Shown here: piece by piece, positions 1 through 38,022 of the stretch
Layout of the letters: the number at the start of each line of letters is the position of its first letter
Position numbering within the stretch: position 1 is the stretch's first letter
Assembly (NCBI GenBank): GCA_025353105.1
Contig: JANXRG010000090.1
Location: 1-38,022, forward strand
Source of the DNA: Verrucomicrobiota bacterium
Lineage (GTDB): Bacteria; Verrucomicrobiota; Verrucomicrobiia; Chthoniobacterales; SZAS-18
DNA length: 38,022 nt
Reading direction: 5' to 3'
The notes under the pieces: model-generated
Told to the model about the DNA's origin: nothing
Seen by the model: only the letters and a program-made list of their open reading frames with translations
Databases searched by the model: none
Program-made: the position numbers and the translations under genes

Positions 1-725
1 AAGACCGGCCGGTCAGCCGTCGTGACCACTATGACCGGCGGTTACATTGGGCCGTATCCCACGCTGGCCCCGTCGGAGCCCCCCTCCGCCCCCACCCTGG
101 CGCCAGGCCTTCTCTGGGGCCTGCGCAGTTTCGCCCTCACCCAGCCGGCTCCGCCCTCGGCGCCGATGCCATCGCCTCGAACGCCTTCATGACCACCACC
201 CTCGCGGCCGCGGTCGCCGCCTTCGGCTGGGCCGTGCTCGAGGCCATCTTCAAGGGTCATCCCAGCGTGCTCGGATTTTGTTCCGGCGCGGTCGCCGGAC
301 TCGTCGTCATCACTCCGGCGTGCGGCTTCGTCACCGCGAACGGCGCCGTCGCGATCGGCCTGCTCGCCGCTGCCTTCCCGTTCTTCGCCTGCAACTATCT
401 CAAGCGCTGGCTCGGCTACGATGACGCGCTCGACACCTTCGGCGTGCACGCGGTTGGCGGCACGCTGGGCGCGCTGCTCACCGGCTTTTTTGCCACGCTC
501 GAAGTGAATTCAAACCTGCCAACGAACCTCAAGGACGTCGTGGGCAAATCGCTCGTCGGCGAACAGCTCAAGGCCATGCTCATCACGGTGTTGCTGTCGG
601 TGGTGGCGACCGCGCTGATCGCGGTTTTGCTGAAGGTGACCATCGGCCTTCGCGTCGACGAGGAAATCGAGAGCAATGGCCTCGATATTTCCGAGCACGG
701 TGAGGAGGGATATCATCCGGCGTAG
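1..725 (+). pseudogene. amt: Ammonium transporter (Amt), 3' part with a broken 5' part
   Basis: From the ATG at 189 the frame reads as the C-terminal half of an Amt/Mep/Rh ammonium channel: membrane segments, the motifs CGFVTANGA and FGVHAVGGTLGALLTG, and a cytoplasmic tail ending EEGYHPA. The codons just before 189 still encode GSALGADAIASNAF, the conserved run that precedes this segment in the family. Upstream of about position 150 the expected 'LLWFGWFAFNAG' stretch is scrambled: pieces of it appear in another frame (GLLW near 105-125), with small insertions. The 5' part is therefore either decayed or poor contig-edge sequence, and the true start lies outside the window. A second, diverged copy of the last 88 or so codons lies at 2461-2727. 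The protein would import ammonium at the inner membrane. A hairpin follows 31 bases after the stop. Confidence 0.8.
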
Positions 726-755
726 GCGGGTCGGCGTTCTCGTTAGACTTGAGGA

Positions 756-806
756 GCGGGACCTGCGTCGCGTTTCCATCCTTGTGGAGGCCGGACGCGG
801 TCCCGC
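756..806 (+). terminator. Strong hairpin after amt, probable terminator
   Basis: GCGGGACC (756-763) pairs with GGTCCCGC (799-806), and GCGTC (765-769) with GACGC (794-798), with one bulged T. This gives a 13-pair stem closing a loop of about 24 bases. It lies 31 bases past the amt stop and is followed by AAATAAGTTTT. The T-run is short, so termination may be imperfect. The rest of the 726-921 spacer shows no other clear signal. Confidence 0.6.
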
Positions 807-921
807 AAATAAGTTTTGCCAAGTCGTTGCGCAGCCTTAGCTTCCCCGGCTCATTCGCGGGCGGCCACTTCAACTCCGGAGCCGCAGCTCGTTTGTCCGT
901 ACATGACGGGAGTTGCCTCCA

Positions 922-2172
922 ATGAAAACACGCATGGCCATTTCCGCGGTCTTCCTCGCGGGCCTGAGCATCCTTCAACTCCCGCGCGCGGCCGCCCAGG
1001 GCGACCTCACGCCGCCCGGCGCGCCCACCCCGGCGATGAAGTCGCTGGACCAGGTGGAGGCACGCACGATCGTGAATGCCGTCAACACCCCGGGCGATGC
1101 CACCAACACTTTCATCATCAGCGCGCCCGGATCCTATTACCTGACGGGCAATGTGACCGGGGCATCCGGCATGCACGGCATCAGCATTCGAGCGGATGAC
1201 GTGACGCTCGACCTGAATGGATTTGCGCTGACCGGTGTCGCCGGGGGCGCCTCCCGCGGTGTCAATGTCCCGGCCGTCCAAAAAAACGTCTGCGTCCGCA
1301 ACGGCACCGTGCGGGGCTGGCCTGATGGAGGAGTGCGGACGGAATTGGCCGCCATAACGCTCGCGGAAAAGCTGCGACTCGTGGACAATGTCGGCGCATC
1401 GGGACTGGCCATGGGCGCCGGCTCCGCGAGGGACTGCGTGGCCACCGGCAACGCCACCGGATTTTTTCTGAGCAACGGCGCGGAGATTAGGGATTGCGCC
1501 GCCGCCGCAAACGTCACGGGCTTTGTTGCTGGGGACCGCACCATGATCAGCAATTGCATTGCCACCGTGAATTCCGGCCGGGGTTTTGACTGCACCAGCT
1601 TCGTCACCATTGTCGATTGCACGTCGAGCCGCAATAACGGTACAGGAATCGTGGTCCAGGGAAGCAGCTCGGTCATCCGATGCAACGCCAGCCGAAACAT
1701 TCCCTCGGGCCATGGTATTCAGGCGGGCGCCGGTTGCACCGTGGCCGACTGCACGGCGGGCAGCAACGGCCTCAACGGGATATTCGTCGACTTCGGCAGC
1801 ACGGTCCGCGGCTGCACCGCCCAGGCGAACGTCACGATAGGCATCCTCGCCACCTCCAGGTGTCAGCTTACCGGAAACACGTGCGATTCCAACGTGATAG
1901 GCATTCAGGTCACCGGAGACGAAAACCGCGTCGACGGAAACCATTGCACCATCAGCCCCGCCCAGAATGCGACATCGGGCTATTTGGGATTCTACATCCA
2001 GGGCGCCAACAACTGGGTGGTTCGCAACACGGCGCGTGGATTCGCCGCTGGCACAGTCATCCAAGCGGGCTTCGCGTTCGATGCTCCGGACAAAAATGCG
2101 TTTGGCCAAATCAACCTGATCAGCGGGGGTGAGATCTTTACGACATCGCCTTGGGCAAATTTCAGGTGGTGA
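922..2172 (+). CDS. Secreted right-handed parallel beta-helix protein
   Basis: The protein has 416 residues. It starts with a signal peptide (MKTRMAISAVFLAGLSIL, cleavage near AAAQG), followed by the stretch LTPPGAPTPAMKSLDQVEAR. After that come many short imperfect coils containing motifs such as DVTLDLNGFALTG, IRDCAAAANVTGF and VRGCTAQANVTIGI, the pattern of NosD/pectate-lyase-like right-handed beta-helices. Cysteines recur at the same position of successive coils (NCIATV, DCTSSR, RCNASR, DCTAGS, GCTAQA), suggesting a stacked Cys ladder. The start at 922 is preceded by GACGGGAG at a normal distance, one of the few Shine-Dalgarno-like sequences in the window. No catalytic residues can be assigned; it may bind or cleave a polysaccharide, or be a surface protein. 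It sits alone between two damaged amt copies. Confidence 0.8.
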   Translation: MKTRMAISAVFLAGLSILQLPRAAAQGDLTPPGAPTPAMKSLDQVEARTIVNAVNTPGDATNTFIISAPGSYYLTGNVTGASGMHGISIRADDVTLDLNGFALTGVAGGASRGVNVPAVQKNVCVRNGTVRGWPDGGVRTELAAITLAEKLRLVDNVGASGLAMGAGSARDCVATGNATGFFLSNGAEIRDCAAAANVTGFVAGDRTMISNCIATVNSGRGFDCTSFVTIVDCTSSRNNGTGIVVQGSSSVIRCNASRNIPSGHGIQAGAGCTVADCTAGSNGLNGIFVDFGSTVRGCTAQANVTIGILATSRCQLTGNTCDSNVIGIQVTGDENRVDGNHCTISPAQNATSGYLGFYIQGANNWVVRNTARGFAAGTVIQAGFAFDAPDKNAFGQINLISGGEIFTTSPWANFRW

Positions 2173-2367
2173 GCGGCCACCGGGAGCCCCAAGATCAGAC
2201 TTCGACGGCTGGCGACCCGATTTCTCCTGATGCGTCCGGGCTGAGGGCGCGTAATCTTGCGCGCGATGCCGGCCCCCCGCCCCAGCCTCACCCGCGGCCA
2301 GCGCATGGAAGTGCTCTCCGTGCTCAAGCGCACGGGCGGACTGCCGGTGCGCCCGCTCTCGACGCGG

Positions 2368-2460
2368 ATGGGCATGAGCTACATGGGCGTGAAGCAGTAC
2401 TGCCTCGAGCTGGAGAAAAAGGGCTTCCTTGAAACGTGGCGCCAGCCCCGCGGGGTCGGA
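2368..2460 (+). repeat. 93-bp exact duplicate of 4949-5041 (regulator gene)
   Basis: Every base from ATGGGCATGAGC to GGGGTCGGA is the same in the two places. The match stops exactly where the chimera switches to transporter sequence. The weaker-matching region extends left to about 2213 (partner about 4788), including the leader. A sharp boundary between a diverged and an identical tract suggests gene conversion or an assembly join. Confidence 0.9.
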
Positions 2461-2727
2461 GGCACCCTCGGCGCGCTGCTCACCGGCGTCTTCGCGACAC
2501 TCGAAGTGAATTCAAACCTCCCGACCAACTTGAAGGACGTCGTTGGCAAATCGCTCGTGGGCGAACAGCTCAAGGCGATGTTCGTGACCGTCGTGCTGTC
2601 CGTCGTAGCGACCGCGATCATCGCGGTCGTGTTAAAGGCGACGATCGGTCTCCGGGTGGACGAGGAGATCGAGAGCAACGGCCTCGACATCTCCGAGCAC
2701 GGCGAGGAAGGCTACCACCCGGCCTAG
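2461..2727 (+). repeat. Diverged copy of the amt 3' end (partner 461-725)
   Basis: The two segments encode nearly the same protein tail, differing at roughly eight or nine residues, while many codons differ at the third base. That pattern is expected of two transporter genes that were both under selection for a long time, not of a fresh duplication. Both end with the same residues, DISEHGEEGYHPA. Confidence 0.85.
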
Positions 2728-2801
2728 GCGGCGGACGCCGGTGGAACCCGGCCTCCGGGCACGTTGGGCGGTGCCGACCGGGCCCGCGAAAGCATCGCCG
2801 G

Positions 2802-4523
2802 CTACGGTGGCTCTAACGGCGCGGCGACAATGGCGATGCCGTTTCGGTGGTAGACGACGGAAGGGTTCCCCGCCTCCACCTCGCTGCCGCGGTGCAAGAT
2901 ATACCGAGACGGCCGCGTTTCCTGGTTTGTTGGTTCGCCCATCTCTCGATAACGAACGATGATGTAACGTCTGATTAGTTCCGCTCCGGCCAACGAATGG
3001 GCTTCTTGTGGCGATAGATTGCGGATATAATCGTCGTCCCGTAATTCCACCATCCGATTGTCGCCGGCGTGCGATTGCAGCGTTTGATAGACGCGGTCGA
3101 GATGGCGAAAGCTGGGAACAAAACGCGGTGTCGTCTCGATCAGCGCATCCTGCACCCGGTAGATTCGCAGGATGAACCAAATGTTCGCCGCGACGGCGGC
3201 GCAGATGATCGGCCCAACGAATCGGCCGGCCCTCGGTTGCGCGTTCCATGTGGCCACCGCCGCTCCCGACAGACCGAACAACGGAGCCAGCAGCATGAGC
3301 GCGTACCGCGGATGAAAGGGTTGACCCACGAGGAACGCGCAAGCCAATGGCATGAGCATGACCACAACGAGAAAAGTGACGCCCGGGGAACGGGCAAACG
3401 TCTCGCGCGGTGACCGCCAAAATCCCCGCATTGCCCGAACTCCCAAAGCCACGGCACCCGCCAGCACCGCCGACACGGCGATCGCCGCAAGGATATTCGC
3501 CGCCATGGCGCCACCGAGACTTCCAAAGCACGCCCGACAAATCTCCCGGTATTCGTCGGCGGTGTACGCCCACCGCGGTGACCAATCGTTATACAGGAAT
3601 GCCAACGGCGCGATGAAGACCTTCAATGCCGTGGTGGAGTAACGTCCGGGACTTCCGGCCGTCATGCCGACGGTGTTCTGCCAGTGGTGCATGATCTCGC
3701 CGTAAACGTAGGGCCCATAACAAATGATCCCCGCGATCAGACCAAACGAAAGCCAAGCCCAGTTCAGCCGCCGCTTCGAAAGCCACCAAACCACGACCGC
3801 CGCCGGAGCAAGCACAACGCTCGAAAAATGAAATTGCGGCATGATGAGCAGAAGGAAGCCCACCCACCCGATCGCGGGTGAATCATCGCGTTGCGTGACA
3901 CGCCACAATGCCAGAAGGAAGAGCCCACCCAAGAAGGGCATGACCGACGGATTGAAAACAATGATCGAATAGTGAACCGCCAGGGGCGACGTGGCCTGAA
4001 GCAACGCAGCCCAAAGAGCCGCGCGGACGCCGATCGCACGGACAACGAGCAGAAAAGTGAGAAAAATCGCCCCAGTGCCCGTCAATAATACCAACATTGC
4101 CGCACCCCGAATTGTTCCGAAAAGCTTGAGCCCAGCTGCGCAAAATGCCGCCCAGAGCGGCCCGGGAAGCTTCGAATGGATGTTGAAATTTGGCTGGCCG
4201 AGATACTGGGCGCGTGGTTCGCCCTTGAGAAGGCTCACCGCCACTTCATACGCTTCCATCGAGTCGGACTGGGCGCCCAGATTGAAACCGAAGTCGGTCT
4301 CCTGCCGGAGAGCATCCACCCGAAGTCCCAGCCCGAGCGCCAAAATAAGGGCCAGCCACCACCAACACAAGCGAGGCACGTGATCCGGCGATATCTGCCG
4401 CGACGCAACGGTCGAGCGGGATCCATCCACTTTTGTCTGCGTCTGCTTTGGCGGACCTGCCGGGTGCGCGAATGCCGGATCCGGGTTCTCGCCGAGTCTC
4501 GCTTGTTCCGATGGAGCATTCAT
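2802..4523 (-). CDS. GT-C-fold membrane glycosyltransferase (PMT/ArnT-like), probable
   Basis: The protein has 573 residues from ATG 4523; a TTG at 4532 would add three. A proline- and glutamine-rich N-terminus of about 50 residues precedes a first membrane helix (LCWWWLALILALGLGLRVDAL). An acidic loop with ETDFGFNLGAQSDSMEAYE follows, as in lipid-phosphate-sugar-dependent GT-C enzymes. About ten further hydrophobic segments follow, then a soluble C-terminal domain of about 110 residues ending in PLEPP. It would transfer a sugar from a polyprenyl-phosphate donor on the outer face of the inner membrane; donor and acceptor are unknown. Base and codon use is visibly more A/T-rich than in the hut genes, which may point to transfer. 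It converges with the chimeric ORF and has no same-strand neighbour. Confidence 0.65.
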   Translation of the reverse strand: MNAPSEQARLGENPDPAFAHPAGPPKQTQTKVDGSRSTVASRQISPDHVPRLCWWWLALILALGLGLRVDALRQETDFGFNLGAQSDSMEAYEVAVSLLKGEPRAQYLGQPNFNIHSKLPGPLWAAFCAAGLKLFGTIRGAAMLVLLTGTGAIFLTFLLVVRAIGVRAALWAALLQATSPLAVHYSIIVFNPSVMPFLGGLFLLALWRVTQRDDSPAIGWVGFLLLIMPQFHFSSVVLAPAAVVVWWLSKRRLNWAWLSFGLIAGIICYGPYVYGEIMHHWQNTVGMTAGSPGRYSTTALKVFIAPLAFLYNDWSPRWAYTADEYREICRACFGSLGGAMAANILAAIAVSAVLAGAVALGVRAMRGFWRSPRETFARSPGVTFLVVVMLMPLACAFLVGQPFHPRYALMLLAPLFGLSGAAVATWNAQPRAGRFVGPIICAAVAANIWFILRIYRVQDALIETTPRFVPSFRHLDRVYQTLQSHAGDNRMVELRDDDYIRNLSPQEAHSLAGAELIRRYIIVRYREMGEPTNQETRPSRYILHRGSEVEAGNPSVVYHRNGIAIVAAPLEPP

Positions 4524-4846
4524 TCGTTCCAAGAGACTTCAGAAAACTCCAAGAAAAAATGACCAGGCGCAGGGACCGGACACTCCATAGCATGAATTCT
4601 GCGGTTTTTGGATTTTTTTGGGTTCCGCCGGAATGAATCGCGCGGCCAAATCATGTCAGGTCCGCCGCTGACTTTGAGCGGGGCGATGTCCCGATGCTGC
4701 TTGCGGCGTCAGAAATCGGACCAAATGGGCGCGCGGGAATTCCTCTCCGTTCGCAGCGTCGCAGCCGATGCGCCCGGTGTCGCGCATTTCTGATGATGCA
4801 TCGCCTCGCGGGCCGCGTATTTTCGCGGCGACTCTTCCATCCCTCG
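4524..4846. other. Divergent intergenic region of 323 bp
   Basis: This spacer lies between the start of the glycosyltransferase (minus) and the start of the regulator (plus). It holds a T-rich stretch (GGTTTTTGGATTTTTTTGGG, about 4602-4621) and no convincing ORF. The last 60 bases or so resemble the leader at 2213-2265. Promoters for both genes are expected here but no clear -35/-10 pair was seen. An in-frame ATG at 4694 would extend the regulator by 51 residues, but the extension is arginine-rich and absent from the duplicate. Confidence 0.6.
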
Positions 4847-5641
4847 ATGCCGACCCCCCGCCCCAGCCTCACCCGCGGCCAACGCATGGAAGTGCTTTCT
4901 GTGCTCAAGCGCACCGGCGGCCTGCCGGTGCGTCCGCTCTCCGCCCGCATGGGCATGAGCTACATGGGCGTGAAGCAGTACTGCCTCGAGCTGGAGAAAA
5001 AGGGCTTCCTTGAAACGTGGCGCCAGCCCCGCGGGGTCGGACGCGGCGGACGGCCGGAGATGCTTTATCGCCTGACCGACCGAGCGCACGCGCTTTTTCC
5101 GCCGGCTCAAAACGATCTCACGCTCGAACTCCTCGAGGCCGTGCACAAGGTTTACGGCAGCGCCGCACCGGAGAAACTGCTGTTCAGCGTGTTTCAAAAT
5201 CGCGCGGGTCATTACCTCTCGAAGCTTCCAAAATACGGCTCGCTTGCGTTGCGGACCGCGCTGCTCGCGCGCCTGCGCGACCAGGAAGGATGCATGGCGG
5301 AACTCGAAGGCGCCACGTCCCCTCCCACGCCGCCGCCCGCCAAGGCGCGGGGTCCCAAGGTAAAGAAAGGCGGCGCGAAGCCGGCCTCACCCACCGCGGA
5401 TGAAGTGGGCGATCTGTTCGAGGCGATGCTCCCGCCGCCCGACGAACCGCTCCGCATCATCGAGCACCGTTCACCGATTGCCGATCTCCTCACCCGCTTC
5501 CCGATTCTCGCGCGCCTGGAGCGGGATCTCTTCGAACGCGTGCTTCACGCGCCCGTGAAACGCGTTGACGAGTCGACTTCCACCGAGCGCTACCGCGTGG
5601 TCTTCACCATCGGCAAGGCGCCCGCATCCGAGCGGGTTTGA
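4847..5641 (+). CDS. Winged-helix transcriptional regulator, SufR/ArsR-like (COG2345 type)
   Basis: The protein has 264 residues. The N-terminal winged helix (about 10-75) has LTRGQRMEVLSVLKRTGG, the recognition segment MGMSYMGVKQYCLELEKKG and the wing VGRGGRPEMLYRLT. Next comes a helical domain (DLTLELLEAVHKVYG), a Lys/Pro/Ala-rich linker (about 160-185), and a C-terminal section with PLRIIEHRSPIADLLTRFPILARLERDLFERVL. SufR-type proteins carry a cysteine cluster for an Fe-S centre in this part; here the expected 'HCP' reads HRSP and the only cysteines are in the winged helix and in EGCMAE. It probably binds DNA without an Fe-S cluster. Its target is unknown; the next gene downstream is a peptidase. 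Start chosen because homology with the duplicate begins at this ATG. Confidence 0.75.
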   Translation: MPTPRPSLTRGQRMEVLSVLKRTGGLPVRPLSARMGMSYMGVKQYCLELEKKGFLETWRQPRGVGRGGRPEMLYRLTDRAHALFPPAQNDLTLELLEAVHKVYGSAAPEKLLFSVFQNRAGHYLSKLPKYGSLALRTALLARLRDQEGCMAELEGATSPPTPPPAKARGPKVKKGGAKPASPTADEVGDLFEAMLPPPDEPLRIIEHRSPIADLLTRFPILARLERDLFERVLHAPVKRVDESTSTERYRVVFTIGKAPASERV

Positions 5642-5707
5642 TTGACGCCATCGACTCGCGAAAGAGAGCGCGCTGGCTAAACTCGCGGCGCACACCCGAT
5701 TGCAAAC

Positions 5708-7447
5708 ATGAAAGTCCAACCCTTCCTCGCCCGTACCTTTCTGCCGCCGCAAATCGATCTCATGGACCCGGCGGCCCTGGCGCCCGTCTTCGAACAACTC
5801 GAGTCGCGACTCACTGGTGCGGCGGATGCCGCGGCGCTCGAGACCTGGCTTGATGCCTACAGCGAGGTGAATGCCGCGATCTCGGAAAACTCCGCGCGCA
5901 CCTACATCGCAATGACGTGCCAGACCGATGATCCCGAGAAGGAGAAGACGTACCTCCACCTCGTCGAGAAAGTGGACCCCTGGCTGAAGCCGCAACAGTT
6001 CGCGCTGCAGCAGAAACTCGTGACGCATCCGGCCTTCGACGCGATGCCGGCCTACTACGATGTCTTCCGCCGCAGCGTCCGGAATCACGTCTCACTTTAC
6101 CGCGAAGCCAATGTCCCGCGCGAGACCGAGGAGGCGAGACTGTGCCAGCAATACCAGAAAATCATCGGCGCAATGATGGTGATTTTCGACGGCAAGGAGC
6201 AGACCCTTGCGCAATTGGGACGCGTGCTGCAGGAAACCGATCGCGCGCGCCGGCAGCAGGCCTGGGAACTAATCGCGCAGCGCCGCCTCGAGGATCGCGA
6301 CAAGCTCGAGGACATCTTTGACGAGCTGCTGAATCTGCGGGGCGAAATCGCGCGGGAGGCCGGATTTGCGGACTATCGCGCCTACGCGTTCGCGGTGAAC
6401 GAGCGCTTCGATTACTCGCCCGAAGATTGCGTGCGCTTTCAGGAAACGATCGAGCAGAGCATCGTGCCTCTCGCGCGCTCGCTCCAGCGCGACCGGCAAA
6501 CAAAACTGGGCGTCGATCCGCTGCGCCCGTGGGACCTCGCGGTCGACCCGGAAAACAAACCGCCGCTCCAGCCGTTCGCGAACGCCGAGGAGTTTGTCGC
6601 GAAATCGCAGACCATTTTCAACCGTCTCGACGCCCGGCTCGGCCAGTCGTTTTCGCTGCTCGGCGCGCACGGGTTGCTGGATCTCGAGAGCCGCAAAGGA
6701 AAGGCCCCCGGCGGGTATCAATCCACGCTCGAGGAATCGCGCCTGCCGTTCATCTTCATGAATGCGGTCGGCGTGCAGGGCGACGTCGTCACGCTCCTGC
6801 ACGAGGCCGGCCACGCCTTTCATGCACTCGCCGCGCGCGAGCAGCGGCTGGGCGGTTACCGCGGGTCGCCGATCGAATTCTGCGAGGTCGCCTCGATGTC
6901 GATGGAGTTGATGGCGGCGCCGCACCTCGAGGAATTTTATTCTACCAACGACGCCAATCGCGCGCGCCGGCAACACCTCGAGGGCATCATCGCGTTCTTC
7001 CCGTGGATGGCGACGGTCGATGCCTTCCAGCACTGGCTCTACACCCATCCCAACCACCCGCGCGACGAGCGCCGGGCCCATTGGCTGTCGCTGATGGACC
7101 GCTTTGGTGGGATCGAGGAATACGCGGGTTACGAAGACATTCGGGGATACGCCTGGCATCGGCAGCTGCACATTTTCCTGCACGCGTTTTACTACGTGGA
7201 GTACGGCATCGCGCAGCTGGGCGCATTGCAGATGTGGCGGCACGCGCGCCAGGACCCAGCCAAGGCCGTGGACTTGTATCTCAACGGCTTGAGTCTTGGT
7301 GGGTCCAAGCCCCTGCCGGAATTGTTTTCCGCCGCCGGTTTGAAATTCGATTTCAGCGAGGAGACAATTCAACCGCTCGTCGATGACGTCGGAGCAGTGC
7401 TGGCAGAGCTCGCAAGTCAGGTGGATCGGCTCGTCCCGAGCCGATGA
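5708..7447 (+). CDS. pepF: M3-family oligoendopeptidase (PepF-like)
   Basis: The 579-residue protein has the length of oligoendopeptidase F. The zinc site HEAGHAFHALA (His365, Glu366, His369) lies in the C-terminal half, with FCEVASMSMELMA about 25-30 residues later supplying the third ligand. No signal peptide is present, so it should act in the cytoplasm on short peptides. This fits its place just upstream of histidine catabolism, since peptide breakdown yields free histidine. No Shine-Dalgarno sequence precedes the ATG; a possible -10 (GGCTAAACT, 5675-5683) lies 24 bases upstream. The last codons form part of two alternative hairpins that reach into the hutH leader. Confidence 0.9.
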   Translation: MKVQPFLARTFLPPQIDLMDPAALAPVFEQLESRLTGAADAAALETWLDAYSEVNAAISENSARTYIAMTCQTDDPEKEKTYLHLVEKVDPWLKPQQFALQQKLVTHPAFDAMPAYYDVFRRSVRNHVSLYREANVPRETEEARLCQQYQKIIGAMMVIFDGKEQTLAQLGRVLQETDRARRQQAWELIAQRRLEDRDKLEDIFDELLNLRGEIAREAGFADYRAYAFAVNERFDYSPEDCVRFQETIEQSIVPLARSLQRDRQTKLGVDPLRPWDLAVDPENKPPLQPFANAEEFVAKSQTIFNRLDARLGQSFSLLGAHGLLDLESRKGKAPGGYQSTLEESRLPFIFMNAVGVQGDVVTLLHEAGHAFHALAAREQRLGGYRGSPIEFCEVASMSMELMAAPHLEEFYSTNDANRARRQHLEGIIAFFPWMATVDAFQHWLYTHPNHPRDERRAHWLSLMDRFGGIEEYAGYEDIRGYAWHRQLHIFLHAFYYVEYGIAQLGALQMWRHARQDPAKAVDLYLNGLSLGGSKPLPELFSAAGLKFDFSEETIQPLVDDVGAVLAELASQVDRLVPSR

Positions 7448-7510
7448 CAAATCACCTCGGTCAAGCCGCAAAACTCTCGATTTGGCGCCTCGGGGGAGCC
7501 GATCCACCTG
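7418..7510 (+). promoter_or_regulatory. Mutually exclusive hairpins between pepF and hutH, attenuator-like
   Basis: CGGCTCG (7427-7433) pairs with CGAGCCG (7437-7443) in a tight three-base-loop hairpin ending just before the pepF stop. The same bases are part of CAGGTGGATCGGCTC (7418-7432), which pairs perfectly over 15 bases with GAGCCGATCCACCTG (7496-7510). Only one of the two can form at a time. No T-run follows either, so any control would be through translation coupling, Rho or mRNA stability rather than intrinsic termination. Confidence 0.45.
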
Positions 7511-7561
7511 CCTGACGCGCACTCGACACGCCGCGAGACCCGCGAGAGAATCAAAGGCCCC

Positions 7562-9094
7562 ATGCAACTCAGCGGCGCCGATCTCACTCTTGGTACGCTC
7601 CGCGGCCTGCTCGGCTCGGGCGATTCTGTTTCGCTCGAGCCCGCGGCCCGCGAGCGCGTGCTCGCCTCGCGCCACATCGTCGAGAAATTGCAGCGCGGCC
7701 GCAAAGCCATCTACGGCATCAACACCGGTTTCGGCGTTCTCGCCGACATCCGCATCGCGCCGTCCAAGATCGAGCAGCTGCAGGAAAATCTCATCCTCAG
7801 CCACGCGGTCGGCGTCGGCGACGAAATCCCCGAGGAACTCGTGCGACTGATGCTGTTGCTGAAGATCAATGGTCTCGCGATCGGCTTCTCGGGCGTGACG
7901 CTTGAATTGGTCGATCGCCTCATCCTCTTTGCCAACCGGCGCGTGCATCCCATCGTCTATGAAAAAGGATCTTTGGGGGCGTCCGGTGATCTTGCGCCGC
8001 TCGCGCATCTCACGCTGCCGGTCCTCGGGCTCGGCAAGGTGAGGTGGAAAGGTCGGCAGGTCGCCGCCCGCGATGTCCACCGTGCGCTCAAGATCCGGCC
8101 GCTCCGGCTCCGCTCCAAGGAAGGGCTCGGCATGATCAACGGCACCCAGTTCATGGCCGCCTACGCCGTGCAATGCCTGCTGCGGTTCGAGACGCTGCTG
8201 GCCACGGCCGACGTGATCGCCGCCATGTCACTTGAGGCCCATCGCGGCAGCGCGGCACCGTTCGACGAGCGGATTCACGCGGCGCGACCCCACCCCGGCC
8301 AGCGCCAGACGGCGGCCAACATTCGCCGGTTGCTCGCGCGCTCGGAAATTCTGCCCTCCCATGCGGATTGCGAAAAAGTCCAGGACCCGTACTCGCTGCG
8401 CTGCGTTCCACAGGTGCACGGCGCCTCGCGCGATGCCGCCCGCCATGCGGCCGCCGTGGTCGAGATTGAGATCAACTCCGCCACCGACAACCCGCTCGTG
8501 TTTCCGAATGGCGACATCGTCAGCGGCGGAAACTTCCATGGGCAACCGCTCGCGCTCGTCCTGGATCATCTCGCCATCGCCGCCGCGGAAATCGCGTCCA
8601 TCTCCGAGCGGCGCCTTTATCTCCTGCTCGGCGGCGACACGGTCGGCGAGCGCAAGGTGCCCCGTCTGCTCGTGAAGGAGGGCGGACTGAACTCCGGCCA
8701 GATGCTCCTCCAATACACCGCCGCGGCGCTGGTCTCCGAGAACAAGATTCTCGCGCACCCGGCTTCGGTCGATTCGATTCCCAGTTCGCTCGGTCAGGAG
8801 GATCACGTGTCGATGGGCAGCATCGGTGCGACCAAGCTGCGACGTGTGGTCGAGAACGCGGAGACCGTGCTCGCGCTCGAGTTGCTCGGCGCGGCTCAGG
8901 CGCTGGATTTCATTCATCCGCTGCACGCGGGCGACGCGATCGAGGCGGCGCATCGCGCGCTGCGCAAACGCGTGCGCTTCCTGAACAAGGATCGGCTGCT
9001 GCGCGACGACATCGAGCAATCGATCGAGGCCGTGTGCTCCGGCGAAATCCTCTCCGCCGCCGAGCGCAAATGCGGCCCGCTGCATCGGTGGTGA
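7562..9094 (+). CDS. hutH: Histidine ammonia-lyase
   Basis: It converts L-histidine to trans-urocanate and ammonia, the first step of the hut pathway, in the cytoplasm. The 510-residue protein has the usual length. The self-processing MIO prosthetic group comes from Ala140-Ser141-Gly142 in GSLGASGDLAPLAH. Other family motifs include YGINTGFG, GMINGTQFMAAYA, QDPYSLRCVPQVHGASRD and EINSATDNPLVF. AAAGG lies 8-12 bases before the ATG, a weak Shine-Dalgarno. It is the first gene of hutHUIF-argE; the 104-base gap to hutU holds an inverted repeat and is the only sizeable gap in that run. Confidence 0.97.
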   Translation: MQLSGADLTLGTLRGLLGSGDSVSLEPAARERVLASRHIVEKLQRGRKAIYGINTGFGVLADIRIAPSKIEQLQENLILSHAVGVGDEIPEELVRLMLLLKINGLAIGFSGVTLELVDRLILFANRRVHPIVYEKGSLGASGDLAPLAHLTLPVLGLGKVRWKGRQVAARDVHRALKIRPLRLRSKEGLGMINGTQFMAAYAVQCLLRFETLLATADVIAAMSLEAHRGSAAPFDERIHAARPHPGQRQTAANIRRLLARSEILPSHADCEKVQDPYSLRCVPQVHGASRDAARHAAAVVEIEINSATDNPLVFPNGDIVSGGNFHGQPLALVLDHLAIAAAEIASISERRLYLLLGGDTVGERKVPRLLVKEGGLNSGQMLLQYTAAALVSENKILAHPASVDSIPSSLGQEDHVSMGSIGATKLRRVVENAETVLALELLGAAQALDFIHPLHAGDAIEAAHRALRKRVRFLNKDRLLRDDIEQSIEAVCSGEILSAAERKCGPLHRW

Positions 9095-9097
9095 TTA

Positions 9098-9182
9098 GCC
9101 ACCGAGGCACAGACAGGAACCATCCATATTTTAGAATTCGCGGTCCATGTTTCTTCCTCTGAGTCCTCTGTGTCTCCGTGGC
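9098..9182. repeat. Imperfect inverted repeat between hutH and hutU
   Basis: GCCACCGAGGCACAGA (9098-9113) is the inverse of TCTGTGTCTCCGTGGC (9167-9182) at 14 of 16 positions, with 53 bases between. The sequence resembles the 'GCCACGGAGACACAGAG' type of dispersed intergenic repeat that I recall from Verrucomicrobiota and related phyla. It could fold in the hutHUIF message or act as a processing site. Confidence 0.7.
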
Positions 9183-9198
9183 AAATTCCCTTCTTCCT

Positions 9199-10860
9199 AT
9201 GACGACGACCGCACCGACCATTCGCGCGCCGCATGGCACCGTGCTGTCCTGCAAAAGCTGGCAACAGGAAGCCGCGCTGCGCTGCCTCATGAACAATCTC
9301 GATCCCGACGTCGCCGAGCGACCCGAGGACCTCATCGTCTATGGCGGCCGCGGCAAGGCGGCGCGTGACTGGCCTTCCTTCCATGCCATCACGCGCGAAC
9401 TGAAATCCCTCGCGAACGACGAAACGCTGCTCGTGCAGTCCGGCAAACCGGTCGGCGTTTTCCGCACGCACGAATTCGCGCCGCGCGTGCTGCTCGCCAA
9501 TTCCAATCTCGTCGGGAACTGGGCGAACTGGGACGTCTTCGACGATCTCGAACGCCGGGGGTTGATCATGTACGGACAGATGACGGCGGGTTCGTGGATC
9601 TACATCGGCTCGCAGGGCATCGTGCAGGGCACGTTCGAAACGTTTGCCGCGCTCGCCGATAAACATTTCGGCGGCGACCTCGCCGGCAAACTCGTGGTCA
9701 CCGGCGGACTCGGCGGCATGGGCGGCGCGCAACCGCTCGCGATCACGCTTAATGGTGCGGTCTGCCTCGGCGTGGAGGTCGAGCCGTGGCGCATCCAGCG
9801 CCGCGTCGAAACCGGCTACTGCGATCGCATGACGCACGACCTCGACGAAGCCCTCGCGTGGTGCGCCACGGCGCAGACGGCGCGCGAAGCGCTTTCCGTC
9901 GGACTCGTTGGAAACTGCGCTGAAGTGTTGCCGGAACTGGTCCGGCGCGGCGTGACAGTCGACGTCGTCACCGATCAAACCAGCGCGCATGATCCGTTGG
10001 TGGGATACATCCCAGCGGGCCTTTCGATCGCCGCGGCCGACGAACTACGGCAGCGCGATCCCGCCGATTACGTGAAACGCTCAAAGGCGAGCATGGCCGT
10101 GCACGTCAACGCGATGCTCGCGCTGCAGCGGGCGGGCGCGATTGCGTTCGATTACGGCAACAATATCCGCAAGATGGCGCAGGACGCGGGCTGCGTGGAC
10201 GCGTTTCGCATTCCGGGTTTCGTGCCGGAATACATCCGGCCTCTCTTCTGCGAGGGGAAAGGCCCGTTCCGCTGGGTCGCGCTTTCCGGAAACCCGGAAG
10301 ATATCCGCAAGACCGACGAACTCGCGCTGCGCCTCTTCCCGCAAGACGCCACGCTCTCGCGCTGGTTCCGCCTGGCACGCGAGAAAATTCACTTCCAGGG
10401 ATTGCCCGCGCGAATTTGCTGGCTGGGCCAGGGCGATCGCGCGCGCATGGGCGAAGCCATCAACGAGATGGTGCGGTGCCGCGAACTCGATGCGCCCATC
10501 GCCATCGGCCGTGATCATCTCGACACCGGATCGGTAGCGTCGCCGTTCCGCGAGACCGAGGCGATGAAGGATGGCTCCGATGCGATTGCCGACTGGCCCA
10601 TCCTCAATGCGCTGCTCAACACCGCGAGCGGCGCAACGTGGGTTTCGTTGCATCACGGCGGCGGCGTCGGCATGGGTTACTCGATTCACGCGGGCCAAGT
10701 GAGCGTGGCCGACGGAACGCCCGAAGCGTCACGCCGCCTGAGCCGCGTCCTGACGAACGATCCCGGCATCGGCATCGCGCGCCACGTCGACGCCGGCTAC
10801 GACATCGCAATCGCCGCGGCCAAGCGTCACGGGATCAAGCTGCCGATGCCGTCGCCATGA
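9199..10860 (+). CDS. hutU: Urocanate hydratase (urocanase)
   Basis: It hydrates urocanate to imidazolonepropionate using tightly bound NAD+ as an electrophile. The 553-residue protein contains the NAD-binding stretch [13 protein letters not shown], plus [21 protein letters not shown] and [12 protein letters not shown], all typical of urocanase. The ATG at 9199 fits the family N-terminus; upstream codons in frame belong to the repeat spacer. Its TGA overlaps the hutI ATG (ATGA), so the two are translationally coupled. Confidence 0.97.
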
Positions 10861-12107
10861 AGATTGCAATCGTTCATTGCGGCGAGCTGCTCACCTTGCG
10901 GGGTGCGAGGCGGCCCCGAATCGGCGCGGAGTTGCGCGACCTCGCGATCGTCCGCGACGGCGTGGTCGTCCTCGAAGACGAGCGAATCACTTACGCCGGC
11001 GCGGCGGACGGGATCAAGATTCCCGGCGGCGCAGACGTGATCGACGCGCGCGGTCGCGTGGTGATGCCGGGATTCGTCGACGCGCATACCCATCTCGTGT
11101 TCGGCGGGGATCGCGTCGCGGAATTTGAACAACGCATCGGGGGCGCGACCTACGAAACCATTGCGGCCGCGGGCGGCGGAATCCTTGCGACCGTGGCCGC
11201 GACGCGGGCCGCGACAGAGGACGATTTGCTCCGGTCTGCCAGAGGCCGGCTCCAGTGGATGATCCGCGGCGGGACTACCTCACTTGAGATCAAGTCGGGT
11301 TACGGTCTCTCGCTCGACGCGGAGTTGAAGATACTCCACGTGATTCGCGCGCTGCGCCAGGAAAGCGGACTGCGCGTGGCGGCGACTTTTCTCGGCGCGC
11401 ACACGGTGCCGCCAGAATTGAAGGGCCAGCCGGAGGCCTATCTCGACCACGTCATCGCGGAAATGCTTCCGGTTGTGGGGCGGGAGCATTTGGCGGAATA
11501 CGCCGATGTCTTCTGCGAGCGCGGCGCGTTCGACCCCGCGCAATCACGCCGCTATCTCTCCGCCGCGCACGAGCACGGTTTCAAACTTCGGGCGCACGTT
11601 GATCAACTCAGCCGGAGCGGCGGAGCCGAACTCGCCGCGGAGCTCGGCTGTGTCACCGCCGATCATCTCGAGCAGAGCGACGCCGCCGGCATCGCCGCAC
11701 TCCGCACCGCGAACGTCCAGCCCGTGCTTCTCCCCGGATCGGTCTATGCGCTGGGCAAATCAAAGTACGCGGACGCCCGGGCGATGATTGACGCGGGCCT
11801 GGCGGTCGTGCTTGCGACCGACTTCAACCCGGGCTCCTCGCCCGTGCCCTCGATGCCGTTCGTGCTGTCGCTGGCCGCGACGCAAATGCGGATGACCCCG
11901 GCGGAAGCGATCACGGCGGCGACGTTCAACGCCGCGCACAGCCTCGGATGGGGGGCGGAGCTGGGCTCGCTCGAAGCCAGCAAGCGAGCCGACGTCGTGA
12001 TCCATGATTGCCACGACCATCGCGAATTGGCCTACTACGTGGGTGTGGAACCCGCCGCAGTGGTGATCGCGGGCGGCCGCATCGTCCACCAACGAACCGA
12101 CGAGTGA
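10857..12107 (+). CDS. hutI: Imidazolonepropionase
   Basis: It opens the imidazolone ring to give N-formimidoyl-L-glutamate, the third hut step. The 416-residue amidohydrolase carries the metal-binding [12 protein letters not shown] (His77, His79), later [18 protein letters not shown], and the C-terminal metal motif [10 protein letters not shown]. The start overlaps the hutU stop by four bases and the stop overlaps the hutF start by three, consistent with one co-translated message. Confidence 0.96.
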
Positions 12108-13474
12108 ACTCCGAAATTCTCCTCGCGCCGGAGCTGACACTGATCGACGAGCGATTTGAACGCGGCGTCGCGGTCGGCATTGATGCCGAAACCGGTCTCA
12201 TCACCCGCGTGACGTCAGGGACCGTCGGCGCCGTTCCACTGCCGCGACGCGCGCTGGTGCCGGGTTTCGTGAACGTCCACTCACACAGCTTCCAGCGCGC
12301 GATTCGCGGCCGCACCGAGCATCGCACCGGCGCCGAGTACGACACGTTTTGGACGTGGCGGGAAAAGATGTATCACGTCGCCCAGTCGTTGACGCCGGAG
12401 GACATCCATGACGTCGCCCGCATGGCATTTCTGGAAATGACACTCGCCGGAATCACGACGGTCGGTGAATTCCACTACCTGCATCACCAACCTGATGGCA
12501 CGCCCTACGCCGATCCGAACGAGACGGCGAAGGCGATTCTCACGGCGGCGCAAGAGGTGGGCATCGGCATCGTCCTTCTGCAATGCGGCTACACCCGCGG
12601 AGGGTTCGATCGCCCGCTGCATCCCGGCCAGCGGCGGTTCTGCACGCCGAGCGCGGACGTGTTCTGCGCCAATCTCGAGTCGCTCCGCGCCGAGGCGCGC
12701 GTGGGCGTGGCGCCGCACAGTTTCCGGGCGGTGCCGCTCGATTATGCGCGCCAGTTGCATGCCTACTCCCGGCGCCACGAACTCCCGTTTCACATGCACA
12801 TCTCGGAGCAGCCACGCGAAAACGCCGAGACCCTGGCGGAACACGGCGAGACGCCACTCGATCTGCTGGCGCGCGAGCACATGCTCGACCGTCGATTCAC
12901 GGCGGTCCACGCGGTCCATATCACCGACCGGGAAATCGACGAACTGGGGGCGGCCGAGGCGAACGTCTGCGCCTGTCCCACCACCGAGCGCAATCTCGGT
13001 GACGGAATCATTCGCGCCGACCGGCTCTTTTCGCGCGGCGTGACGATCGGGTTCGGCAGCGACAGCCAGATTCAAATCGCCCCACTGGAGGATGCGCGGG
13101 CACTCGAGTATCACCTGAGGCTCGATCGCCTCGAGCGCGTGGCACTGGCCGATGCCCATGACACGCGCGAATCCGCGCTCGCGACGAGGCTCTGGCGGTG
13201 TGCCACCGAATCGGGCTCGCGCTCGCTCGGGATCGATGCCGGCACCATTCGCTCCGGCGCGATGGCGGATCTCTTTACGATCGATTTGGACGACGTTTCG
13301 ATTGCGGACGCCGAGGATGACGCGCTCATATCATCGATCGTGTTTTCACTCGAGCGCACCGCCATTCGCGATGTCTGGATCGCGGGACGGCCCATCGTGA
13401 AAGAACGCCATCATCCGCTCGCGGGCGAGATCGTTTCGCGCTTCCAGAAGTTGCAACGCCGGCTTTGGACATGA
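12104..13474 (+). CDS. hutF: Formimidoylglutamate deiminase
   Basis: It removes ammonia from N-formimidoyl-L-glutamate to give N-formyl-L-glutamate. This commits the operon to the five-step branch that needs a deformylase, rather than the HutG-formiminoglutamase route. The 456-residue amidohydrolase has VNVHSHSFQRAIRGR (His59, His61), EFHYLHHQ, HMHISEQPRE, CPTTERNLGDGI and GFGSDSQI. GTG at 12104 is chosen because it overlaps the hutI stop (GTGA) and gives the family N-terminus; an ORF from 12008 would only run through hutI sequence. The stop overlaps the next ATG. Confidence 0.93.
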   Translation: MNSEILLAPELTLIDERFERGVAVGIDAETGLITRVTSGTVGAVPLPRRALVPGFVNVHSHSFQRAIRGRTEHRTGAEYDTFWTWREKMYHVAQSLTPEDIHDVARMAFLEMTLAGITTVGEFHYLHHQPDGTPYADPNETAKAILTAAQEVGIGIVLLQCGYTRGGFDRPLHPGQRRFCTPSADVFCANLESLRAEARVGVAPHSFRAVPLDYARQLHAYSRRHELPFHMHISEQPRENAETLAEHGETPLDLLAREHMLDRRFTAVHAVHITDREIDELGAAEANVCACPTTERNLGDGIIRADRLFSRGVTIGFGSDSQIQIAPLEDARALEYHLRLDRLERVALADAHDTRESALATRLWRCATESGSRSLGIDAGTIRSGAMADLFTIDLDDVSIADAEDDALISSIVFSLERTAIRDVWIAGRPIVKERHHPLAGEIVSRFQKLQRRLWT

Positions 13475-14586
13475 CCGCCTCCATCCTCGCCGATCTCGTC
13501 GCAATTCCGTCGGTCTCCACCCAGAGCAACGCGCCGATGATCGACTTCGCGGAGCGCCTGCTCGCCCCGCGTGGCTGGCATTTCCGGCGTTCCGCCTGGC
13601 GCGATGCGGTCGGCGTCGAAAAGTTCAACCTCGTCGTTTCCAGTCACGCGCAGGCGGACGCGGAACTTGCGTTGGTCGGCCACACCGACACGGTGCCGCC
13701 GGACCCGGCCTGGACTGACGCGTTTCAGCTCATCGAGCGCGACGACCGCCTGCACGGGCTCGGCACCACGGACATGAAGGGCTTTCTGGCATCGAGTCTC
13801 GCGCTCTTTGCGGCGCTCGATCCGCGCGCATTACCCAAGCCGCTCATGCTCGTGCTGACCGCGGATGAGGAGGTCGGATGCCTGGGAGCAAAACGACTCG
13901 CCGCGGAACGGATCATCGCGCCACGCCGCGCGATCGTCGGCGAGCCGACCTCCCTCCGCCCGGTTCGCGCTGGAAAGGGCTACGGTCTCGGTCGCGTCAT
14001 CGTGCGCGGTCGCGAGGCGCACAGCGCGTATCCCGAGCAGGGACGTTCGGCGATCATCGATGCCGCGTATCTCCTGGCGCGCCTCGAGGAGCTGGCGACA
14101 CAACTCGCCGCCGAGCGCCACGCGGAATATTCGCCGCCCTATCCGACGTTGAATGTCGGAACGATTACGGGCGGCCGGGCCAAGAACATCATTCCCGGTG
14201 AATGCGAATTCCAAGTCGAGTTCCGGCCGGTCGGCAGCGAATTGCCAGAGCGGATCCGGGATCGTATCGCGTCGGCGCTCATGGAGGTGCGCGCCAAGCG
14301 TCCCGGGATTGATTTTACCTTCGAGATGCCGCGATTGGATCCCGGTTTCGACACGCCGTCCGACCGGGAATTGGTCGCAACCGTGGCGGCGTTTACCGGC
14401 CTGACGGCGGCGACCGTTTCGTTTGGAACCGAGGCGCCGCAAATGGCCGCCTTGGGCGCGGAGGTCGTGGTCTGTGGTCCCGGAGACATGCTGCGCGCAC
14501 ACCGGCGTGACGAGTTCATCACGCGGGACGAGCTGGCCGCCTGTGACGCGTTTCTCCGCGCCATGGCCAGGCGGTATTGCGGATAG
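13471..14586 (+). CDS. ArgE/DapE-family M20 amidohydrolase in the hut operon, candidate N-formylglutamate deformylase
   Basis: The 371-residue protein resembles acetylornithine deacetylase closely: VGHTDTVP (His71, Asp73), GLGTTDMKGF (Asp101), LTADEEVGCLG (Glu133, Glu134), VGEPTSLRPVRAGKGYG (Glu158), PTLNVGTITGG, SFGTEAPQM and AHRRDEF, so both zinc sites look intact. Its ATG overlaps the hutF stop by four bases (ATGA). The hut run ends with N-formylglutamate and lacks a HutG-type deformylase, so this enzyme probably hydrolyses N-formylglutamate to glutamate and formate. That is an inference from context; ordinary N-acetylornithine deacetylation in arginine synthesis is the alternative, though no other arginine gene is nearby. 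Confidence 0.85.
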   Translation: MTASILADLVAIPSVSTQSNAPMIDFAERLLAPRGWHFRRSAWRDAVGVEKFNLVVSSHAQADAELALVGHTDTVPPDPAWTDAFQLIERDDRLHGLGTTDMKGFLASSLALFAALDPRALPKPLMLVLTADEEVGCLGAKRLAAERIIAPRRAIVGEPTSLRPVRAGKGYGLGRVIVRGREAHSAYPEQGRSAIIDAAYLLARLEELATQLAAERHAEYSPPYPTLNVGTITGGRAKNIIPGECEFQVEFRPVGSELPERIRDRIASALMEVRAKRPGIDFTFEMPRLDPGFDTPSDRELVATVAAFTGLTAATVSFGTEAPQMAALGAEVVVCGPGDMLRAHRRDEFITRDELAACDAFLRAMARRYCG

Positions 14587-14637
14587 ATTGCGTGGAGCGG
14601 AATCGGTGATTGATTGCCTGCCCCCGATTGCATTGAA

Positions 14638-15150
14638 ATGAAGCCGTTCCTCCTCGCGATGTCGTTCCTTACCTTTTTCGGCCTGAAAACGGCCCAAGCT
14701 CTGCCGATTGGCGCCAAGGCGCCGGAGCTCGAGGCGATGGACCAGGACGGTCAAAAGCTGAACCTGGGCGACTACTACCGCAAAGGGCTGGTGTTGGTGT
14801 ATTTCTACCCGAAGGCCGACACGCCTGGGTGCACGGCGCAGGCCTGCTCCTTGCGGGACGCGTACACCAATTTGTTAACCGACGGCGTGCAGGTCATTGG
14901 GGTCAGCCACGATGGCCCAGTCGCACAGAAGAAATTCCAGGAAAAGTACCGCCTGCCGTTCCCGCTCATCTCTGACCAGGACGGGCGCGTGGCCAAGGCG
15001 TTTGAGGTGCCCACGATGCTCGGATTCACCAAGCGCCAGGCCTTCCTTATTCGCGACGGAAAAGTGGTGTGGGCCGATTTCAGCGCGTCGACGGAAAAAC
15101 AGGCGGCGGACGTGAGGAAAGCCATCCGGGACTTGAGCGTGAAGAGCTGA
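14638..15150 (+). CDS. Exported peroxiredoxin, Bcp/PrxQ type
   Basis: It reduces hydroperoxides through a thiol cycle. The 170-residue protein has an N-terminal signal-like segment (MKPFLLAMSFLTFFGLKTAQA), so it probably works outside the cytoplasm, unlike most Bcp enzymes. The active site PKADTPGCTAQACSLRD carries peroxidatic Cys65 and resolving Cys70, the five-residue spacing of PrxQ-type enzymes. ATG at 14638 is chosen because it begins the signal peptide; an upstream start at 14614 would add eight unrelated residues. It lies 51 bases after the M20 gene and may be read through from it. No Shine-Dalgarno sequence. Confidence 0.88.
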   Translation: MKPFLLAMSFLTFFGLKTAQALPIGAKAPELEAMDQDGQKLNLGDYYRKGLVLVYFYPKADTPGCTAQACSLRDAYTNLLTDGVQVIGVSHDGPVAQKKFQEKYRLPFPLISDQDGRVAKAFEVPTMLGFTKRQAFLIRDGKVVWADFSASTEKQAADVRKAIRDLSVKS

Positions 15151-15186
15151 GTATCGGGCCAGAGGCCATCGTCGATTCCGCGTGCC

Positions 15187-16125
15187 ATGCGCCTTCTCCT
15201 CATCGACGGGCATTATTACGCGTACCGTTCGTTCCACGCGATTCGCGACCTGAGCAATTCGCGTGGCGAGCCGACGAACGCGATTTTCGGATTCGCGAAA
15301 TCGGTGCGGCTGATGCTCAAACATCTGGCACCGGACTTTGCCGCCGTGGTCTGGGACGACGGCGTGCCCAAGCGCCGCACGGCACTCCAGCCGCAATACA
15401 AACAGAACCGTGCGGCGATGCCCGAACCGATGCGAGCGCAGATGGATTTTCTGTACTCGCTCGTGCCGAAGATGGGCCTCCACGGATTGAGCCTGCCGGA
15501 CACGGAGGCCGATGATCTCATCGGATCGTATGCCCGCACCGCGGCGGAGCGCGGCATCGAATCGATCCTCGCCACCAACGACAAGGATCTCCTCGCGCTC
15601 GCCAACCGGCACGTCCGGATCTATTCGACCGCCAAGGCGGATCTCGCGTCGCCGGATGAGCCGTTTGCGCTGCTCGACTCCGCGGCGGTCGAGAAAAAGT
15701 GGGGCGTGGCGCCCGCGCGCATCCATGAGGTGCTCGCGCTCACCGGCGATAGCGTCGACAACATTCCCGGCGTGCCCGGTGTCGGGCCAAAGACCGCGGC
15801 CGCGCTGGTGCTTGAGCACGGCACGATCGAGGCGCTGCTTGCGCACCCCGAAGCCGTGAAGAACGAGAAGCTGCGCGCGAAGATCGTCGCCGCCGCGGAT
15901 CAGATTCGACAGAACCGCGAAATGGTCCGGCTCGACGACGATCTCCCGCTGCCAAAGCCGATCGAGGCGCTACGCGTGGAGCCCGATTATCCCGCGCTGA
16001 TTGCCGAACTCGAGAAATGCGAGTTCCGGGGGCTGCTCGCCGACTACCGGGCCGAAGCCCAGCGCTCGAGCGACCGGCCCGCCAAGCGGCCCGGCAACGA
16101 GCAGACGGAGCTGTTTCCGTTTTGA
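15187..16125 (+). CDS. Stand-alone 5'-3' exonuclease (Pol I N-terminal domain / ExoIX-like)
   Basis: The 312-residue protein matches the 5'-nuclease domain of DNA polymerase I without polymerase or 3'-5' exonuclease parts. Motifs: LLIDGHYYAYRSFHA (first metal Asp), VVWDDGVPKRR, LPDTEADDLIGSYA, ATNDKDLLALA, ALTGDSVDNIPGVPGVGPKTAAALV (metal site plus helix-hairpin-helix). It would remove RNA primers or 5' flaps. The tail is short and charged and ends NEQTELFPF; QTELF (306-310) resembles the beta-clamp-binding pentapeptide QLxLF. The ATG is 36 bases after the peroxiredoxin stop and has no Shine-Dalgarno sequence. It converges with cdsA across a repeat-filled spacer. Confidence 0.9.
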   Translation: MRLLLIDGHYYAYRSFHAIRDLSNSRGEPTNAIFGFAKSVRLMLKHLAPDFAAVVWDDGVPKRRTALQPQYKQNRAAMPEPMRAQMDFLYSLVPKMGLHGLSLPDTEADDLIGSYARTAAERGIESILATNDKDLLALANRHVRIYSTAKADLASPDEPFALLDSAAVEKKWGVAPARIHEVLALTGDSVDNIPGVPGVGPKTAAALVLEHGTIEALLAHPEAVKNEKLRAKIVAAADQIRQNREMVRLDDDLPLPKPIEALRVEPDYPALIAELEKCEFRGLLADYRAEAQRSSDRPAKRPGNEQTELFPF

Positions 16126-16163
16126 TTGCGAGCTGATGTCATCATATTTCGCTATCTCGGCAG

Positions 16164-16347
16164 AGTCCCGGAGGGACGTCCGAAATTTGCCGGTGATGAA
16201 GTCACCGGATCCCGTTGGGCGAATCAACCCAGTCCCGGAGGGACGTCCGAGCACGGCTTGGGCTTCGCATCCGATCCCGGCTCGGACACCCCTCCGGGGC
16301 TGAATCCATGCGCGATCTGATCTAATTTCGATCGTCCCTCCGGGACT
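16164..16347. repeat. Cluster of 'AGTCCCGGAGGGAC' palindromic repeats
   Basis: Two identical 20-base direct copies of AGTCCCGGAGGGACGTCCGA lie at 16164-16183 and 16231-16250. An inverted, slightly altered copy (core CACCCCTCCGGGGCT) lies at about 16281-16301, and an inverted core CGTCCCTCCGGGACT at 16333-16347. Each core is a small hairpin (GTCCC-GGA-GGGAC). A separate hairpin, CCGGTGA-TGAAG-TCACCGG, sits at 16190-16208. The cluster fills the space between two convergent genes, so it may act as a two-way transcription barrier or as a mobile REP-like element. Confidence 0.85.
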
Positions 16348-16400
16348 TGCGCACGAGAACAATGGGCGGACCAGGTAACGGGGACGTTCCCGGTTCATCG

Positions 16401-17399
16401 CTACGCCGCAAACCAATAGCGGGTGAGGTGAAAAAACACCGGGGCGGCAAAGCACAACGAGTCGATCCGATCGATCACGCCACCGTGCCCCTCGATCACG
16501 GCGCCGTAGTCCTTCACGCCGCGGTCCCGCTTAATCGCCGACATTACCAGGCCACCACCAAATCCCATCAGCGTGATGGCCAGCGCCATCGCCCCGGCCT
16601 GAACGGGCGTAAATGGGGTCGCCCACCAAAGCGCCGCGCCGATTGCCGTCGCACTCAAAACGCCGCCCACGAACCCCTCCCAGGTCTTGTTCGGGCTCAC
16701 CAGCGGCGCGATCTTGTGTCGTCCCAGCGATTTGCCCCAGATCCATTGCAACACGTCGCTGAGTTGTGCCACGAGCACGAACCAGAAAAGCAGCTTCTCG
16801 TTCTGCCCGCCATAACCGGGAATCTCGAGAGAAAGCAGCATCGGCGCGTGGCTCACGCAATAAACGCAAACCATCAGCCCCCACTGGACCTTGGCCGTGC
16901 GCTCGAGAAACTCCTTCACGTCACCCTGCAGCGCGCTGCGAATCGGAATGAACAGAAACGCATAAACCGGGATCATGATGATCGCGAGGCCGTACCATTC
17001 CATACCGACGAGGTAGTACTGCAACGGCGTAATGACGAAGAACACCCAGAACAATGTCTGGTGATCGCCGGGTCGCGTCGGGGTCAGTGTGATGAATTCG
17101 CGCAGCGCGAGAAACGAAATCAGCCCAAAGAGCACCGTCGTACCGATTCGCCCGATGAAAAGGGCGAGCCCGAACACCGCCGCCATGAACCACCACGCGC
17201 GAATCCGCACGTTCATGTTTTCCACCGTCTTGCGACCGCGCTCGCTCGTCACGCGTCGCGACAACACCCAGCCCGTGACCGACGCAACGACAAGCAGGAC
17301 CAGCACTCCTTCGAGCAACCAGCGCGCCGGGCCGTCCACGGGCGCCAACGCGGGCACGAGCGTGCCGAGCAGGATCACCGGGATGATGAGAGTTTTCAT
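16401..17399 (-). CDS. cdsA: Phosphatidate cytidylyltransferase (CdsA family, YnbB-like context)
   Basis: It would make CDP-diacylglycerol (or a related CDP-lipid) from CTP and phosphatidate at the inner membrane. The 332-residue protein has about eight hydrophobic segments and the full C-terminal signature: SAIKRDRGVKDYG followed by GHGGVIDRIDS, and PNKTWEGFVGG before it. It is the last gene of the minus-strand run, starting nine bases after the acyltransferase stop. Because it sits with a CDP-alcohol transferase and an acyltransferase as in the E. coli ynbAB arrangement, it may be a dedicated second CdsA rather than the housekeeping enzyme; no other copy is visible to decide. Confidence 0.9.
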   Translation of the reverse strand: MKTLIIPVILLGTLVPALAPVDGPARWLLEGVLVLLVVASVTGWVLSRRVTSERGRKTVENMNVRIRAWWFMAAVFGLALFIGRIGTTVLFGLISFLALREFITLTPTRPGDHQTLFWVFFVITPLQYYLVGMEWYGLAIIMIPVYAFLFIPIRSALQGDVKEFLERTAKVQWGLMVCVYCVSHAPMLLSLEIPGYGGQNEKLLFWFVLVAQLSDVLQWIWGKSLGRHKIAPLVSPNKTWEGFVGGVLSATAIGAALWWATPFTPVQAGAMALAITLMGFGGGLVMSAIKRDRGVKDYGAVIEGHGGVIDRIDSLCFAAPVFFHLTRYWFAA

Positions 17400-17408
17400 G
17401 GCAGGTGC

Positions 17409-18011
17409 TTACGCTGAGCGCAGACCGAGCACGGCCCCGCGCGCCCGCGCGAGGAAATCCGCTTTCTCCTCGCCCGCGTCGAGGCGAATCGGCGCGCCGA
17501 TGGTCACCCCACCGAGCAAAGGCACCGGGAGGATCGATCCCTTCGGTAGAATCCGGTTCAAGTTCTCCATGAACACGGGCACCAACTCAACGTCAGAACG
17601 CTCGCGTGCGAGATGATAGAGCCCGCTTTTGAAGATCCCCGGCTCACCGGTCAGGCTGCGCGTTCCTTCCGGAAAGATGATCAGCGATTGCCGATCGCCC
17701 AGTGCCTGTACCATCTCCGCGACCGGATTGGCCAATGGATCTGCCGGCACGCGATCGATGAGCACTGCGTTGAAGATGCGCTCCGCCAGGTAGCGGCGCG
17801 GCGCGGTGGCGCCCCAGTAGTCGCGCGCGGCCACCGGACGCGTCAGCGGGCGCAGAGAGGGCGGAAGCGCGGACCACAACACGAGAGTGTCGAGGTGGCT
17901 GGTGTGGTTCGCAAAATAGATCCGCTGCCGCGGATGCGGTTCGCACCCGACCCACCGCGCGCGCGCCCCGCTCACCAAGCGCGACAATCCCACGAGAATC
18001 CACTTCATCAT
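17409..18011 (-). CDS. 1-acyl-glycerol-3-phosphate acyltransferase (PlsC family)
   Basis: The 200-residue protein has the PlsC motifs NHTSHLDTL (block I, NHxxxxD), FPEGTRSLTG (block III) and a later ELVPVFMENLNR segment. It would transfer a fatty acyl group to a lysophosphatidate-like acceptor at the membrane. The start at MMKWILVGLSRLVSG gives a short membrane-anchoring helix; the longer frame to 18074 overlaps the upstream gene and is rejected. Sixteen bases separate it from the CDP-alcohol transferase stop and nine from cdsA, so the three are surely co-transcribed. It could have a special acceptor tied to the neighbouring enzymes. Confidence 0.88.
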   Translation of the reverse strand: MMKWILVGLSRLVSGARARWVGCEPHPRQRIYFANHTSHLDTLVLWSALPPSLRPLTRPVAARDYWGATAPRRYLAERIFNAVLIDRVPADPLANPVAEMVQALGDRQSLIIFPEGTRSLTGEPGIFKSGLYHLARERSDVELVPVFMENLNRILPKGSILPVPLLGGVTIGAPIRLDAGEEKADFLARARGAVLGLRSA

Positions 18012-18027
18012 AGAGGCAACCCCCGGA

Positions 18028-18690
18028 TCATTTCGACTCCAATTCCCGCAGAATCCGCCTGACTCGGCGCGCAATCGTCACCCCGCAACCCCCCGCCATG
18101 ATCGCCAGCGCCCACGGCATGAGATCGACACGCCAGACGCCGAGCGGCACCAACAGCGCGTTGCCGAGGCAGGCCGCCGTGAGCAAAAACATGCGTTGCT
18201 GCTTCGCCATCGGGCCGATGAAATATTGCGCCGTCCCGCACGCCGCGCCGAGCGTGCGTACATAGGCAGTGACGACCGCAAGCACCGCCGCCGCCCAGCC
18301 GAGATCGTGCATCCAGGCGATCCCGGGAACGGCATACCCCGCGGCCGCCAAGACCAGGGCGTCGGAAACTCGGTCCGGCATTTCGTTAAAGATCTCCCCC
18401 GACTTCGTGCGGAAGCCACCTTCGACCGCGACCATGCCATCGAACAGATTGGCGAGGAGTCGGAGCTGGATCCCGGCAGCCGCCCCGAGCCAGCAAAAGA
18501 CGCGCGGGGACCCCTCGGTTCTGCCCGCGCCCACCAGGCACGCCGCCGCGGTCGCCGCGAAAACGACGCTCAGCACCGAAATCGTGTTCGGTCGCAGCCC
18601 CGCGTTCGCCAAGGCGCGCGCCATCGCCGCGGCCCAGCGCGTGTCACGCACCGCAATCGGTCGTCGGGTCAGATTTTCCGTTTCTTCCAC
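18028..18690 (-). CDS. CDP-alcohol phosphatidyltransferase-family protein with altered active site
   Basis: The 220-residue protein has several membrane helices. The usual motif D1xxD2GxxAR-x8-GxxxD3xxxD4 here reads N81-L-F-D84-G-M-V-A-V89-x8-G98-E-I-F-N102-E-M-P-D106: two of four metal-binding Asp are Asn and the Arg is Val. As I recall, E. coli YnbA also has Asn at both places (but keeps Arg), so this is likely a YnbA-like subfamily with a changed metal centre, not a dead enzyme. It would join a CDP-activated lipid or polyol to an alcohol; the product is unknown. The start is GTG at 18690, overlapped by a small ORF. PlsC and CdsA partners follow at once. Confidence 0.85.
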   Translation of the reverse strand: MEETENLTRRPIAVRDTRWAAAMARALANAGLRPNTISVLSVVFAATAAACLVGAGRTEGSPRVFCWLGAAAGIQLRLLANLFDGMVAVEGGFRTKSGEIFNEMPDRVSDALVLAAAGYAVPGIAWMHDLGWAAAVLAVVTAYVRTLGAACGTAQYFIGPMAKQQRMFLLTAACLGNALLVPLGVWRVDLMPWALAIMAGGCGVTIARRVRRILRELESK

Positions 18691-18761
18691 GCCCGCAGGT
18701 TAGGCAACGGCGGGCCCAGTCGCACATCGAAAAACGCGGGGTCACCATCGACGTCGGCCAT
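18669..18761 (-). CDS. Possible 30-residue small protein bridging ocd and the phosphatidyltransferase
   Basis: The ATG (18761) lies eight bases past the ocd stop and the frame closes 22 bases inside the next gene. The peptide begins MADVDGDPAFFDVRLGPP and ends LRAWKKRKI: an acidic head, a hydrophobic middle and a strongly basic tail. No known family is recognised. Its tight packing would couple translation of the upstream ocd to the phosphatidyltransferase GTG, so it may be a leader-type ORF rather than a stable protein. It could also be chance. Confidence 0.35.
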   Translation of the reverse strand: MADVDGDPAFFDVRLGPPLPNLRAWKKRKI

Positions 18762-18769
18762 GCCGCGCT

Positions 18770-19762
18770 TCACCAACTGAACAGCATCCCCACGCCCTCG
18801 GCGAGCGCGCGCTGGCGGACAATCTGCGCGGCGACCAGATCCTGGAACGGCAAGCCCACATTCCCAAACACAAAGGTTTCCTCTTCGTTCGTCCGGCCGC
18901 GCTTCTTCCCCGCGAGAATCTCTCCGATCTCGGCGTGGATGTCCGCATCGGAAATCTCACCGTTGCGATGCGCGACATTGAACGCGCCATCGCTGAAGCA
19001 AAGTTCGCGGTCGTCGGGCACCAGCCGGCACTTGCGCAATAAATCGGTCGCCAGCTCGTGCTTGCCCGGTTCGTCCGCGCCGATTGCGAGAATACACTGG
19101 CCCGCCCGAAAATCGTCGCCCGTCAGGACCGGCTCATGGCTTTGGGTCACCGTGACGACGATGTCAACCTCGCGCGCCTCGCGGGCGGAAGCGGCCACGT
19201 GATACAGCGCGGGCACCTTCGAGGACATCCGGTGAATCCAGTCATCTGCCCGCCCAGGCGCAATATCGAGCACGCGCACTTCGCGCACACGGCGGACATG
19301 GGCGAGAGCCTGCAACATCCATTCCGCCTGCAATCCGGCGCCAATGATCATCACCGTCCGCGCTTCGTGCCGCGCCAGGAGATTCGCCGCCACCGCGCCC
19401 GCCGCGCCGGTCCGCATCGCGGTGATCAGGCCGGATTCCAGCACGGCCTCGTTGGATCCATTGAGGCGGTTGATTAGCAGGATCACCCCGCACAAAAACG
19501 GCAGGCCTTGCGCGACGTTCCCGGCGGTCTTGGCGTTCACCTTCACCGTATACCGATCACAGCCTGGCAACATGCCCGGGAAAATGACCGTCGTGGAGTC
19601 CTCGCCGTGCCGGGCCATCGCCCGCTGCGGTCGAATCGCTACGCCCGCTTCGCTGCGCAGCCGATAGGCGTTGCGCAATTCCTCGATCAATTCCGGCAGC
19701 GTGAGCAGCCGCGCGACATCCTCACGCGTGAGGAGCAGAGTCTTTTCTCTTGGGGTCGACAT
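18770..19762 (-). CDS. Ornithine cyclodeaminase / mu-crystallin family protein
   Basis: The family uses NAD(P) to deaminate or reduce small amino or imino acids (ornithine to proline, alanine dehydrogenase, imine reductases). The 330-residue protein has VKVNAKTAGN near the substrate site, ESGLITAMRTGAAGAVAANLLAR, a Rossmann motif MIIGAGLQAEWMLQAL, and GADEPGKHEL near the end. The substrate cannot be told from the sequence. ATG at 19762 is chosen because homology starts with LLLTREDVARLL; the frame open to 19924 runs into ilvD. It lies 59 bases after ilvD and eight bases before the small ORF, so it appears to link amino-acid and lipid genes in one operon. Confidence 0.85.
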   Translation of the reverse strand: MSTPREKTLLLTREDVARLLTLPELIEELRNAYRLRSEAGVAIRPQRAMARHGEDSTTVIFPGMLPGCDRYTVKVNAKTAGNVAQGLPFLCGVILLINRLNGSNEAVLESGLITAMRTGAAGAVAANLLARHEARTVMIIGAGLQAEWMLQALAHVRRVREVRVLDIAPGRADDWIHRMSSKVPALYHVAASAREAREVDIVVTVTQSHEPVLTGDDFRAGQCILAIGADEPGKHELATDLLRKCRLVPDDRELCFSDGAFNVAHRNGEISDADIHAEIGEILAGKKRGRTNEEETFVFGNVGLPFQDLVAAQIVRQRALAEGVGMLFSW

Positions 19763-19821
19763 GGAATTTTGAGGCCGTCGTTGTCGATGCGGTCCCGTGC
19801 CTCGCGTGAGGCAAATATTTG

Positions 19822-21555
19822 TCACAATCCCTGATCCGTCACGGCGCCCTCGGAAGCCGAACTGACCAGCTTCGCGTATTTTGCCAGCACACCCCGCCGG
19901 TAGCGGGGCGCGGGGCGCTGCCATTTCGCGCGGCGCGCGGCGACCTCCGCGACGGAGAGATCCACATCGATGACGCGCTTGGCCGCGTCGATCGTAATCG
20001 TGTCGCCGTCCCGCAGCAATCCCAGCACGCCACCCTCGAATGCCTCCGGCGTGATGTGGCCCACCACAAAGCCATGGCTGCCGCCGCTGAAGCGTCCGTC
20101 GGTGATCAGCGCGACGTCCTTGCCGAGGCCCTTGCCCATGACGGCGGAGGTCGGCGATAACATCTCGCGCATGCCTGGACCGCCGCGCGGGCCTTCGTAG
20201 CGGATAACGATGACATCGCCTTTCACGACCGTGCCATCGAGGATGCGCCGTAGCGCCTCCTCCTCGCTTTCAAACACTCGCGCGCGACCCATAAAGCGAA
20301 GGCCCTCCTTTCCGCTGATCTTCGCGACGGCGCCCCCAGGCGCGAGGTTGCCGTACAATATGACGAGGTGCCCGTTCTTCTTGATCGGATCCTTCAACGG
20401 TCGCACCACGGTCTGGCCCTTCGGATATGGCTTCACGCGGGCAAGATTTTGTTTCAGCGACTTGCCCGTGACCGTGAGGCAATCACCGTGCAGCAGGCCG
20501 GCCGTCAGAAGCACCTTCATCAACGGTTGGATGCCGCCGATGGCGACGAGCTCGCTCATGAAGTGGCGACCGCTCGGCTTGAGATCGGCGAGGACCGGCG
20601 TGCGCGCGCCGATGCGAGTGAAATCATCGAGCGTGAGTTTCACGTTCGCGGCGTGGGCCATGGCCAGCAGGTGCAGCACGGCGTTGGTCGAGCCACCCAG
20701 CGCATTTACCACGACGATGGCGTTCTCGAAGGCTTTGCGCGTGAGGATGTCGCTCGGACGGATATTACGCTTGAGTAATTCGATCACCGCGGCGCCGGCC
20801 CGGCGACAATCGTCTTTCTTCGCCTTGCCGATTGCGGTCTGCGCCGAGCTGCCAGGCAGGCTCATGCCGAGCGCCTCAATCGCGCTCGCCATCGTGTTCG
20901 CTGTGTACATCCCGCCGCAAGAGCCCGGGCCCGGGATCGCACAGGACTCGATGCGTTGAAGCTGTCGATCGTTGATCTGGCCGCCGGCATGCGCGCCCAC
21001 CGCCTCGAAAACGCTGACGATGTCCACGTCGCGCTTTTGCGTGGGCGTGAGCTGCAGGCAGCCCGGAAGAATCGTACCCCCGTAGACGAACACGGATGGA
21101 CGATTCAACCGCGCCATGGCGATGAGGCAGCCCGGCATGTTTTTGTCGCATCCGCCGATCGCGACGAGTCCGTCAAAGCCCTCGGCGCCGACGCAGGTCT
21201 CGATGCTGTCGGCGATGACCTCGCGGCTCACGAGCGAATACTTCATCCCTTCCGTGCCCATGCTGATGCCGTCGGAAACGGTGATCGTATTGAAGATGAT
21301 CGCCTTTCCGCCGGCGGCTTCGGCACCGCGCGCGGCTTCATAAGCAAGTCCGTCGATGTGGATGTTGCACGGGGTCACCTCGCTCCAGGTCGAGGCGATG
21401 CCGATTTGCGATTTCTTGAAGTCAGCCTCCTTGTACCCGACCGCGTAGAGCATCGCGCGACCGGGCGCACGCTCAGGTCCGTCAAGCACGACGGCTGAAT
21501 GCGGACGGGGGGCGGCGGGCGGCTTCCTCGAGCGGCGCTGACGGGGGGAGACCAT
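19822..21555 (-). CDS. ilvD: Dihydroxy-acid dehydratase
   Basis: It dehydrates 2,3-dihydroxy acids to 2-keto acids in valine, leucine and isoleucine synthesis, using an Fe-S cluster. The 577-residue protein carries the cluster cysteines Cys63 ([10 protein letters not shown]), Cys136 ([10 protein letters not shown]) and Cys213 ([14 protein letters not shown]), and the late motif [16 protein letters not shown]. The first 30 residues or so are basic and proline-rich, a little longer than usual. It heads the minus-strand run down to cdsA and is divergent from serA. No Shine-Dalgarno sequence precedes the ATG. Confidence 0.96.
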
Positions 21556-21570
21556 GGCGAGGAAGAGTTA

Positions 21571-21674
21571 ACCGCAGATTCACGCAGATGACCGCAGATT
21601 TTTCTGAAGAATCACGGTGAGCCGTGATGCTCGGGTTCTCCGCTTACGTCCCAAGGAATCTGCGTCAATCTGTG
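21571..21674. repeat. Decamer tandem/inverted repeat with a nested hairpin (ilvD-serA spacer)
   Basis: Three near-identical 10-base units (ACCGCAGATT, CACGCAGATG, ACCGCAGATT) lie at 21571-21600. An inverted partner, AATCTGCGTCAATCTGTG, lies at 21657-21674 and matches 15 of 18 bases of the left side. Inside lies a perfect hairpin ATCACGG-TGAG-CCGTGAT (21611-21628). The element occupies most of the spacer between two divergent biosynthetic genes. Confidence 0.8.
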
Positions 21675-21694
21675 ATTCCACCTCCCATTCGCCT

Positions 21695-21729
21695 TTGACA
21701 CGAGCGGCCACGGCCGCATTTTTGCGGCC
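21695..21729 (+). promoter_or_regulatory. Possible serA promoter and start-site hairpin
   Basis: TTGACA lies at 21695-21700, and 17 bases later comes ATTTTT (21718-21723), a poor -10. GGCCGC (21712-21717) and GCGGCC (21724-21729) form a six-pair hairpin that ends two bases before the serA ATG, where a ribosome-binding site would be; no Shine-Dalgarno is present. Either the message starts at or near the ATG (leaderless) or translation is controlled by this hairpin. Confidence 0.35.
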
Positions 21730-21731
21730 CG

Positions 21732-23336
21732 ATGTCGAACGCCGCTCCCATCAAGGTCCTCATCGCCGATTCCGTTTCTCCGCGCACCGTCGAGGAGCTC
21801 ACGCGCGGCGGTGGCATCGAGGCCGTGGTGCAGACCGGCCTGAAGGAGGACGCGCTGATCGCAGTAGTGCCCGAGTATTCCGCGATCGTCGTGCGCAGCC
21901 AGACAAAGATTACCGCCCGGGTGCTCGAGGCGGCGACCAAACTCCGCGCCGTCGGCCGCGCGGGCGTGGGCGTGGACAACGTCGACGTCGAGGCCGCCAC
22001 GCGGCGCGGCGTCATCGTGATGAACACACCCGACGGCAACACGATTTCCACCGCGGAGCACGCCTTCTCACTGCTCGTTGCGACCGCGCGGAACATCCCG
22101 CAAGCGCACAACTCAATGGTCTCCGGAAAGTGGGACCGCAAGTCCTTCGAGGGCGTGGAGCTTTACGGCAAGACCCTTGCCGTGCTTGGCATGGGGCGAA
22201 TCGGCACCGAGGTCGCGCGCCGCGCGATCGCGTTCGGCATGAACGTGCTCGCGTACGATCCTTACCTGTCGGCGACGCGCGCGCGCTCGTTGCAGGTCGA
22301 GTTGGTGGAAAGCCTCGACGAGCTTTTGCCCCGCGCGGATTTCATCACGATGCATATGCCGTTAACGGTCGAGACCCGGCACATGCTCGGGACCGAGCGC
22401 CTGGCGAAATGCCGGCACGGCGTGCGCATCATCAACGCCGCCCGCGGCGGCTTGGTCGATGAGGTCGCGCTGGATGCCGCCCTCGAATCCGGCCAGGTGG
22501 CCGCCGCCGCGCTCGATGTCTATGAAACCGAGCCGCCCCCCGCCGATTTCAAGCTGCGAACCCGGGCGAACCTGATCATGACGCCGCACCTCGGCGCCTC
22601 GACCGCCGAGGCGCAGGAAAGCGTCGGCATCGAAATCGCCCAGGCGCTCCGGGCCTGCCTGCTCGACGGTGTCGTGCGAAACGCCGTGAACCTCCCGAAT
22701 CTCGACGCCGCCACGCTCGCCGTGGTCGGCCCCTACCTCGATTTCGGCGCGAAGCTCGGTCGCTTCCTCTCGCAGATTGCCCCCAGCAAACGCGCCGATC
22801 GCCTCACGATTAATTACGCCGGCAAGGTCAACGAATCGGACACCGGTCCGATCACCCGCGCCATCGCGAAGGGTTTCCTCGAGGCGGCCGAGGGCAGCGA
22901 CGTGAATCACGTCAACGCCCTTTCCATAGCTCGCGCGCTCGGCGTCGCGATCGTCGAGACGCGCCAGAGCGCGCCGGGTGTCTTCTCGGACGAGTTGGAC
23001 CTGACCGTCGAATGCGGCAGGAAAACCGCGCAGGTCGCAGGCGCGTTTTTCGGCCGGCAACCGCGGATCGTGCGCATTGACGACCGCGACGTTGAGGCGC
23101 GCCCGGATGGCGTCATCCTGATCGTGGAGAACCGCGACGTTCCCGGCATGGTCGGGCGCATCGGTACGTTGCTCGGCGATCTAAAGATCAACATCGCGAC
23201 GATGTCCCTGAGCCGCGACACGCAGGGCGGCAGCGCGCTCACCGTGCTGAACCTTGATTCCGCCCCCGATGATGCCGCGTTCGCGCGCATTCAGACGGAG
23301 CCGGATATTCTCTCGGCGCGCGTGATTCGATTGTGA
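21732..23336 (+). CDS. serA: D-3-phosphoglycerate dehydrogenase
   Basis: It oxidises 3-phosphoglycerate to 3-phosphohydroxypyruvate with NAD+, the first step of serine synthesis. The 534-residue protein is the long form: catalytic and Rossmann domains (GMGRIG, 153-158), catalytic Arg238 (NAARGGLVDE), Glu267 (YETEPP) and His286 (TPHLGAS), then an allosteric substrate-binding-like domain (about 325-450) and a C-terminal ACT domain (VENRDVPGMVGRIGTLL). The ACT domain suggests feedback by serine. It is divergent from ilvD. Confidence 0.96.
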   Translation: MSNAAPIKVLIADSVSPRTVEELTRGGGIEAVVQTGLKEDALIAVVPEYSAIVVRSQTKITARVLEAATKLRAVGRAGVGVDNVDVEAATRRGVIVMNTPDGNTISTAEHAFSLLVATARNIPQAHNSMVSGKWDRKSFEGVELYGKTLAVLGMGRIGTEVARRAIAFGMNVLAYDPYLSATRARSLQVELVESLDELLPRADFITMHMPLTVETRHMLGTERLAKCRHGVRIINAARGGLVDEVALDAALESGQVAAAALDVYETEPPPADFKLRTRANLIMTPHLGASTAEAQESVGIEIAQALRACLLDGVVRNAVNLPNLDAATLAVVGPYLDFGAKLGRFLSQIAPSKRADRLTINYAGKVNESDTGPITRAIAKGFLEAAEGSDVNHVNALSIARALGVAIVETRQSAPGVFSDELDLTVECGRKTAQVAGAFFGRQPRIVRIDDRDVEARPDGVILIVENRDVPGMVGRIGTLLGDLKINIATMSLSRDTQGGSALTVLNLDSAPDDAAFARIQTEPDILSARVIRL

Positions 23337-23444
23337 TTTTACTTCCGTTCATTTCCGGGCCGCGTTTTGGAAGTGCTTTCCGCCACGCCACGATGCGCTA
23401 GATTCCCACCTCCCATTCTTTCATTCAAACGTTTCAACATCATC

Positions 23445-23645
23445 ATGGACGAAGTCATCAAAACTATCACCGCGAAGACCGGCATCTCCGAAGACCAGGC
23501 GCGGCAGGCCGCGCAGGTTACGGTCGACTTCATCAAGACGAAGATCCCACCAATGTTCGCGACGCAACTCGATCGCCTTTTGCAGGGCGGCGGCTCGGCA
23601 CCCGGCGGCGCAGGCGCCATCCCCGGTGGAGTTTTCGGCCACTGA
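23445..23645 (+). CDS. Small helical protein with glycine-rich tail, function unknown
   Basis: The 66-residue protein starts MDEVIKTITAKTGISEDQAR. It is predicted to be two or three helices (about 1-48) followed by a Gly/Ala/Pro tail (GGGSAPGGAGAIPGGVFGH). The phrase 'TGISEDQARQAAQ' looks like the helical repeats of DUF2267/DUF937-type proteins, but the match is by eye and weak. The start fits the domain onset; it has no Shine-Dalgarno sequence. A possible -10 (GCTAGATT, 23397-23404) lies upstream, so it may have its own promoter. Confidence 0.65.
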   Translation: MDEVIKTITAKTGISEDQARQAAQVTVDFIKTKIPPMFATQLDRLLQGGGSAPGGAGAIPGGVFGH

Positions 23646-23756
23646 TTCCACGGCGCCGCGGCCACGAATCGGGCGGTCGGGGCGCGGCGTGAATGCTACG
23701 ACTGCACAGCAGGTTCACGACGGGAACATCCCGCTCTGGCAAATTGGTCCACACTC

Positions 23757-24893
23757 ATGAACTGGTCATTCCGGCTTGCCCGCATCACGGGAATCGAGGT
23801 GCGGATTCACTTCACGTTTCTCCTCCTGCTCGCATTTTACGCGCTGGCCGCCTTTCCCAAGGGCGGGCTGCCGGCGGCCCTGTCGGCGGTGGCGCTCATC
23901 TCGCTCGTTTTTCTCTGCGTGCTGCTGCACGAATTCGGCCACGCCTACGCCGCGCTCGCGTACGGCATCCGCACGCCCGACATCACGCTGCTGCCTATCG
24001 GGGGGCTCGCGCGGCTCGAGCGCCTGCCCGAGAAGCCGACTCAGGAACTCATTATCGCGTTGGCGGGTCCACTCGTGAATGTCCTCATCGCGGGTGGATT
24101 GCTTATCGCGCTTGGCAACGGCGCGTCGGTGCCGGAATCGCGCTGGCTTACGGGAGACATTAACCTGCTCGAAACGCTTTTGAGCGTGAATGTCATGCTC
24201 GTGCTCTTCAACCTCGTCCCAGCCTTCCCGATGGACGGCGGTCGCGTCCTGCGCGCGCTGCTCGCGACGCGCCTGCCCTACGCCCGGGCCACGGCGATCG
24301 CTGCGCACGTCGGACAGTTCTTTGCCTTCGTTTTCGGCGTCGTGGGCCTGTTCGGCATTCCCGGCGTGATGGACCGCAACGCGATGCTCATCTTCATCGC
24401 CTTCTTCATCTATATGGCCGCGTCGCAGGAATCCGCCGCGGTCCAGATGCGCGACCTCACCCGCAGTGTGCGGCTCGAAGAGGCGATGATCACGGAGTTC
24501 AAGGCGCTTCCGATGGACGCGAAACTCGGCGATGCGATCGAGCTCCTCGTGCGCACCTCGCAGCATGAATTCCCCATTGTCGAGGAGGACGGACGCGTGC
24601 GCGGCATCCTCACCCGCGAGGACCTTGTCGCCGCCCTCGCGAGCAGCGGACAGGACGCCCCCATTGTCGATCACATGCGGCGCGAAGTTCCGACCATTCC
24701 GTTCTACGCACCGTTTGAGGAGGCCTTTCAATTGATGCAGCAATCGAACAGCCCCGTGCTGCCGGTCGTTGATCGGGAGGGCCGCCTGGTCGGGCTCATC
24801 ACCCCCGAGAACATCGGCGAGATGATGATGATAAATTCCGTCCTGGCGCGCGGCGGGCAACGCCCGGCTTGGCGGACCACCGCGCCCCGGTGA
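23757..24893 (+). CDS. Site-2-type intramembrane metalloprotease with CBS domains (M50)
   Basis: The 378-residue protein has about six membrane helices holding the zinc site LLHEFGHA (His58, Glu59, His62) and the second motif NLVPAFPMDGGR (Asp160). Two CBS motifs follow (about 240-365: ITEFKALPMDAKLGDAIE, VRGILTRED, VVDREGRLVGLITPENIG), which usually bind adenosyl nucleotides and could make cleavage respond to energy state. Such proteases cut membrane-bound regulators or clear signal-peptide remnants; the substrate is unknown. It has no PDZ domain. The start follows ACACTC with no Shine-Dalgarno sequence. Confidence 0.92.
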   Translation: MNWSFRLARITGIEVRIHFTFLLLLAFYALAAFPKGGLPAALSAVALISLVFLCVLLHEFGHAYAALAYGIRTPDITLLPIGGLARLERLPEKPTQELIIALAGPLVNVLIAGGLLIALGNGASVPESRWLTGDINLLETLLSVNVMLVLFNLVPAFPMDGGRVLRALLATRLPYARATAIAAHVGQFFAFVFGVVGLFGIPGVMDRNAMLIFIAFFIYMAASQESAAVQMRDLTRSVRLEEAMITEFKALPMDAKLGDAIELLVRTSQHEFPIVEEDGRVRGILTREDLVAALASSGQDAPIVDHMRREVPTIPFYAPFEEAFQLMQQSNSPVLPVVDREGRLVGLITPENIGEMMMINSVLARGGQRPAWRTTAPR

Positions 24894-24989
24894 GATGGCA
24901 CTCGCGTCCCGCGGAAATTTCCGGATTGAATTTTGCCGCGCTCCCATCAGTCTGGAGGCCAATCCCCCACTCCCGCAGCCCCCTAAGAC

Positions 24990-25415
24990 ATGAAATTCCT
25001 CCCCGCCCTTCTCGCCCTGCTGTTCCTCCCACTTGTAGCGCACGCCCAAACCCAGTCGCCCATCGGCACGTGGAAAGGTGAAAAGGGTAATTTCCAAATT
25101 TATGAACAAGGCGGCAAGCTGTTTGGAAAAATAATTGCCCTGAACGAGCCAAACCGGGACGGTAAGCCGAAGACCGACTGGAAAAATCCTGACCCTGCCA
25201 AGCAAAGTGTTCCGCTAATTGGCATTGTCTTCCTGAAGAATTTCGCGCCGGCCTCAAGCCCCGGGCGCTGGGAGAACGGCACGATTTACGATCCGGAAAA
25301 CGGCAAGACCTACTCGTCGTTCCTGCAAATGACCGGAAACGACAAGATTGAGGCGCGCGGATTCATCGGCTTCTCGCTCCTCGGCCGGTCGCAGAATTGG
25401 ACCCGGATCAAGTAA
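24990..25415 (+). CDS. Secreted DUF2147 protein
   Basis: The 141-residue protein starts with a clear signal peptide (MKFLPALLALLFLPLVAHAQ). The mature part has the DUF2147 pattern: SPIGTWKGEKGNFQIYEQGGKL, a middle block (DWKNPDPAKQSVPLIGIVFL), GTIYDPENGKTYSS and the closing EARGFIGFSLLGRSQNWTRI. This is a small periplasmic lipocalin-like beta-barrel family of unknown role. It stands between the S2P protease and a repeat-filled spacer. Confidence 0.85.
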   Translation: MKFLPALLALLFLPLVAHAQTQSPIGTWKGEKGNFQIYEQGGKLFGKIIALNEPNRDGKPKTDWKNPDPAKQSVPLIGIVFLKNFAPASSPGRWENGTIYDPENGKTYSSFLQMTGNDKIEARGFIGFSLLGRSQNWTRIK

Positions 25416-25424
25416 CCGGGAAAG

Positions 25425-25606
25425 CTCGAAATTCGAAACTCGAAGAAAGTCTAATTCGGAAAGGGCAGAAAAGGCCGAAAACTTGCCCGCGAAGTTTTCC
25501 CGCTTCATTCATTCTCAAAACTTCCTTCGAACCGAGCGTAGCGAGATAGCCTTTCAAACTTCGCTCCTATATCAAAAGGCGATTTCGAATTTCGGGTTTC
25601 GAGTTT
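25425..25606. repeat. Heptamer tandem repeat with distant inverted arm (before pckG)
   Basis: CTCGAAA-TTCGAAA-CTCGAAG at 25425-25445 is a seven-base tandem. Its inverted partner lies at 25583-25606 (TTTCGAATTTCGGGTTTCGAG); the arms match at 17 of 20 bases. The 140 bases between are more A/T-rich than the genes and hold a small palindrome-like CGAGCGTAGCGAG. There is no ORF in 25416-25664; a pckG promoter should be here but was not identified. Confidence 0.75.
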
Positions 25607-25664
25607 CTCGCGCCTCCCGGCCGGGGCGTTTTCGTCATCCCCTCATCCCGCATCCTCCCACGCC

Positions 25665-27467
25665 ATGACCTCTCCCCTCCATGCATCGGTGCCCGCCGGA
25701 CTCGGCTCGACGAAGCCGGACGGACACGCCCGGCTCACGACTTGGATCCGTGAATGCATCGCGCTCTGCGAACCGGATCAGGTTTTCTATTGTGACGGCT
25801 CGGCCGCGGAGAAGGAATTCCTGACCACGGAAGCGTTGCGCATGGGCGTGTTCATCGAGTTGAACCAGCAGAAATTGCCCGGCTGCCATCTCCATCGCTC
25901 GCACCCGAATGATGTGGCGCGCGTGGAGCAGTTCACGTTCATCTGCACCCCCACGAAGGAGGAGGCCGGTCCGACGAACAACTGGTCCGCGCCGGACGAA
26001 ATGCGCGCTCGGCTGAAGGGCTTGCTCAAGGGTGCGATGAAAGGGCGCTGCATGTACATCATTCCCTACATGATGGGTCCGGCGGCTTCCCCGCTCACGC
26101 AGGTCGGCATCGAAATCACCGACTCCGTCTACGTGGTGCTGAACATGCACATCATGTCCCGGATGGGCAGTGCGGCCTACCAGCGACTCGGGGCAGATGG
26201 CGATTTCAACAAGGGTCTCCACTCCACGCTCGACCTGAACCCCGATCGCCGTCTCATTTGTCACTTTCCGCAGGATAACGAGATCACTTCGGTCGGCTCC
26301 GGCTATGGCGGCAACGCGCTCCTCGGCAAAAAATGCCTGGCCTTGCGCATCGGTTCCTATCTTGCCAAGCGCCAGGGCTGGATGGCGGAGCACATGCTCC
26401 TGCTCTCCGCCGAATCGCCGGCCGGCCGGAAGCATTACATCGCCGCGGCGTTCCCAAGCGCGTGCGGCAAGACGAATTTCTCGATGCTCATTCCGCCGAA
26501 GCATTTCGCGGGCTGGAAGGTCGCGACCATCGGCGACGACATCGCCTGGATGAAACCCGGGGCAGACGGCCGCCTTTACGCGATCAATCCGGAGTTCGGC
26601 TACTTCGGGGTCGCGCCGGGCACAAATTATCTGACCAATCCCAACGCGATGAAGTCGATCCAACGCGACACGATCTACACGAATGTCGCGATGACCGAAG
26701 ACGGCGACGTGTGGTGGGAGGGCAAGGATGGCGCGCCGCCGGCGAAATGCACCGACTGGAAGGGCAATCCGTGGACACCAGAGAGCAAGGAAAAGGCCGC
26801 GCACCCCAACAGCCGCTTCACCGCCCCCGCCACGAACAACCCGGCGTTGGCGAACGAGTTCGAACTCGCGAGCGGGGTGCCGATCAGCGCGATCATCTTT
26901 GGCGGCCGGCGCGCGAGCACGGTGCCGCTGGTCTACCAGTCATTCGATTGGGAACATGGCACGTTCATCGGCGCAACGATGGGCAGTGAGATGACCGCCG
27001 CGGCCGCCGGGACGGTGGGCAAGCTCCGCCTGGATCCGATGGCAATGCTGCCATTCTGCGGCTACCACATGGGCGACTACTTCACGCACTGGCTCGAGAT
27101 GGGGAAGAAGCTCACCCAACCGCCGCTGATTTTCGGCGTAAACTGGTTTCGCAAGAGCGCCGAGGGAAAATTCCTCTGGCCGGGCTTCGGAGAAAACATG
27201 CGCGCCATGAAATGGATGATCGACCGCTGCGAAGGCACCGCCGACGCGAAGGAAATGCCCATCGGTCACCTGCCCGAACCGAAGGATTTTGATTTCGCGG
27301 ACATGGAGGGATTCACGACCTCCGATTTCGAGAAGGCCATCGCGTATGACGCGGCCGGCTGGCAGGCCGACTATCGGCTCGCCGGTGAATTCTTCGACAA
27401 ACTCGGCGGCCGTTGTCCCTCCGGCCTGAAGGACCGCCTCGCGAAGCAAAAGGCTCGTGTTGGGTGA
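25665..27467 (+). CDS. pckG: Phosphoenolpyruvate carboxykinase (GTP)
   Basis: It interconverts oxaloacetate plus GTP with PEP, CO2 and GDP, the gateway to gluconeogenesis or, in reverse, anaplerosis. The 600-residue protein is of the GTP class: YIIPYMMGP, the P-loop FPSACGKTNFSML (Cys267 in the mobile loop, Lys269), TIGDDIAWMK, FGVAPGTNY, SGVPISAIIFGGRR and GVNWFRKS. It would let carbon from amino-acid breakdown, such as glutamate from the hut genes, reach sugars. No Shine-Dalgarno sequence precedes the start. Confidence 0.96.
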   Translation: MTSPLHASVPAGLGSTKPDGHARLTTWIRECIALCEPDQVFYCDGSAAEKEFLTTEALRMGVFIELNQQKLPGCHLHRSHPNDVARVEQFTFICTPTKEEAGPTNNWSAPDEMRARLKGLLKGAMKGRCMYIIPYMMGPAASPLTQVGIEITDSVYVVLNMHIMSRMGSAAYQRLGADGDFNKGLHSTLDLNPDRRLICHFPQDNEITSVGSGYGGNALLGKKCLALRIGSYLAKRQGWMAEHMLLLSAESPAGRKHYIAAAFPSACGKTNFSMLIPPKHFAGWKVATIGDDIAWMKPGADGRLYAINPEFGYFGVAPGTNYLTNPNAMKSIQRDTIYTNVAMTEDGDVWWEGKDGAPPAKCTDWKGNPWTPESKEKAAHPNSRFTAPATNNPALANEFELASGVPISAIIFGGRRASTVPLVYQSFDWEHGTFIGATMGSEMTAAAAGTVGKLRLDPMAMLPFCGYHMGDYFTHWLEMGKKLTQPPLIFGVNWFRKSAEGKFLWPGFGENMRAMKWMIDRCEGTADAKEMPIGHLPEPKDFDFADMEGFTTSDFEKAIAYDAAGWQADYRLAGEFFDKLGGRCPSGLKDRLAKQKARVG

Positions 27468-27524
27468 CCCTATCGGACCGCGGACATCAGGTTTGGGCCG
27501 GACGCCACTTCGCCCTGCGAAAGC

Positions 27525-27995
27525 CTAAAGTTCCGCCCGATCAAATCCCGCGCGGTCGAGCGCCTCGCCGCGGCGAATCGGCGCGTCGTACCGGCTCCGG
27601 GCGACCGTCTCAAGCAGCTTGATGTAGGCGGCCAACGACGGCTTCCGACGGCGCATCTCGCCGTAAAGTCGCGTGTTGTACCGGTTCCAAGCGACCCGCT
27701 TTTCTTCGTCGGTGCGGGCCAGGCCGATTTTCCGTTGGAGCGCGGCGTACACCGGATCAGAGGCCAGCAGCGCAGTCTGCAGCCGGCGCGCGCTGGTCCG
27801 CATTTCCAGCGGCGCGGCCTGCAACCGGGCCTGCGCCGCCCGATCGCCGCGCCCGCGGGCCTCGCCGCCCGTGTTCAAGTCGCCGGTGACCGGCTGCCGC
27901 CCCCGCTTCGTCGTCGGCGCGACGGCGAAGGCCGTGGTCGCCAGCAGTCCGCCGGCCACCGCTACGACCGTCGCAATGCCCAAGGTTGGTTTCAT
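27525..27995 (-). CDS. Secreted protein of unknown function
   Basis: The 156-residue protein has a signal-like start (MKPTLGIATVVAVAGGLLATTAFAVA). An Arg/Gly-rich low-complexity stretch follows (about 30-60), then a helical basic domain (DPVYAALQRKIGLARTDEEKR, then WNRYNTRLYGEMRRRKPSLAAYI). No family is recognised. It converges with pckG and diverges from the PilZ-like gene. The good signal peptide, normal length and clean spacing make it likely to be real. Confidence 0.6.
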   Translation of the reverse strand: MKPTLGIATVVAVAGGLLATTAFAVAPTTKRGRQPVTGDLNTGGEARGRGDRAAQARLQAAPLEMRTSARRLQTALLASDPVYAALQRKIGLARTDEEKRVAWNRYNTRLYGEMRRRKPSLAAYIKLLETVARSRYDAPIRRGEALDRAGFDRAEL

Positions 27996-28053
27996 CCGGC
28001 CCTACCTTGGCGGATCCCGGACGAAAGTGCGACTCCGAATCGCGACCAGCTAG

Positions 28054-28067
28054 GCAGACCGGTCTGC
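28054..28067. promoter_or_regulatory. 14-bp perfect palindrome, possible operator
   Basis: GCAGACCGGTCTGC is a perfect gapless palindrome in the divergent spacer between the secreted unknown (start 27995) and the PilZ-like gene (start 28167). It lies 15 bases upstream of a TTGACA element, a plausible place for a dimeric regulator. A chance palindrome cannot be excluded. Confidence 0.35.
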
Positions 28068-28081
28068 TTCTGGGGGTCGCG

Positions 28082-28109
28082 TTGACAGCCCAAGGGCGGG
28101 TGTTAGCGT
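28082..28109 (+). promoter_or_regulatory. Probable promoter of the PilZ-like gene
   Basis: TTGACA (28082-28087) and TAGCGT (28104-28109) are 16 bases apart. The -35 is a perfect consensus; the -10 keeps the T, A and final T. A transcript would have a leader of about 50 bases. Confidence 0.45.
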
Positions 28110-28166
28110 GTTTTCATCGGAGAAACGCGGGGATGGAACCGCCTTCCCCTGTTCTGTTTCACTGCG

Positions 28167-28523
28167 ATGTACCTGCCGAATTCCAACGAAAATTCGGCGG
28201 CGGTATATCTCGACTACGGCGTGGATTCCGCGCAATTCCGCAACGGCGATCTCCGAGTCACCGCGCGCGGCTTGGAACTCAAGACGCGCTGGCATTTTGA
28301 ATTGGGCGCGGAACTCGGCATCAACGTCCAGCTTGGGTCCAGCACGCAGAAGCGGCTCGTGAAATTGCGCGGCATCGTCGTCGGGTGCCATCGCGATAAA
28401 GCCTGCCCCGAGGAAACGCCCTACCTGCTCACGCTCATCTTCCTTGATCCCCCGGAGGATCTGGCCGAGGCGGTGCGCGAGATCAGCCAGACGCTCGCCC
28501 AGCGCACGCGCAACGGGAGCTGA
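28167..28523 (+). CDS. PilZ-like small beta-barrel protein, probable
   Basis: The 118-residue protein has alternating beta-strand patterns (AVYLDYGVDSAQFRNGDLRV, ELGAELGINVQL, KLRGIVVGCHRDKACPEE, PYLLTLIFLD) and a C-terminal helix (LAEAVREISQTLAQR), like divergent PilZ domains. The c-di-GMP-binding RxxxR and (D/N)xSxxG motifs are not clearly present, so it may not bind the nucleotide. It ends 14 bases before comF and is probably co-transcribed with it. Confidence 0.55.
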   Translation: MYLPNSNENSAAVYLDYGVDSAQFRNGDLRVTARGLELKTRWHFELGAELGINVQLGSSTQKRLVKLRGIVVGCHRDKACPEETPYLLTLIFLDPPEDLAEAVREISQTLAQRTRNGS

Positions 28524-28537
28524 TATCCCTTCCCGCC

Positions 28538-29271
28538 ATGGAGGACCACGGCTGGCGGGGATGGCTGGGTGCGCTGGGCACCCTGTTTCATCCGCCCCAT
28601 TGCGCCGGCTGCGACACGGCGACGGCCGCGGGCGATCACCTCTGCGAACGCTGCCGCGCTGACGTGGAAAAACGCCGATTGCGACACCGTATTGCGCGGT
28701 CTGCTCCGAACCGTTCGAGGGCGCGATCGATCGCGCTTTCACCTGCCCGAATTGTCACGATCGGCGATTTCGATTCGGTTCGGCGATCGCGACGTACCGC
28801 AGCCGCGGTCTCGTGCGCGATTTGATTCACGCATTCAAATACAATGGCCGGTTCGATCTCCGTCACCCGCTCGTCGCCTGGTTGGCCATGGGACTGAGTG
28901 ACGCGCGGCTGGGCGAGCCCGGCATCGATGCGCTCGTGCCCGTTCCGTTACATCCACGGCGCCGGCGCGAACGCGGTTTCAATCAGGCGCAGGTTCTCGC
29001 GGAAGGGATCAGCCGCGACGCCGCACTCTCCGTTGAGATGCTCCTTCGGCGAATTCGCTACACGACCACGCAAACGAATTTTGATCGACGTCAGCGCATC
29101 GAGAATCTCCGCGGCGCGTTCGATCTAGCGAAGGGGGCGGTCGTCCGGGGTCGGAACCTCGTCTTGGTGGACGACGTGTTCACCACCGGATCGACGGCGG
29201 ACGAATGTGCGCTGGTGCTGCGCCAGGCCGGCGCCGCCAGCGTCCGCGTCCTCACGATCGCGCGGGCCTAG
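28538..29271 (+). pseudogene. comF: ComF-family phosphoribosyltransferase, interrupted by a -1 frameshift
   Basis: The first frame (from ATG 28538) encodes HPPHCAGCDTATAAGDHLCERCRADVEK. The rest of the protein, YCAVCSEPFEGAIDRAFTCP and NCHDRRFRF onward to VLVDDVFTTGSTADECALVL, lies in the frame that ends at 29271. The switch is at the run of five A at 28668-28672; one more A would restore VEKTPIATPYC. Both halves keep the four-pair cysteine zinc knuckle and the PRPP-binding loop. ComF proteins act in DNA uptake and recombination. The break may be a true mutation, a homopolymer reading error or slippage. Confidence 0.85.
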
Positions 29272-29301
29272 GTGGTTCGCGTCGTCCCGACGCGAGATTC
29301 T

Positions 29302-29874
29302 TTACCGTGGATTCGCCTTCACCCAATCGACCACCGTCTCCGCGGCCTGGTCGGGCGGAAACACCGGATAGAAGAATTTCGTGATTTTCCCGGCGTCGAC
29401 GATCATCGTGACACGCTTGATCAACGTCATGCCGTCCGCGACGAACGTCGGCAGATTCAACGCCTGCGCGAAGGCGAGTTGCCCGTCACTCAAAAGCTCG
29501 AAGGTCAGGCCAAGGCGCGTGGCCGCCTCCTTTTGGTAGGCGGTGTCCTGAGTGCTGAGACCGAAGATCTCCCCCACTCCCAGAGCACGCAGCTCGGCAT
29601 GGTGATCGCGAAAATTACAGGCCTCCGGCGTGCAGCCTCGTGCACCCGGGATGCCATCCCATCCGCCCGGCAACGCGGCGCCCGGCTGGCCGGTGCGCGG
29701 ATAGCAATACAGCACCTGGCGACCTTTCAGCGTCCCGAGGTCCACCGCGCGTCCGGCGGTGGAATTCAACGTTACGGCGGGAAACAACCGACCCGTCAGA
29801 TGGTCACACGCGCCATCGCTCTCCGGCACGGGCAAATCGGCGGGAATCGCGGCGAGGTCGATCGGAATGCTCAT
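29302..29874 (-). CDS. Peroxiredoxin (AhpC/TSA family)
   Basis: The 190-residue cytoplasmic protein has YCYPRTGQPG, then GWDGIPGARGCTPEACNFRD with Cys81 and Cys86 at PrxQ-type spacing. It carries a short insertion before the active site compared with ordinary Bcp, and continues GVGEIFGLSTQDTAYQKEAA. It would reduce peroxides. It converges with comF. No Shine-Dalgarno sequence; a possible -10 ends seven bases before the ATG. Confidence 0.85.
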   Translation of the reverse strand: MSIPIDLAAIPADLPVPESDGACDHLTGRLFPAVTLNSTAGRAVDLGTLKGRQVLYCYPRTGQPGAALPGGWDGIPGARGCTPEACNFRDHHAELRALGVGEIFGLSTQDTAYQKEAATRLGLTFELLSDGQLAFAQALNLPTFVADGMTLIKRVTMIVDAGKITKFFYPVFPPDQAAETVVDWVKANPR

Positions 29875-29880
29875 GCGAAA

Positions 29881-29886
29881 ACGTTA
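29881..29886 (-). promoter_or_regulatory. Possible -10 element giving a leaderless peroxiredoxin message
   Basis: On the minus strand GCTAACGT places TAACGT at 29886-29881, seven bases before the ATG at 29874, so transcription would begin at or beside the start codon. No good -35 was seen at 16-18 bases. Similar GCTAR-type elements precede pepF and the 66-residue gene. Confidence 0.3.
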
Positions 29887-29913
29887 GCGCAAAACGAGTC
29901 CGGCGGCATCCAT

Positions 29914-29954
29914 CGAAATCAAAACGCGGCGACTCCCGTGGGGAAGCCGCCGCG
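29914..29954 (-). terminator. Rho-independent terminator after htrA
   Basis: On the minus strand CGCGGCG (29954-29948) pairs with CGCCGCG (29931-29925). An inner stem (CTTCCC with GGGAG around CAC) extends it, and TTTTGATTT follows at once. It lies about 45 bases past the htrA stop. Confidence 0.75.
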
Positions 29955-29998
29955 CTCGCTTAGCCATCCGCGACGTATCGCGGGTGAAATTTTTGGGA

Positions 29999-31546
29999 TT
30001 ACTTCTCGGTTCCCTTGATCACGACAAAGGTCTTGCCGCCGCCACTTCGACCGGCGCGCGCCACGTAAAGCAGCACGCCCTTCTTCGGATCGGCATCCTT
30101 CACCGCATCCTTGAACGAGGCGACATCGGTGACGGACTTGTCGCCGACCTCCGTGATCACATCCTTCACGCGTAACTGCGCCTCAGCGGCGAGGCTACCG
30201 TCTTTCACGTTCGTGACGACGACGCCGCGCTCCTCCTTTACGCCAAGATTGCCAGCGAGTTCCTTGGTGAGGGTCTGGACTTCGACTCCGAAATACGTTG
30301 CGCGCTCGTCCTCACCCGGCGCCTTCTGCCGCTCGCGCGGATTGTTGTTGGCGGCGCGGACGGGACGTTCCCCGGGCAGTTCGGCCGTGGTCACCGCGAC
30401 CTGCAGCGGCTTGCCCTTCCGGATGACCGAAAGATCCACCTTGGAGCCAACCCGTTTCGTCAACACCAGCTTGCGCAGTTCGTCTGCCGTGCGGACTTCC
30501 TTTCCGTCCACCTGCGTGATGACGTCGGCGGGGCGCAGATCGCTGTTCGCCGCGGGCGTGTCGGGCTCAATCGTCACCACGACGACGCCGGCCTTCACGC
30601 CATCAAATTTGAAGGAGTCAGCGCGCTTCGCATAGTCCTCGTATGATTCGATGCGAATGCCGAGGTACGGGCGCACCACGCGGCCGCCCTCGATCAACTG
30701 GCCGCCAATGTCGCGCATCATGTTCGCGGGAATGGCGAAACCGAGGCCGCGGTTGATGCCGTTGATCAGCGTGTTCATGCCAACCACCTGCGCATCGAGA
30801 TTGACGAGCGGGCCGCCGCTGTTGCCGGGATTAATCGACGCGTCGGTCTGGATGAAATCCTCGTAGCCGTCGGGCGTGACATTGAGCCGGTTGCGTCCCT
30901 TGGCGCTCACGATTCCGGCGGTGAACGTGTAGTCGAGGTTGTATGGCGCGCCGATCGCGAAGACAATTTCGCCGACGCGCACGCTGTCGCTGTTCGCGAG
31001 CGCGGCGACGGGCAGGCCGGTGGCGTCGATCTTGATGATCGCAATGTCCGTCTTCTCATCGGCTCCGATCAGTTTCCCGGGCAGGGCGCGGCCGTCCTTG
31101 AGTCGCACGTTGATCTTGTCCGCGCCGTTCACCACGTGCGCGTTCGTCAGGATGTAGCCGTCCGCCTTGATGATGAAGCCACTGCCCTCGCTTTGCGGTT
31201 GTTGCGGAGCGCGGGGCGAGCGACGCGGCGGTTGCTGCGGCTGGCGGTTCCGGGGCGCGGGTGAACCGTCCGGTTCGTCTTCGCCGCCGGGAATCCGGCC
31301 GAAATAGTCACCAAAGAAATCCATCGGGTTGGCGCCCCCTTCCGGCGTCTTTTTCGTCACGTCGATGACGACCACCGCCGGCGCCACGCGTTCGAAGACG
31401 CTGACGTAGGCTTCGTTCAGTTGCTTGGCGAGCGCCAGGCCGGCGGAAGGCGCAGGCTTATCCGTCTGCTGGGCGCGGGCGATCGGTGACGACGCCAGAG
31501 TGACGGCGGTGAGCAGGGAGAAGGTAATAACGGAAGTTCGTTTCAT
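29999..31546 (-). CDS. degP: Periplasmic serine protease, HtrA/DegP family
   Basis: The 515-residue protein has a signal peptide (MKRTSVITFSLLTAVTLASS, cleaved near ARAQQ), a Pro/Gln/Arg-rich linker (about 90-120), a trypsin-like domain with triad His137 (TNAHVVNG), Asp167 (KTDIAII) and Ser243 (NPGNSGGPL), then two PDZ domains (about 290-375 and 430-510). It degrades or refolds damaged envelope proteins. It is divergent from kamA across a 150-base spacer with an inverted repeat and has its own terminator. Confidence 0.95.
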   Translation of the reverse strand: MKRTSVITFSLLTAVTLASSPIARAQQTDKPAPSAGLALAKQLNEAYVSVFERVAPAVVVIDVTKKTPEGGANPMDFFGDYFGRIPGGEDEPDGSPAPRNRQPQQPPRRSPRAPQQPQSEGSGFIIKADGYILTNAHVVNGADKINVRLKDGRALPGKLIGADEKTDIAIIKIDATGLPVAALANSDSVRVGEIVFAIGAPYNLDYTFTAGIVSAKGRNRLNVTPDGYEDFIQTDASINPGNSGGPLVNLDAQVVGMNTLINGINRGLGFAIPANMMRDIGGQLIEGGRVVRPYLGIRIESYEDYAKRADSFKFDGVKAGVVVVTIEPDTPAANSDLRPADVITQVDGKEVRTADELRKLVLTKRVGSKVDLSVIRKGKPLQVAVTTAELPGERPVRAANNNPRERQKAPGEDERATYFGVEVQTLTKELAGNLGVKEERGVVVTNVKDGSLAAEAQLRVKDVITEVGDKSVTDVASFKDAVKDADPKKGVLLYVARAGRSGGGKTFVVIKGTEK

Positions 31547-31630
31547 GGTTTTCGGTAGGCGCGAAATAGACTCGACCAGGACGGACAGCGTTCAATCCCC
31601 GCTTCCCTGTCATAGGGCATTTCGCAAGAT

Positions 31631-31651
31631 ATGTAAGTTTGACAATTACAT
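31631..31651. promoter_or_regulatory. Inverted repeat over a TTGACA box in the degP-kamA spacer
   Basis: ATGTAA (31631-31636) and TTACAT (31646-31651) flank GTTTGACAA. The plus-strand TTGACA (31639-31644) points to kamA; the minus strand offers TTGTCA toward degP. The spacer is A/T-rich compared with its surroundings. The layout suits an operator that controls one or both divergent genes, but no clear -10 was found. Confidence 0.4.
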
Positions 31652-31696
31652 AATCCCCTTAAATGGTTTCGCTCCTTCTCCGTCCAAAGACGCACC

Positions 31697-32944
31697 ATGA
31701 ACACCACTGCGCCGTCCGAGCCCCGGACGGCTTCTTCTTCTCCAGGAATCCTGTCCACGGAGTTTCGCTCGCCCGCCCCGGGGTACTGGGCGGGTGTCGC
31801 CGAGAGCGACTGGAACAACTGGCGCTGGCAACTCAAGCATCGAGTCACCACGCTCGAACAGCTCGAGTCATTGCTGGAACTCACGCCGTCCGAACGCGGC
31901 GGCGTCGCCGTGGCCGGCACCAAGCTCGCCCTCGCGATCACGCCGCATTTTTTCAACCTCATCGAGCGCGACAATCCCGACTGCCCAATCCGCCGTCAGG
32001 TCATTCCGCGATGGGAGGAATCGCTCGTCTCGCCCTTCGAGATGTCCGACCCCGTGGGCGAGGACGAGCACATGCCCGTGCCGGGTCTGGTCCATCGTTA
32101 CCCCGATCGCGTGCTGTTTCTCCTCACCGATCGCTGCGCCTCGTACTGTCGCTACTGCACGCGCAGCCGAGTCGTCAGCGGCGTGGGCGAGCAGGAACTC
32201 CGCACGAACTTCGAGGAAATTTATGCGTACCTGAAGGAGCATACCGAAGTGCGCGACGTGCTGCTCTCGGGCGGCGATCCGTTGCTGTTCTCCGACGACA
32301 AGCTCGAAGGCATCCTCAAGCGCCTGCGCGAGATCGAGCACATTGAATTCGTCCGCATCGGAACGCGGGTGCCTATCTTCCTGCCGCAACGCATCACGCC
32401 CGAGCTTTGCGCGATGCTGAAGAAGTACCATCCGCTGTGGATGAGCGTGCACGTGAACCATCCCAAGGAGTTGACCATCGAGGTCCGCGATGCGCTTGGC
32501 CGGCTTGCGGATGCCGGCATCCCGCTCGGCAACCAGAGCGTGCTCCTGCGCGGCGTGAACGACGATCTGCCGACGATGAAGGCGCTCGTGCAGAAGCTCC
32601 TGCGCTGCCGCGTGCGGCCGTATTACATCTACCAGCTCGATCTCATCAAGGGGTCGTCGCACCTCCAGGCCAGCGTCCGCAAGGGCGTGGAGATCATCGA
32701 GGGCCTGCGCGGCCACACCACCGGCTACGCCGTTCCGCAATTTGTCATCGATGCACCCGGCGGCGGCGGCAAGGTGCCGGTAAACCCGAATTACATTCTC
32801 CATCACGACCGCGAACGCGTGGTGCTGCGCAACTACGAGGGCCGCGTCTTCGAGTACCCCGAGCCAAAGGACTATCCGAACGGCAAGACCGCCAGCCCCG
32901 CTCCCCCCGCCGAAGCGCTGACGGACGTGATCCGGGATTACTGA
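31697..32944 (+). CDS. kamA: L-lysine 2,3-aminomutase
   Basis: A radical-SAM, PLP-dependent enzyme that converts L-lysine to L-beta-lysine. The 415-residue protein has the length of the clostridial enzyme and is longer than EpmB. The Fe-S site is CASYCRYCTRSRVV (Cys147, Cys151, Cys154). LLSGGDPLL, the YQLDLIKG aspartate and VIDAPGGGGKVPVNPNY, with the PLP lysine and a substrate-binding Asp, match true KamA. The usual partner for N-acetyl-beta-lysine osmolyte (AblB) is not adjacent, so the product's fate is open. A hairpin terminator follows. Confidence 0.93.
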   Translation: MNTTAPSEPRTASSSPGILSTEFRSPAPGYWAGVAESDWNNWRWQLKHRVTTLEQLESLLELTPSERGGVAVAGTKLALAITPHFFNLIERDNPDCPIRRQVIPRWEESLVSPFEMSDPVGEDEHMPVPGLVHRYPDRVLFLLTDRCASYCRYCTRSRVVSGVGEQELRTNFEEIYAYLKEHTEVRDVLLSGGDPLLFSDDKLEGILKRLREIEHIEFVRIGTRVPIFLPQRITPELCAMLKKYHPLWMSVHVNHPKELTIEVRDALGRLADAGIPLGNQSVLLRGVNDDLPTMKALVQKLLRCRVRPYYIYQLDLIKGSSHLQASVRKGVEIIEGLRGHTTGYAVPQFVIDAPGGGGKVPVNPNYILHHDRERVVLRNYEGRVFEYPEPKDYPNGKTASPAPPAEALTDVIRDY

Positions 32945-32968
32945 AGCCGAATTGACCCCACTCCCCCA

Positions 32969-33004
32969 CGGCGCGTGGCCCCGGCCCCGCGCCGCTTTTC
33001 TTTG
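32969..33004 (+). terminator. Rho-independent terminator after kamA
   Basis: CGGCGCG (32969-32975) pairs with CGCGCCG (32988-32994) around a 12-base C-rich loop, followed by CTTTTCTTTG. It begins about 25 bases past the kamA stop. Confidence 0.7.
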
Positions 33005-33006
33005 CT

Positions 33007-33034
33007 CTCGACCCTCGACCCTCGACGTTCGACT
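33007..33034 (+). repeat. Four tandem heptamers before the rRNA methyltransferase gene
   Basis: CTCGACC, CTCGACC, CTCGACG and TTCGACT follow each other without gap. No inverted arm is seen nearby. The array ends 12 bases before the ATG at 33047, so it lies in the leader or promoter of the next gene. Confidence 0.85.
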
Positions 33035-33046
33035 CTTCTCTCTCCC

Positions 33047-34222
33047 ATGCCCGGCCTGATCATTCGCCCCCGCTCGCGCATCCTGCACGGTCATGATTGG
33101 GTGTATGCCAGCGAGGTGCAGAAGGCCTTCGGAGAGATCCACGATGGCGACGTCGTCTCATTGAAGGACGGCAAGGATCGGCTGCTCGGCAGCGCGATTT
33201 ATAATTCAAAATCGCAGATCATTGCGCGCCGTTTTTCGCGGCAACGGCAGGATCTCGACGCGGATTTTTTCCGGCGGCGAATCCGGCAGGCCATCGACTA
33301 CCGCCTGGAGCGCGGCCTCGCCAAGATCGCCGGACGGCTCGTCTGGAGCGAAAGCGACGGGTTGCCCGGCGTGATCGTGGATCGTTACGGCGACGTCGTG
33401 GTGCTTCAGACGCTCACGCTCGCGATGGAACGCGCAAAGCCACTCATCGTCGCCGCGCTGAAGGAGATCCTCGCACCGCGCTGCATTGTTGAGCGCAACG
33501 ATGCGCCCGGGCGCAAGCCGGAAGGCCTCGAGTCGATCGTGGGCATGCTGCATGGTCCCGAACCGGGAGAGATCGAAATTGAAGTCGCCGGATTGCGGCT
33601 GCTCGTCGATCCGCTGCACGGGCAGAAGACCGGTTTTTACCTCGATCAAACGTCGAACTACGCGGCGGTCGCGCGGCGCGCGGCGGGCAAACGCGTGTTG
33701 GATTGCTTCAGCAACGCCGGTTCATTCGCGCTGGCCTGCGCCCGCGCGGGCGCGACCTCGGTGGTGGCCGTGGAAATCAGCGGCGAGGCGGTCGCGCACG
33801 GCAAGCGCCAGGCGGAACACAACGATCTCGCCTCCGCGATTATCTGGCATGAAGTAAACGCCTTCGATTTCCTCGCCGGAGAGGAAAAGCGGAACGCACA
33901 GTACGATTTGATCATCCTCGATCCCCCGTCGTTCACGAAGGGCAAGGGGAACGTCACGGACGCGTTGCGCGGTTACAAGGAACTGCACCTGCGCGCGCTC
34001 AAGATGCTCGCGCCTGGCGGATCCCTCGCGACGTTCAGTTGTTCGCATCACATCGGCGATGGGCATTTTCGCGCGATGATTTCCGAGGCCTCGCTCGATG
34101 CGAAACGCGCGTTACGCGTCATCGAACGTTACCCGCAAGCGGCGGACCATCCGGTGATGCTCTGGATGCCGGAGACCGAATATCTCCACGGCTACCTTTT
34201 CGAATTGCTGCCCGGACGTTGA
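33047..34222 (+). CDS. rlmI: SAM-dependent 23S rRNA (cytosine-C5) methyltransferase, RlmI-like
   Basis: The 391-residue protein has the RlmI layout: an N-terminal PUA domain (GLIIRPRSRILHGHDWVYAS, DVVSLKDGKDRLLGSAIYN), an EEHEE-like middle domain with GLPGVIVDRYGD, and a C-terminal Rossmann methyltransferase domain with GQKTGFYLDQ, the SAM loop VLDCFSNAGSFALACA, DLIILDPPSFTKGKG and TFSCSHHI carrying the catalytic cysteine region. It would methylate a cytosine in 23S rRNA; exact position not provable here. The start begins the PUA domain; in-frame codons back to 32975 are repeat and terminator. It converges with guaD, four bases apart. Confidence 0.88.
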   Translation: MPGLIIRPRSRILHGHDWVYASEVQKAFGEIHDGDVVSLKDGKDRLLGSAIYNSKSQIIARRFSRQRQDLDADFFRRRIRQAIDYRLERGLAKIAGRLVWSESDGLPGVIVDRYGDVVVLQTLTLAMERAKPLIVAALKEILAPRCIVERNDAPGRKPEGLESIVGMLHGPEPGEIEIEVAGLRLLVDPLHGQKTGFYLDQTSNYAAVARRAAGKRVLDCFSNAGSFALACARAGATSVVAVEISGEAVAHGKRQAEHNDLASAIIWHEVNAFDFLAGEEKRNAQYDLIILDPPSFTKGKGNVTDALRGYKELHLRALKMLAPGGSLATFSCSHHIGDGHFRAMISEASLDAKRALRVIERYPQAADHPVMLWMPETEYLHGYLFELLPGR

Positions 34223-34226
34223 GCGT

Positions 34227-35624
34227 TCAAATGTCGCACGCATCGGCGTCGGGCCGCTGCGGGTGGGGCGGCGGCGCCTGGCCGGCGCCATAGACCTTTC
34301 GGCCACGCACGTAGGTTGCGACCGTCGCCGCCGGACCGCCGCGATAGACGCACAAGGCGATCAAATCCTGCGGCGAGAGTTCGCTCACCCGCGGGAAACC
34401 GCTCCCTCCGTACGGGAGCAGGGACTCCACATCGATCACCGTCAGGTCGGCTTCTTTGCCCACGTCGAGCGAGCCGATGTTCTTCCCGGCACCGAGCACC
34501 TCGGCGCCCGCCTGCGTCGCAAGATGGAACACGTCCGCGACCTTGAGTGGCTTTACGTCACGGTTGTAGAACGATCGCGCGCGCTGACTGTCGATGGCCG
34601 AGCGCATCACGGTCCACAAATTCAATTCCGGTCCGGCGGCCACGTCGGAGCCGAGTCCGATGCAGAGCCCCGCCGCGCGGAGCCGATCAAACGGCATGAT
34701 GCCGCTGCCGAGATAGAGATTGGAAGTCGGGCAGTGCGCGATTTTCGCGCCCGCCGCCGCCAGCGCAGCGATCTCGCGCGGAAGCAGATGGATGCAGTGC
34801 CCAAAGACCGAACGCGACGTGACAAGTCCACATTTTTCGTAGACGTCGGTGTAGTCGGTCGACCACGCAAACTGGTACCGGACCTTCTCGATTTCACCGA
34901 CGTTCTCGGCGAGGTGCGTCTGGATGGCGGCGCCGTATTGCCTCGCGAGTTCCGCCGCGCCGCGCATCAACCGATCGCTGCAACTCACCGCGAAGCGCGG
35001 GCTGAACACGTATTGCAACAGGCCGTCGTTCGCGCCGTGCCATTTCCGGCAGAGCGTTTCACTTTCGAGGAGCGAGACCGACAGGATCTTCTTCGGCTGC
35101 AGCGGACCGTAGGAAGCAACGTCCATCATCACTTTACCGAGCGAGATCCGCAGTCCGCTCGCTGCGGCGGCTTCGAACGCGAAATCCGTGCTGTCCTCGT
35201 AGATCGCCGAGTACACCATCGCGGCCGTCGTGCCATGTCGCGCGAGATCGAAGTAGAACAGCGGCGCCTGCAGTTGGGCGCGCGGCCTCGAGAAGTCGCG
35301 CTCGAGCGGAAAGATCGACTGCCGTAGCCAGGGCAGCAATTCGCCGTCGCCGCGCGCCACCGCCGGGTATTGCGGCAAATGCGTGTGGGTATCGATGAGA
35401 CCCGGAATGATAAGGTGATGCGGCTCCCCGACCCACTGGACCGCGTGCGGCCGATGCCGTCGTTTGAGCAGGCCGAATTCGCCGATTTCGGCAATGCGCC
35501 CCGACGCGGGATCGATGAGCACGGCGCCCTCGCGCCACGAGCGGAGCTGGCCAAATACCGGCGCGTCGATCAGATGCCCGCGCAGCCCGAGCCATTCAAC
35601 GCCGCCAGGGGCAGGTGGAGCCAT
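34227..35624 (-). CDS. guaD: Guanine deaminase
   Basis: It deaminates guanine to xanthine and ammonia. The 465-residue amidohydrolase has PGLIDTHTHLPQYP (His80, His82), SPRFAVSCSDRLM, QTHLAENVGEIE, FGHCIHLLPREI, HCPTSNLYLGSGIMP and LGSDVAAGPELN, the guanine-deaminase set. It is third in the phoB-phoR-guaD run, 40 bases after phoR, so it may be expressed under phosphate limitation, when nucleotides are scavenged. The tail past about 450 is proline-rich and looks dispensable. Confidence 0.9.
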   Translation of the reverse strand: MAPPAPGGVEWLGLRGHLIDAPVFGQLRSWREGAVLIDPASGRIAEIGEFGLLKRRHRPHAVQWVGEPHHLIIPGLIDTHTHLPQYPAVARGDGELLPWLRQSIFPLERDFSRPRAQLQAPLFYFDLARHGTTAAMVYSAIYEDSTDFAFEAAAASGLRISLGKVMMDVASYGPLQPKKILSVSLLESETLCRKWHGANDGLLQYVFSPRFAVSCSDRLMRGAAELARQYGAAIQTHLAENVGEIEKVRYQFAWSTDYTDVYEKCGLVTSRSVFGHCIHLLPREIAALAAAGAKIAHCPTSNLYLGSGIMPFDRLRAAGLCIGLGSDVAAGPELNLWTVMRSAIDSQRARSFYNRDVKPLKVADVFHLATQAGAEVLGAGKNIGSLDVGKEADLTVIDVESLLPYGGSGFPRVSELSPQDLIALCVYRGGPAATVATYVRGRKVYGAGQAPPPHPQRPDADACDI

Positions 35625-35664
35625 CGTGGGCGCATCTTGCGAAGGAACACGGTCTTAAGCAAGG

Positions 35665-37002
35665 TCATTGCGGGATGTCTCGGGCGACGGCTGCGCGCGC
35701 CGGCAGATGCACCTGGAACGCCGAGCCGCGGCCGAGTTTGCTTTCCACCGTGACGTGCCCGCCGTGCGCCTGAACGATGTGCTTCACGATCGAAAGCCCC
35801 AGCCCGGTCCCGCCTGCGTCGCGCGAGCGATCCTTGTGCACCCGGTAGAACCGCTCAAAAATGTGCACCCGGTCGGATGCCGCGATGCCCGGACCGTTGT
35901 CCTCGACTGTGATGGAAACTTGGTCCGGCCCTGCCACGGCGGTCACGCGCACGGACAACCCCTCCGTGGGCCCGTACTTCAGCGCGTTCTCCAGCAAATT
36001 GAAAAAGACCTGGTCCAGCCGGTTCGCGTCCGCTTCGATGGTCACGCCTGCATCGACCGCGAGATCGACGCGCGCGCGTTTTTCGGCGATCGCGGGTTCG
36101 AGCCGGTCGACCACCTTGCGGAGACAGACGAGCAACGGCACCGGCTCGACGTGAAGCGCGGCGCGGCCGTGTTCGAACGTGGAAATCGTGAGCAGATCCT
36201 CCACCAGCAGATTCAACCGCTGGCCGTGTTTCTGCATGACCGTGAGTGCCTTCACCGTCAGGGCGCGGTCGTCGAGGGCGCCCGCGTCGAGCAGGGTTTC
36301 GAGATAGCCATTGATGATCGACATCGGCGTGCGCAACTCGTGCGAGACGTTTGCGACAAACTCCCGGCGGACGGACTCGAGCGCCTTGAGCGCGCTGATG
36401 TCGTGGAACACCGCGATGGCACCGACGGGACGCTCCGCCCCGGCCGGACGCAGGCCGACCGTGGCGAGATCGAAGTGCTTCGGCGCGTAGCGTCCGTCGG
36501 GTCCGCGTGTCTCGAGCGTGATTTCGCGAATCGTTGGCTCGCCAGTGATGGCCTTGGCAATGGCTGCACGCAGTTCGCCATCGCGAAAAATTTCCAGCAC
36601 CGAGCGGCCGAGCGGGGGCGACTTCAGTTCAAACATACGCTCCAGGGGCGTGTTCGCCGAGTGCACGACCTGCGCGGTGTCCACGATCAACACCCCCTCC
36701 GTCAGGCTCTCGAGAATCGTGCGAAGGTTTAGAGTTTCGTCGTCGAGCTGGCTGACCATGCCGCGCACGCGTTCGCCGGCCCGCGCCAAATCACCCGCCA
36801 CCGCCCGCCACGGGCCCTTCACCGCCAGGAGCGGGGCCGCGTCGGGCGCCCGGCCGTCCGCCAGTCCCCGGATGGCCGTCCGCAAGCCCCGCCCGGGGGT
36901 CCAGACGCGACGCCACCACCAGCGCGCAGCCAGCGCCGCGACCACCGCAGCCACGGCGAGCAGCAGGATTTCGGCGAGATCCAACGGCGGAGAAGGGTTC
37001 AT
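35665..37002 (-). CDS. phoR: Sensor histidine kinase, PhoR-like
   Basis: The 445-residue membrane kinase has one clear N-terminal helix (LAEILLLAVAAVVAALAARW), a PAS domain (about 95-205: SLTEGVLIVDTAQVVHSANTP to IAVFHDI), a dimerisation domain with the phospho-accepting His221 (NVSHELRTPMSIINGYLETL), and an ATPase domain (NLLENALKYG, VEDNGPGIA, ERFYRVHKDRSR, GGTGLGLSIVKHIV). The domain order and the adjacent PhoB make phosphate sensing likely. It starts 74 bases after phoB and is followed by guaD. Confidence 0.88.
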   Translation of the reverse strand: MNPSPPLDLAEILLLAVAAVVAALAARWWWRRVWTPGRGLRTAIRGLADGRAPDAAPLLAVKGPWRAVAGDLARAGERVRGMVSQLDDETLNLRTILESLTEGVLIVDTAQVVHSANTPLERMFELKSPPLGRSVLEIFRDGELRAAIAKAITGEPTIREITLETRGPDGRYAPKHFDLATVGLRPAGAERPVGAIAVFHDISALKALESVRREFVANVSHELRTPMSIINGYLETLLDAGALDDRALTVKALTVMQKHGQRLNLLVEDLLTISTFEHGRAALHVEPVPLLVCLRKVVDRLEPAIAEKRARVDLAVDAGVTIEADANRLDQVFFNLLENALKYGPTEGLSVRVTAVAGPDQVSITVEDNGPGIAASDRVHIFERFYRVHKDRSRDAGGTGLGLSIVKHIVQAHGGHVTVESKLGRGSAFQVHLPARAAVARDIPQ

Positions 37003-37076
37003 GGGGGAGCGGCGCCCTGCCTGACCACTTCTAGCTTCGGCCGCGCTTCACGGCACGCCCGAAAGGTGCAACTTCC

Positions 37077-37757
37077 TCACGCGGCGAATCGGTAACCTTC
37101 TCCGCGCAGCGTCTCGATCCGATCGGAGCTTCCCCCCAGCTTCTCGCGCAAACGCCGGATGTGCGTGTCGACCGTCCGCGTGTCGATCGAATTCTCATAG
37201 CCCCAAACATCCTTGAGCAGCACATCGCGCGACTGCACGCGGCCGCGTCGCTCGACGAGCAGGCAGAGCAATTTGAATTCCGTCGTCGTCAATTCGAGGC
37301 GCGCCCCGGCGAGCATGATTTCAAACGAGCCCTTGTCGATCCGGATGTCGCCGCTTTCCACGATACCGCCGCCTTCGCGCGCGGCCTGCGACCGCCGCAC
37401 CAGGGCTTGCACCCGCAGGACGACCTCCTTCGGACTAAAGGGCTTGGTGACGTAGTCGTCGGCGCCGATTTCGAGGCCCGCGATCCGTTCGGTTGGCTGG
37501 CCCTTGGCGGTCAGCATCAAAACGCCCAAGGGGGCGGTGTTTGGGTTCTTGCGCAGCTCGCGGCAGACCTCGAGACCGCTCATGCCCGGCAGCATCAAAT
37601 CGAGGACGATGGCCTCCGGCCGGGAGCGCCGGGCGATTTCCAGCGCCCGAGCGCCATCGCCGGCCACGAGTATCTGGTAGCCCGCCTTTTGCAGGTGGTA
37701 TTTCAGCAGGTCGGCTACGTCTGGCTCGTCATCGACGATGAGAATGGTGGCAACCAT
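37077..37757 (-). CDS. phoB: Response regulator, PhoB-like (OmpR/PhoB family)
   Basis: The 226-residue protein has a receiver domain (TILIVDDEPDVADLLKYHL, phospho-accepting Asp53 in VLDLMLPG, YVTKPFSPKE) and a winged-helix DNA-binding domain (ELTTTEFKLLCLLVERRG, RDVLLKDVWGYENSIDTRTV, HIRRLREKLG, TLRGEGYRF). It would switch on phosphate-starvation genes. ATG at 37757 fits the receiver start; the open frame continues to 37865 without homology. TGTC-containing words (CTGTCGG, TTGTCAC, TTTGTCC) lie just upstream, but their spacing does not match a classic Pho box. A terminator-like hairpin precedes the gene. Confidence 0.9.
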   Translation of the reverse strand: MVATILIVDDEPDVADLLKYHLQKAGYQILVAGDGARALEIARRSRPEAIVLDLMLPGMSGLEVCRELRKNPNTAPLGVLMLTAKGQPTERIAGLEIGADDYVTKPFSPKEVVLRVQALVRRSQAAREGGGIVESGDIRIDKGSFEIMLAGARLELTTTEFKLLCLLVERRGRVQSRDVLLKDVWGYENSIDTRTVDTHIRRLREKLGGSSDRIETLRGEGYRFAA

Positions 37758-37837
37758 GGGCGGGAGGCTCGCCCGGTACGCTACCGGACAAAGTGAATTT
37801 TCTGTGACAAGCCTGCCGACAGAGGGAACGCCCCGAC

Positions 37838-37900
37838 AAAAAACAATTCGGGCCGCGCACGCCAAGGAATCTCACGAAGCAAACGTGCGCGGACCCGAAT
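37838..37900 (-). terminator. Intrinsic-terminator hairpin upstream of phoB (attenuator or end of a small RNA)
   Basis: On the minus strand ATTCGGGTCCGCGCACG (37900-37884) pairs with CGTGCGCGGCCCGAAT (37861-37846) along 16 pairs with one bulged base, around a 22-base loop, and TGTTTTTT follows at 37845-37838. It lies about 80 bases before the phoB start, on the phoB sense strand. A weak promoter-like pair (TTGAAC, TCTAAT, 18 apart) lies just upstream around 37920-37945. It may stop transcripts entering from the right, attenuate phoB, or end a short RNA. Confidence 0.6.
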
Positions 37901-37996
37901 CACCTTAACCTGATAGATTAGACCCGGAGGGAAGGGGCCCGTTCAAATTGTCAGACGATTTTTTGGTTTTTTTTCGGTCGGGCTTACCCTTCGGTC

Positions 37997-38022
37997 GTGA
38001 AGCCCGCCTCCACCCCCTTGGA
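37997..38022 (+). CDS. Possible start of a further gene, cut by the window edge
   Basis: A GTG at 37997 opens a frame reading V-K-P-A-S-T-P-L to the window end. The words resemble the N-terminus of MutS proteins (KPxSTPMMxQY), but eight residues cannot prove this. Upstream, ATTTTTTGGTTTTTTTTCGG (37959-37978) and a hairpin CGGGCTT...AAGCCCG (from 37979) are seen. Treat as a hint only. Confidence 0.2.

Follow-up and report, generated by a model that had tools for sequence, protein, structure and literature searches.

The window examined here, the whole stretch of 38,022 nt, encodes a CDP-alcohol phosphatidyltransferase-like protein (P0002, Table 1) of a widespread branch that includes YnbA of Escherichia coli. 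In this branch the metal-binding positions D1 and D3 of the superfamily motif have both become Asn, and an Arg (Arg77 in the window protein) always stands four residues ahead of the first Asn. On balance, the protein is judged to be an active CDP-alcohol phosphatidyltransferase that serves a YnbA lipid pathway and uses a phosphorylated acceptor, its metal site being remodelled and probably either one-metal or metal-poor. The evidence consists of the conservation of the branch, the strict coupling of N81, N102 and R77, the fold, the retained acceptor-phosphate residues, the gene cassette and the co-occurrence with YnbC; from these we infer that the protein is active, and likewise its probable substrates, the number of metals and what Arg77 does.

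The ORF is read on the minus strand (nt 18690 to 18028, including the stop codon), begins with GTG and specifies 220 aa; the plus-strand reading of nt 18028–18690 gave no comparable protein. Its motif comprises R77, N81-LF-D84-G-MV-A88-V89, G98, N102 and D106, and the spacing is canonical, i.e. [D/N]xxDGxxA-x-x8-Gxxx[D/N]xxxD. With the family profile, N81, D84, N102 and D106 align to the four metal Asps of Mycobacterium tuberculosis PgsA1 (MtPgsA1; 6h53, E = 8e-17). The residue numbers of the initial annotation (Asn81, Asp84, Gly85, Ala88, Val89, Gly98, Asn102 and Asp106) agree exactly with the translation. That annotation had allowed for the true motif lying elsewhere in the protein, or for a full-Asp site in close orthologues. 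The former is excluded by the profile alignment to MtPgsA1 and the PIP-synthase fold, which place the motif as it was read, and none of the close orthologues of the window protein carries a full-Asp site.

Table 1. Positions of the transferase gene, its diagnostic codons and its partner genes in the window
Feature	Position (nt)	Strand	Basis or remark
YnbA-branch CDP-alcohol phosphatidyltransferase-like protein P0002	18028..18690	minus	translation; PIP-synthase profile match; AlphaFold model
Arg77 codon	18460..18462	minus	4 residues ahead of Asn81; diagnostic of Asn/Asn branch
Asn81 codon (position D1)	18448..18450	minus	translation, pattern counts, alignment
Asp84 codon (D2, retained)	18439..18441	minus	translation, alignment
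Val89 codon (Arg position of DGxxAR)	18424..18426	minus	translation; role of MtPgsA1 R76 per PMC6506517
Asn102 codon (position D3)	18385..18387	minus	translation, alignment
Asp106 codon (D4, retained, proposed catalytic base)	18373..18375	minus	translation, alignment; MtPIPS D93N (PMC4634129)
Lys163 codon (aligned with R152 in MtPgsA1 acceptor pocket)	18202..18204	minus	profile alignment
Arg166 codon (aligned with MtPgsA1 R155, acceptor phosphate)	18193..18195	minus	profile alignment
Arg209 codon (aligned with MtPgsA1 R195, acceptor phosphate)	18064..18066	minus	profile alignment
PlsC-like acyltransferase, second cassette gene	17409..18074	minus	PF01553 1e-16; NHTSHLD and FPEGTRS motifs intact
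CdsA/YnbB-like cytidylyltransferase, third cassette gene	16401..17399	minus	PF01148 3e-63; catalytic signature SAIKRDRGVKDYGAVIEGHGGVIDRID intact

Distinct relatives, 115 in number, were collected from at least 12 phyla, with YnbA of E. coli among them, and Asn occupies both positions in every one (115/115). In all of these the first Asn is also preceded, at a distance of four residues, by Arg; none of 32 classical Asp/Asp proteins has Arg there, the residue being A, S, V, C, T, I or G. The corresponding figures for the tree set are 88/88 Asn/Asn and 0/45 Asp/Asp proteins. Positions 77, 81 and 102 completely separate the two groups in an alignment of 133 proteins, and positions 110, 163, 166 and 209 are invariant within the branch and mostly different in the Asp/Asp proteins. 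Residues R77, N81, D84, G85, A88, G98, N102, D106, D110, K163, R166 and R209 are invariant in 98 aligned relatives, N81 and N102 remaining so down to 18% identity. Within the order to which the window organism belongs, relatives were found in 11 of 38 genomes, again with Asn at both places. A search of GTDB genomes gave 563 confirmed matches, from which 80 loci in 12 named phyla were taken; since the search pattern required the first Asn and was blind to the second, the presence of the latter in 80/80 loci is a free test. The Pfam model PF01066 misses the window protein at E up to 1, yet finds 78 of 98 branch members, so surveys made with Pfam alone undercount the branch.

The Arg position of the AR motif, which is Val89 in the window protein, holds Val, Ile, Met, Leu, Gly or Gln in 106/115 members and Arg in 9/115 (the YnbA type). 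Because YnbA-type members keep this Arg, its replacement by Val is not part of the linked Asn/Asn set. Judged from the alignments, Asn/Asn/Arg77 is a trait of the branch and Val89 a trait of a sub-branch. In the initial annotation, the two Asn and the Arg-to-Val change had been listed together as changes of the catalytic motif. The Asn pair holds, as does the statement that E. coli YnbA has the same pair, which its sequence confirms, but Val89 does not belong with the pair, and the constant companion of the pair, Arg77, had been overlooked. One genome (G122) has both sub-branches at separate sites (Val-type at locus L191, YnbA-type at L189), which suggests that the two types are not interchangeable. 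At L191 the PlsC gene is 1.7 kb from the transferase and does not adjoin it. Apparent fusion proteins at two other loci (L009 and L012) are long stop-to-stop ORFs whose N-terminal part looks spurious, and no fusion is claimed.

The linkage between the two Asn positions was examined in 241 genomes of the same phylum as the window, using four DNA patterns that differ only in having Asp or Asn at D1 and D3. The Asn/Asn pattern gave 27 matches in 25 genomes, of which 26 are clear members and one (L122) is a chance match, while the Asp/Asp pattern was present in 241/241 genomes. With a spacing of exactly eight residues and with D2 and D4 obligatory, the patterns could miss rarer forms; within these bounds, the mixed motifs gave three Asn/Asp and three Asp/Asn matches, none of which (0/6) is a CDP-alcohol transferase by sequence, all being chance occurrences. 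Single replacements, each only one base distant, were not seen in the 241 genomes. Taken together, the Asn/Asn, mixed and Asp/Asp counts from the same genomes indicate that D1 and D3 change only together. In a tree comparison run after removal of eight diagnostic columns, the tree holding all Asn/Asn proteins together scored higher than the free quick tree by 8.3 log units (p-AU 0.63), a result that fits a single origin of the branch but is not proof of one. Recent decay, or a sequencing error in one genome, would have a negligible probability and can be considered refuted: 115 distinct proteins share these residues, the reading frame and partner genes are intact, and no evidence favouring either explanation was found. 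The view taken in the initial annotation, that this is not decay, is borne out both by the Asn pair being a coupled, conserved trait and by the catalytic motifs kept in the partner genes of the window.

What these positions do in classical enzymes is known from structures. D1, D2 and D3 of MjPSS hold one metal along with the phosphates of CDP-DAG, and D3, D1 and D4 hold the other, such that D1 and D3 ligate both metals while D2 and D4 ligate one each (PMC8633023). In MtPgsA1, one metal is bound via D1, D2, D3 and phosphates and the other via D3 and D4, and the AR Arg (R76) contacts the alpha-phosphate (PMC6506517). D4 is the proposed base, and MtPIPS with the D93N change is almost inactive (PMC4634129). 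Seen against the MjPSS structure, exactly the two ligands common to both metals are altered in the branch, with one Asp per site retained, so the different metal arrangement put forward in the initial annotation is a sound inference. Partial support for it comes from the coupling, from the new Arg and from the changed ligands being the shared ones. The secondary structure of the AlphaFold model puts Arg77 in TM2 (helix 61–90), a single helical turn below Asn81, where it may fill or replace a metal site.

Asn can serve as a metal ligand, and as D84 and D106 are retained and the fold is unchanged, the protein might be an ordinary two-metal transferase in which the Asn residues ligate via their carbonyl oxygens, the Asn/Asn/Arg77 set doing no more than tuning metal affinity or donor specificity. 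This explanation deserves attention but is unlikely to be correct, given that Ser or Asn at any metal Asp of MjPSS reduces or abolishes activity (PMC8633023), and that the strict lack of single replacements together with the gain of Arg77 points to rebuilding of the site more than to its fine adjustment. Because Asn or Ser at these Asps impairs MjPSS, sequence alone also leaves some room for an inactive or binding role. The protein would then be a catalytically dead relative that binds CDP-DAG or lipid and acts as a scaffold or regulator for its PlsC-like and CdsA-like partners. Both bridging carboxylates have been lost, the alpha-phosphate Arg has also gone in the Val-type branch, and in the literature searched no activity is reported for YnbA or any other member. 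Such a role is nevertheless considered improbable: in at least 12 phyla neither the catalytic base D106 nor D84 nor the acceptor-phosphate residues vary, whereas an enzyme that has died usually loses its base and accumulates changes in the substrate pocket.

Among the conserved positions are those of the acceptor pocket. In the profile alignment, K163, R166 and R209 fall on R152, R155 and R195 of MtPgsA1, and all three are invariant in the branch; the MtPgsA1 residues, along with S132, hold a sulfate in the acceptor pocket (PMC6506517). R107 aligns with MtPgsA1 R94 and is kept in 80/88 members of the tree set, though not in the YnbA type. These correspondences suggest a classical, PIP-synthase-like acceptor side and an acceptor that is phosphorylated. 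Inositol phosphate itself is an unlikely acceptor in the window organism, as no match to inositol-phosphate synthase (PF01658) was found in its genome, which is 97.6% complete; matches were present in 6 of 14 control genomes. Since the window genome lacks this synthase, the PIP-synthase-like pocket does not tell what the acceptor is.

The transferase gene heads a compact cassette, with gaps of roughly 16 bases between the transferase and PlsC-like genes (the likelier start of the latter being the ATG at 18011) and roughly 9 bases between the PlsC-like and CdsA-like genes. Upstream of the cassette is an ornithine cyclodeaminase-like gene, and the next gene downstream is on the opposite strand, where nt 15187–16125 encode a free-standing 5'-3' exonuclease similar to the N-terminal portion of DNA polymerase I. 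A PlsC-like gene and a CdsA-like gene both lie within 5 kb in 60 of the 66 Val-type loci that have at least 3 kb of flanking sequence on each side. For YnbA-type loci with such flanks (n = 9), both partners are present in five and the CdsA-like gene alone in two. Gene order within the cassette varies among loci. No further general neighbours were found in an all-against-all comparison of flanking ORFs, the other large clusters being antisense frames of the same genes. At one actinomycete locus (L026), the PlsC-like gene is split over two overlapping frames (6624–7313 and 7003–7299) and may contain a frameshift.

The CdsA-like partner carries a loop with Q in D-V-x-Q-Y (S-D-V-L-Q-W in the window) in 71 of 72 readable cases, the Q being preceded by Q or E. 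The housekeeping CdsA of the window genome, which is specified by a second, separate gene, has D-I-G-A-Y at this place. With a diagnostic loop of its own in the partner, the cassette looks co-specialised. A donor other than CDP-DAG can be envisaged from this, namely an activated lipid made by the divergent CdsA-like enzyme of the cassette, with the metal site changed to fit. The partner loop speaks for such a donor, as do the loss of the alpha-phosphate Arg in the Val-type branch and the finding that YnbB cannot replace CdsA in E. coli (PMC6362211). Its probability is nevertheless rated as low, because the CTP-transferase signature of the partner and the CDP-binding motif P(D/N)xx(T/S) of the branch are retained, and because overproduced YnbB, like CdsA, increases MPIase, whose synthesis is believed to require CDP-DAG (PMC6362211).

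Homologues of YnbC (51% identical to the E. coli protein) and YnbD are encoded side by side on another contig of the window genome. Some loci also carry YnbC and YnbD, and one (L196) holds all five genes. Full-length YnbC, defined as Methyltransf_20 with E at or below about 1e-100, was present in 10 of the 241 genomes, and all ten are among the 25 Asn/Asn genomes, the other 15/25 lacking it. The probability of this co-occurrence by chance is 2e-11 if genomes are taken as independent and 6e-5 by family, although kinship makes both values optimistic. The ten YnbC genomes include both sub-branches, which supports one shared pathway. In a genome with no Asn/Asn gene (G264), a short Methyltransf_20 fragment with two stops (C1:3269427–3269636) is perhaps a decayed ynbC. 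Directly after the YnbC–YnbD pair of the window genome is a gene for an MGDG-synthase-type glycosyltransferase (L204:3613–4914, minus strand); this was rejected as a member of the system, as no homologue adjoins YnbC/YnbD in the other loci examined. An early label of YnbA as a cholinephosphotransferase was withdrawn from EcoCyc (PMC3781023), and diacylglycerol cholinephosphotransferase, the old prediction, is not retained here as its function. E. coli ynbA is reported to be activated by BglJ-RcsB after acid stress (PMC12871917). The literature searched, a limited collection, yielded no description of the function of YnbA or YnbC, of the Asn pair or of Arg77.

If the protein is an active transferase, as favoured here, the window gene would provide the committed step of a lipid pathway of the YnbA type. 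CDP-diacylglycerol, the most likely donor, would be supplied by the PlsC-like and CdsA-like proteins of the cassette, and the membrane-embedded transferase would move the phosphatidyl group to a phosphate-bearing acceptor, giving a phosphatidyl-X-phosphate. YnbD (PAP2 and dual-specificity phosphatase domains) and YnbC (hydrolase and methyltransferase) would then trim and modify this product. At the active site, the change of the two metal-bridging carboxylates to Asn would leave one Asp per former metal position (D84 and D106), with D106 still the likely base, and Arg77 would supply the positive charge given by a metal in classical enzymes; with this charge in place of a metal, catalysis would probably proceed with one metal or with weak metal binding. 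A more tentative proposal is that the branch works without the classical bridged two-metal site altogether, both carboxylates having become Asn in one coupled step and the invariant Arg having taken over the charge of one or both metals, and that it makes a phospholipid from a private donor pool, for which it has an acyltransferase and a CDP-lipid synthase of its own.

Most phospholipid head groups are made by CDP-alcohol transferases, for which a two-metal mechanism is taken to hold generally. With a natural, widespread branch in which both ligands shared by the metals are always missing and a new Arg is always present, an experiment on the role of the metals is ready to hand. The Asn/Asn and Arg77 branch points to altered chemistry and to a dedicated lipid pathway, and for the ynbABCD operon of E. 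coli there is now a class of reaction and a set of genes that can be put to the test, with an acceptor that is phosphorylated, a CDP-lipid supply of its own, and a phosphatase and methyltransferase acting downstream.

In terms of known families, the window protein has the six-helix membrane fold and the motif spacing (xxxDGxxA-x-x8-Gxxx-x-xxxD) of the class I CDP-alcohol phosphotransferase superfamily, but not its four Asp ligands and AR Arg (D1 and D3 are Asn, the Arg is Val), and is for that reason placed in the fold family as a divergent branch rather than as a canonical member. Its AlphaFold model (pLDDT 94.1) superposes on PIP synthases with Z of about 20–21 and rmsd of 2.0–2.6 Å. The likeness to these enzymes (MtPgsA1, RsPIPS and MkPIPS) extends to the CDP-binding motif and to equivalents of R94, R152, R155 and R195, whereas PIP synthases have four Asps and the AR Arg, and no Arg at –4. 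Against the phosphatidylinositol-phosphate synthase model NF045883, the protein scores 39.1 bits, far below the curated cut-off of 170, although R166 and R209 match the acceptor-phosphate arginines R155 and R195 of that family in the profile alignment. The best family match by sequence is NF040950 (archaetidylinositol-phosphate synthase; 3e-14), with a score of 53 against a cut-off of 180. The fold of AF2299 is likewise similar (Z 20.7), but AF2299 has a full-Asp site. Three classical PF01066 CDP-alcohol transferases of the window genome belong to the same superfamily and differ in having Asp/Asp and AR in 3/3.

The nearest known system is that of E. coli YnbA (b1408; ynbABCD operon). Identity is only 19%, YnbA keeps the AR Arg where the window protein has Val89, and the E. 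coli operon has no PlsC-like gene, unlike the window cassette. Common to both proteins are Asn at D1 and D3, Arg at –4, D110, K163 and R166; both have a linked CdsA-like gene (YnbB in E. coli), and the window genome carries homologues of the YnbC and YnbD of the E. coli operon.
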